Shown piece by piece: positions 1 to 39,795 of a stretch of 39,795 nt of DNA. A program made the position numbers and the translations under genes. The DNA is taken from contig JAFGTS010000008.1 of assembly GCA_016933965.1 (NCBI GenBank), positions 1-39,795 on the forward strand, given 5' to 3'. Under the pieces are notes generated by a model. That model did no database searches, was not told the DNA's origin, and saw nothing but the letters and a program-made list of their open reading frames with translations. Position 1 is the stretch's first letter. Each line of letters opens with the position of its first letter. The DNA comes from Deltaproteobacteria bacterium (GTDB lineage Bacteria; Desulfobacterota; Syntrophia; Syntrophales; UBA2210).

Positions 1-136
1 GCGGTATGTTTTCTGTGGCACTTTCCTTAGGGTCACCCCCAGTCGCCGTTAGCGACCATCCTGCCCTGCGGAGCTCGGACTTTCCTCCGATCCGTTCGTC
101 ACGGACCGGCGATCACCCGATCTGCTTTGATAACAC
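1..136 (-). ncRNA. rnpB: RNase P RNA, class A, 5' part (cut by window edge)
   Basis: This is the catalytic RNA of ribonuclease P, which removes 5' leaders from pre-tRNA. Read on the minus strand it contains the universal GAGGAAAGTCCG block (rev. comp. at about 81-92), then the GGGCAGG segment, then GGGTGACCCTAAGGAAAGTGCCACAGAAA-type sequence ending in ACCGC at base 1, which are the P4 and CR-I to CR-III landmarks of bacterial type A RNA. The 3' half, including the P1 and P4 partners, lies outside the window. The 5' end is inferred from the promoter just upstream and could be off by about ten bases. Confidence 0.93.
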
Positions 137-142
137 GTTGTA

Positions 143-171
143 AATATAATCAAATATGGAGAATAAATCAA
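143..171 (-). promoter_or_regulatory. Sigma70-type promoter of rnpB
   Basis: On the minus strand TTGATT (166-171) and TATATT (143-148) are separated by exactly 17 bases. The predicted start near 136 matches the expected 5' end of the RNase P RNA. Confidence 0.55.
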
Positions 172-247
172 CCGTCAAACGCAAGGAAGATCCGAGTGCA
201 GGTATTCATTAACTATCCTCAGAGATACGAGGCACAACACAGTGGGT

Positions 248-266
248 ATTGACAAAACCTGTCAAT
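248..266. repeat. Inverted repeat ATTGACA-N5-TGTCAAT
   Basis: Perfect 7-bp arms (248-254 and 260-266) with the spacer AAACC. It lies about 155 bp upstream of the PilZ-type gene and may be an operator or a small hairpin. TTGACA in the left arm could be a -35 box, but no good -10 follows at 16-18 bases. The rest of 172-420 shows nothing else that I can support. Confidence 0.45.
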
Positions 267-420
267 CATGGTTTCCTATGCCCGCTTTTCGCAGGGGCGG
301 AATTAATTGTGGTGCGTAACGTTGCTATCCCTGTTGTAATAAAGGCATATTCCTGTTGATTCGCTGTCAAGGAGACACCCCCGCAAGAACCCAGAAAGTA
401 AATCAAGGAAGAGGTGGTGA

Positions 421-942
421 ATGAAACCCGAGCATGTTGAACCGATCCAGAAAACCGTCCATCCAAATGAAAAAGGCGAAGCCTCGGTCGTGTGCACTCA
501 GTGTGGCCAAAGACTGAAACTGGACCGTCCTGAGAACAAGGATCCGAATGAAGCTTTCAGGTCAATAGTTTCCTGTGATCAGTGTGGGTGTACTTATGAT
601 GTGCTGGTAAACTTCAGACATGGAGGACGCAAAAGTACAAATTTGACGGGTATCTGCACAACTCTGGCCACTGATAAAACAGAAGATCACGATAATTTCA
701 ACAACATCTCCGGCATAATAGTGGAAAATATATCAAAGACCGGTATCGGGTTCACATTAAAGCATCTGATCGACATCAAAATCGGTGACACGGTAAAAGT
801 AAAATTCGTACTGAATAACAATAAAAAAACGGTGATCGATAGAACCGTGGTAGTACAAAGAATCGACAACAGATTCGTCGGGGCAAAATTTACCCGCCCG
901 ATCGATGCCGGGGAGAAAGACCTGGCCTTTTATTTACTCTGA
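421..942 (+). CDS. Zinc-ribbon and PilZ domain protein
   Basis: This is a 173-residue soluble protein, probably a cyclic-di-GMP effector. The N-terminal part has two cysteine pairs (C25/C28 and C52/C55) that look like a zinc ribbon. A PilZ-type region follows: the RxxxR motif is visible as R66-R70 and the (D/N)xSxxG motif as N103-S105-G108, with a beta-rich tail after it. Both c-di-GMP contact motifs are therefore present, though the 32-residue link between them is long. The start is preceded by GGAAGAGGTGG. The gene is visibly richer in A and T than its neighbours. It stands alone and converges with the RNase HI gene 40 bp away. The output partner is unknown; the PilZ assignment rests on motifs alone. 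Confidence 0.8.
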   Translation: MKPEHVEPIQKTVHPNEKGEASVVCTQCGQRLKLDRPENKDPNEAFRSIVSCDQCGCTYDVLVNFRHGGRKSTNLTGICTTLATDKTEDHDNFNNISGIIVENISKTGIGFTLKHLIDIKIGDTVKVKFVLNNNKKTVIDRTVVVQRIDNRFVGAKFTRPIDAGEKDLAFYLL

Positions 943-982
943 GAGGGTAACGAAACGCGCAGAATCTCCAGCGTGCCGTGTC

Positions 983-1417
983 TTAGAGGACTTTTCCGCC
1001 TTTCAGGGCCTCGTCGATGGCCTCGTTCGCCAGGCGGTCGGCGGCGGTGTTCTTTTCGCGCCGCACGTGTTCTACGGAATAAGTATCGAGAAAAGAGAGG
1101 AGTTTCCTGACTTCCTGCATCAGGACCTGCAGATTGCTGTTCTTGACCCGGTACTGGCCGTTTATCTGCCTCACGAGCAACTCCGAATCAAGAAAGATGT
1201 TCAGTGTCCGCATGCCCCGTTTCAGGGCTTCTTCAAGACCGAGGATAAGTGCCCGATATTCTGCCTCATTGTTGGTACAGGTTCCCAGGTATCTCTTCGC
1301 CGTCACCACCATGTCCCCGGCGCCGTCATAAATGATCACCCCCACGCCGGCATCCCCGGGATTCCCCCGGCTCGCACCATCCGAGTACAGGTTGAAAATC
1401 TCGCCCTCAGTGCTCAT
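983..1417 (-). CDS. Ribonuclease HI family protein
   Basis: A 144-residue RNase H-fold protein that should cut the RNA strand of RNA-DNA hybrids. The acidic active-site set is complete: D13 in SDGASRGNPG, E51 in TNNEAEYRAL, D77 in FLDSELLV and D127 in NTAADRLAN. The length and lack of a basic protrusion fit the short bacterial/archaeal RNase HI-like branch rather than E. coli RnhA (155 aa). Its ATG lies inside the 3' end of the upstream zinc-ribbon gene (11-bp overlap), so the two are probably translationally coupled. This gene pair is common in deltaproteobacteria as far as I recall. Confidence 0.9.
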   Translation of the reverse strand: MSTEGEIFNLYSDGASRGNPGDAGVGVIIYDGAGDMVVTAKRYLGTCTNNEAEYRALILGLEEALKRGMRTLNIFLDSELLVRQINGQYRVKNSNLQVLMQEVRKLLSFLDTYSVEHVRREKNTAADRLANEAIDEALKGGKVL

Positions 1418-2126
1418 CGGCCCTGTTTTCCCAGTACATGATCCGGTTGCAGTTGGGACAGATATGGAGCTTCTCGTATTTCCTCAGCTCGATATAGAGC
1501 TGCGGTGGAATATTCATGTGACACCCGCTGCACACCTCGTTCCAGACCGGGACGACGGCGCTTCCGTTCCGTCGCTCCCGGAGCAGGTCGTACCGCCTGA
1601 GCACATCCGGGTCGAGACCGTCCCTGATCTCCCGTTCCCCGGCGACAATGGACTCAAGCTCGGCATCAATGGATTCCGCGTCCTTCTCAAGCAGCCGGAG
1701 TTTCTCCTCCCCCTGTTTCCTGACAGTTTCAAGATGCTCCCTGTCCGCGGCAAGGTCGGTGTTCCTCCGGTCTATCTCTTCAAGAAGGTTGATGATCTCA
1801 TCTTCGACAGCGCTGTTCTTCCGCTCTATCGTGTCGATCTCCTTCAGAGTGGCCTGATACTCATCGTTCTTTTTGACCTCGAGAAGGCGGCTTTTCGATC
1901 TTTTCAGTGATTCCGATCCCTTCTGCATCTCCTTCTCACAGGCGCGATGCCGTTCGTTCAGATCTTCAAGCTCTTTTTTCCGCTCGTCGAACCGTCCCTC
2001 GGCAGCGGCGATCCCTACCCTCAACTGTTCCTGTTCTCCCGGCAGGCTCACTTTCCTCGCCTTCAACCGGGCAATCTCCGAATCGATCTTCTGGAGCTGT
2101 ATTAATTTTGACAACTGCTCTTTCAA
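1407..2126 (-). CDS. Coiled-coil protein with C-terminal C4 zinc ribbon (COG1579 type)
   Basis: A 239-residue protein. About residues 1-180 are a charged, heptad-rich antiparallel coiled-coil hairpin. The C-terminal part holds CSGC (C199, C202) and CPNC (C223, C226), the zinc ribbon of the COG1579 family, which is thought to bind nucleic acid but has no settled function. The likely start is TTG at 2126, preceded by GAGGTGG at a short spacing; no better ATG lies nearby. It overlaps the RNase HI gene downstream, which suggests a shared role in nucleic acid metabolism (inference). Confidence 0.85.
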   Translation of the reverse strand: MKEQLSKLIQLQKIDSEIARLKARKVSLPGEQEQLRVGIAAAEGRFDERKKELEDLNERHRACEKEMQKGSESLKRSKSRLLEVKKNDEYQATLKEIDTIERKNSAVEDEIINLLEEIDRRNTDLAADREHLETVRKQGEEKLRLLEKDAESIDAELESIVAGEREIRDGLDPDVLRRYDLLRERRNGSAVVPVWNEVCSGCHMNIPPQLYIELRKYEKLHICPNCNRIMYWENRADEH

Positions 2127-2150
2127 AATCCACCTCTTTCCCGCCGGTAT

Positions 2151-2179
2151 AAAAAAAAATGCACCACAGTGTGGTGCAT
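2151..2179 (-). terminator. Intrinsic terminator of the tRNA unit
   Basis: Perfect palindrome ATGCACCACAGTGTGGTGCAT (2159-2179; about 8-bp stem with a 5-nt loop), followed on the minus strand by an uninterrupted run of T (A run at 2151-2159 on the plus strand). It lies downstream of the tRNA and just ahead of the zinc-ribbon gene. Confidence 0.8.
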
Positions 2180-2260
2180 TTTAGAAGTTACGGGTTTGAC
2201 CATCCGGCCTGCATGGTATCTTTACATATATAACTCATAATCGACTGCCTGTGATGAATC

Positions 2261-2336
2261 TGGTGGGCCCACCTGGGTTCGAACCAGGGACCTACCGGTT
2301 ATGAGCCGGTGGCTCTTCCAGCTGAGCTATGGGCCC
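2261..2336 (-). tRNA. tRNA with anticodon CAT (Met, or Ile2)
   Basis: A 76-base cloverleaf on the minus strand. The acceptor GGGCCCA pairs with TGGGCCC and CCA is encoded. The D arm has AGCTC...GAGC, the anticodon stem is ACCGG/CCGGT with the loop CTCATAA (anticodon CAT), and the T arm is CCTGG-GTTCGAA-CCAGG. CAT may mean elongator methionine or, if C34 is changed to lysidine by TilS, isoleucine (AUA). It is not an initiator, because the anticodon stem lacks the three G-C pairs. Sequence alone does not settle Met against Ile2. Confidence 0.95.
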
Positions 2337-2359
2337 CATCGAAATTTCATAAAAGTATT

Positions 2360-2388
2360 TTACTATCCCTATTGTTTTTTTTTGTCAA
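2360..2388 (-). promoter_or_regulatory. Sigma70-type promoter of the tRNA
   Basis: Minus strand TTGACA (2383-2388), 17 bases, TAGTAA (2360-2365). Start of transcription is expected near 2353, about 17 bases before the mature tRNA 5' end. Confidence 0.6.
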
Positions 2389-2390
2389 GC

Positions 2391-2768
2391 TTATTTCATA
2401 CCACGGGCGCCGAACACCTCACGTGCAAGAGAGAGAGCGTTTATCACGGCGGGGAATCCGGCATAGACGGTCATCTGAAGGATCACCTCGACGATCTCTT
2501 CCGGAGTGCAGCCCACATTCAGCGCACCGTTGATATGAACCTTCAACTGGGGTGGCGCCGTGGCCATGGCCGTCAGCGCCGCAACCGTTGCAAGCTGGCG
2601 GGTCCGCAGATCAAGCCCCGGTCGGGAAATGACATCACCGTAGGAAAACGCGACGATCCAGTCGATCAGGTCAGGCGCAATGTCCCTGAAACCGTCCACC
2701 ACCGATGTCCCGGGAAATCCGGTTATCCGTTCCAGCAGTTCTTTCCCTTTCTGATAACGATCACTCAT
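2391..2768 (-). CDS. Carboxymuconolactone decarboxylase/AhpD-like family protein
   Basis: A 125-residue all-alpha protein of the CMD family. The family core is seen in the DLRTRQLATVAALTAM stretch, the HINGALNVGCTPEEIVEV block and the closing VYAGFPAVINALSLAREVF. It has a single Cys in GCTPEE rather than the AhpD CxxC pair, so peroxidase activity is doubtful; a role in aromatic acid decarboxylation is also unproven. I start it at the ATG at 2768 because AAGGAGGGATAT stands directly before it; a longer reading frame upstream has no such site and no family similarity. The stop lies only 2 bases beyond the tRNA promoter, so the two units abut. Confidence 0.85.
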   Translation of the reverse strand: MSDRYQKGKELLERITGFPGTSVVDGFRDIAPDLIDWIVAFSYGDVISRPGLDLRTRQLATVAALTAMATAPPQLKVHINGALNVGCTPEEIVEVILQMTVYAGFPAVINALSLAREVFGARGMK

Positions 2769-2948
2769 ATATCCCTCCTTTTTTGTTCCTATGTATTCGA
2801 CCTTATCAATCGCTTGTCCTTTAAAATCGTTCCCTCCCGCACAGGGACGAGCATTCATGTTCAGCACCGGGAAACGGGTTGCCCCCGATTCCTCACCCGG
2901 AACAAATATCCAACTGGAAGAGGTGCTCGTGAACCCCGCCCGGCTTCA

Positions 2949-3854
2949 TCACGCTCCGGGTCTGAGCCACCTCCGCGGGGCGGCCAGGACGAGAACCAGC
3001 CCCGACAGGATGAGCGCCGTTCCGACGATCATATACCAGTTCAGCGATTCCTTCAGTATCAGCACCGCCAGTATCGATGCCAGGACCGGCTTCAGGAAAA
3101 ATGCCAGTCCGCCCTTTTGCGCCGACGTGTTGAGGAGGCCAAAATAATAGAGCACATATGCCAGCGCCGTTCCCACCAGTGAAAGGTAGGTTACGAAGAC
3201 CCACGTATCCGCCAGCCCCTGGATCCCCTGTGGCGTCAATCGCAGGAGCGCGACGGGAAGGAGCATGAAACTGCCGAAAAGGGCCGAGTACCCCATGAGG
3301 ACCATGGCCCCGTAACGCCCCACCACTCGTCGCGAAATGCAGACGCTGAGAGCGAAGCACAGGGCGGAGAGTATCATCAGCGCCAGTCCGGCGACGGACC
3401 CCGCCGTAAAATCCCCGGACTCAAAAGCAAAGCAGAGAACGCCACAGACACCAAAGACCGTGGCAAACCAGGTCCTGGCGGTCCAGCTCTCATTGTTGAT
3501 GAAGCGGGCACAGAGGATCACAAAAACGGGATTCACGCTGAAGACGACAGCCGCCGACGCCGCCTTGTCCAGAACAAGGATGGCCGTATGAAAGATGGAT
3601 ATGGCGAGGGCGACACCGATTAATCCGTTAAGACAGAAGATACCGTAATCACGGAGGGTGAATCTTTCAAGGCGGAGCCGCAGGAGTGGTATCGACAGGA
3701 TGAGAAGGGTCACGCCCGTCACGAAGAACCGCAGGAAGGTAAGCACCAGTGGGTCCACGCGGGCACCGATGATCTTACTGACGACCTCGACGGTGCTGAA
3801 GCAGCCGACACCGCCGACAAGACTGACGATTCCGATCAATTCATCGCGGGACAT
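2949..3854 (-). CDS. EamA/DMT family transporter
   Basis: A 301-residue integral membrane protein with about ten hydrophobic segments arranged as two EamA repeats (first around residues 7-140, second around 150-285), the usual size for drug/metabolite transporter family members. Typical features include the short VFSVNPVFVIL-type helix at the end of repeat 1 and FLKPVLASILAVLILKE in repeat 2. The substrate cannot be told; amino acids, nucleosides and drugs are all known in the family. I use the ATG at 3854 (GAGG six bases upstream) rather than a TTG at 3935, because the extra residues are polar and not conserved in type. Confidence 0.88.
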   Translation of the reverse strand: MSRDELIGIVSLVGGVGCFSTVEVVSKIIGARVDPLVLTFLRFFVTGVTLLILSIPLLRLRLERFTLRDYGIFCLNGLIGVALAISIFHTAILVLDKAASAAVVFSVNPVFVILCARFINNESWTARTWFATVFGVCGVLCFAFESGDFTAGSVAGLALMILSALCFALSVCISRRVVGRYGAMVLMGYSALFGSFMLLPVALLRLTPQGIQGLADTWVFVTYLSLVGTALAYVLYYFGLLNTSAQKGGLAFFLKPVLASILAVLILKESLNWYMIVGTALILSGLVLVLAAPRRWLRPGA

Positions 3855-3965
3855 GGAACCTCGGGTGCTTTTCACTGACCCGGCGGCGTTCGCATCCACT
3901 GCAAACCGATCCACCCGGTCATCTTCAGTCGGCAACAGGGCACACCGACAGGGGCGGAGCCTTCT

Positions 3966-4292
3966 TCAATCTCGGGGAGATACCGAATCGATCAGGTGTT
4001 CCGCCTTCTGATAGGCACGTTTAACCTTTATATAGAAAGCGTGCAACCTTTTGTTTCCTGATATGCTTCCCTTTTCACCGGAGAGCCTGCGTGCTATCTC
4101 TGAAAACGTCAGATATTCCCGCTTTCGAAGGTCGTATACCACCCACGGGTCCGGTTCCTCTTTCACCTGTGCGTCCGCTCCCGCTTCTTGAGACAGCCCG
4201 CTCAGGGCTTCCAGGCCTTTCCGGTACTCACTGTTTCTGATGAGAGCCTGTGCCCGGTCATATGTGCCGATCGAGATCCGTCGTGGTGCCAT
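3966..4292 (-). CDS. Hypothetical protein, possible helix-turn-helix
   Basis: A 108-residue basic, soluble protein that I do not recognise. The middle reads as a short helical region, and residues about 62-100 (YLTFSEIARRLSG followed by a basic helix ending KRAYQKAEHLI) resemble a DNA-binding helix-turn-helix with a trailing helix. The ATG at 4292 is chosen because GGAG precedes it by five bases; the frame is open further upstream without a good ribosome site. A repeat array of GTTTCA elements lies 115-155 bp upstream, which would suit autoregulation, but that is inference only. Confidence 0.55.
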   Translation of the reverse strand: MAPRRISIGTYDRAQALIRNSEYRKGLEALSGLSQEAGADAQVKEEPDPWVVYDLRKREYLTFSEIARRLSGEKGSISGNKRLHAFYIKVKRAYQKAEHLIDSVSPRD

Positions 4293-4363
4293 ATATCTCC
4301 GCTTCATAATGCAGTAACAAAGGAAAAGCAATTGGTATGCCAGATGATAGAAAGGCTTGCATG

Positions 4364-4391
4364 TATATAATTTGAAAGCGCTTCCTGCGAA
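4364..4391 (-). promoter_or_regulatory. Possible promoter for the small unknown protein
   Basis: Minus strand TTCGCA (4386-4391), 16 bases, TATATA (4364-4369). The -10 box is good and the -35 is weak, which would fit a promoter needing an activator. Confidence 0.35.
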
Positions 4392-4406
4392 GTGGACATA
4401 CGGGGC

Positions 4407-4446
4407 ATGTTTCACTGCATGTTTCATGAAACGGGCGGATGTTTCA
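4407..4446. repeat. ATGTTTCA direct repeats around palindrome GTTTCATGAAAC
   Basis: ATGTTTCA occurs at 4407-4414, 4419-4426 and 4439-4446, and the middle copy is completed to the perfect 12-bp palindrome GTTTCATGAAAC (4421-4432). Four half-sites in 40 bp look like an operator array. It sits upstream of the weak promoter at 4364-4391. The remainder of 4293-4610 holds no gene that I can support. Confidence 0.5.
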
Positions 4447-4610
4447 CCACAACACTTACGAAACGCGTATCTTTCCGTCGCTCTCCGACAGGCACGGGCA
4501 TTTCTTGAACACGGCCTCGGAAATATTCTCGATACATGTGGGGACCTGGTGCGGACGCTACGCGCATAACCTGCTTAGGAAGGACGTTATTCCCGACCGG
4601 GCTGCAAACA

Positions 4611-5183
4611 TCATTCAAATCGAAAACTGGAAATCATGTGTTCGTATATTTCCCGGTGCGTTTCAAAATCCGGGTCGTTGGGGTTCTGCCCGGCAAAGCT
4701 TAGTAAATACAAATGTTTATCATTTGCTGCGATGATCTCTATGCCCTCATGATCAAAGAGAAAAATCTTCAGGATCACCGCCGGATGGCCCGCCAGAGTG
4801 GTATCCGTAGTTTCCGTGATCAGGCTGTCTTCATTGATGTCCCTCACGTCATAGGTCGCAAGCCATTCGCCCAGGATTGAACCTTCCTCGTTTTCCATGA
4901 CCCTGATCTCAAATTGACCCTGCCACATATGATAGGGCTGTTCTAAGAAGGTCACTTTTTGCCGTTCACCATCCAGGAGGACCAGTCCCGACCATGTCGT
5001 AGCGGTGCCGCTTCTTGATCCGGCCTCGACAATTTCCCAGGTCGCCGGATAAAGGATGCTGTATCCACAGGTGGTATGTCTGTAAAGGCTCCACTTTCCC
5101 GCGGGATATTCCGCCACAGCCATATCCCCGAAAAGCAGAAGGAGTAACCCAACCCAACATGCTTTTTTCATATGCGGATTCAT
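4611..5183 (-). CDS. Secreted protein of unknown function (PsbP-like size and pattern)
   Basis: A 190-residue exported protein. Residues 1-24 form a signal peptide (MNPHMKKA, a leucine-rich core, then AVA before EYPAGK). The mature part starts with a GYSILYPATWEI-type segment and ends with a THREIYEHMISSFRFE segment. This layout is seen in small PsbP/DUF1795-like periplasmic proteins, but I cannot assign a family with certainty. The ATG at 5183 has GGGAGGA upstream. It follows the esterase gene on the same strand after a 63-bp gap, so the two may be co-transcribed. Substrate and partner are unknown. Confidence 0.7.
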   Translation of the reverse strand: MNPHMKKACWVGLLLLLFGDMAVAEYPAGKWSLYRHTTCGYSILYPATWEIVEAGSRSGTATTWSGLVLLDGERQKVTFLEQPYHMWQGQFEIRVMENEEGSILGEWLATYDVRDINEDSLITETTDTTLAGHPAVILKIFLFDHEGIEIIAANDKHLYLLSFAGQNPNDPDFETHREIYEHMISSFRFE

Positions 5184-5246
5184 ATGGTTAGTCCTCCCCG
5201 TTCATCCATGAGGCACCGGGTCGTGAGCATCAACAGCCAGTCATCT

Positions 5247-6098
5247 TTACAGGGAATACCACAGGTCAACGGCTTCGATCTGGTATTCTTTCCGGTGATT
5301 GAAGCCGCCGTGACCTTCAGGACCGATCCTGAGAATGTCGACGGTACCACCGAGCTTTTCTATCAAATCCCGGGACCGCATCATGTTCTCTCCCCTGGTG
5401 GTATCGCGCAAGCCGCCCCAGAGGTAAAAATGCGTGCCGGAAAGCGGTTTTTCACCATATCGGCCTGACAGCAGCAGCCGAACAGCGGGAAGATTGGGAC
5501 TGACACCGCCCGATGCGGCAATGAACAAGCGGATGTAATTGTTACCGCTCTCCTTATCGTGAAATGCAAAGGACGCGCACTGGGTGGCGGAGCGGCTGAA
5601 CCCGAGCCACGCCGTCAGTGATGTGTCGACACCGTAATGGGCGGAGAGGTATTGCACGGCACCGGCAACGATCCGGTAGGTGTCGGCCGAATTTGAGAGA
5701 TAGGTGTACTCTTTTTTCTTCGCCGATGGTTGCCGCGCCGGCCATCCCCACTGGATGGAAGCGATGGCGAACCCCTTCCGGGAGGCGACGTCCGTAAAGT
5801 TCAGAAGGTGCCGGTAGGCATTGCCTCCCGTTCCGTGGAGAACGACCAGAAGTCTCTTCTTTTCTGTTTTTTCAAATCCTTCAGGGATCCAGTGCACGAA
5901 AAAGGGAGGTCCGCCGGCAACGGTGACGACCCTGCCGCCGAGAGCCCGTACTTTTTCATAGGACGAGGGATCGGATTTGTATATGCCGATCCCGTCATGG
6001 TCTTCTTCCACATAGCTTTCCGCACCTGCCGCAGTGCACAGGACGCAGAGGACAATAAGAACCGGCAGGTACCGGAAGATCTTCATGCACACCTTCAT
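5247..6098 (-). CDS. Secreted alpha/beta hydrolase (esterase/depolymerase-like)
   Basis: A 283-residue exported serine hydrolase. Residues 1-26 form a signal peptide ending in AAGA. The oxyanion turn is HGTGGN (88-93), the nucleophile S168 sits in LGFSRSAT, and a C-terminal EGHGG places the catalytic histidine at H263; an acid should lie between. The layout resembles PHB depolymerase/feruloyl esterase-like or dienelactone hydrolase-like enzymes. The start ATG overlaps the radA stop (TGATG) and GGAGGTG lies about nine bases before it, so translation is coupled to radA although the functions look unrelated. The true substrate is unknown. Confidence 0.8.
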   Translation of the reverse strand: MKVCMKIFRYLPVLIVLCVLCTAAGAESYVEEDHDGIGIYKSDPSSYEKVRALGGRVVTVAGGPPFFVHWIPEGFEKTEKKRLLVVLHGTGGNAYRHLLNFTDVASRKGFAIASIQWGWPARQPSAKKKEYTYLSNSADTYRIVAGAVQYLSAHYGVDTSLTAWLGFSRSATQCASFAFHDKESGNNYIRLFIAASGGVSPNLPAVRLLLSGRYGEKPLSGTHFYLWGGLRDTTRGENMMRSRDLIEKLGGTVDILRIGPEGHGGFNHRKEYQIEAVDLWYSL

Positions 6099-7468
6099 CA
6101 GAAGAGCACCTCCGGAAGGTCCTTGACATTTTCTATGCTGACCTGTTTCACCACACCTCCAACGGCACGCTCCTGCATTCCGACCTTCGGCAGGACGCAT
6201 CGGGTGAATCCCATCCTGCCCGCCTCCCTGATACGGGATTCCATCCTGCCGACGCCCCTGACCTCGCCGGTGAGCCCTACTTCACCACACAGGACGGTCC
6301 CTTCATCGACGGGACGGTTCAGGAAACTTGAAACGATGGAGGATATGATCCCCAGGTCGACGGCGGGCTCAGTGAGCTTCACCCCGCCGGCCACGTTAAT
6401 ATATATGTCATGATTTCCGAGGTGAAGACCGCAGATCTTTTCCAGCACCGCCGCCAGCAGTGATACCCGGTTATGATCGACACCGATCGTCGTCCGACGC
6501 GGTATGCCGAAGGTCGTTTCGCTCACCAGAGATTGTATCTCCACCAGGATAGGGCGTGATCCTTCCATACTCGGTACCACAACGGACCCGGCCGCGCACC
6601 GGGGCCGCTCCGACAGGAACAGGGCGGAAGGGTTCGCAACTTCCCGGAGACCGTCATCACCCATCTCAAATACACCGATCTCGTTAGTCGGCCCAAAGCG
6701 GTTCTTCACGCTACGGACGATCCGGAATGCATGCCCCGAATCCCCTTCGAAATAGAGAACGGTGTCGACCATGTGTTCCAGGACACGGGGGCCCGCGATG
6801 GCTCCCTCCTTGGTGACGTGGCCGATCAAAAACAGGGGGATCCCCGTCTGTTTCGACATCATGATGAGCTTTTCAGATGATTCCCTCACCTGGCCGACAC
6901 TGCCCGGCGCGGACGAGAGGCTGCCCGAATACATGGTTTGAATGGAGTCCACGACGACGGCGTCCGGCTGCACCTCCCGTATCTGCCTGAGGATGTTCTC
7001 CAGGGATACCTCCACCAATATGAGCAGATTCTGTGACGATGCTCCGATCCGCTTCCCGCGAAGCCTGATCTGATTTGCCGATTCCTCTCCCGATATGTAA
7101 AGGACCTTCATCCCCTGATGAGCAAGCTGCTGGAGCACCTGGAGAAGAAGGGTCGATTTGCCGATGCCGGGATCCCCGCCCAGAAGGATCGCCGACCCCC
7201 TGACGATGCCTCCGCCGAGGACCCGGTCCACATCGACGATACCCGTCGTGACACGGTCCGTCTCATCGGCCTCGATCGAAGCGAGCGGCAGGGCCGTCCC
7301 GCCGAAGCCCGCCCCCCGTGAACCCGTCGTGTCGGCGGGTTCTCCGATCTCTTCTTCAACGAAGCGGTTCCACTCACCGCAGGAAGGACACCTTCCGAGC
7401 CATTTGAGAGACTGATGACCGCAATTTTGACAGAAAAAGGCGGTTTTTATCTTATTGAGACCAGCCAT
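6098..7468 (-). CDS. radA: DNA repair protein RadA (Sms)
   Basis: A 456-residue RecA-like ATPase that helps process recombination intermediates by driving branch migration. The order is typical: N-terminal C4 zinc finger (C13, C16, C27, C30), RecA core with Walker A GGDPGIGKST (97-106), the diagnostic KNRFG motif in VKNRFGPTNEIGVFEM, and a C-terminal Lon-like domain ending near residue 450. The family is normally 450-460 residues, which supports the ATG at 7468 over the longer open frame. It is divergent from serC, with 171 bp between the starts. Confidence 0.97.
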   Translation of the reverse strand: MAGLNKIKTAFFCQNCGHQSLKWLGRCPSCGEWNRFVEEEIGEPADTTGSRGAGFGGTALPLASIEADETDRVTTGIVDVDRVLGGGIVRGSAILLGGDPGIGKSTLLLQVLQQLAHQGMKVLYISGEESANQIRLRGKRIGASSQNLLILVEVSLENILRQIREVQPDAVVVDSIQTMYSGSLSSAPGSVGQVRESSEKLIMMSKQTGIPLFLIGHVTKEGAIAGPRVLEHMVDTVLYFEGDSGHAFRIVRSVKNRFGPTNEIGVFEMGDDGLREVANPSALFLSERPRCAAGSVVVPSMEGSRPILVEIQSLVSETTFGIPRRTTIGVDHNRVSLLAAVLEKICGLHLGNHDIYINVAGGVKLTEPAVDLGIISSIVSSFLNRPVDEGTVLCGEVGLTGEVRGVGRMESRIREAGRMGFTRCVLPKVGMQERAVGGVVKQVSIENVKDLPEVLF

Positions 7469-7639
7469 ATGCACCACTGCGGTTGATTTTTTTCGTCCCT
7501 TTGTTTTCCCTGTGGGTGGACTATAGGGGGATTTCTCCGACCCGTCAACTGAAAACCAAAATGACTTGTATATCGAGGGCAATTTTGATATCAATCAACG
7601 TTTGTATGACACAATACTCCAGCGGAGCGAAAAGAATAT

Positions 7640-8776
7640 ATGAATAATCCGAACTTCAGTTCCGGGCCCTGCAGCAAGCGACCCGGATGGAGCCTGAACG
7701 TATTGAAGGACAGCCCCATCGGCCGCTCGCACCGAAGCAGTCTCGGCAAGGAACGGCTTGCCCTCGCCATCGAGGAAAGCAAGGCCCTCCTCGGCATTCC
7801 CGATGACTACCTTCTGGGCATCATGCCCGGTTCGGATACGGGGGCCTTCGAGGCGGCCCTGTGGTCGCTGCTCGGACCGCGATCGGTGACGGTCCTGGTA
7901 TGGGAAAGTTTCAGCGCCGGATGGGCGACGGACGTTGAAAAGCAGCTCAAGCTGAACCCGACGGTGCTGCGAGCCGACTACGGCGACATCCCCGATCTTT
8001 CGGCCGTCGACTGGTCACAGGACGTTGTCTTTGTGGCGAACGGAACCACGAGCGGGGTAAAGATCCCCGACTGGGACTGGATACCCGAAGACAGAGAGGG
8101 TCTGACCCTCTGTGACGCAACGAGCGCGGTATTTGCCATGCGGATCGACTGGCAGAAGGTCGACGTCCTGACCTATTCCTGGCAGAAGTGCCTCGGCGGG
8201 GAGGCGGCTCACGGCATTCTGATACTGAGCCCCCGGGCGGTGGAACGGATCGAGTCCTACGATCCGTCCTGGCCGCTGCCGAAGATATTCCGGCTGAAAA
8301 AGGGTGGCCGGCTGAACCGCGCCATCTTCAAGGGCGATACGATCAATACGCCTTCCATGATATGCGTGGAAGATTATCTGGACGCTCTGGAGTGGGCCCG
8401 GAGCGTCGGCCTGGAAGGAATGATCGAGCGCAGCAGGGCGAACCTGCGGGTCGTCGAAGAATGGGTGGAGCGCACCGGGTGGATAGATTTTCTCGCAGGG
8501 ACACCGGAGATCCGGTCCCATACGTCCGTCTGCCTGAAGGTGACGGACCGGCGTTTCAACGGGCTTTCGGAGGAAGACCGGCTCGCGTTCGTTAAAAAGA
8601 TCGCCGGCGCTCTGAGCGCGGCGAACATCGCCCATGATGTCGCCTCATACAAGGAAGCGCCGCCGGGGTTCCGCCTGTGGTGCGGTCCCACCATCGAACC
8701 GGAGGATGTGCGGCGCGCCCTGGAGGGATTGGAAGAGGTATGCACGAAGGCAATAGGTAAATTAAGCGATCAGTGA
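7640..8776 (+). CDS. serC: Phosphoserine aminotransferase
   Basis: A 378-residue class V PLP aminotransferase. It converts 3-phosphohydroxypyruvate and glutamate to phosphoserine and 2-oxoglutarate. The Schiff-base lysine is K183 in [12 protein letters not shown]159 in LCDATSA should contact the PLP ring nitrogen, and the N-terminal [11 protein letters not shown] and later RSHRSS contribute phosphate-binding residues. The sequence is of the alphaproteobacterial/archaeal SerC branch rather than the E. coli type. serA starts 19 bases after its stop, so the first two steps of serine synthesis are encoded together. Confidence 0.93.
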
Positions 8777-8795
8777 CGAAGAGGGACGATAATCG

Positions 8796-10379
8796 ATGAA
8801 AAAGGTGCTGGTAAGCGACACCCTTGCCCGGGAAGGGATTGAAATACTTGAGCAGGCCCCGGAGATCGAAGTCGACGTAATGACCAATCTCACCCCTGAT
8901 GAGCTCAGGGGTATCATAAAGAATTACGACGGGCTCGTCATCAGAAGCGCCACCCGGGTGACGAAGGACATCGTAGAAGCGGCAAGCAACCTGAAGGTCA
9001 TCGGCCGCGCGGGGATCGGCCTCGACAATGTTGATGTGGAAGCCGCAAGCAAGCGGGGCATCATGGTCATGAACACGCCGGGAGGAAATACCAACACCAC
9101 GGCGGAACATACGATCACGATGATGCTTTCCCTGGCACGCCGGGTCCCCCAGGCAACCATGTCGATGAAATCAGGAAAGTGGGAAAAGAAAAAGTTCATG
9201 GGCGCCGAGGTCTTCAACAAGACCCTCGGCATCATCGGAACGGGACGGGTGGGGTCCATCGTCGCGAGCCGCGCCCAGGGACTGAAAATGAACGTCATCG
9301 CCTACGATCCCTTCATTTCACCGGAAGCGGCGGAGAAACTGGGGATCACCCTGGTACCCTTTGAAGAGCTTCTGGCAAAATCCGACTTTATCTCCGTCCA
9401 CACCCCGCTGACGGAAGAAACGAAGAACCTGATCAACGCCGACAGCATCGAGCGCATGAAAAACAACGTGTTCATCGTGAATTGCGCCCGGGGAGGCATC
9501 ATAAACGAGCAGGACCTTTACGAAGCCCTGGTCGCCGGCAAGGTGGCCGGTGCCGCGCTCGACGTCTTCGCGGAAGAACCGACAAAGAACGAAGCCCTGG
9601 TCGCTCTTGAAAACGTCATCTGCACCCCCCACCTGGGGGCATCCACCGACGAGGCACAGCGCAATGTCGCCATCGCCGTGGCGGAGCAGATAGTGGACTA
9701 CCTGACAAAGGGCGAGATCAGGAACGCCGTCAACTTCCCATCCGTCAGCGCCGAGGTGCTGAACAGCATCCGCCCCTACGTGGCGCTTGCCGAGAAGCTG
9801 GGCATGCTTGAGGCGCAGATCGTCACCGGCGGCATCGAGGAGGTGCGGGTGGAGTTTTGCGGCGAGATACTGAATTACGACGTCACGCCCCTCACCATAG
9901 CCCTTATCAAAGGTCTCCTGACGCCCATACTGAAGGAAAACATAAATTACATCAACGCCCCCTTCATCGCCAAGGACCGGGGCATCAGGGTCGTGGAATC
10001 GAAAAGCAGCGAATCGGTGGATTACACGAGCATGATATCTCTCACCGTAAAAACATCGAAAGAGGAAGGGTTCGCGGCGGGGGCGATCTTCGGTCGCCGG
10101 GACCCGCGTATCGTCAAGATCGGTAAATTCCCTCTCGACGTCATTCCCGAAGGGCACCTGGTGCTTCTTTACAACAATGACAAACCCGGCGTTATCGGCA
10201 ACATCGGCACGACCCTCGGCAACAGCGGCATAAATATCGCCCGCCTCCACCTTGGCCGGGAACAGATCGACGGGAAGGCCCTGGTCGTTCTCAGCACGGA
10301 CACCATGGTAACCGACGCGGCCCTGAAGCAACTGAGGGAACTCCCCCATGTGATATCGATAACGCGGATCGAAATGTAA
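8796..10379 (+). CDS. serA: D-3-phosphoglycerate dehydrogenase
   Basis: A 527-residue long-form SerA that oxidises 3-phosphoglycerate with NAD+ in the first step of serine synthesis. The nucleotide-binding motif is GTGRVGS (148-154), and the catalytic triad is R232 (NCARGG), E261 (FAEEP) and H279 (CTPHLGAST). After the catalytic region comes the intervening ASB domain (about 315-450) and a C-terminal ACT domain (about 455-527; KPGVIGNIGTTLGNSGINIA), where serine usually feeds back. AGGGA precedes the ATG. It lies between serC and purA in a tight plus-strand run. Confidence 0.97.
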   Translation: MKKVLVSDTLAREGIEILEQAPEIEVDVMTNLTPDELRGIIKNYDGLVIRSATRVTKDIVEAASNLKVIGRAGIGLDNVDVEAASKRGIMVMNTPGGNTNTTAEHTITMMLSLARRVPQATMSMKSGKWEKKKFMGAEVFNKTLGIIGTGRVGSIVASRAQGLKMNVIAYDPFISPEAAEKLGITLVPFEELLAKSDFISVHTPLTEETKNLINADSIERMKNNVFIVNCARGGIINEQDLYEALVAGKVAGAALDVFAEEPTKNEALVALENVICTPHLGASTDEAQRNVAIAVAEQIVDYLTKGEIRNAVNFPSVSAEVLNSIRPYVALAEKLGMLEAQIVTGGIEEVRVEFCGEILNYDVTPLTIALIKGLLTPILKENINYINAPFIAKDRGIRVVESKSSESVDYTSMISLTVKTSKEEGFAAGAIFGRRDPRIVKIGKFPLDVIPEGHLVLLYNNDKPGVIGNIGTTLGNSGINIARLHLGREQIDGKALVVLSTDTMVTDAALKQLRELPHVISITRIEM

Positions 10380-10400
10380 GGACCGAAGCGGAGACGCACC

Positions 10401-11693
10401 ATGTCAAACGTCGTAATAGTGGGAACACAATGGGGAGACGAGGGAAAGGGGAAGATCGTCGATCTCTACGCCCGGGAGGCCGATGTGATCGTACGGTTTC
10501 AGGGGGGCAACAACGCCGGCCATACGCTGGTCGTCGGCGGAGTTCAGACTATTCTTCACCTGATCCCCTCGGGAATTCTTCATGAGGGCAAGACCTGCAT
10601 CTTAGGAAACGGCATGGTCATCAATCCCGAGGTCCTGCTCCAGGAGATAGATGAACTGCATGAAAAAGATCTCTTTCCTTCCACGACGGAGCTCCACATC
10701 AGTGAGAACGCCCACATGATCATGCCCTATCACCGGCGGATCGACAGTGCCCGCGAAGGGCGCAGGGGCGGCCGGAAGATCGGCACCACGGGCAGGGGCA
10801 TCGGTCCCGCCTACGAGGACAAGATAGCCCGGACGGGGATACGGTTCGGACAATTCATCGATGAGAACACCTTCAGGGAACTTCTGCTGAAGAACATGGA
10901 GGAAAAGAACTTTCTCCTGACACGGTTCTTCGAGGAAGAACCCCTTGACGCCGAGGCGGTATTCGAAGAGTACCGCCGATACGCTCTGCGGCTCCGCCCT
11001 TACGCAGCCGATACGTCGCTGATCATCCGGCGGGAGATCGACCGCGGCAGGCACGTGCTCTTCGAGGGAGCCCAGGGGTGCCATCTCGACATCGACCACG
11101 GCACCTATCCCTACGTGACCTCATCGAACACCGTTGCGGGGAACGCCTGCTGCGGAGCCGGCCTCGGGCCGACCGACATAGATACCGTCATTGGCATCTG
11201 CAAGGCCTACACGACCAGGGTCGGCAAGGGCCCCTTCGTAACGGAGCTTGACGATGCCGTGGGGGAAAGGCTCCAGAGCATTGGTAAGGAGTTCGGTGCC
11301 ACGACAGGGAGAAAACGCCGGTGCGGCTGGCTTGACGCGGTCCTGGTGCGGCAGGCCGTGAGGCTTTCGGGAATAACCGCCCTGGCCGTCACGAAGCTCG
11401 ATGTACTGACCGGGATCGATCCCCTGAAGGTATGCGTGGGATACGAGGTCGACGGCGACCGATACGAGGAACACGTCCCCTCATCCAGTGATGTCATCGA
11501 GCGCTGCACCCCCATATATGAAGAGATTGAGGGATGGTCCGAAAACATCAGCGGCGCCCGCAGGAAAGAGGACCTGCCGAGAAATACCAGAAGATACATT
11601 GAGCGGATCGAGGAGCTTGCCGGTGTCAGAGCCGTTTTGATCTCCGTCGGCCCCGGCCGGGAAGATACGATCATAGTGGAAAGTCCCTTTTAA
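10401..11693 (+). CDS. purA: Adenylosuccinate synthetase
   Basis: A 430-residue cytoplasmic enzyme that joins IMP and aspartate using GTP, the committed step to AMP. The glycine-rich P-loop GDEGKGK is at 12-18, the IMP-loop region GNNAGHTLV follows, and GTTGRGIGPAYEDK and the C-terminal TTGRKRRCGW stretch are family hallmarks. Length matches the normal 425-435 residues. It begins 21 bases after serA with a GGAG site and is followed by rsfS only about 20 bases downstream. Confidence 0.98.
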   Translation: MSNVVIVGTQWGDEGKGKIVDLYAREADVIVRFQGGNNAGHTLVVGGVQTILHLIPSGILHEGKTCILGNGMVINPEVLLQEIDELHEKDLFPSTTELHISENAHMIMPYHRRIDSAREGRRGGRKIGTTGRGIGPAYEDKIARTGIRFGQFIDENTFRELLLKNMEEKNFLLTRFFEEEPLDAEAVFEEYRRYALRLRPYAADTSLIIRREIDRGRHVLFEGAQGCHLDIDHGTYPYVTSSNTVAGNACCGAGLGPTDIDTVIGICKAYTTRVGKGPFVTELDDAVGERLQSIGKEFGATTGRKRRCGWLDAVLVRQAVRLSGITALAVTKLDVLTGIDPLKVCVGYEVDGDRYEEHVPSSSDVIERCTPIYEEIEGWSENISGARRKEDLPRNTRRYIERIEELAGVRAVLISVGPGREDTIIVESPF

Positions 11694-11697
11694 GAAC

Positions 11698-11708
11698 AGG
11701 AGGTGATC
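11698..11708 (+). promoter_or_regulatory. Strong Shine-Dalgarno of rsfS without a normal start codon behind it
   Basis: AGGAGGTGATC (11698-11708) matches the 16S rRNA 3' end over 11 bases. No ATG, GTG, TTG or CTG in the rsfS frame follows: an in-frame TGA lies at 11704-11706 and the next codons are TCT, ACG, GTT, ATA, GAA. The first codon must be one of ACG (11710), GTT (11713) or ATA (11716). Confidence 0.8.
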
Positions 11709-11715
11709 TACGGTT

Positions 11716-12114
11716 ATAGAACCAAAGATAGACACGAAATCCCTTGTCCTTGCCTGCGCGAATGCAGCGCTGGAAAGAAAAGCAAAAGACCTCACCATTC
11801 TCAAGATAAAAGAACTCTCATCATTTACTGATTTCTTCATTATTTGCAGCGGCAGTTCCGACCGCCAGGTATCGGCGATCGCGGACGCCGTCGCGGAAAA
11901 GCTGAAAAAGCTCGGGATCTTACCCCTGGGGATCGAGGGCGCCCGCGGCGGCAAATGGGTCCTTATGGATTACGGCGACGTGGTAGTTCACGTCTTTTAT
12001 GAACCGGTCAGGGAATTTTATGATATCGAGCGGCTCTGGTCCGATGCCCCCGGCATGGTGATCGATGACTCGGAACGCGAGATCACGGCACTCAGTGATG
12101 AACTGGAACCTTGA
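11716..12114 (+). CDS. rsfS: Ribosomal silencing factor RsfS, non-standard start
   Basis: About 132 residues. RsfS binds ribosomal protein L14 and blocks subunit joining when nutrients are short. The family core is clear: ELSSFTDFFIICSG, SDRQVSAIADAV, PLGIEGARGGKWVLMDYGDVVVHVF and FYDIERLWSDA. The frame is intact from just after the ribosome-binding site to the stop, but no normal start codon is available between the in-frame TGA at 11704 and codon GAA at 11719. I give ATA at 11716 as a provisional first codon; ACG at 11710 has the best spacing to AGGAGG. A one-base assembly error (for example GTT for GTG) is the plain alternative. The ComF-type gene starts inside its 3' end. Confidence 0.85.
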   Translation: MEPKIDTKSLVLACANAALERKAKDLTILKIKELSSFTDFFIICSGSSDRQVSAIADAVAEKLKKLGILPLGIEGARGGKWVLMDYGDVVVHVFYEPVREFYDIERLWSDAPGMVIDDSEREITALSDELEP

Positions 12115-12829
12115 GAACATTCTTTCCGGTCTTATCGACATCATCTTCCCCCCACGGTGTCTTCTGTGCGGTTCATTCCGGGCGGAGGTTCACGGGGGGG
12201 TCCTCTGCAACGATTGTTTTTCCCGAATCTCATTCACCGGTTCACCCCTGTGTCCCTGCTGCGGGCTCCCCTTCCAGGTGGACGGAGCTTCGAACCATCT
12301 CTGCGGGGAATGCGCTGCGGGAAACCAACCTTTTTCTCGGGCCCGGTCCCTGGCACGATACGAGAACACGATGCTTGACGCCGTTCATCTCTTTAAATAC
12401 CGGGGGAACAGGGGGATCGGGCGTTTTTTGGGAAAGCTCATGGCCGAGCACGGTTATGACGACTTCGATGTCGGCAGGTACTCACGTATCATGCCTGTCC
12501 CCCTCCATCCCGCCAAACTGCGGAAACGGGGATTCAACCAGGCGCTCGTTCTGGCCCGGAAGATCGCGGAAAGATATTCGCTCCTTCTTGATTTCTCAAG
12601 CCTGGCAAGAAAGACCGACACGTCCCCGCAGGTGGGCCTGGAAAAAAAGGACCGGCTGCTGAACGTCAGAGGCGCATTCACCGTCACGAACCCGGCGGCG
12701 GTGCGGGGCGAGCGGATCCTTCTGATTGATGACGTGTATACAACGGGAAGCACCGTCAAGGAATGTGCGCGGGTGCTCCGGCGCCGGGGAGCGCGAGAGG
12801 TGGCCATTCTTACCCTCGCCCGGGCATGA
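12098..12829 (+). CDS. ComF family protein (phosphoribosyltransferase-like)
   Basis: A 243-residue protein of the ComF/GntX family. The N-terminal part carries a double zinc-binding pattern (C21/C24, C37/C40, C52/C55, C69/C72) and the C-terminal half is a type I phosphoribosyltransferase fold with the PRPP loop LLIDDVYTTGST near residues 214-225. In naturally competent bacteria ComF aids DNA uptake; in most others its role is unclear, and no other competence gene lies nearby. I chose the ATG at 12098 because the protein then begins with the usual LSGLIDIIFPPRC segment. It overlaps rsfS by 17 bases. Confidence 0.88.
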   Translation: MNWNLENILSGLIDIIFPPRCLLCGSFRAEVHGGVLCNDCFSRISFTGSPLCPCCGLPFQVDGASNHLCGECAAGNQPFSRARSLARYENTMLDAVHLFKYRGNRGIGRFLGKLMAEHGYDDFDVGRYSRIMPVPLHPAKLRKRGFNQALVLARKIAERYSLLLDFSSLARKTDTSPQVGLEKKDRLLNVRGAFTVTNPAAVRGERILLIDDVYTTGSTVKECARVLRRRGAREVAILTLARA

Positions 12830-12875
12830 GTGAAGCGGGGACAAACCGTCGGATCAGGCAAAAGGAACAAAGATC

Positions 12876-13364
12876 ATGAAAGAGAAAATCCTCACCACGG
12901 GGGAACTGAAGAAAAGAATCGATCGTCTCAAAGAGGAGGGGAAAACCGTTGTTTTCACCAACGGCTGTTTCGATATCCTTCACGTGGGGCATGTCCGGTA
13001 TCTGGAAGAAGCGAAGAAACTGGGCGATGTGCTGGTCCTGGGTCTCAACAGCGACTCTTCGGTGCGGGCGATCAAGGGACCGCGGCGGCCCGTCGTTCCC
13101 GAGGAAGATCGGGCCTGCGTCATGGCCGCCCTGGAATCGATCGATTTTGTAACGCTCTTCGATGAGGAAACGCCGCTTCATCTGATCGAAACCCTTGAGC
13201 CTCATATCATTGTAAAAGGCGGAGACTGGAGCCTGGAGCGGATAGTGGGACGGGACCTCGTGGAAAGCCGCGGCGGGCGGGTGGTGGTCATACCCGAGAT
13301 ACCAGGTTCCTCAACAACCAATATCATTGAGAAAATCCTGAACACGAGGGATGACGGGCAGTAA
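12876..13364 (+). CDS. rfaE2: D-glycero-beta-D-manno-heptose 1-phosphate adenylyltransferase
   Basis: A 162-residue nucleotidyltransferase equal to the C-terminal half of E. coli HldE. It transfers AMP to heptose 1-phosphate for LPS inner-core synthesis, which marks the host as a heptose-making Gram-negative. The signature NGCFDILHVGHVRYL holds the HxGH motif (H36, H39), and the C-terminal SSTTNIIEKI segment is the usual second nucleotide-binding site. AAAGGA precedes the ATG. The kinase half is not in this window. Confidence 0.95.
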   Translation: MKEKILTTGELKKRIDRLKEEGKTVVFTNGCFDILHVGHVRYLEEAKKLGDVLVLGLNSDSSVRAIKGPRRPVVPEEDRACVMAALESIDFVTLFDEETPLHLIETLEPHIIVKGGDWSLERIVGRDLVESRGGRVVVIPEIPGSSTTNIIEKILNTRDDGQ

Positions 13365-13371
13365 TTTTTTC

Positions 13372-13400
13372 TTTACAAACACGACCTCATTTTATATATG
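13372..13400 (+). promoter_or_regulatory. Possible promoter for the DksA-type gene
   Basis: TTTACA (13372-13377) followed by TATATG (13395-13400) at 17 bases, or TATATA (13393-13398) at 15. It lies in an AT-rich dip directly before the gene at 13442. Confidence 0.4.
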
Positions 13401-13441
13401 GGTGTGGCTTTAAGGGTAAAAAAGGCAGGGACGCGTGATTC

Positions 13442-13807
13442 ATGAAACAGCAGCAGCTTGAATATTTCAAAAATCTTTTTAATCACAGGATCAAACAGCT
13501 CCTGGATGAAGCGGAAAAGACCGTTTCCGATATGACAACGGGCGGTAATGAAAATTTCCCGGACCTGACCGACAGGGCCTCACAGGAATCGGACAGAAAC
13601 TTCGAGCTTCGAATCCGCGACAGGGAGCGCAAGCTCATCAATAAGATGAAGGAAGCCTTGAAACGAATCGACGAAGGAACCTTCGGCATCTGTGACATGT
13701 GCGGGAAAGAGATCTCCGAGAAGAGACTCATGGCCAGGCCCGTCACAACTCTCTGTATCGAATGCAAAACGAAGCAGGAAGAACAGGAAAAACAGAGAGG
13801 GGAATAA
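13442..13807 (+). CDS. DksA/TraR family zinc-finger regulator
   Basis: A 121-residue protein that should enter the secondary channel of RNA polymerase. A coiled coil spans about residues 5-78, and the tip motif DxxDxA is present as D41-D44-A46. The C-terminal zinc finger has all four cysteines (C84, C87, C105, C108). It is somewhat shorter than E. coli DksA (151 aa), which is usual in deltaproteobacteria, and with the acidic tip and full C4 finger it may act with ppGpp. It probably has its own promoter. Confidence 0.92.
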   Translation: MKQQQLEYFKNLFNHRIKQLLDEAEKTVSDMTTGGNENFPDLTDRASQESDRNFELRIRDRERKLINKMKEALKRIDEGTFGICDMCGKEISEKRLMARPVTTLCIECKTKQEEQEKQRGE

Positions 13808-14040
13808 CCGCCGCCGCTTCACATCATACCCGCCGTTCAGCTCCTTTCGGCAGGCCGGACCGCCCGCGAAGGAAATTCCGGCGGGACCGCTCCGAACAAA
13901 ACACGCCTGATATCGAGCCACCGTGATCCCCCACCGATTTGCCTTTGCACCGGTCCGAATCCCCTTGAAAAGCTCCGGACGTTCTGTTAGTTTCGAGACC
14001 ACAATGTGTTCCAACTCCTCCCAAAGGAACGATCACGCTC

Positions 14041-14826
14041 ATGAGACCCGTATTCCGGCTTGCCGCTTTCCTTTTTTTTGTGATCATTCTCCTGCACCCG
14101 CGCCCTGCAGGGGCTTATGTGCCGGCGGCGGAGCGCATCCTTGAACCTCTGACAACCCTGAATCGCGGCATAACGTCACTCGCCGTTGAACTTGAAACGA
14201 CCTTCCATGAAGGCCAGGGAACGGGCACTGTCGTCAGGGAACAGCTACTCATTGGAGTGAACGGCGATTTTCGATTGGTTCGTTATGGTCCGGGAGGAGA
14301 GACGATCCTCATACAACAGGGAAGGGACCTGGTCGTCATGAACCCCTCGGAAAAGGACGCGGCGGAGACAGGGAGGATCGAAGGCGTTCTGCCGGCACTG
14401 CTGCTTCGGAGATCAACGGTCGAACTGGTAAAGGAACTGAATTTTCTGGGCGTTCGGACGGATATTACCGGAATGGACCGTATCGAGAAAACCATATCCT
14501 ATACGATCGGGGAGGAAGAGAGCTCCGTTCCCGGCAGCCGTCTCTGGGTGGAGAAAGAGCGGCGTCTCCCCCTGCGGTTTTCCGGGGTCTGTTCGCGGGG
14601 AGACAGGATGGTCAGGGTCCGCGCAGAATACAGAGATTACAGAACCGCGGGGAAGAATCTTCTGTTCCCCTGGCGGATGGAATATTACGTTGACGACACG
14701 CTCTCTGCCGTCAGCAGTGTCACCGGGATAGAGATAAACGTCACGGCGCCGGAACGCCTTTTCAAACCTGACGGAGAGGCACAGGCAGTGAAGCCGATCC
14801 CCGCCTTCATCAACATCAGGGAATAG
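14041..14826 (+). CDS. Secreted LolA-like protein of unknown function
   Basis: A 261-residue exported protein. Residues 1-25 form a signal peptide (positive start, FLFFVIILL core, PAGA cleavage). The mature part is beta-rich, with alternating strands such as FRLVRYGPGG, SRLWVEKERRLPLRFSG and RVRAEYRDYR, as in LolA/LppX or outer-membrane lipoprotein-sorting proteins (DUF4292/DUF4412-like folds). It ends 5 bases before priA. No lipobox is seen. A periplasmic lipid or lipoprotein carrier role is a guess from fold resemblance only. Confidence 0.65.
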   Translation: MRPVFRLAAFLFFVIILLHPRPAGAYVPAAERILEPLTTLNRGITSLAVELETTFHEGQGTGTVVREQLLIGVNGDFRLVRYGPGGETILIQQGRDLVVMNPSEKDAAETGRIEGVLPALLLRRSTVELVKELNFLGVRTDITGMDRIEKTISYTIGEEESSVPGSRLWVEKERRLPLRFSGVCSRGDRMVRVRAEYRDYRTAGKNLLFPWRMEYYVDDTLSAVSSVTGIEINVTAPERLFKPDGEAQAVKPIPAFINIRE

Positions 14827-14831
14827 GCATC

Positions 14832-17249
14832 GTGTTTATAGAGGTCGCAATCAACATCCCCTCGGACCGGAGTTTTACCTACGCCGTTCCACCGGAAATG
14901 GCCGACCAGGCTGGTGTGGGAAAGCGCGTGCTCGTTCCCCTGGGCAGGCGGCGGGTGACGGGATATATCATCGGCCTTTCGAGCACATCGGACATAGACG
15001 GTGTCAGGGACATCCTGGAAATTCTCGACATGGAGCCTCTTTTCTCCGATGAGGACCTCTCCTTTTATCACTGGGTATCGAACTACTACATTCACCCCCT
15101 GGGACGGACCCTGCGTGAGATACTCCCCGGCGGGATCGACAGGGAAAATCACCTGTGGATCACGCCGTCAGAGCCCCCCCGGCAGGGGCTGAAGCTTTCA
15201 AAGACCCGTCGATCCCTCCTGTCGGCACTTGCCGAACATCCCCGTGGTATCTCACTGAAAAACCTGAAAAAAGTGCTTTCCCGGGAAAAAATAACCGCCG
15301 ATATAGAGGCGCTTCGAAGCCTTCAACTGGTGTCCGTTGAGGACCGCCTTACGAAACCGGCAGTAACGGCCAGGGTGGAGCGTTTCGTCCGGGCTGCCGA
15401 AGCACCCGGGCAGGAAGGCCTGACGGACAAACAGGCGCGATTGCTGGCACACATCCGGGACAGCACGGAAATTCCCCTGTCGGAGTTGAGAAGGGATTTC
15501 CCCCGATGCGCCGACACACTCCGGCGACTGGAACGCAAGGGCCATATAGCCCTCCTGGAAAGGGAATGTCTTCGCGCCTCCCGCAAGACCATCGCCATCG
15601 GGAACTCGACAGGACCGGTCAGTCTGAACGGACACCAGCAGGCAGCCCTGGATGAGATCGTTGCCGGCCTGGAATCAGGGGAATACCGTTCATTTCTGCT
15701 TCACGGCGTCACGGGGAGCGGCAAAACGGAAGTCTATCTGAGAGCGATCGAGGAAGCCCTCCGGCGCGGCGGCAGCGCCCTGTATCTTGTTCCTGAGATC
15801 GCCCTGACCCCGCAACTGTTGACGAGGGTGACCGGTCGTTTCGATATGGGGCGTATCGCCGTTTTGCACAGCGGGATCGGGCAGGGTATCCGATACGATG
15901 AATGGAGGCGCATTCAGCGGGGAACGGCGCAGATCATCATCGGCGCCCGGTCCGCCGTCTTCGCACCCTCGCGGGGCCTGAGACTGCTTATCGTCGACGA
16001 GGAACATGATCCTTCCTACAAGCAGGACGAACGGCTTGCGTATAACGCCCGCGACCTGGCGGTCATGAGGGCCCGCATGCAGGAGGCGGTGGTGATACTC
16101 GGCTCGGCCACACCGGGAATCAACACCTATTACCACGCCCTTGAAAAAGATTATGCACACCTCTCCCTGCCGCTTCGGGTCGAGGAACGTCCCCTGCCCC
16201 GGATAGAGATCGTGGACATGAAGCAGGAACGGCAGATTCGGGGAACGGTGCCCATCTTTTCCGGGGCGCTCGTGGATGCGATCGGGGAAACCCTGGGCGC
16301 GGGGAACCAGGCTCTGCTCTTTCTCAACCGGCGGGGCTTCACCACGTTTCTGTTCTGCCTGGACTGCGGATACGTGTTCCGGTGCCGCAACTGTTCGGTC
16401 ACCATGACCCACCATGCCGGTGACGGCCGATTACGGTGTCATTACTGTGATTACTCGCTACCGGCACCGCCGGCCTGTCCGGCCTGCAGCGGTACGAATG
16501 TCCGCTCCTACGGAGTCGGTACGGAAAAGGTCCAGGAGGAAACCGGCCTGCTTTTTCCACAGGGCCGGATAGCGCGTCTCGACAGCGACACTGCGGCGCG
16601 GCGCGGTGCCTCGGAGACGATCCTGTCTGCGCTCGATACGGGACGGATAGACATCCTCATCGGCACCCAGATGATAACTAAGGGGCATGACTTCCCGAAC
16701 GTTACCCTGGTCGGCGTCGTGTCCGCCGACACCTCACTGAACATCCCCGATTTCAGGGCGGCGGAACGGACCTTTCAACTGCTTACCCAGGTCTCCGGCA
16801 GGGGCGGACGGGGCGACAAGCCCGGAAGGGTCATCATTCAGACCTTCAATCCGGAACATTACGCCGTAACGCACGCCGCGGCCCATGACTACCGGGGTTT
16901 CTATGAGCAGGAGATCACCGCGCGCCGCAGCCTTGGATATCCTCCCTTCGCCCGGCTCGTCAATTTCAGGATCTCCGGAACCGGGGAGGACAGCGTTGAG
17001 AATTTCGCGCGGGAACTGGGAACACGGGCGATGCAGTATTGCCGCTCCACCGGGGGGACGCCGACCGTCGAGGTCCTGGGCCCTTCCCCGGCGCCGCTCG
17101 CCCGTCTCAAGGGAAAGTACCGCTGGCAGATGCTGCTGCGGGGCAGGGATGTGAAGACACTTCAGCGGGTCACCAGGGCGATACTGAGCACCTGCGACGG
17201 GCCGGGACCGGATATCAGGGTTGATGTGGACCCCATAAGCTTTCTGTAA
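14832..17249 (+). CDS. priA: Primosomal protein N' (replication restart helicase)
   Basis: An 805-residue 3'-5' superfamily 2 DNA helicase that reloads the replisome on stalled forks. The 3'-DNA-binding domain fills about residues 1-105. Walker A GVTGSGKTE is near 290-298, the DEEH box near 388-391 and SSATPG-like motif III (LGSATPG) follows. The eight-cysteine zinc region (about 508-556; CLDCGYVFRCRNCS, then CHYC and CPAC) interrupts the helicase core as in all PriA. The start is GTG at 14832, six codons into the gap after the previous gene. Size is slightly above E. coli PriA (732 aa), normal for this phylum. Confidence 0.97.
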   Translation: MFIEVAINIPSDRSFTYAVPPEMADQAGVGKRVLVPLGRRRVTGYIIGLSSTSDIDGVRDILEILDMEPLFSDEDLSFYHWVSNYYIHPLGRTLREILPGGIDRENHLWITPSEPPRQGLKLSKTRRSLLSALAEHPRGISLKNLKKVLSREKITADIEALRSLQLVSVEDRLTKPAVTARVERFVRAAEAPGQEGLTDKQARLLAHIRDSTEIPLSELRRDFPRCADTLRRLERKGHIALLERECLRASRKTIAIGNSTGPVSLNGHQQAALDEIVAGLESGEYRSFLLHGVTGSGKTEVYLRAIEEALRRGGSALYLVPEIALTPQLLTRVTGRFDMGRIAVLHSGIGQGIRYDEWRRIQRGTAQIIIGARSAVFAPSRGLRLLIVDEEHDPSYKQDERLAYNARDLAVMRARMQEAVVILGSATPGINTYYHALEKDYAHLSLPLRVEERPLPRIEIVDMKQERQIRGTVPIFSGALVDAIGETLGAGNQALLFLNRRGFTTFLFCLDCGYVFRCRNCSVTMTHHAGDGRLRCHYCDYSLPAPPACPACSGTNVRSYGVGTEKVQEETGLLFPQGRIARLDSDTAARRGASETILSALDTGRIDILIGTQMITKGHDFPNVTLVGVVSADTSLNIPDFRAAERTFQLLTQVSGRGGRGDKPGRVIIQTFNPEHYAVTHAAAHDYRGFYEQEITARRSLGYPPFARLVNFRISGTGEDSVENFARELGTRAMQYCRSTGGTPTVEVLGPSPAPLARLKGKYRWQMLLRGRDVKTLQRVTRAILSTCDGPGPDIRVDVDPISFL

Positions 17250-17275
17250 GGCTTTGCCGATCCTCCATTTTCCCG

Positions 17276-17304
17276 TTGACAGGGGACATTCGGTTCCCTA
17301 TACT
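17276..17304 (+). promoter_or_regulatory. Near-consensus sigma70 promoter
   Basis: TTGACA (17276-17281), exactly 17 bases, TATACT (17299-17304): a perfect -35 and one mismatch in the -10. Transcription should start near 17311 and read the DRTGG and CBS/ATPase genes with a leader of about 113 bases. Confidence 0.75.
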
Positions 17305-17423
17305 TCGCCAGGTCTTCAGGCGTTGACTCATTCTCAACTGCCCAAATTTTCGACATATATTTTGAAGAACCTCCGGCGGCGCGCGAGCTCTCCGGATCCA
17401 GGGACGGCAAGAGCAATTTCATC

Positions 17424-17792
17424 ATGAAACTGGACGATATCATTACGATCCTTGAGGGACGCGTCCTGACGAGAACCGGCACGAATGATCTGGAAATCCA
17501 GTCCTGCGGCTCCGCCGATCTGATGAGCGATGTCCTGGCATTTCAGACGGAAGAAAGCGGACTTCTGCTGACGGGCCTCACCAACCAGCAGGTCATCCGC
17601 ACGGCGGAAATGGCGAACATCAATGCCATTGTCTTTGTTCGCGGCAAGATACCGCCCCAGTCAACGATCGATCTGGCCGAAGAGCTCTCCATCCCACTCA
17701 TTTCATGCTTCCACAGCATGTATAAAGCATCAGGATTGCTGTATAATGCGGGTCTTCCCGATAACGGAGTCGTTTCGATACCATGCCGGTAA
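17424..17792 (+). CDS. Stand-alone DRTGG domain protein
   Basis: A 122-residue single-domain protein of the DRTGG type, the module otherwise found next to CBS pairs or at the N-terminus of phosphotransacetylase-like proteins. Visible features are the ITILEGRVLT start, the ADLMSDVLAF strand-turn, TGLTNQQVIRTAEMANINAIVFVRGKIPP in two quoted halves of one long core, and a final SMYKASGLLYNAGL helix. The function is unknown; regulatory nucleotide sensing is often proposed. The ribosome site is weak. Its last 10 bases overlap the start of the CBS/ATPase gene, so the two products are very likely partners. Confidence 0.75.
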   Translation: MKLDDIITILEGRVLTRTGTNDLEIQSCGSADLMSDVLAFQTEESGLLLTGLTNQQVIRTAEMANINAIVFVRGKIPPQSTIDLAEELSIPLISCFHSMYKASGLLYNAGLPDNGVVSIPCR

Positions 17793-18757
17793 TAAACAGC
17801 AAAAACGGGAAAGAGACAGACCAGCTGACACGGGTCCAGGAGCTGGTCTATGAACTGCGCGTTGACGAAGTCATGACGGCCGATGTCAGGACGGTATCGC
17901 CGGACACGACCATGGCCGAGTTGATGGCCATCATGCGCATTAATCGAATATCGGGACTGCCCGTCGTCGAACAGGACGAAATGGTGGGCATCGTCAGTCT
18001 TGAAGACCTGGTAAAGGCCGTTGCGGACGGTCACCCAGAGGACAGCGTGCGCAATCGGATGAGCAGGAAGATCGTGTCGGTCCGTGCCGACGAACGGGCC
18101 GTCCAGGCGGTGAAGCTATTCGCGCAGCACGGCTTCGGTCGTTTGCCCGTTCTTGACTCCGCGGGGAAGCTGGTGGGGATCCTCACGGGCAGCGATATCA
18201 CCAGGGGTCTTCTGCGGTCCCTGAGCACGCGCTATCACGCGGAAGAAATGCGGCGCTACCGGGCAAGTCACATCTTTGAAGATATCGATTCCGAAGAGAC
18301 ATCCCTGGTCCTTCGCTACCATGTGGCGGGAAGGGATTTCAATCAGGGGGGACAGGCATCAAGCAAGCTGAAGCGGGCACTTGAGCGCCTCGGAGCGAAC
18401 CCTCCCCTGCTGCGACGGGTCAGTGTATCGGCCTATGAAGCGGAAATGAACCTGATAATTCACACGAGCAACGGTGGAGAACTGCGCGCCGAGATCAGCC
18501 CTCACAGGATAACCCTCATCACCGAAGATGACGGCCCGGGCATTTCGGATGTCGAGGCCGTTTTTCAACCGGGATACACAACGGCCCCCGACTGGGTGCG
18601 CGAACTGGGATTCGGTGCCGGTATGGGGTTGACGAACGTGAAGCGTTTCAGTGACGAGGCCTTTATAGAATCACATCCCGGCTCGGGCACGCGGCTGACC
18701 GCCATCTTCAACGTGCCGCCCCCCGGAGGGGATGGTGGATCGGACGACGATCAGTGA
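17783..18757 (+). CDS. CBS-domain pair fused to anti-sigma-type (RsbW-like) ATPase
   Basis: A 324-residue cytoplasmic protein in two parts. Residues about 24-148 are two CBS domains (first ending EMVGIVSLEDL, second with GRLPVLDSAGKLVGILTGSDI), which usually bind adenosyl ligands such as AMP or ATP. Residues about 168-318 are a GHKL ATPase of the SpoIIAB/RsbW kind: N box around E219-N223, G1 box DDGPGI (249-254), G2 box GFGAGMGL (276-283). A histidine-kinase dimerisation domain is absent. A protein kinase switched by adenylate charge is a plausible reading. No sigma factor or anti-anti-sigma gene lies in the window. I recall such CBS-ATPases and DRTGG proteins beside electron-bifurcating hydrogenase operons in clostridia; no hydrogenase is here. 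Confidence 0.82.
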   Translation: MPVINSKNGKETDQLTRVQELVYELRVDEVMTADVRTVSPDTTMAELMAIMRINRISGLPVVEQDEMVGIVSLEDLVKAVADGHPEDSVRNRMSRKIVSVRADERAVQAVKLFAQHGFGRLPVLDSAGKLVGILTGSDITRGLLRSLSTRYHAEEMRRYRASHIFEDIDSEETSLVLRYHVAGRDFNQGGQASSKLKRALERLGANPPLLRRVSVSAYEAEMNLIIHTSNGGELRAEISPHRITLITEDDGPGISDVEAVFQPGYTTAPDWVRELGFGAGMGLTNVKRFSDEAFIESHPGSGTRLTAIFNVPPPGGDGGSDDDQ

Positions 18758-18874
18758 ACCTCGCGGGCAGCCGCCGGAGATCACCCCCGTCATCAAGCTC
18801 TTTTTGGGAGATATCAGGAAGGCGGTAATTGCCGCGCGGGAAGCATGAACGAGGCTGTATGCGGGACAGCATAA

Positions 18875-18926
18875 AAAAAAGATCAGTACCTGGGTAAAAG
18901 GAGGAAAACCAAGACTGATCTTTTTT
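18875..18926. terminator. Long-loop hairpin terminator
   Basis: Perfect 13-bp inverted repeat: AAAAAAGATCAGT (18875-18887) and ACTGATCTTTTTT (18914-18926). The right arm gives a U run on the plus strand and the left arm one on the minus strand, so it could work both ways. The 26-nt loop is long for an intrinsic terminator. Confidence 0.6.
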
Positions 18927-18999
18927 ATATTGTGGAGAAGCTTTTTGTATTGGCGATAAACTATATTGCAATGGCCGTGCCAGACGGCGAAAGCAACGC

Positions 19000-19056
19000 T
19001 TATATTCGTAATACATTATTTTTATTGAATATAAATGCCGGGCTCGTGGCCGGCAT
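19000..19056. repeat. Two adjacent hairpins before the DUF2959 gene
   Basis: TTATATTC (19000-19007) pairs with GAATATAA (19027-19034), and directly after it ATGCCGG (19035-19041) pairs with CCGGCAT (19050-19056). They lie in a markedly AT-rich dip. Within 18758-19172 (415 bp) I see only these hairpins and the terminator at 18875-18926, and no supportable gene. Confidence 0.45.
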
Positions 19057-19172
19057 CCCTTGTTGCCCGCGACAGACATGGATACTATCGAACCACCCGG
19101 GGAGCTTTCTTGGTTAAAAAGTATCCACCTGGTCCGGATATCCGGGCCATCATCCCCTTGAAGGAGGTTTGT

Positions 19173-19823
19173 ATGAAGAACCGAAGCATCTTTATCATCC
19201 TCAGCCTGCTTGTCACACTCTGGTGCCTGTCAGGATGTCAGAAGACCTACTATGCTCTCTGGGAACAATTTGGAAAAGAAAAACGGCATCTCCTCAGAGA
19301 AAATGTCAAGGAGGCAAGCGAAGAACAGAAAGAGGCGTCGGAGCAGTTCAAGGATGTTCTGACCCGCATACAGGAAATGTATGGTTTTACAGGCGGAGAC
19401 CTGGAAAAGGTGTATAAAAAGCTGCAGGCCGATTTTGCGGAAAGTGAAAAACGGGCGGAGGTCGTCCATAAACGGATCGCCGCCGTTGAAACGATAGCTG
19501 GAGACCTCTTTCATGAATGGGAGGATGAAATAAAACAGATAACGAACCCCGCTCTTCGATCAAAAAGCAGGCAACGGCTCGAAGAATCCAGGGTTCAGTA
19601 CGGGCAGCTCCGGGCGGCCATGAAAAAGGCGGAATCAAAGATGAGCCCCGTTCTCGACCGATTCCGGGATTACGTCCTCTACCTGAAGCACAACCTGAAC
19701 GCCCAGGCCGTCGGCACTCTCAGGGAAGAGGCCGGGAACATTGAGATCGAAGTGGGATCGCTCATCGCCGATATGAATCGGTCAATCACCGAAGCCGAGG
19801 TGTTCCTGAAGAACTTTCAATAA
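19173..19823 (+). CDS. DUF2959 family lipoprotein
   Basis: A 216-residue lipoprotein. The signal peptide ends in a lipobox (LSGC, Cys at about residue 20). The mature part begins KTYYALWEQFGKEKRHLL and continues as a long charged helical, coiled-coil region with DV-LTRIQEMYGFTGGDLEKVY and a conserved-looking SEKRAEVVHKRI segment, matching DUF2959, whose function is not known. The ATG at 19173 has AAGGAGGT seven bases upstream; the longer open frame has no such site. It is probably anchored in the outer or inner membrane facing the periplasm. Confidence 0.8.
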   Translation: MKNRSIFIILSLLVTLWCLSGCQKTYYALWEQFGKEKRHLLRENVKEASEEQKEASEQFKDVLTRIQEMYGFTGGDLEKVYKKLQADFAESEKRAEVVHKRIAAVETIAGDLFHEWEDEIKQITNPALRSKSRQRLEESRVQYGQLRAAMKKAESKMSPVLDRFRDYVLYLKHNLNAQAVGTLREEAGNIEIEVGSLIADMNRSITEAEVFLKNFQ

Positions 19824-19947
19824 CCGCGGCCACTTTGAAGCAGCCTCATGGGGTTCATCATCATTACCATGAATGGCCTCTCATTGTCATATGGCACAAT
19901 TATAAAGGGAGGACGGGAGGGTTTTTCGTATGTAACAATCCCCCCAA

Positions 19948-19968
19948 CCCCCCTTTATCAAAGGGGGG
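19948..19968. repeat. GC-rich hairpin CCCCCCTTT-ATC-AAAGGGGGG
   Basis: Perfect 9-bp stem with a 3-base loop, between the convergent DUF2959 and cobO genes, followed by TTTC. It resembles a dispersed intergenic hairpin and may also help end both transcripts. Only one copy occurs in the window. Confidence 0.5.
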
Positions 19969-20007
19969 CTTTCGGGGCGGCAAAAAGGTATCTCAGACAA
20001 CAGGCCG

Positions 20008-20562
20008 TTAATATTCGATACCCCGACGCTCTTTTATACCCTTCGCATAGTGGTGTTTTACTTCCTGTATCTCGCTCACCGTATCGGCCATCTCGATGAC
20101 TTCCGGGGAGGCGTATCGGCCCGTCAGGACCAGATCGAGGGAATCCGGTTTGCGTTCCAGGAGCTCCAGGACATCCTTCAGGGGGATCAGTTTGAAGTCG
20201 ACGGCTACGTTGATCTCATCCAGTATGACCATGTCGTAATCACCTGACGCGACCACTTCACGGGCCCGTTCAAGTCCTTTCTGTGCCAGTTCCACGTCGA
20301 CCGGTGCCGGGTTCTCCCGCATCACAAAACTGTCGAGGCCAAAAAGTTCCACCGTAAAATCAGGCAGATACCGTTCGGCCGCGATGGTCTCCCCGTATTT
20401 CCGACCCTTCATGAACTGAATCATGTGCACTTTCAACCCATGGCCCACGGCCCGCAACGCCTGCCCCAGAGCGGAGGTGGTCTTTCCCTTGCCGTTTCCG
20501 GTCAGGACGATGATCAGGCCTTTTGTATGCTTTTCCCGTATCTCTTCCACGGTTCCCTCCAT
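20008..20562 (-). CDS. cobO: Cob(I)alamin adenosyltransferase, CobO/BtuR type
   Basis: A 184-residue enzyme that attaches the 5'-deoxyadenosyl group of ATP to cob(I)alamin, making coenzyme B12. The modified P-loop GNGKGKTTS, the HMIQFMKGRKYGE segment, ILDEINVAVDF and VLTGRYASPEVIEMAD are diagnostic. I prefer the second ATG (20562) because GGAGGA lies seven bases before it; an ATG at 20577 with no ribosome site would add five residues. It lies 200 bp downstream of meaB on the same strand, so it can supply the cofactor for the mutase encoded beyond. Confidence 0.95.
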   Translation of the reverse strand: MEGTVEEIREKHTKGLIIVLTGNGKGKTTSALGQALRAVGHGLKVHMIQFMKGRKYGETIAAERYLPDFTVELFGLDSFVMRENPAPVDVELAQKGLERAREVVASGDYDMVILDEINVAVDFKLIPLKDVLELLERKPDSLDLVLTGRYASPEVIEMADTVSEIQEVKHHYAKGIKERRGIEY

Positions 20563-20778
20563 TGATACTTCCTCCATAACCCGTTGTTTCCGATAGAGAG
20601 TTCCTTATGAAGCGGCCACAGAAACGGTCTTACGAGATTCAAGGGTTTTTCCCCTCCCTCTGCAAGGGGTGGTCGGAAGGGATTTCGAGGGAACTGAAGG
20701 AACTCTTGCTATCGCAGGTTACATGATTTTTACTTTGTCGCTTCGCCCCTCTGTCGCTTTGTCGCTGTTGTTAGAAAG

Positions 20779-21735
20779 CTACCGCAGGTACTTCTTCGCA
20801 ATCTCTTCGGCGCAGGTATAGGGATCCGTTTCCTTTTTGATCAGTTTTTCAATGAGACTTTCCATCTCGCCGCTGTCGATGATCTTGCGGAGTATCGGTG
20901 TAAGGATACTTGACTGGAGCGCCTCGTTCAACTCGGCCATCACCTTTCGACGGAGACGGCTGCCGAGGAGGTTCTTGCTGACAAGGTTCTCATAATGCTC
21001 GTCGATCTTTGTGGACAGCTCTTCCACACCTTCGTGGAACAGCTCCGGCTTGAACATGGTGTCCACGGAAATGATCGGCGGCCGCCATCCTCCGGCGAAG
21101 GTCCCCGCCATGTCGAGCATGTGCATGAGTTCCTGGTAGAGTCGGCCGGCGCCTTCACGGTCCGCCTTGTTGATGACGAAAATATCGGCTACTTCGAGGA
21201 TCCCGGCCTTTATCGCCTGAATATCGTCGCCCATGCCGGGGATCATGACAACGACGACCGTATGGACGTGATTCATTACCTCCACTTCCTGCTGCCCCGT
21301 ACCGACGGTTTCGACGAAAACAAGGTCCTTTCCCATGGCATCCATGACATGGATCGCATCGCCGGCTGCTTTTGACAGGCCTCCCAGAGCGCCCCTGGTC
21401 GCCAGGCTTCTGACAAACACCTGGGGATCCTCGGCGTGGCGCTGGAGCCGGATCCGGTCCCCCAGAATGGCGCCGCCCGTGAAAGGGCTGGTGGGGTCCA
21501 CGAGAAGGGCGCCTATGGTCTTGTTCATTTTCCGGTAACGGGAGATCAGAGAATCGATCAGCGTGCTTTTCCCCGCTCCCGGCGCACCCGTCAATCCGAC
21601 GACATGAGCCCTTCCGGTAAAGGGAAAGAGATGTTTTATGGCGGTCTTCGCCTCGGGAATGCTGTCCTCGATGTTGCGGATCAGGCGGGTCGCCGTCCGA
21701 ACGTCTCCCTTTCTGATCTTATCCGCTTCCTTCAT
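20779..21735 (-). CDS. meaB: MeaB-type GTPase chaperone of B12-dependent acyl-CoA mutase
   Basis: A 318-residue G3E-family P-loop GTPase. It guards and reloads the adenosylcobalamin mutase, gating cofactor transfer from the adenosyltransferase. Walker A is GAPGAGKST (50-58), the G3 region is ETVGTGQQEVE and the base-recognition motif is NKAD. The C-terminal helical arm used for dimer formation is present. GGAAGGA lies five bases before the ATG. It is 50 bp downstream of the B12-binding subunit gene. The family was once called ArgK, a misnomer. Confidence 0.95.
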   Translation of the reverse strand: MKEADKIRKGDVRTATRLIRNIEDSIPEAKTAIKHLFPFTGRAHVVGLTGAPGAGKSTLIDSLISRYRKMNKTIGALLVDPTSPFTGGAILGDRIRLQRHAEDPQVFVRSLATRGALGGLSKAAGDAIHVMDAMGKDLVFVETVGTGQQEVEVMNHVHTVVVVMIPGMGDDIQAIKAGILEVADIFVINKADREGAGRLYQELMHMLDMAGTFAGGWRPPIISVDTMFKPELFHEGVEELSTKIDEHYENLVSKNLLGSRLRRKVMAELNEALQSSILTPILRKIIDSGEMESLIEKLIKKETDPYTCAEEIAKKYLR

Positions 21736-21785
21736 GTGAGTCCTTCCACTATGCCATCATGCCTACCATGCTATTGATATAACTG

Positions 21786-22187
21786 TCATTTCACGGAGAC
21801 ATTCTCCCTGACCCATTGTACGATCGAATCAAGGGACGCCCCGGGAGTAAAAACAGCCTTGATCCCGGCATCATGGAGCATCTGCAGGTCCTGATCGGGA
21901 ATGATACCGCCGCCGATCACCGTAATATCATCTCCCCCCCGTTCCCGCAGCAGTTCTACCACCCGTGGAAAGAGGTACCGGTGCGCACCGGAAAGGCAGC
22001 TCAGACCGACCAGGTCCACGTCCTCCTGGATGGCCGCAGATGCTATCTGTTCGGGAGTTTGATGACAGCCTGTATAGATCACCTCGAATCCCGCGTCGCG
22101 AAAACACCGGGAAAGAATTCTGGCACCGCGGTCATGTCCGTCAAGGCCCGGTTTCGCCACCATGATACGAATTCTGCGTTCAGTCAT
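21786..22187 (-). CDS. B12-binding small subunit of acyl-CoA mutase
   Basis: A 133-residue Rossmann-like cobalamin-binding domain. DxHxxG is present as D16-H18-G21 in [13 protein letters not shown], with H18 the lower axial cobalt ligand. The [14 protein letters not shown] and [10 protein letters not shown] segments are the other two cobalamin-binding loops. Length fits the free small subunits of two-part mutases (IcmB, HcmB, archaeal MCM) rather than the fused form. I take the ATG at 22187; an upstream TTG frame overlapping the large subunit is less likely. It starts 30 bases after the large-subunit stop. Confidence 0.95.
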
Positions 22188-22216
22188 GTGGTCCTGTTTC
22201 CTCCCTCGCACATCTT

Positions 22217-23899
22217 TCAATATATGGCGGGGTCCGTATACTCCCCGTACACTTCACGATAGACATCGCAGATCTCCTGCAGGGTCGCCAGGCTCTTGAC
22301 GGCCTCGATGCAGTGCGGCATGACATTGTCGCCCTTTTTACAGGCCCGGCGAAGCTCATTGAGATGTCGCTTGACGGCCTTGTCGTCCCGTTTCCTTTTG
22401 ATACCGTTCAGGCGCTCGACCTGCTCCTTTTCAATATTATCATCTATATCGAGGGTGGGTATCTCGTCCCCCTCGTCGGTCACATATCTGTTGACCCCGA
22501 CCATGACCTTTTCTCCCGACTCCAACTGCTGCTGAAACCGGTACGCGGCGTCGGCGATCTCCATTTGAGGGAACCCCTTTTCGATCGCGGCGATCATGCC
22601 ACCCATGGCATCGATCTTTTCAATGTATTCCCAGGCCTGTGCCTCCATTTCGTTGGTCAGCGACTCAACGAAATATGAACCGCCCAGCGGGTCGATGGTT
22701 GAAGCCACACCGGTCTCTTCAGCGATCACCTGCTGCGTCCTGAGGGCTATTTCCACCGCGTGTTCCGTCGGAAGGCACCAGACCTCGTCGAGAGAATTGG
22801 TGTGCAGAGACTGGGTGCCGCCCAGAACGGCGGCGAGCGCCTCGATGGCCGTCCGTACGACATTATTATAGGGCTGCTGGGCCGTCAGCGAACATCCCGC
22901 CGTCTGTGTGTGAAACCGCATCCACCAGGAACGCGGGTCCTTCGCTTTGAAGCGTTCACGCATGATCTTCGCCCACATCCGGCGTGCCGCACGCATCTTG
23001 CAGATCTCTTCAAAGAAATCGATATGTGAATTAAAAAAGAATGAAAGCCGCGGCGCAAAGGCATCCACATCGAGCCCCTTCCTGCGCACCACGTCTTCCA
23101 CGTACTCGATCCCGTCGCGCAGGGTAAAGGCCAGTTCCTGAACCGCCGTCGAGCCCGCCTCACGGATATGATACCCGCTGATACTGATGGTATTCCATTT
23201 CGGGACATACTGCGTGCCGAACTCGATGGTATCACTGATCAGCTTCACCGACGGCTCGGGGGGACACATGAAGGTTTTCTGGGCGATAAACTCCTTGAGC
23301 ATGTCATTCTGTATGGTACCGCCGATCTTTTTCAGAGGGACCCCATTCAGGTCCGCCGCCGCACAGTACATGGCCCAGAGCACCGTTGCCGGCGGATTGA
23401 TGGTCATGGACGTGGTTATCCGGTCAAGGGGTATCCCGTCTACCAGCTGCATGAAATCCTCAAGGGTGTCGATGGCCACGCCGCACTTGCCGCATTCACC
23501 GAGGGCCCGGGGATTTCCCGTGTCATAGCCCATAAGGGTTGGAAAATCAAAGGCCGTGCTCAGGCCCGTCTGTCCCTGTTTCAGGAGCAATTTCCACCGG
23601 CGGTTCGTATCCCGGGCGGTCCCCATGCCGGCGAACATTCTGAAGGTCCAGTATCTGCCCCGGTACCCCGTTATCTGGTTTCCCCGCAGAAAGGGATATT
23701 CGCCGGGACACCCGATGTCCCGGGCGAAATCCATGTTCTGTAACTCTTCCGGACCGTAGATCCTCTGTATCTCCAGGTCCGAAACGGTGGACCACCGTTC
23801 TTTCTGATCCTGCCACTGGGAAAGGGCGTTACTGACCTCTTCCTCCCATTTCTTTCTGCTTTCGGCTGATTGTTTGAGGGTTTCCCTGGAAAAATACAC
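22217..23899 (-). CDS. Acyl-CoA mutase large subunit, isobutyryl-CoA mutase-like
   Basis: A 560-residue TIM-barrel subunit of an adenosylcobalamin-dependent carbon-skeleton mutase. Family features include [12 protein letters not shown] with H244, [16 protein letters not shown] and [14 protein letters not shown]. At the two positions that bind the free carboxylate in methylmalonyl-CoA mutase (Tyr89 and Arg207, P. shermanii numbering), this protein has F89 (WTFRMFAGM) and Q207 (EFIAQKTF); numbering happens to coincide when the GTG at 23899 is the start. Phe/Gln is the isobutyryl-CoA mutase pattern. AAGGAG precedes that GTG; the frame is open for 34 more codons upstream. The small subunit, MeaB and CobO follow on the same strand. 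Substrate is inferred, the fold is certain. Confidence 0.93.
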
Positions 23900-24024
23900 G
23901 ACGGCCTCTCCTTTCTGTACCCCTGCCCCACAAGCGTATCCCCGTCGCAACGGCGAGAACGGGTCATTATACAACCGGCGCGTCACAGGGACGCGCGGCA
24001 CGGATCAACACGCCAAGCGTGGTT

Positions 24025-24053
24025 TAGTTATCAGCTTTTCATGCAAGTGGCAA
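24025..24053 (-). promoter_or_regulatory. Candidate promoter of the mutase operon
   Basis: Minus strand TTGCCA (24048-24053), 17 bases, TAACTA (24025-24030), giving a leader of about 120 bases before GTG 23899. The leader contains a small hairpin (GCGCGT 23978-23983 with ACGCGC 23991-23996). No cobalamin-riboswitch sequence is visible in it. Confidence 0.45.
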
Positions 24054-24128
24054 GGTCCATTTTTCCACCGGGCAGTATACGGCAGTTCCCATAACCTGCA
24101 GTACTTCGTGGGGAATCAACCTTTTCCA

Positions 24129-24157
24129 TTGACACAGAAGCGGCTCTTTTATACAGT
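24129..24157 (+). promoter_or_regulatory. Candidate promoter of the thiolase operon
   Basis: TTGACA (24129-24134) followed by TACAGT (24152-24157) at 17 bases, overlapping TATACA at 15. The divergent stretch 23900-24199 holds this promoter and the one facing the mutase, and no gene. Confidence 0.45.
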
Positions 24158-24199
24158 GCCTCGGTTGATTTCTACTTATCCGATCGAGGAGGGAACCTC

Positions 24200-25390
24200 A
24201 TGAAACAGCAAAACGACGCGGTAATCATCAGCGTATGCAGAACACCCCTGGGCACCTTCATGGGAGGACTGAGCTCGATCCCCGCAACTCAGCTGGGCGC
24301 TGTCGTCATAGGGGAGGCCGTGAAGCGCTCGGGCCTGGAAGCGTCGGATATCGACGAAGTAATAATGGGCATGGTGCTGCCCTGCGGATACGGGCAGAAT
24401 CCCGCCAGGCAGGCATCGATAAAGGCCGGCATCCCGATCGAAAAAGGAGCGCTGACGGTGAACAAGGTGTGCGGCTCCGGTCTGATCGCGGTGGTCATCG
24501 CCAGCCAGTACGTGAAAACAGGGTTCGCCGATTACGTGGTGGCGGGGGGAATGGAGAACATGAGCGCCGCGCCCCACTTTCTGCCGAATTCCCGATGGGG
24601 CGTACGGATGGGCCCGGGCACCCTGCGTGACCACATGGTATACGACGGCCTCTGGGATGTCGTAAATGACTTTCACATGGGCGCCACGAACGACATCATC
24701 TCCAACACATGGAACGTTAACCGGGAAGACCAGGACGCCTTCGCCTGTGAATCCTACCGGCGGGCCGTGGAAGCGATCGAGACGGGCCGCTTTCGAGAAG
24801 AGATCGTGCCCGTGGAAAAGAAGGACAGGAAAAAGGGACCCATCGTGATCGATACCGATGAGGGGCCGCGGCCGACCGACATGGACGTTCTCTCAATGAT
24901 GAAACCGGCCTTCGGGAAGGACGGTTTCGCCACGGCGGGCAATTCATCCATTATCAGCGACGGCGCATCGGCGGTCGTCGTCACGTCGCGGAGGCGGGCC
25001 GAGGAACGGGGTCTGCCGATCCTTGCCCGGATCATTGAATCCGCTTCCGCCGGGATAGAACTGGAACACGTTCTCCTGGCACCCATACGATCCGTTCCAA
25101 AAGCATTGGCAAAGGCGGGGATGAACATATCGGATATCGGCCTGCACGAGGTGAACGAGGCCTTTGCCGGCTCAACGGTTGCCGTCATGCGCGATTTAGG
25201 TATAGATCACAACAGGTTGAACGTGAACGGCGGCTCTATCGCCCTGGGCCACCCCATCGGGGCATCAGGCGCCCGGGTCCTGACCACATTGCTCTATGAA
25301 ATGAAGCGCCGCGGTGAAACACTGGGCCAGGCATCACTGTGCCTCGGCGGCGGCGAGGCGGTAACCATGATCGTAGAAATGGAGGCCTGA
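24200..25390 (+). CDS. Thiolase (acetyl-CoA C-acetyltransferase family)
   Basis: A 396-residue thiolase that makes or cleaves acetoacetyl-CoA or longer 3-ketoacyl-CoA. Active residues are all present: nucleophile C91 in NKVCGSGL, the NEAFA motif in HEVNEAFAGS, H351 in GHPIGASGAR and C381 in SLCLGGGEAV. The last motif usually reads CxGGG(M/Q)G, so EAV here is a mild departure. Ribosome site GAGGAGG before ATG. It opens a plus-strand operon with an XRE-cupin gene (1-base gap) and an acyl-CoA dehydrogenase, divergent from the B12 mutase genes, so the last step of butyrate-type beta-oxidation is likely. Confidence 0.95.
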   Translation: MKQQNDAVIISVCRTPLGTFMGGLSSIPATQLGAVVIGEAVKRSGLEASDIDEVIMGMVLPCGYGQNPARQASIKAGIPIEKGALTVNKVCGSGLIAVVIASQYVKTGFADYVVAGGMENMSAAPHFLPNSRWGVRMGPGTLRDHMVYDGLWDVVNDFHMGATNDIISNTWNVNREDQDAFACESYRRAVEAIETGRFREEIVPVEKKDRKKGPIVIDTDEGPRPTDMDVLSMMKPAFGKDGFATAGNSSIISDGASAVVVTSRRRAEERGLPILARIIESASAGIELEHVLLAPIRSVPKALAKAGMNISDIGLHEVNEAFAGSTVAVMRDLGIDHNRLNVNGGSIALGHPIGASGARVLTTLLYEMKRRGETLGQASLCLGGGEAVTMIVEMEA

Positions 25391-25391
25391 G

Positions 25392-25943
25392 GTGACAAAA
25401 AAGACAGCAAAACCGGCATCTTTCGGCAAAAAGATCCGTTCTCTCCGGGAGGAACGGGGACTTACCGTGGAGGACCTCTCACACGAGACGGGCTATCCGG
25501 CCGACATGCTGGATAAAGTGGAAACGGACAAGGTCGTACCGCCCGTATCACTCGTCATCCAGCTGAGCCGTATCTTCAAGATCGACATGGATCAGCTTGA
25601 ATCGGAAGAGGAGAAGAAGGCTTCTCAGCGCCGTATCCGCAGTCACAAGAAGCGCGTTGATTCTTATGCATACACTCCCCTGTCACGGCCCGGCGGCGAC
25701 AAGCACCTCAGGGCGTACCTGGTCACGATCGATCCGGAGACCAAGCACAAGGGGGTTGAATTTCATCATGAAGGAGAAGAATTCATTTATGTCCTTCAGG
25801 GTGGGATCACGATTCAGGTGGGAGAAAACGTCTCGAAGCTCGGACCGGGTAAAAGCATCCACTTTAATTCCGCGCTGCACCACAAACTCAGCAATCACAC
25901 GAAGGAAACGGCGGAATTACTTGTCATCGTATACGTGCCGTAA
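25392..25943 (+). CDS. XRE-family regulator with C-terminal cupin
   Basis: A 183-residue transcription factor. Residues about 12-66 are an XRE helix-turn-helix (KIRSLREERGLTVEDLSHET and following) and residues about 105-180 a cupin_2 barrel with HHEGEEFIYVLQG, the likely effector or metal site. Such proteins often sense small carboxylates or acyl compounds. The GTG start lies one base after the thiolase stop and GGAGG is in the preceding codons. Placed between thiolase and acyl-CoA dehydrogenase, it probably regulates this operon and perhaps the divergent mutase operon (inference). Confidence 0.9.
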   Translation: MTKKTAKPASFGKKIRSLREERGLTVEDLSHETGYPADMLDKVETDKVVPPVSLVIQLSRIFKIDMDQLESEEEKKASQRRIRSHKKRVDSYAYTPLSRPGGDKHLRAYLVTIDPETKHKGVEFHHEGEEFIYVLQGGITIQVGENVSKLGPGKSIHFNSALHHKLSNHTKETAELLVIVYVP

Positions 25944-25954
25944 GGAGGGGCAGG

Positions 25955-27094
25955 GTGGTGTTCCATCTGTCAAGCGAACAGGAAATGGTGCGTCTGATGG
26001 CCAGGGATTTTGCGAAACGCGAACTGGCACCCCTGGCGTCGGAGCGGGACCGGAAGGAATTGTTCCCCGCTGAGGTCATCACCAAGATGGGAGAGCTGGG
26101 GCTCATGGGGATGATGGTCCCTCCGGAACAGGGCGGGTCGGGCGCCGGCGCCGTGAGCTACTCCCTTGCGCTTCAGGAGATCGCCTATGCCTGCGCATCG
26201 ACGGCGGTCACCATGTCCGTGGCGAATCTCTCGGCGGAACCGCTGCTTCACTTCGGCACCAGGGAACAGAAAGAGAAATACCTTCGTCCCCTGGCGGGCG
26301 GCGATATGCTGGGGGCTTTTGCCGTGACGGAACCCGACGCCGGATCGGACCCGGGCAGCATGAAAACACGGGCCGTGGACCGGGGTGACCATTACCTGGT
26401 AAACGGAAGAAAGGTCTTCATCACCAACGGTTCATACGCGGGGCTGATCAACCTCATCGCGCGGACGGGAGACCAGAAGGGTAACCGCGGCCTGTCCGCT
26501 TTCGTCATTGAAAAAGACTTTCAGGGGTTCCTGGTAGGGAAAAAAGAGGAAAAACTGGGACTTCGCGCCTCGGACACGGTGGAACTCATTTTCGACGACT
26601 GCGTGGTACCGAAGGAAAACCTCCTCGGACGCGAGGGACAGGGGTTCAAGGTCGCCATGATCGCCCTTGACAGCGGGCGTATCGGTATCGCGTCACAATC
26701 ACTGGGCATCGCCCGCGCCTGTCTCGACGAAGCGGTGTCATACGCCGGTGAACGACGGCAATTCGGGAAACCGATCGGCTCTCTGCAGGCCATACAGTGG
26801 ATGATCGCCGACATGGCAACGGGGATAGAGGCGGCGCAGTGGCTGGCTCTGTCGGCGGCGGAGCGGAAAGACAGAGGACTTCCCTTCACCAAGGAAGCGT
26901 CCATGGCGAAGCTGTTCGCGTCGGAACTGGCGAACAGGGCCGCCTATGACGCCCTTCAGATCCATGGAGGCTATGGATACATGAAGGAATACACGGTGGA
27001 GCGGCTGTACCGGGACGCCCGGGTCACGTCGATATACGAGGGCACATCGGAAATACAGCGGGTCGTCATCGCCCGGGAATTTCTGGGGAGATAG
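25955..27094 (+). CDS. Acyl-CoA dehydrogenase, short-chain type
   Basis: A 379-residue FAD flavoenzyme that puts a trans-2 double bond in acyl-CoA. Segments AFAVTEPDAGSD (FAD/substrate loop), KVFITNGSYAG and LQIHGGYGYMKEYTVER are typical, and the catalytic base is E362 in SIYEGTSEIQR, the position used by short- and medium-chain and butyryl-CoA dehydrogenases (isovaleryl and long-chain types keep it elsewhere). Start is GTG with AAGGAGG seven bases upstream. No etfAB lies in the window, so the electron acceptor is encoded elsewhere. Butyryl- or isobutyryl-CoA are the natural guesses given the neighbours. Confidence 0.95.
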   Translation: MVFHLSSEQEMVRLMARDFAKRELAPLASERDRKELFPAEVITKMGELGLMGMMVPPEQGGSGAGAVSYSLALQEIAYACASTAVTMSVANLSAEPLLHFGTREQKEKYLRPLAGGDMLGAFAVTEPDAGSDPGSMKTRAVDRGDHYLVNGRKVFITNGSYAGLINLIARTGDQKGNRGLSAFVIEKDFQGFLVGKKEEKLGLRASDTVELIFDDCVVPKENLLGREGQGFKVAMIALDSGRIGIASQSLGIARACLDEAVSYAGERRQFGKPIGSLQAIQWMIADMATGIEAAQWLALSAAERKDRGLPFTKEASMAKLFASELANRAAYDALQIHGGYGYMKEYTVERLYRDARVTSIYEGTSEIQRVVIAREFLGR

Positions 27095-27099
27095 CCCCA

Positions 27100-27126
27100 G
27101 CCCCGGATGATCGAGCCACCCGGGGC
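27100..27126. repeat. Hairpin between convergent genes
   Basis: GCCCCGG (27100-27106) and CCGGGGC (27120-27126), 13-base loop. It lies directly behind the acyl-CoA dehydrogenase and may end transcription, but there is no T run. Confidence 0.35.
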
Positions 27127-27149
27127 GGTACATTCCGGCACCGTCATCA

Positions 27150-27416
27150 TCAAAGCGGGACGGGCCGCGCGGACTCCCCATGGACACCGTTCCGGCTCGG
27201 CATCTCCCCTCCCGCAGCGAGCGCGACACCGGTGGCACTCGCAAGCTGCTGTATCTGCATCGACATTCTTTCTATCAGATGATGGTCGCTGACGCCGACA
27301 ACGCCGCCGCATCGTGAACACTGGACAAGAAATACGCGATAATTTGCCCCGTAGATATCCGATTCGACCACCTCAAAATAGTGGTTCCCACATTTCGTAC
27401 AGGACGGAATGGCCAT
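27150..27416 (-). CDS. Small zinc-ribbon protein
   Basis: An 88-residue protein with CTKCGNHYFEV (C6, C9) and, about 24 residues later, CSRCGG, a rubredoxin-like or zinc-ribbon fold, followed by a helix and a low-complexity tail. I do not recognise a family. AAGGAAGGGGG precedes the ATG. A CRP-type palindrome is centred 99 bp upstream. The tail from about residue 62 is less convincing, though the stop is clear. Confidence 0.65.
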   Translation of the reverse strand: MAIPSCTKCGNHYFEVVESDIYGANYRVFLVQCSRCGGVVGVSDHHLIERMSMQIQQLASATGVALAAGGEMPSRNGVHGESARPVPL

Positions 27417-27507
27417 GATCTTTTACCCCCTTCCTTTTTATCGCCCATGGGATGGAAATGTATCGGAAATTCGTCAAGAATTACAATGGTGAAAGTCACA
27501 GCCGGCC

Positions 27508-27523
27508 TGTGAAATCCGTCACA
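27508..27523. promoter_or_regulatory. CRP/HcpR-type operator, site 1
   Basis: TGTGA-AATCCG-TCACA, a perfect match to the TGTGA-N6-TCACA palindrome, extended to 8-bp arms (27505-27526). A weak minus-strand -10 ATACAT (27458-27463) would put the start near 27451, about 64 bp away, close to a class I activator position for the zinc-ribbon gene. Confidence 0.6.
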
Positions 27524-27586
27524 GGCATACAAATCCTCCTGCAGAGACCGCTGTTCCCCTTGTTCCAGGCGGGATACAGGTAAGGA

Positions 27587-27612
27587 AAGGCGGGGTGCCC
27601 ACCCCCGCCTTT
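27587..27612. repeat. GC-rich hairpin in the long intergenic stretch
   Basis: AAGGCGGGG...CCCCGCCTT with a 7-base loop. There is no T run, so I do not call it a terminator. The 645 bp from 27417 to 28061 hold this hairpin, the two CRP-type sites and weak promoters. Short open frames there lack ribosome sites and protein-like composition, so I see no gene. Confidence 0.4.
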
Positions 27613-27968
27613 CGTAACCCTATGAATCCCATGCTTTTTTGCTTTCGCTTCAGGAGGTGCACGGGGTTCACCCGGCCATGTGAAACCTATGGCCAGTTTG
27701 AGCACGCGGGTATCGGCATTCCCATATCTTCCGGCGCGGAAAAAAAGATTATCCTGAATGCAGAGGAATGGTGGGTCGATCCGTGAACGAAAACTTCGGT
27801 AACCTGGCGATCCGCCGGTGGCGGACCCATGGTTTTGCGTCCCATCCTTACGAATGGTTTGCCTTTATCGGTTTTCAAGGAGCCGTTCACAAAACGGAAG
27901 TTATTTGGAAACAGCCTCTCTGTACACCACTGTTATCGTTTCTACAATAACACCGGTCACAGGGAGGA

Positions 27969-27984
27969 CGTGAAATCAGTCACA
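27969..27984. promoter_or_regulatory. CRP/HcpR-type operator, site 2
   Basis: CGTGA-AATCAG-TCACA, nearly the same core as site 1 (shared GTGAAATC-GTCACA). The plus-strand boxes TTGCAG (28002-28007) and TACCAT (28025-28030), 17 bases apart, would start transcription near 28037, about 61 bp from the site centre, upstream of the methyltransferase gene. Confidence 0.55.
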
Positions 27985-28061
27985 GAAGAACTGCTGAAGG
28001 GTTGCAGAGTGAAACGATTTTTATTACCATGGGGTCAAACGTGCAAGAAAGGGGAAGCCGC

Positions 28062-28511
28062 GTGAACTCATTGAACATCAATCCGCCGCTGTATCTGTTC
28101 GTTGCACTGTGTATCATGGCACTGGTCCACCTGTTCTCACCGGGCGCACGGGCCCTCGCATATCCCTGGAACCTTCTGGGGATCATTCCTCTCTTCCTGG
28201 GAATCCTCATCAATCTGCGAGCCGACCGCCTTTTCAAGGAAAACAGTATATCCGTGAAACCGCGGGACGAAACAGCGGAGCTCCTGACACATGGGGTATT
28301 CCGGTTCAGCAGGCATCCAATGTATCTGGGGTTCGTCCTGATACTCCTGGGAATAGCCATGTTGATGACGTCCATGACACCCTATATCGTGGTTATCTTT
28401 TTCGCCCTTTTCATGGACCGGGTCTTCATCCGGTTCGAGGAAGACAAACTGGAAAGCACCTTCGGCGATACCTGGCGGGAATACAAGGCGCGGGTCAGAC
28501 GCTGGCTGTGA
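28062..28511 (+). CDS. Isoprenylcysteine carboxyl methyltransferase-like membrane protein
   Basis: A 149-residue integral membrane methyltransferase of the ICMT/PEMT superfamily. There are about four hydrophobic segments, with the SAM-binding signature in HGVFRFSRHPMYLGFV (R-HP-Y) and the closing EEDKLESTFGDTWREYKARVRRW motif (E-xx-L and Y-xxV-R). Bacterial members methylate unknown substrates, perhaps isoprenoid or phospholipid groups. I start at GTG 28062 with AAAGGGGAA before it; ATG 28029 would add 11 residues but would fall ahead of the predicted transcription start. A strong terminator follows. Confidence 0.85.
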   Translation: MNSLNINPPLYLFVALCIMALVHLFSPGARALAYPWNLLGIIPLFLGILINLRADRLFKENSISVKPRDETAELLTHGVFRFSRHPMYLGFVLILLGIAMLMTSMTPYIVVIFFALFMDRVFIRFEEDKLESTFGDTWREYKARVRRWL

Positions 28512-28558
28512 TGGCCGCGGGCGAAAACGGGACCGATGACCGACCGGTGAAACGGGGA

Positions 28559-28599
28559 CCGCCGGCCTTCGCAACATGAGAGGGCCGGCGGCCTTTTTT
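28559..28599 (+). terminator. Intrinsic terminator after the methyltransferase gene
   Basis: CCGCCGGCC (28559-28567) pairs perfectly with GGCCGGCGG (28583-28591) around a 15-base loop, then CC and TTTTTT (28594-28599). Confidence 0.85.
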
Positions 28600-28613
28600 C
28601 AATATGTCCGACT

Positions 28614-29240
28614 TTACTGAGCATTGCCCGGAGGCCGGGGAAACCCCTTCATGTCGCCGGGGGACATGCCCTTCCCCATGCCGGCACCGGGCGTGACGGG
28701 CAGGGCCATTTTCCGGTAACCCGCCGGAACTTCGAAAAGATCCTCCGGCTGAGATCCCATTTTGATATTCCGGAACTCCATGCTCCAGCTTCCATCGCCG
28801 GAGGCCGTCTTTACGGGAAAGTTCAGGTCCGTCGCCATCCACTGGAACATGCGGTGCTCTTCTCCGTCATCCCGGTAGGTGACCTCGTACTTTTCCGTGG
28901 GGTGGCCGTCGATGACCTCAGTGCCGATCAACTTCCTGCTCACCTCACCTTCCATGCGCTCGCCGGGGATCCTCTGGGATGGGTCCGGTTTCATTTCCAT
29001 GTACATCCGCTGGCCGGGCATGACCAGCCATGACGTCCCCTGATCGGTCCTGACAATGGTATAGGTATCCTGCTCAGGAGTTTCCCACCGCACGTTGTTT
29101 CCCTTCATGTACATCTTTGAGATCATTGTATTACCACCTGACATGCCGACAATGTCGGCGGACAGTTCATAGGCGGTCGCCGCCGACACGCATACGCCGC
29201 CCACCCACAACAGGAGCAGAACCAATAGCATTTTTCTCAT
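28614..29240 (-). CDS. DUF4412 family secreted protein
   Basis: A 208-residue exported protein. Residues 1-23 are a signal peptide (MRKMLLVLLLLW core, AATA end). The mature part is a LolA-like beta sandwich of the DUF4412 sort: YELSADIVGM, KMYMKGNNVRWE, WLVMPGQRMYMEM and GTEVIDGHPTEKYEVTY are the standard strand pairs of this family. The tail is Gly/Pro/Met-rich and disordered. GGGGAGA stands before ATG 29240; a slightly longer frame (29261) is possible. Role unknown, probably periplasmic. Confidence 0.8.
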   Translation of the reverse strand: MRKMLLVLLLLWVGGVCVSAATAYELSADIVGMSGGNTMISKMYMKGNNVRWETPEQDTYTIVRTDQGTSWLVMPGQRMYMEMKPDPSQRIPGERMEGEVSRKLIGTEVIDGHPTEKYEVTYRDDGEEHRMFQWMATDLNFPVKTASGDGSWSMEFRNIKMGSQPEDLFEVPAGYRKMALPVTPGAGMGKGMSPGDMKGFPRPPGNAQ

Positions 29241-29455
29241 CACAATCTCTCCCCTTTCCATCCCTTAGCGTGACCGCGTGGGAACATTTTTCCATATATA
29301 CATGAAAGTGTCATTCGGCGACTTCGCCAACCAAGAGATGCATCCCGTCAGTTTCCCCTTGTCCGGCCACCGGTTGCATGGTAAGAGGAGGCCGATTCAC
29401 AGGATGATCCACCGGTGAACACCATGCGGTTCACAGCGGAGGCAGAACTCGCGCG

Positions 29456-30130
29456 ATGACGGGAACGATCGTAAACAGCGGCGCCATTATTGCCGGAAGT
29501 ATCATCGGCATCGCCGTCGGACAGCACATGCCTGAACGGATGAGAACGATCATCATGAACGCCCTGGGGCTGTCGGTCATCGTCATCGGCCTCCAGATGG
29601 CGCTCTCCGGGGAAGATCTCATCGCGACCGTTGCCTGCGTTCTCCTCGGCGCCATCACCGGGGAACTGCTGAAGATAGAGCGGGGTATCGAAAAACTCGG
29701 TGAATCGCTCAAACGCCGGTTCCGGTCCCGGTCGTCAACCTTCGTCGAAGGATTCGTGTCCTCCTCCGTATTGTACGTGACCGGGGTCCTTGTCATTCTC
29801 GGGCCGCTTCAGGAGGGGACCACCGGTGACGCGAGCATCCTTTACATAAAATCACTTCTTGACGGATTCGCCTCCGTGGTCCTCGCTTCGACCCTCGGGA
29901 TCGGCGTTCTCTTCTCGGCGCTTCCCGTCTTCATCATCCAGGGGGCCGTGACCCTGCTGGCGTCGTCGCTCCTTTTTCTCAAGGAACCGCTGGTGTTGAA
30001 TGCCATAACATCCGCCGGCGGCGTACTGATATTCGGCATCGGCATCAATCTTCTCGAGATCAAAAAGATACGGATCGGCAATTTCATTCCCGCCATCATC
30101 TATGCCGCCGCCTGGGCGCTCATGCATTAG
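29456..30130 (+). CDS. DUF554 family membrane protein
   Basis: A 224-residue multi-pass inner-membrane protein with about six hydrophobic segments. The N-terminal MTGTIVNSGAIIAGSIIG and the ERMRTIIMNALGLSVIVIGLQM-type second helix (quoted in part) and the LIATVACVLLGAITGELL helix are hallmarks of DUF554 (YdfK-like). GGAGG is 13 bases upstream, a wide spacing. Its function is not established; a transporter role is suspected for the family. The convergent isomerase gene ends 33 bases past its stop. Confidence 0.88.
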   Translation: MTGTIVNSGAIIAGSIIGIAVGQHMPERMRTIIMNALGLSVIVIGLQMALSGEDLIATVACVLLGAITGELLKIERGIEKLGESLKRRFRSRSSTFVEGFVSSSVLYVTGVLVILGPLQEGTTGDASILYIKSLLDGFASVVLASTLGIGVLFSALPVFIIQGAVTLLASSLLFLKEPLVLNAITSAGGVLIFGIGINLLEIKKIRIGNFIPAIIYAAAWALMH

Positions 30131-30163
30131 GCGGTCCCATCCCGCCCCACGGCACCCTGCTCG

Positions 30164-31009
30164 CTAAGCGCCGATAAAAACGGGGGCCCGCTTTTCCCGT
30201 CTGGCCGCTATGGCCTCCACGAAGTCCTTCGAGGCGAACAGCTCGTTCAAGGCCTCATTTTCCCGGTCCAGCGAACGGGTGACGGCCTCGACCAGCGGCT
30301 GATGCAGGATTTCCTTCGCTCTGCGTACGGCCTTCCAGGCCCCCCGGGGCGGAACGAGGCGCAGGACCGCCTCCCGGGTATGGGAAAGCAACTCGCCATG
30401 GGGAAGCACCCGGTTGACGATCCCCATCTCGAACATTTCCCGGGCCGTCATCTTTTCTCCGAAGAACATGATCTCTTTCGCCTTCTGCATTCCCACCATG
30501 CGTGGCAGAAGGTAGCTCGAGGCGAGTTCCGGAACGATCCCCAGGCTGACGAAGGGCAATCGCCCCCAGGCATGTTCCGAGGCAAAAATCAGGTCGGCGC
30601 AGGCCATAGGGACCGTCAATCCCCCGCCGATCGCCAGGCCGTTGATGGCGGCAACGACCGGTTTATAGAGCGACCACAGGTTCAAACAGAGCGCCTTCTG
30701 GGCGATGTCGGTCAGATCGATCTCGCGTAACATCTCTTCGTCCAGGGACGCGAGATCGGCCGGGTTGAAATAGCCGCCGCTGCAGAACGCCTCGTTCGCG
30801 GGATCGCCGCCGTCTCCGGGAGGCGCCCCGGTGATGATCAGGGCAGTCGCTTCGTCGTCGGTCCGCACCGCGTCGGCGGCCCATCGCAACTCCAACAGGA
30901 CCCGCAGCGTGAGGGCATTCTTGATGTCGGGCCGGTTCAGTGTGACCGTTACGACCCCGGAATCCCGGTCTTTTTCGTACAGAATGGATTGAAATGTCCT
31001 TTCAGCCAT
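30164..31009 (-). CDS. Enoyl-CoA isomerase-like crotonase family protein
   Basis: A 281-residue crotonase-fold protein. The oxyanion-hole pieces are AFCSGG (75-80) and GLAIGGGL (124-131). Both glutamates used by enoyl-CoA hydratase are missing: GGGLTV replaces GGGCEL and the second site reads LPFVSLG. Instead E161 in GIVPELASSYLLPRM occupies the place of the single catalytic acid of ECI2-type Delta3,Delta2-enoyl-CoA isomerases, whose LVPEGCSS-type motif it resembles. Isomerase activity is thus more likely than hydratase. ATG 31009 has AAAGGAGGT before it; the frame is open but unlikely upstream. Confidence 0.85.
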   Translation of the reverse strand: MAERTFQSILYEKDRDSGVVTVTLNRPDIKNALTLRVLLELRWAADAVRTDDEATALIITGAPPGDGGDPANEAFCSGGYFNPADLASLDEEMLREIDLTDIAQKALCLNLWSLYKPVVAAINGLAIGGGLTVPMACADLIFASEHAWGRLPFVSLGIVPELASSYLLPRMVGMQKAKEIMFFGEKMTAREMFEMGIVNRVLPHGELLSHTREAVLRLVPPRGAWKAVRRAKEILHQPLVEAVTRSLDRENEALNELFASKDFVEAIAARREKRAPVFIGA

Positions 31010-31079
31010 CGTCCTTAACCTCCTTTTTTCATTCCCATGTTCATCGGCATATGTATGGGTCGTCTGGATCGATCGCCCG

Positions 31080-31107
31080 CGGCAGACAGGTATCCCCGTG
31101 TCTGCCG
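31080..31107. repeat. 9-bp inverted repeat CGGCAGACA-N10-TGTCTGCCG
   Basis: Perfect dyad symmetry about 85 bp upstream of the isomerase start. The size (28 bp with a 10-base centre) suits a TetR- or GntR-type operator, or a leader hairpin. The rest of 31010-31384 (375 bp) shows no supportable gene. Confidence 0.5.
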
Positions 31108-31384
31108 TCACCGGTCTGTATGCTCGTGAAGAGAGTTCCCTCGGGGTGCATCTGTACCCCATATTGCCCTGGAATACAATGAAAAACGGTTCGGCGGCCA
31201 CGGGCCGTCACGTACCGCCTGCAGCGTGTGGATCCCCGAGGCCGAGTATCGGAAGGCCCCTCGCAACGGCGACGCGGTAATCCCGATCAATAATGTAAGG
31301 GAGTTTTGTACTATTGGACAGCCTCACCCTCCCACGGAGAGGCCTTCTGCCATATATGGCAACCGGGAAGATCTTTCGCGGCAG

Positions 31385-31822
31385 CTACTGTTCGACAAGC
31401 TCGGCACCGACCATGCCGACCTTCACCTCTTTGACAAGCCATTCCATGGTCCAGGTCCCGGCCCCTCCGGCGGCGACAAGGTCCTTCACCGAATAGCAGT
31501 TCCGGTACACCATGATATCATCGAGCTGGAGACTGGTTCCCCGGTCATTGACGGACCCGTCGGGCCCATGCAGCTCCCAGGACAGGATCGTCCCGAAAGG
31601 TTCATGGATCTCACCCATGAAACAGACGGTCTGGTAGGTGCTGTAAAAGGGCCTGTTCAGACCTTCTACTTCCGATTTTGCGACCCGATTGTCATGATCA
31701 GCGTCGATCCACCGGTAGCAGGTAAAAAAGGGCGGCAACGGCTCTGTTTCGAATTTCACTGAGTAGCAACCGGCGGTGATGAGGCAGATGGCGGAAATGC
31801 ACCAGAGAAACCAGCGATTCAT
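31385..31822 (-). CDS. Lipoprotein of unknown function
   Basis: A 145-residue lipoprotein. The signal ends in ITAGC with the lipidated cysteine at residue 19. The mature part, which begins YSVKFETEPLPPFFTCYRWID, has tyrosine- and tryptophan-rich segments but no motif I can assign. AAAGGAGGT stands before the ATG. It is the next annotated gene after the dynamin-like gene on the same strand, 130 bp past the 30-codon frame at 31953, with no obvious terminator between. Confidence 0.7.
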   Translation of the reverse strand: MNRWFLWCISAICLITAGCYSVKFETEPLPPFFTCYRWIDADHDNRVAKSEVEGLNRPFYSTYQTVCFMGEIHEPFGTILSWELHGPDGSVNDRGTSLQLDDIMVYRNCYSVKDLVAAGGAGTWTMEWLVKEVKVGMVGAELVEQ

Positions 31823-31952
31823 CAGAACCTCCTTTCCCGATGCGGATGCCGGCCATTTCCAGGATCCCCGGAATATGACCCCTGACGTGCCTCACATCTT
31901 CTTCATTATCGGGAACCATGTCAAGGAGTTTGTTACAGCCATTGACATTCTT

Positions 31953-32045
31953 TCAAAATATCGCAGGATTGATGCCGCGTGATCCCAACAGATACGAAAA
32001 CGCAAGGGCTCCGATGGCGGAAATAAAAAGCACCCTCGATCTCAT
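31953..32045 (-). CDS. Possible 30-residue membrane peptide
   Basis: ATG follows immediately after the dynamin-gene TAG stop (GGAGGAGTAGATG), so the last codons of that gene supply a ribosome site. The product starts with three charged or polar residues (MRSR) and continues as a hydrophobic stretch (VLFISAIGALAFSYLLG), then SRGINPAIF. It looks like a single transmembrane helix with a short tail. No homologue can be named. The chance of a 30-codon frame is not negligible, so this is a candidate only. Confidence 0.35.
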   Translation of the reverse strand: MRSRVLFISAIGALAFSYLLGSRGINPAIF

Positions 32046-34280
32046 CTACTCCTCCATCTGTTTCTTCAGCAATGCGATGTGATCTCCGGCCTTGAGAGAA
32101 CCTTCCTCCATCTGTTGCAGGATCTGAAGGGCCTCCTGTTTTCGAGACTGTTCGGCATCGACCAGCCCGGCCATATCCGATACATCAGAGGTAAATACCT
32201 TGAACCGGTCCAGCATCAATTCGTACAGGTTCCCCGAAACGATATCGATGAGACGGTAGAGATACTGAAATTTCAGGTTTTCCTTATAATCGCGCAGATG
32301 AAAGATAATGGAGCGCTCCGTTTCCTGCTTGATCCGCTTCACCCCGTCCTTCAGGGCGAATATTTCTCCCTCCTGTTCGTTCTGGATCTGTTTTTTCAAT
32401 AATTTTTTCATCATTTTCAGAACGTTATAGAACCCCAGACGCATAATGGCCTCGGTCCTGACCTTCGCCGTGTATCGAAGGGTCGAGACAAGCGTCGGTG
32501 CCGTCAGTTCCGTCCTGTATTTCAGGCTTTCCAGGTCCACGGACAGAAGATCCGCCCCTCTGTAACCTTCCGATGAAATCCCCACCTTGCGCAGTTTTTC
32601 CTCGTGTTTCTGAAGTGCGTCCTGCACCAGGGCATCGTATGAAATGGCCGTCCTGTTCAGAATTTCACCTATTTTCCGTTCTTCCTGCCTGATGAACTCG
32701 ATCAGCCGGGGGTTTATCGTCTCCGCCATGAAACGGTCCAGTGCCCGTTTGAACTCCTGAAATATCATATAGAGGGTCGTCGAGAACCCCCGCTCTTCGA
32801 TATCGAGCTCATTTTTTTCGTAATCGACGGTGTAACGACTGACGAAATTGTGGATGTCCTTGGCCGCCTCTCCGAAACGGGCATCCAGGAACCTGTCGAC
32901 ATCCTTGCCGATCTCCCGTTTTGCCTTGTGAGAGGTGCCGTCAAGCATGTCCTTGATCGCCGTTTTCTGCTGGTTGAGCTGTTCGCCGGCGCGGTCGATC
33001 TTTTTCAATACATCGCGGGCCCCTTCCGTATCCTTGATGAGAATATCATGATGTATTCTCGTCCAGTCGTTCAGGCCTCCGGCCATGATGGCCACCCGCT
33101 CCACATGGTTCTTCAGAAGCAGCGCATACCGGTCACGGGTCAGTTTTTCCCCGAAGGTTTCGAAAAACCGGTTCCGTTCCCGGTCGGAGAATCCGGCGAG
33201 ACCTTCCTCCTTCCGCCACTGTTCCCGGCGCCCGACATCCTTTTCCGATAGATGGTCGACCTGTCGGAACAGGTTATACAGGGTGGAGTAGGCAAAGAGG
33301 TGTGCCTTCGGTTTGATGACCGATATTTCATCACCTACCCGTTCGACGACTTTCTTCAGGTCACGCAGGTCCTCGTGTTCGCTGAAGTCACAGTTCACGA
33401 CGAAAAAAATATTTTCAAGCAATCCCATCTTCTTGATGATACTGAGAAATTTTATGTCCGCCTGGCGTATGCCCGTGCGGCTGCTGAGAAGATAGATGAT
33501 GAGATGGGTCCGCAGGAGATAATCCTGGATCATGGCAAGATGGAAGGGATTCAGTGAATCGATGCCCTGGCAATCGGCGATCTCGATATGGTCGTCAAGG
33601 TTCTTTCCGCCGGGCACATGCAGCTCCAGGTCTTTCAGATAGACCGCCAGGGAATCGTTCCCGACGAAATCCTTGTGGTTGGCAAAGTCACGGCCGACGA
33701 ATTCAAGATGTTTCGTGCTGTGATAGAGGATATCCTTCACCCGCTCATATCCTCCCAGGTAGGAGGTCAGCAGGACACTGTTGGCATCGAGGGTCTCCTG
33801 GGTGATCAACTTCTCCGAACTCAGTGATTTCAGGGCTTTTTCCAGATGCTTCCGGTCCGCGTCCCTGCGCACGTCGAACTGACCGTTCGTAGGATTCCAG
33901 TCGAGCGAGGGAAAGAGCACCATGGCCTGCTGCATGTCGGCATTCACGTCATCCCAGGATTTGAAATCGAGGATCGCTTTCAATTGCGGCTTTTTTCGAA
34001 TACGGGTGACGATGGATGTCACCACCCCGGCCCCCCTTTTCAGGTAATCGCCACCCAGAAGGTCGTTTATGAAGGTGCTCTTACCGGACTTGATGGCTCC
34101 GACAACGGCGATCCTGAGTATATCCTCGTTGATCTGCTCCTCAACTGAATGACCCACCTTTTCCCATTCTTCAAAGGGAAACCTGGAAATGCCGGGAATG
34201 GAACGCGCCTTGTCGAAAAGAGCGAGAATTTCTTTATTTACCTGTAAAAGTCCGGCTTTTGTCGTATCAAATGAGTTCAT
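32046..34280 (-). CDS. Dynamin-family large GTPase
   Basis: A 744-residue protein. The N-terminal dynamin GTPase domain (about 52-310) has G1 GAIKSGKST (61-69), a G2 threonine at T88 (VVTS), G3 DCQG (236-239) and a degenerate G4, NCDF (296-299), in place of NKxD or TKxD. Long helical, coiled-coil segments fill the rest (about 400-744), as in bacterial dynamin-like proteins that bend or tether membranes. There is no transmembrane or amphipathic paddle that I can point to. A possible 30-residue membrane peptide is encoded directly after it. Bacterial dynamins are also known in phage defence, membrane repair and cytokinesis; which applies here is unknown. Confidence 0.85.
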   Translation of the reverse strand: MNSFDTTKAGLLQVNKEILALFDKARSIPGISRFPFEEWEKVGHSVEEQINEDILRIAVVGAIKSGKSTFINDLLGGDYLKRGAGVVTSIVTRIRKKPQLKAILDFKSWDDVNADMQQAMVLFPSLDWNPTNGQFDVRRDADRKHLEKALKSLSSEKLITQETLDANSVLLTSYLGGYERVKDILYHSTKHLEFVGRDFANHKDFVGNDSLAVYLKDLELHVPGGKNLDDHIEIADCQGIDSLNPFHLAMIQDYLLRTHLIIYLLSSRTGIRQADIKFLSIIKKMGLLENIFFVVNCDFSEHEDLRDLKKVVERVGDEISVIKPKAHLFAYSTLYNLFRQVDHLSEKDVGRREQWRKEEGLAGFSDRERNRFFETFGEKLTRDRYALLLKNHVERVAIMAGGLNDWTRIHHDILIKDTEGARDVLKKIDRAGEQLNQQKTAIKDMLDGTSHKAKREIGKDVDRFLDARFGEAAKDIHNFVSRYTVDYEKNELDIEERGFSTTLYMIFQEFKRALDRFMAETINPRLIEFIRQEERKIGEILNRTAISYDALVQDALQKHEEKLRKVGISSEGYRGADLLSVDLESLKYRTELTAPTLVSTLRYTAKVRTEAIMRLGFYNVLKMMKKLLKKQIQNEQEGEIFALKDGVKRIKQETERSIIFHLRDYKENLKFQYLYRLIDIVSGNLYELMLDRFKVFTSDVSDMAGLVDAEQSRKQEALQILQQMEEGSLKAGDHIALLKKQMEE

Positions 34281-34414
34281 GGAGACATTCCCCCATCGGA
34301 TGTTCGGGACGGTCCCTGTTCACCGGCTGCAAACCGGAGCTTAAAACGAATTTTACTGCAGTGGTCCGCGAAACATTCCCTTCACCGGTCCGGCCATGGG
34401 AACAAACGATGACA

Positions 34415-34984
34415 TCAATCGATAATGATATCATCAAGCAGGCGCTTCGGCACGTGATGAACCCCCGCGGGATCACGCCAGTACTTGATACCGCCCGACC
34501 GATCCACGTCCTCGATCAACACCTCTTCCACAGGCTTTCCGAGTGCCAGAGCAAGAATGATTTCATACCGTTCCGGTATACTCAGGGCGCCACGCAACTC
34601 TTCCCGCTTTACGGACGCGATCATGCATCCACCCAGACCCTGTTCGGCGGCGCCAAGCATGATGGTCTGAGCGGCGATCCCGCAGTCACATTTAAAAGAG
34701 AGGCTGATCTCCTTGTCGTCAAGGATAATGATATAGGCCGAGGGACGCTCACCGGCGGAGGGCCCCGGCCAGTCAGGAAGATACCCGGCCCAGGCGAGCG
34801 TGTCGAAGATGAGGGCGTTTCGCTCGGGATCACAGGACAGAATATACCGCAATGATTGCATATTGCCCGCACAGGCACTGAGTCGCGCGAGATCGACAAG
34901 GTTCCGCAACGTTTCACGGTCAATAACGAAGTCTTCCTTAAACCGCCGATAACTTCTGTTCCTTGTAATCAGGTCCTTCATCAT
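34415..34984 (-). CDS. Nitroreductase family protein
   Basis: A 189-residue FMN-binding nitroreductase-fold protein. The N-terminal NRSYRRFKED supplies the FMN phosphate-binding arginines, ARLSACAGNMQSLRYIL is the dimer helix segment and EQGLGGCMI the second FMN loop. The size is near the small limit of the family. GGAGGT lies five bases before ATG 34984 (a second ATG follows at once). Substrates of such enzymes range from quinones to iodotyrosine; none can be assigned here. Confidence 0.85.
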   Translation of the reverse strand: MMKDLITRNRSYRRFKEDFVIDRETLRNLVDLARLSACAGNMQSLRYILSCDPERNALIFDTLAWAGYLPDWPGPSAGERPSAYIIILDDKEISLSFKCDCGIAAQTIMLGAAEQGLGGCMIASVKREELRGALSIPERYEIILALALGKPVEEVLIEDVDRSGGIKYWRDPAGVHHVPKRLLDDIIID

Positions 34985-35095
34985 TGCACACCTCCCCGGG
35001 CCCCGGGGGCCCTGATCGGCTTCACGATAGTCGGTTTGCCGGAGCACAAAGCACCCTTCAACAGGTTCGCGCCGCTCCGGTCCCAAGGGTTGCGA

Positions 35096-35124
35096 ATCTT
35101 ATACAATATCAGCTCAACGGTCAA
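35096..35124 (-). promoter_or_regulatory. Promoter of the nitroreductase gene
   Basis: Minus strand TTGACC (35119-35124), 17 bases, TAAGAT (35096-35101). The transcript would carry a GC-rich leader of about 105 bases ahead of ATG 34984. Confidence 0.6.
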
Positions 35125-35273
35125 AAGAAAAAAGGGATGGGGAACGCCACCCGGTTCGACGGCCTTTCATAAATTATCGATTCAACAGGGTTTCTTTCGT
35201 CATGCATCCTCTCAACGCGCTGACCGGCGAACCATTTTGTGATCCGGGGTCCGTCGAATTCATGTTGAATTCA

Positions 35274-35302
35274 TTGAAAATGACCATTGTATCTGGTAGA
35301 TT
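35274..35302 (+). promoter_or_regulatory. Candidate promoter of the TPR gene
   Basis: TTGAAA (35274-35279), 17 bases, TAGATT (35297-35302). Between 34985 and 35475 I find this and the oppositely directed nitroreductase promoter, and no gene. Confidence 0.45.
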
Positions 35303-35475
35303 CAATGTTCTTTCGCGATGTCGGTATCGACGCAGGTGCACGAGGTCATCTCACCGGAGAAGTCGGGACGGTTACGTACAAGCCTGAAATGAAGGCACGG
35401 TTATCTTCCCGCTTAATGGATTATCACGGGCGCAATAGGTGGAACCGGTGAACAGCGATCACTATTGAAGAAAGG

Positions 35476-36354
35476 ATGACAGCGGTCTTGAAGAAAAGGA
35501 TTTTCATATTCGGCATGGCCATGCTGATTATTGTCATGGCCCCGGCATTGGTTACGGCGGTCGACTCGGTATTTATCACCGCTCCCACCGCCCAGCAACA
35601 GAGCACCGAACCCATCGATAACGGGACGGCCATAAAGAACATGTTCGAAGCCGGCAACCAGTATCTTTCCGAAGGCCGGTATGAACGGGCGATCGAGGAA
35701 TACAACCGCATCAAAGAAACCCTCGGCGGATCAACGGACCCGAACATGGTGAACGCCTTTTTCAACCGGGGATTGGCCTATCATATGATCGGCGAATATG
35801 ACAACGCCATCGACGATTTCAGCATCGTCATCGGCATCAACCCGCAGGATGACCGGGCCTATTATCACCGGGGAAACGCGCTCGCCATGACGCGGGAATA
35901 CGATCGGGCCATCGAGGACTACACGGCCGCCATCGGGATCAACCCCGCTGATTATCGCTTCTATTACAACCGCGGGCTCACCTTTCAGGAAAACAGCAGA
36001 AACTTCGACCGGGCCATCGAGGATTTCAAGCAGGCGATCCGACTCTCTCCTGAGGACCCGAAACTGTACTGTTTTCTGGGCATTACCTATTACAAAAAAC
36101 ACCAGTACACATCGGCGGCCAGCGCCTTCGACAATGCCGTGGCGAGAGACCCGAACTACGCTGAAGCGTATACGGGAAGGGGCCAATCATATTTGAGAAA
36201 GGGTAACCGGTCAAAAGCGATAGCGGACTTCAGAAAGGCCTGCTCACTGGGTGAACGGGCCGGCTGCGCGATGGAGGAACTACTTCTGAGGTCCGATGGA
36301 ATCCCCGCGGAAACGGTGCATAGGGAAAAACAGGAAGGAGACCTGTATGAATAA
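35476..36354 (+). CDS. Exported or anchored TPR-repeat protein
   Basis: A 292-residue protein. A hydrophobic N-terminus (about 7-29; KKRIFIFGMAMLIIVMAPAL) is a signal peptide or anchor. After a short linker at least five tetratricopeptide repeats run from about residue 50 to 260, for example YERAIEEYNRI, YDNAIDDFSIVIGINP, YDRAIEDYTAAIGINPADY and FDRAIEDFKQAIRLSP. It should be a periplasmic adaptor. GAAAGG precedes the ATG. The DUF748 gene starts inside its stop codon region (8-base overlap), so translation is coupled and the products likely act together. Confidence 0.87.
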   Translation: MTAVLKKRIFIFGMAMLIIVMAPALVTAVDSVFITAPTAQQQSTEPIDNGTAIKNMFEAGNQYLSEGRYERAIEEYNRIKETLGGSTDPNMVNAFFNRGLAYHMIGEYDNAIDDFSIVIGINPQDDRAYYHRGNALAMTREYDRAIEDYTAAIGINPADYRFYYNRGLTFQENSRNFDRAIEDFKQAIRLSPEDPKLYCFLGITYYKKHQYTSAASAFDNAVARDPNYAEAYTGRGQSYLRKGNRSKAIADFRKACSLGERAGCAMEELLLRSDGIPAETVHREKQEGDLYE

Positions 36355-39259
36355 CAGAAAACTGCGGACTATCCTTATTGTCCTGTGCGGGTGCATTGTC
36401 CTCTATGCATTTCTCGGCTTCGTTGTTCTCGCGATGGTTCTCGAACCGGTCCTGAAGGAGCAGCTTTCCTCGTTGCTTCGGTGCGACGTCGCCATCGCCG
36501 ATATCGACACTAACCCCTTTGCCCTGTCCCTGTCGGTGGAGGGACTGGACATGAGAGAGACGGGAGGAGGGGGGCCGCTCTTTTCATGTGACGAAATATA
36601 CATTAATTTCCAGCTTATATCAGCTTTCAAGAGGGCGCTTGTGTTCAGGGATGTGCGGATCGTGGATCCCTTGGTGACGGTCAGGCGGGACGAGACGGGA
36701 CGGATCAATTGTATGGCTCTCGCCGGCGGTGAAGCGTCCGGGGAAGAGCATCCCGGACAGCCCCCGGAGGAAACGGGTGACAGCGGCGGGGCGCCACCGA
36801 CGGTTTCCGTTGCACTCTTTGAGATCGTGAACGGGACCGTGGATCTTGCCGACGCCGCCGTTGACACCGTCTTTGCGACCCGCCTCCGTCCTCTCGACGT
36901 CAGGGTCGTCAATTTATCCACGGCGCCAGGCACCGTTGCCGCCTGTTCCATCACGGTCACCAGTGAGATCGGTGAAACGATATCCCTCCGGGGCGAGATC
37001 ACTCCGACGCCTCTCGCCGTCGCAGGAACGGTTGAACTGAAGAACTTCTCGCCGGGCAAATATGCTCCCTATTATGACGAGTATGTCCTTTTTTCCATTC
37101 CCGAAGGTCTTTTGGACATTTCCACCGATCTTCGTCACGGCACATCGGGGACTGTTCTTGACAATATCGATGCTTCGCTGCGCGGCCTGCGGCTTGTCCG
37201 TTCGGGGGAAGAGGCGGAGTTCCTCACCATTCCCGGATTTTCCCTGCGGAATGGAACCGTCAATGTGGAAGAAAAACGGATCCGCATCGGTTCGATATCG
37301 TCCCGGGATGGATCGATCGTTATCCGCCGGTGCGCCGACGGGGTCATCAACGTGGCGGCACTGGTGCCGCCGTCAGAGCAACCGGTCGCCACCGGGGAAA
37401 CCCCGCGGGAACCGGAACAGGCATGGCTCTTCTCCACTGAAGAGATAGACCTGAAGGGATATGCGGTCACCTTTGAAGACAGGACCCTGGAAGAACCGTT
37501 CTCCCTCGTGCTCGAAAACATCTCCCTTGACATCGGAGGGCTTTCAACGGAAGCGGAAAGCCGGGCGACCGCCTCTCTGGACGTGGCCGTGCGCGGCGGT
37601 GGCAGGCTTTCGACACGGGGCACGCTTGCCATCAGCCCCCCCGCGGCGGATATCGGGATCAGCCTGGAGGAATTGCCCGTCCGCCTTGCGCAACCCTATC
37701 TCAGCGAGGCAACGAACATCATTGCATCCGAGGGGACTTTCGCAACAGAAGGCCGTTTCGTATTCGGCAGCTCTCCGTCATCCGCTGGCCAGCCGGCGGT
37801 AACGTACCGGGGAAACTTCGAGCTCTCGGACCTGGTCACCCTGGACGGTATCGGAAAGGATGAACTCTTCAAGGCACGGTCACTGGCGCTCCGGAACTTG
37901 GATCTCGGCCTGAACCCCAACTATCTTTCCATCGAAGACATATCGCTCTCCGATTTCTTCTCACGACTGATCATCAATGAAGACCAGTCGATGAACGTGA
38001 CCAACATCGTGAAGAGGCAGTCCCCCGCCCCGGAAACGGCCGCCGTACCGGAAGAGAAGGAAGAAAAAACGGCCTTTTTTGAAAAGATCTTCATCGGAGG
38101 AATAACCCTGTCGCAGGGTAGCATCAATTTCACGGACCACTACATAACGCCTGATTATACCGCAACATTGTCCGGTATCGAGGGAAGCGTATCGGGCATA
38201 TCGTCGATCGAGGAGCGCCCCGCCGACATCAGCCTTCGGGGAAGCCTCGATACAACAGTACCGCTGGAGATCGCCGGGACCATCAGCCCCCTGCAGGAAA
38301 ACCTGTTCGCGGACCTGACCGTTCTTTTTGAAAATGTCAACCTCAGCAGCCTGACCCCTTATTCAGGGCGGTACCTCGGCAGGACGATCGAAAAGGGAAA
38401 GCTGTTCCTGAACCTCAAGTACCTCATCGATCAACGGACCATTGAATCGCAAAACAAGATCCTCGTTGATCAGTTCACCCTGGGTGAAAGAGTGGACAGC
38501 CCCGATGCCGTCAATCTTCCTGTCGATCTGGCCCTTTCACTGCTGCGGGACAGAAAAGGGGTCATAGACCTGGATGTTCCCGTATCAGGAAGCATCGATG
38601 ACCCCGATTTCAGTGTCGGCTATTTCATCATCAAGATCATTACGAACATAATAGAAAAGGCCGTCACCTCTCCCTTTTCCCTGCTGGGAGGTCTCGTGGG
38701 AGGAGGGGAAGAACTGGGCTATGCGGAATTTCAACCGGGAAGTACCCTTCTCGCTGATGATATGAAGAAAAAGCTTGACCGGCTGAGCGAGGCACTCTTC
38801 GAACGCCCCGGCCTCTCCCTCGAAATAGAGGGGCATGTCGATATCGATGCCGACAGAAATACTTTAAAAAAACAAAATCTTGAGCAGGAAATACGGTCGC
38901 GCTGGGGGGAAGAATATCCGTCACGGGAACAACAGGCACCCGCAGCGGATGACGTCCCGATCCCCCCGGAGGAACGCGAACAGGTGCTGACATTACTGTA
39001 TCAGGAAACGGTACCGTCCTCCGGCGGGTCCGCGACGCCTGACGCCGCGCAAATGGAGGCCGCTCTTCTCGAGGCAGTCGTCGTGCCCGATGATGAGCTG
39101 AGGAACCTGGCCCATGAGCGGGCGGCGGCGGTGCAGACCTTTCTGCTGGAGACGGGTCGCGTTGAAAAGGAACGGATCTTTCTCGTTGAGCCGAAATCTC
39201 TGGCCCCTGAAAAACGGGACGGTGTCAAGGACAGCCGCGTCGATTTCACTGTACGGTAA
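36347..39259 (+). CDS. DUF748 (AsmA-like) envelope protein
   Basis: A 970-residue protein with an N-terminal membrane anchor (about 7-33) and a long beta-rich periplasmic body. Segments such as LRCDVAIADIDTNPFALSLS near the start and SLDTTVPLEIAGTISPLQEN later are typical of DUF748, a family related to AsmA/TamB-type bridge-like lipid transporters. The C-terminal 150 residues (FQPGSTLLADDMKKKLDRLSEAL, quoted in part) resemble an OmpA-like peptidoglycan-associated region. AAGGAG stands before ATG 36347. With TPR protein upstream and PlsC downstream, an envelope lipid role is a reasonable inference. Confidence 0.87.
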   Translation: MNNRKLRTILIVLCGCIVLYAFLGFVVLAMVLEPVLKEQLSSLLRCDVAIADIDTNPFALSLSVEGLDMRETGGGGPLFSCDEIYINFQLISAFKRALVFRDVRIVDPLVTVRRDETGRINCMALAGGEASGEEHPGQPPEETGDSGGAPPTVSVALFEIVNGTVDLADAAVDTVFATRLRPLDVRVVNLSTAPGTVAACSITVTSEIGETISLRGEITPTPLAVAGTVELKNFSPGKYAPYYDEYVLFSIPEGLLDISTDLRHGTSGTVLDNIDASLRGLRLVRSGEEAEFLTIPGFSLRNGTVNVEEKRIRIGSISSRDGSIVIRRCADGVINVAALVPPSEQPVATGETPREPEQAWLFSTEEIDLKGYAVTFEDRTLEEPFSLVLENISLDIGGLSTEAESRATASLDVAVRGGGRLSTRGTLAISPPAADIGISLEELPVRLAQPYLSEATNIIASEGTFATEGRFVFGSSPSSAGQPAVTYRGNFELSDLVTLDGIGKDELFKARSLALRNLDLGLNPNYLSIEDISLSDFFSRLIINEDQSMNVTNIVKRQSPAPETAAVPEEKEEKTAFFEKIFIGGITLSQGSINFTDHYITPDYTATLSGIEGSVSGISSIEERPADISLRGSLDTTVPLEIAGTISPLQENLFADLTVLFENVNLSSLTPYSGRYLGRTIEKGKLFLNLKYLIDQRTIESQNKILVDQFTLGERVDSPDAVNLPVDLALSLLRDRKGVIDLDVPVSGSIDDPDFSVGYFIIKIITNIIEKAVTSPFSLLGGLVGGGEELGYAEFQPGSTLLADDMKKKLDRLSEALFERPGLSLEIEGHVDIDADRNTLKKQNLEQEIRSRWGEEYPSREQQAPAADDVPIPPEEREQVLTLLYQETVPSSGGSATPDAAQMEAALLEAVVVPDDELRNLAHERAAAVQTFLLETGRVEKERIFLVEPKSLAPEKRDGVKDSRVDFTVR

Positions 39260-39297
39260 GGGAGAAGGAACACCGCCCGCATGAAGAGGACCCGTCA

Positions 39298-39795
39298 ATG
39301 AAATTCATTCTTGACAGGATAAAGATGCTCTGGATCGGATTCTGGCTGGTCGCAGCCTCGCTGTTGCTCTTTATTCCCATAACGGCGGCGGCCTTTTTCA
39401 GCAGAACGGGGAACCTCGCCTTCACCATCTCGAAAGGGTGGGCCTGGCTCATTCTGCTCGTCACCGGTGTCCGCCCCGAGATCAGGGGAAAGGAACACAT
39501 ACGCAAGGGACAGTCATACATCATCATATCCAACCACCAGTCCCATTTCGACATTCTCGCTCTGGTCACTCAGCTCGGGATCCAGTTCCGCTGGATAATC
39601 AAGAAAGAACTGAGAAAGGTGCCTCTTTTCGGGTACGCCCTGTACGCGTCGAGGAACATCTATATCGACAGGTCGGACAGGGAAAAGGCGATCGAGAGCA
39701 TACGACAGGGCGTGGAGCGGCTCCCGGCAGGCACCAGTGTCATGTTCTTCGCCGAGGGGACCCGCTCCCCCGACGGCAGGATCGGAACGTTCAAA
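39298..39795 (+). CDS. plsC: 1-acyl-sn-glycerol-3-phosphate acyltransferase (cut by window edge)
   Basis: The first 166 residues of an inner-membrane PlsC-type enzyme that acylates lysophosphatidic acid to phosphatidic acid. An N-terminal hydrophobic segment (about 10-33) is followed by the catalytic HX4D motif NHQSHFD (H80, D85) and by the substrate-binding FAEGTRS motif near residue 150. The 3' end lies outside the window. I take the ATG at 39298, 38 bases after the DUF748 stop; an ATG at 39281 meets a stop after six codons. The gene is probably co-transcribed with the DUF748 gene. Confidence 0.93.
   Translation, partial: MKFILDRIKMLWIGFWLVAASLLLFIPITAAAFFSRTGNLAFTISKGWAWLILLVTGVRPEIRGKEHIRKGQSYIIISNHQSHFDILALVTQLGIQFRWIIKKELRKVPLFGYALYASRNIYIDRSDREKAIESIRQGVERLPAGTSVMFFAEGTRSPDGRIGTFK

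Follow-up and report, generated by a model that had tools for sequence, protein, structure and literature searches.

The rsfS locus was analysed within a window comprising the whole 39,795-nucleotide stretch of contig JAFGTS010000008.1, from a bacterium of the order Syntrophales; all features named here lie on the plus strand. The upstream gene is an open reading frame with an ATG start (10401 to 11693), which we take, from sequence resemblance, to be purA (adenylosuccinate synthetase). Read directly from the sequence, AGGAGGTGATC (11698 to 11708) begins 4 nt past the purA stop and forms an extended Shine-Dalgarno (SD) element that matches the standard SD word over 11 nt, with a score of 11.0 that is equalled, among the scores listed, only by G035. 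The RsfS frame is closed upstream by an in-frame TGA (11704 to 11706) and continues with TCT (11707), ACG (11710), GTT (11713), ATA (11716) and GAA (11719). The rsfS coding frame (11713 to 12114, stop TGA at 12112 to 12114) spans 133 residues counted from GTT, or 134 from ACG. It corresponds to a full-length RsfS (ybeB) and passes both curated cut-offs, matching PF02410 (RsfS) over profile positions 3 to 98 of 98 (E 7.4e-34, 116.3 bits, cut-off 21.6) and TIGR00090 over 4 to 99 of 99 (E 3.2e-34, 117 bits, cut-off 56.9). It is the only rsfS copy in the assembly.

As assembled, the window places this strong 11-nt SD before an odd codon, with no ATG, GTG or TTG in frame at a usable SD distance. 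The earliest such codon in frame is the ATG at 11965 (located by eye), deep within the domain, with 49 codons remaining. In-frame CTG codons are present, the earliest at 11770, but they lie within the conserved domain, and the closest upstream GTG (11703) overlaps the SD one base out of the RsfS frame. The sequence-only reading had described both a strong SD without an in-frame ATG, GTG or TTG start and the above codon series leading into an intact frame; the assembled sequence bears out both descriptions.

Three codons are candidate starts. GTT (11713 to 11715), 9 nt past GGAGG, is preferred and occupies the slot (7 to 9 nt) that holds ATT, GTT, ATC or GTC in relatives; we give it about an even chance of being the start. 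ACG (11710 to 11712) lies 6 nt past GGAGG, the spacing of the infC ATA, and is a possible but more doubtful start, while ATA (11716 to 11718), at 12 nt, is less likely. ACG is one change from ATG, whereas GTT is two positions off and not a usual near-cognate start; the relatives show ATT and ATC as well as GTT. When two stretches of rsfS and one of infC were folded as RNA, none gave a signal over shuffled sequences (z 0.08, 0.76 and 0.73).

For the survey of the order, ATG, GTG and TTG were taken as canonical, and a strict lack means that the RsfS frame contains none of them from the upstream stop to the domain. rsfS was matched in 146 of 155 Syntrophales genomes, the set of 155 being unchanged when the search was widened to the class, and 110 loci were examined; the 36 matching genomes outside this set belong mostly to family f14, in which all 14 examined loci carry TTG. 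A strict lack was found at 13 of the 110 loci: the window (G000), G003, G005, G008, G014, G016, G021, G036, G052, G057, G112, G113 and G144. All four loci of genus g25 fall in this class, including G052, a single-contig genome of 3.2 Mb and 100% completeness, so draft assembly cannot account for all cases. At six further loci (G001, G004, G032, G048, G145 and G146), the sole canonical codon is a GTG overlapping the SD.

Within the window's family (18 loci including its own), 6 loci show the strict lack and 13 have no SD-supported canonical start. Genus g3 of this family carries an upstream in-frame ATG in 5/5 genomes, SD-backed in three, which sits 9 to 11 codons before a conserved ATC; outside g3, no ATG lies in frame ahead of the domain in any of the 12 other family members examined. 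At the g3 loci L020, L021, L022, L024 and L025, the ATC is kept 5 to 6 nt past an SD, and either it or the upstream ATG could be the start. The comparison of relatives for a GTG or ATG at the start, proposed in the sequence-only reading, therefore has a divided outcome. The family counts lend support to its idea of a rare start as in infC or pcnB, but some relatives do carry a canonical codon: the upstream ATG of g3, the SD-overlapping GTG of G001 and G004, and the weakly SD-supported GTG or TTG of G006 and G009. The non-canonical start recurs among relatives without being universal. Across the order, rsfS apparently tends to weak predicted starts, TTG in most families and ATT, ATC, GTT, GTC or CTG in several.

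The codon at the SD-spaced position was then considered under a rule that accepts a canonical codon as start if an SD lies 3 to 12 nt from it. An SD-supported canonical start is present at 72 of 109 loci (TTG 67, ATG 3, GTG 2; G123 was dropped for masked bases), among which the TTG of G009 and the GTGs of G006 and G048 (score 4.0 in the latter) are doubtful; 37 loci have none. A second rule, which sets a different limit on the distance between start and domain, yields SD with TTG at 68 loci, a canonical codon without SD at 19, strict lack at 13, SD with ATG at 5 and SD with GTG at 4. The SD was misplaced in several non-canonical rows (e.g. f9, f13, f14 and G112), and a per-family tally is left out.

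Slot analysis was restricted to the 27 of these 37 loci with an SD score of at least 5.5; the 10 weak-SD loci set aside include likely canonical starts (e.g. the f9 ATG) as well as G003 and G021 (ATC at 4 nt). The slot 7 to 9 nt past GGAGG holds ATT, ATC, GTT or GTC at 21/27 loci (ATT 11, GTT 7, GTC 2, ATC 1), and in 11/16 genera by majority. Such codons occupy the 10 to 12 nt slot at 8/27 loci (3/16 genera), and every other slot at fewer loci. Two of the 21 matches, G045 and G057, also carry a CTG at 5 nt, from which they may in fact start. The exceptions are G015 (g3; ATC at 5 nt, upstream ATG), G029 (ATT at 6), G146 (GCT), G036 and G112 (ATT at 10) and G059 (no slot candidate, upstream ATG). 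In genus g6, the SD-to-ATT distance shifts by one nucleotide (7 in two loci, 8 in four), as expected if coding begins after that distance. From these patterns we infer that translation begins at the odd slot codons.

Control genes from the same order were examined by the same kind of scan, taking the best-scoring 30 loci per gene. Among these best 30, no locus without a canonical start was found for frr, rpsO (by eye), rbfA or hpf/yfiA, so that, judged from these four genes, odd starts are not a general trait of the genomes. The rpsO loci (L252 to L281) have an in-frame GTG near the expected start in 30/30 sampled (by eye), and appear uniformly non-ATG. The infC gene, encoding initiation factor IF3, presents a different picture: the best 30 loci of the order (L192 to L221, with the window's own genome as L207) carry ATA in 29/30 and ATC in 1/30, always 6 nt past GGAGG, with a strict lack of canonical codons in 24/30. 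Odd starts are thus common to rsfS and infC, but not to hpf, another ribosome hibernation gene.

In a sample of the wider phylum, rsfS was matched in 106 of 108 genomes, and 68 loci outside the order were scanned (28 + 40). A strict lack was found at four of the 68, with ATC (L284), ACG (L286) and CTG (L304 and L344) identified by eye; a canonical codon of some kind is in frame at the remaining loci, though not always where expected. In family f26 (L284, L297 and L312), an ATC following a GAGGT word is conserved, and L284 is without any canonical start. In family f40 (L333 and L350), the rsfS start may be ATT; the sole in-frame TTG found there sits inside the domain. In a tree built from 109 RsfS rows and 113 columns, with hand-assigned state labels and many forks unresolved or weakly resolved, canonical versus other starts require 7 changes (bootstrap 6 to 8), of which the well-supported branches force only 1. 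The rsfS loci of the order are not independent.

SD strength follows the codon class. The nine loci of the GTT/GTC/GCT/ACG type (window included, and G146 counted with its genus) have SD scores of 9.3 to 11.0, against a maximum of 9.0 among the 67 TTG loci and a range of 5.0 to 8.3 at ATT/ATC loci; this contrast is visible within families f1, f15 and f18. The pattern fits a longer SD that would offset a weaker codon. It also bears on a rather improbable alternative, in which the GTG within GGAGGTG is the true start wherever it is in frame and only the strict loci are odd. This GTG is indeed in frame in all eight relatives with a GTT, GTC or GCT slot (CTG loci set aside), and because the extra SD-matching bases also form the GTG, compensation and a GTG start are not fully separated. 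However, the GTG overlaps the main SD, and its own SD scores only 2.0 to 4.0. Eleven loci of other families (f16, 8/8; G025, G026 and G028) that have a GTG in frame at this position retain a TTG directly behind it, and in f17 (G034 and G060) an in-frame TGA and then a TTG come after the GTG. Extended anti-SD pairing accounts for the GGAGGTG word, and we read its GTG as probably part of the extended SD. A GTG start is in any case inapplicable to the window sequence as it stands: its GTG is out of frame, and the 11-nt SD is nonetheless intact.

The odd start of the window could also reflect a consensus or assembly error, a one-base substitution or indel concealing a canonical codon. The window does come from one draft assembly of 55 contigs, and the GTT relatives G001 and G004 of the same family have the SD-overlapping GTG in frame where that of the window is one base off. 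Yet restoring the frame of these relatives would yield only that SD-overlapping GTG, and the oddity would persist; moreover, no in-frame ATG precedes the domain in the 12 other family members outside g3, and the strict lack recurs at 12 other loci. Since relatives share the missing canonical start, a one-base error, which the sequence-only reading had offered as its alternative, is weakened to an unlikely explanation and is not the likeliest cause. Decay of rsfS into a pseudogene, or a frameshift product initiated at the out-of-frame GTG (11703), would account for the missing canonical start and for a GTG that opens another frame, but is very improbable: the domain is complete and scores strongly, the SD has stayed long and the gap short, and the SD-internal GTG is already in frame in the GTT relatives, where no frameshift is needed. 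For the window, a pseudogene was rejected on its full-length RsfS domain (PF02410 and TIGR00090). An upstream in-frame start with a long N-terminus has a precedent in the g3 ATG, 9 to 11 codons before the conserved ATC, but the other 12 strict loci have no canonical upstream codon. In the window it is barred by the in-frame TGA at 11704 and was rejected, which leaves this explanation scarcely credible.

We therefore favor an intact rsfS whose non-canonical start is probably set by an unusually long SD, as part of a lineage-wide pattern (probability about 0.72). The missing and recurrently missing canonical start, the slot enrichment, the infC ATA and the canonical starts of the four control genes are all read directly from sequence. 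Several loci count against the favored interpretation. The in-frame, SD-overlapping GTG of G001 and G004 means that the window could differ from these GTT relatives by a one-base insertion. The slot is GCT in G146 and is preceded by a CTG at 5 nt in G045 and G057; the upstream ATG is present throughout g3 (five genomes), and G059 has no slot candidate. G035 carries an ATG 2 nt past the SD, presumably too close to it to serve.

To our knowledge, bacteria rarely use natural starts outside ATG, GTG and TTG, and the most familiar examples serve regulation. In Escherichia coli, pcnB starts with AUU, an inefficient codon that limits its translation; the limitation by an inefficient start would be shared with rsfS, although the gene and its function differ. 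infC is autoregulated through its non-canonical start. Like rsfS here, infC (AUU, AUA or AUC) encodes a blocker of subunit joining and couples a strong SD with a start outside ATG/GTG/TTG. The infC start is controlled by the gene's own product, whereas rsfS would be a target of it, and the rsfS codons vary (TTG, ATT, ATC, GTT, CTG and ACG), GTT being no usual near-cognate. One report mentions infC autoregulation and describes Staphylococcus aureus infC, cvfC1 and ccpN as coupling AUA or AUU with extended SDs, the ccpN start being AUA and that of cvfC1 AUU (PMC13009471). In poor medium, the reporter output of cvfC1, ccpN and citZ was about 10% of that from AUG; in rich medium, ccpN reached as much as 30% (PMC13009471). 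ccpN and cvfC1 thus share with rsfS a conserved non-canonical start and an extended SD, the lower-than-AUG reporter output being theirs; they are other genes from another phylum, with experimentally mapped starts (PMC13009471), whereas the rsfS start is predicted here from sequence.

For E. coli rsfS itself, a further study describes a UUG start, with translation that peaks in exponential phase and shows no polyamine effect (PMC10917681). This weak start resembles the TTG of most families of the order, but UUG is standard under translation table 11, and the window and several families go beyond it. Polyamines are reported to favor weak starts, and the unresponsiveness of E. coli rsfS counts against such regulation (PMC10917681). 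A literature search over the titles and abstract openings of the papers listed found no report of a non-canonical rsfS start. rsfS would add a gene to an already known type of device, represented by infC, pcnB and ccpN.

In the proposed mechanism, a weak start codon would hold the RsfS level low. Since IF3 rejects such codons, RsfS output would rise when there is too little IF3 for the 30S subunits present, and two anti-association factors, IF3 on the 30S and RsfS on the 50S subunit, would be tuned together. RsfS blocks subunit joining, and both IF3 and RsfS are up in E. coli lacking RimM (PMC13246957). An IF3-sensitive feedback fits this joint rise as well as the infC ATA in the order; taken with the S. 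aureus weak-start reporters (PMC13009471), the joint rise suggests a low rsfS translation rate that would be higher when IF3 is scarce. Putative IF3-sensitive control of RsfS would be a reasonable inference. More tentatively, rsfS and infC might form a small IF3-sensing regulon of the order, both being translated from codons rejected by IF3, with GUU as a natural start in some lineages, made workable by an SD duplex of 9 to 11 bp.

These observations suggest that gene callers limited to ATG, GTG and TTG would miss or truncate rsfS in these genomes, since the first canonical in-frame codon of the window leaves only 49 codons. If the conserved set holds, the output of the 50S anti-association factor would be tied to IF3, its 30S counterpart, and the rsfS set would lend itself readily to testing how free subunits are balanced in cells.
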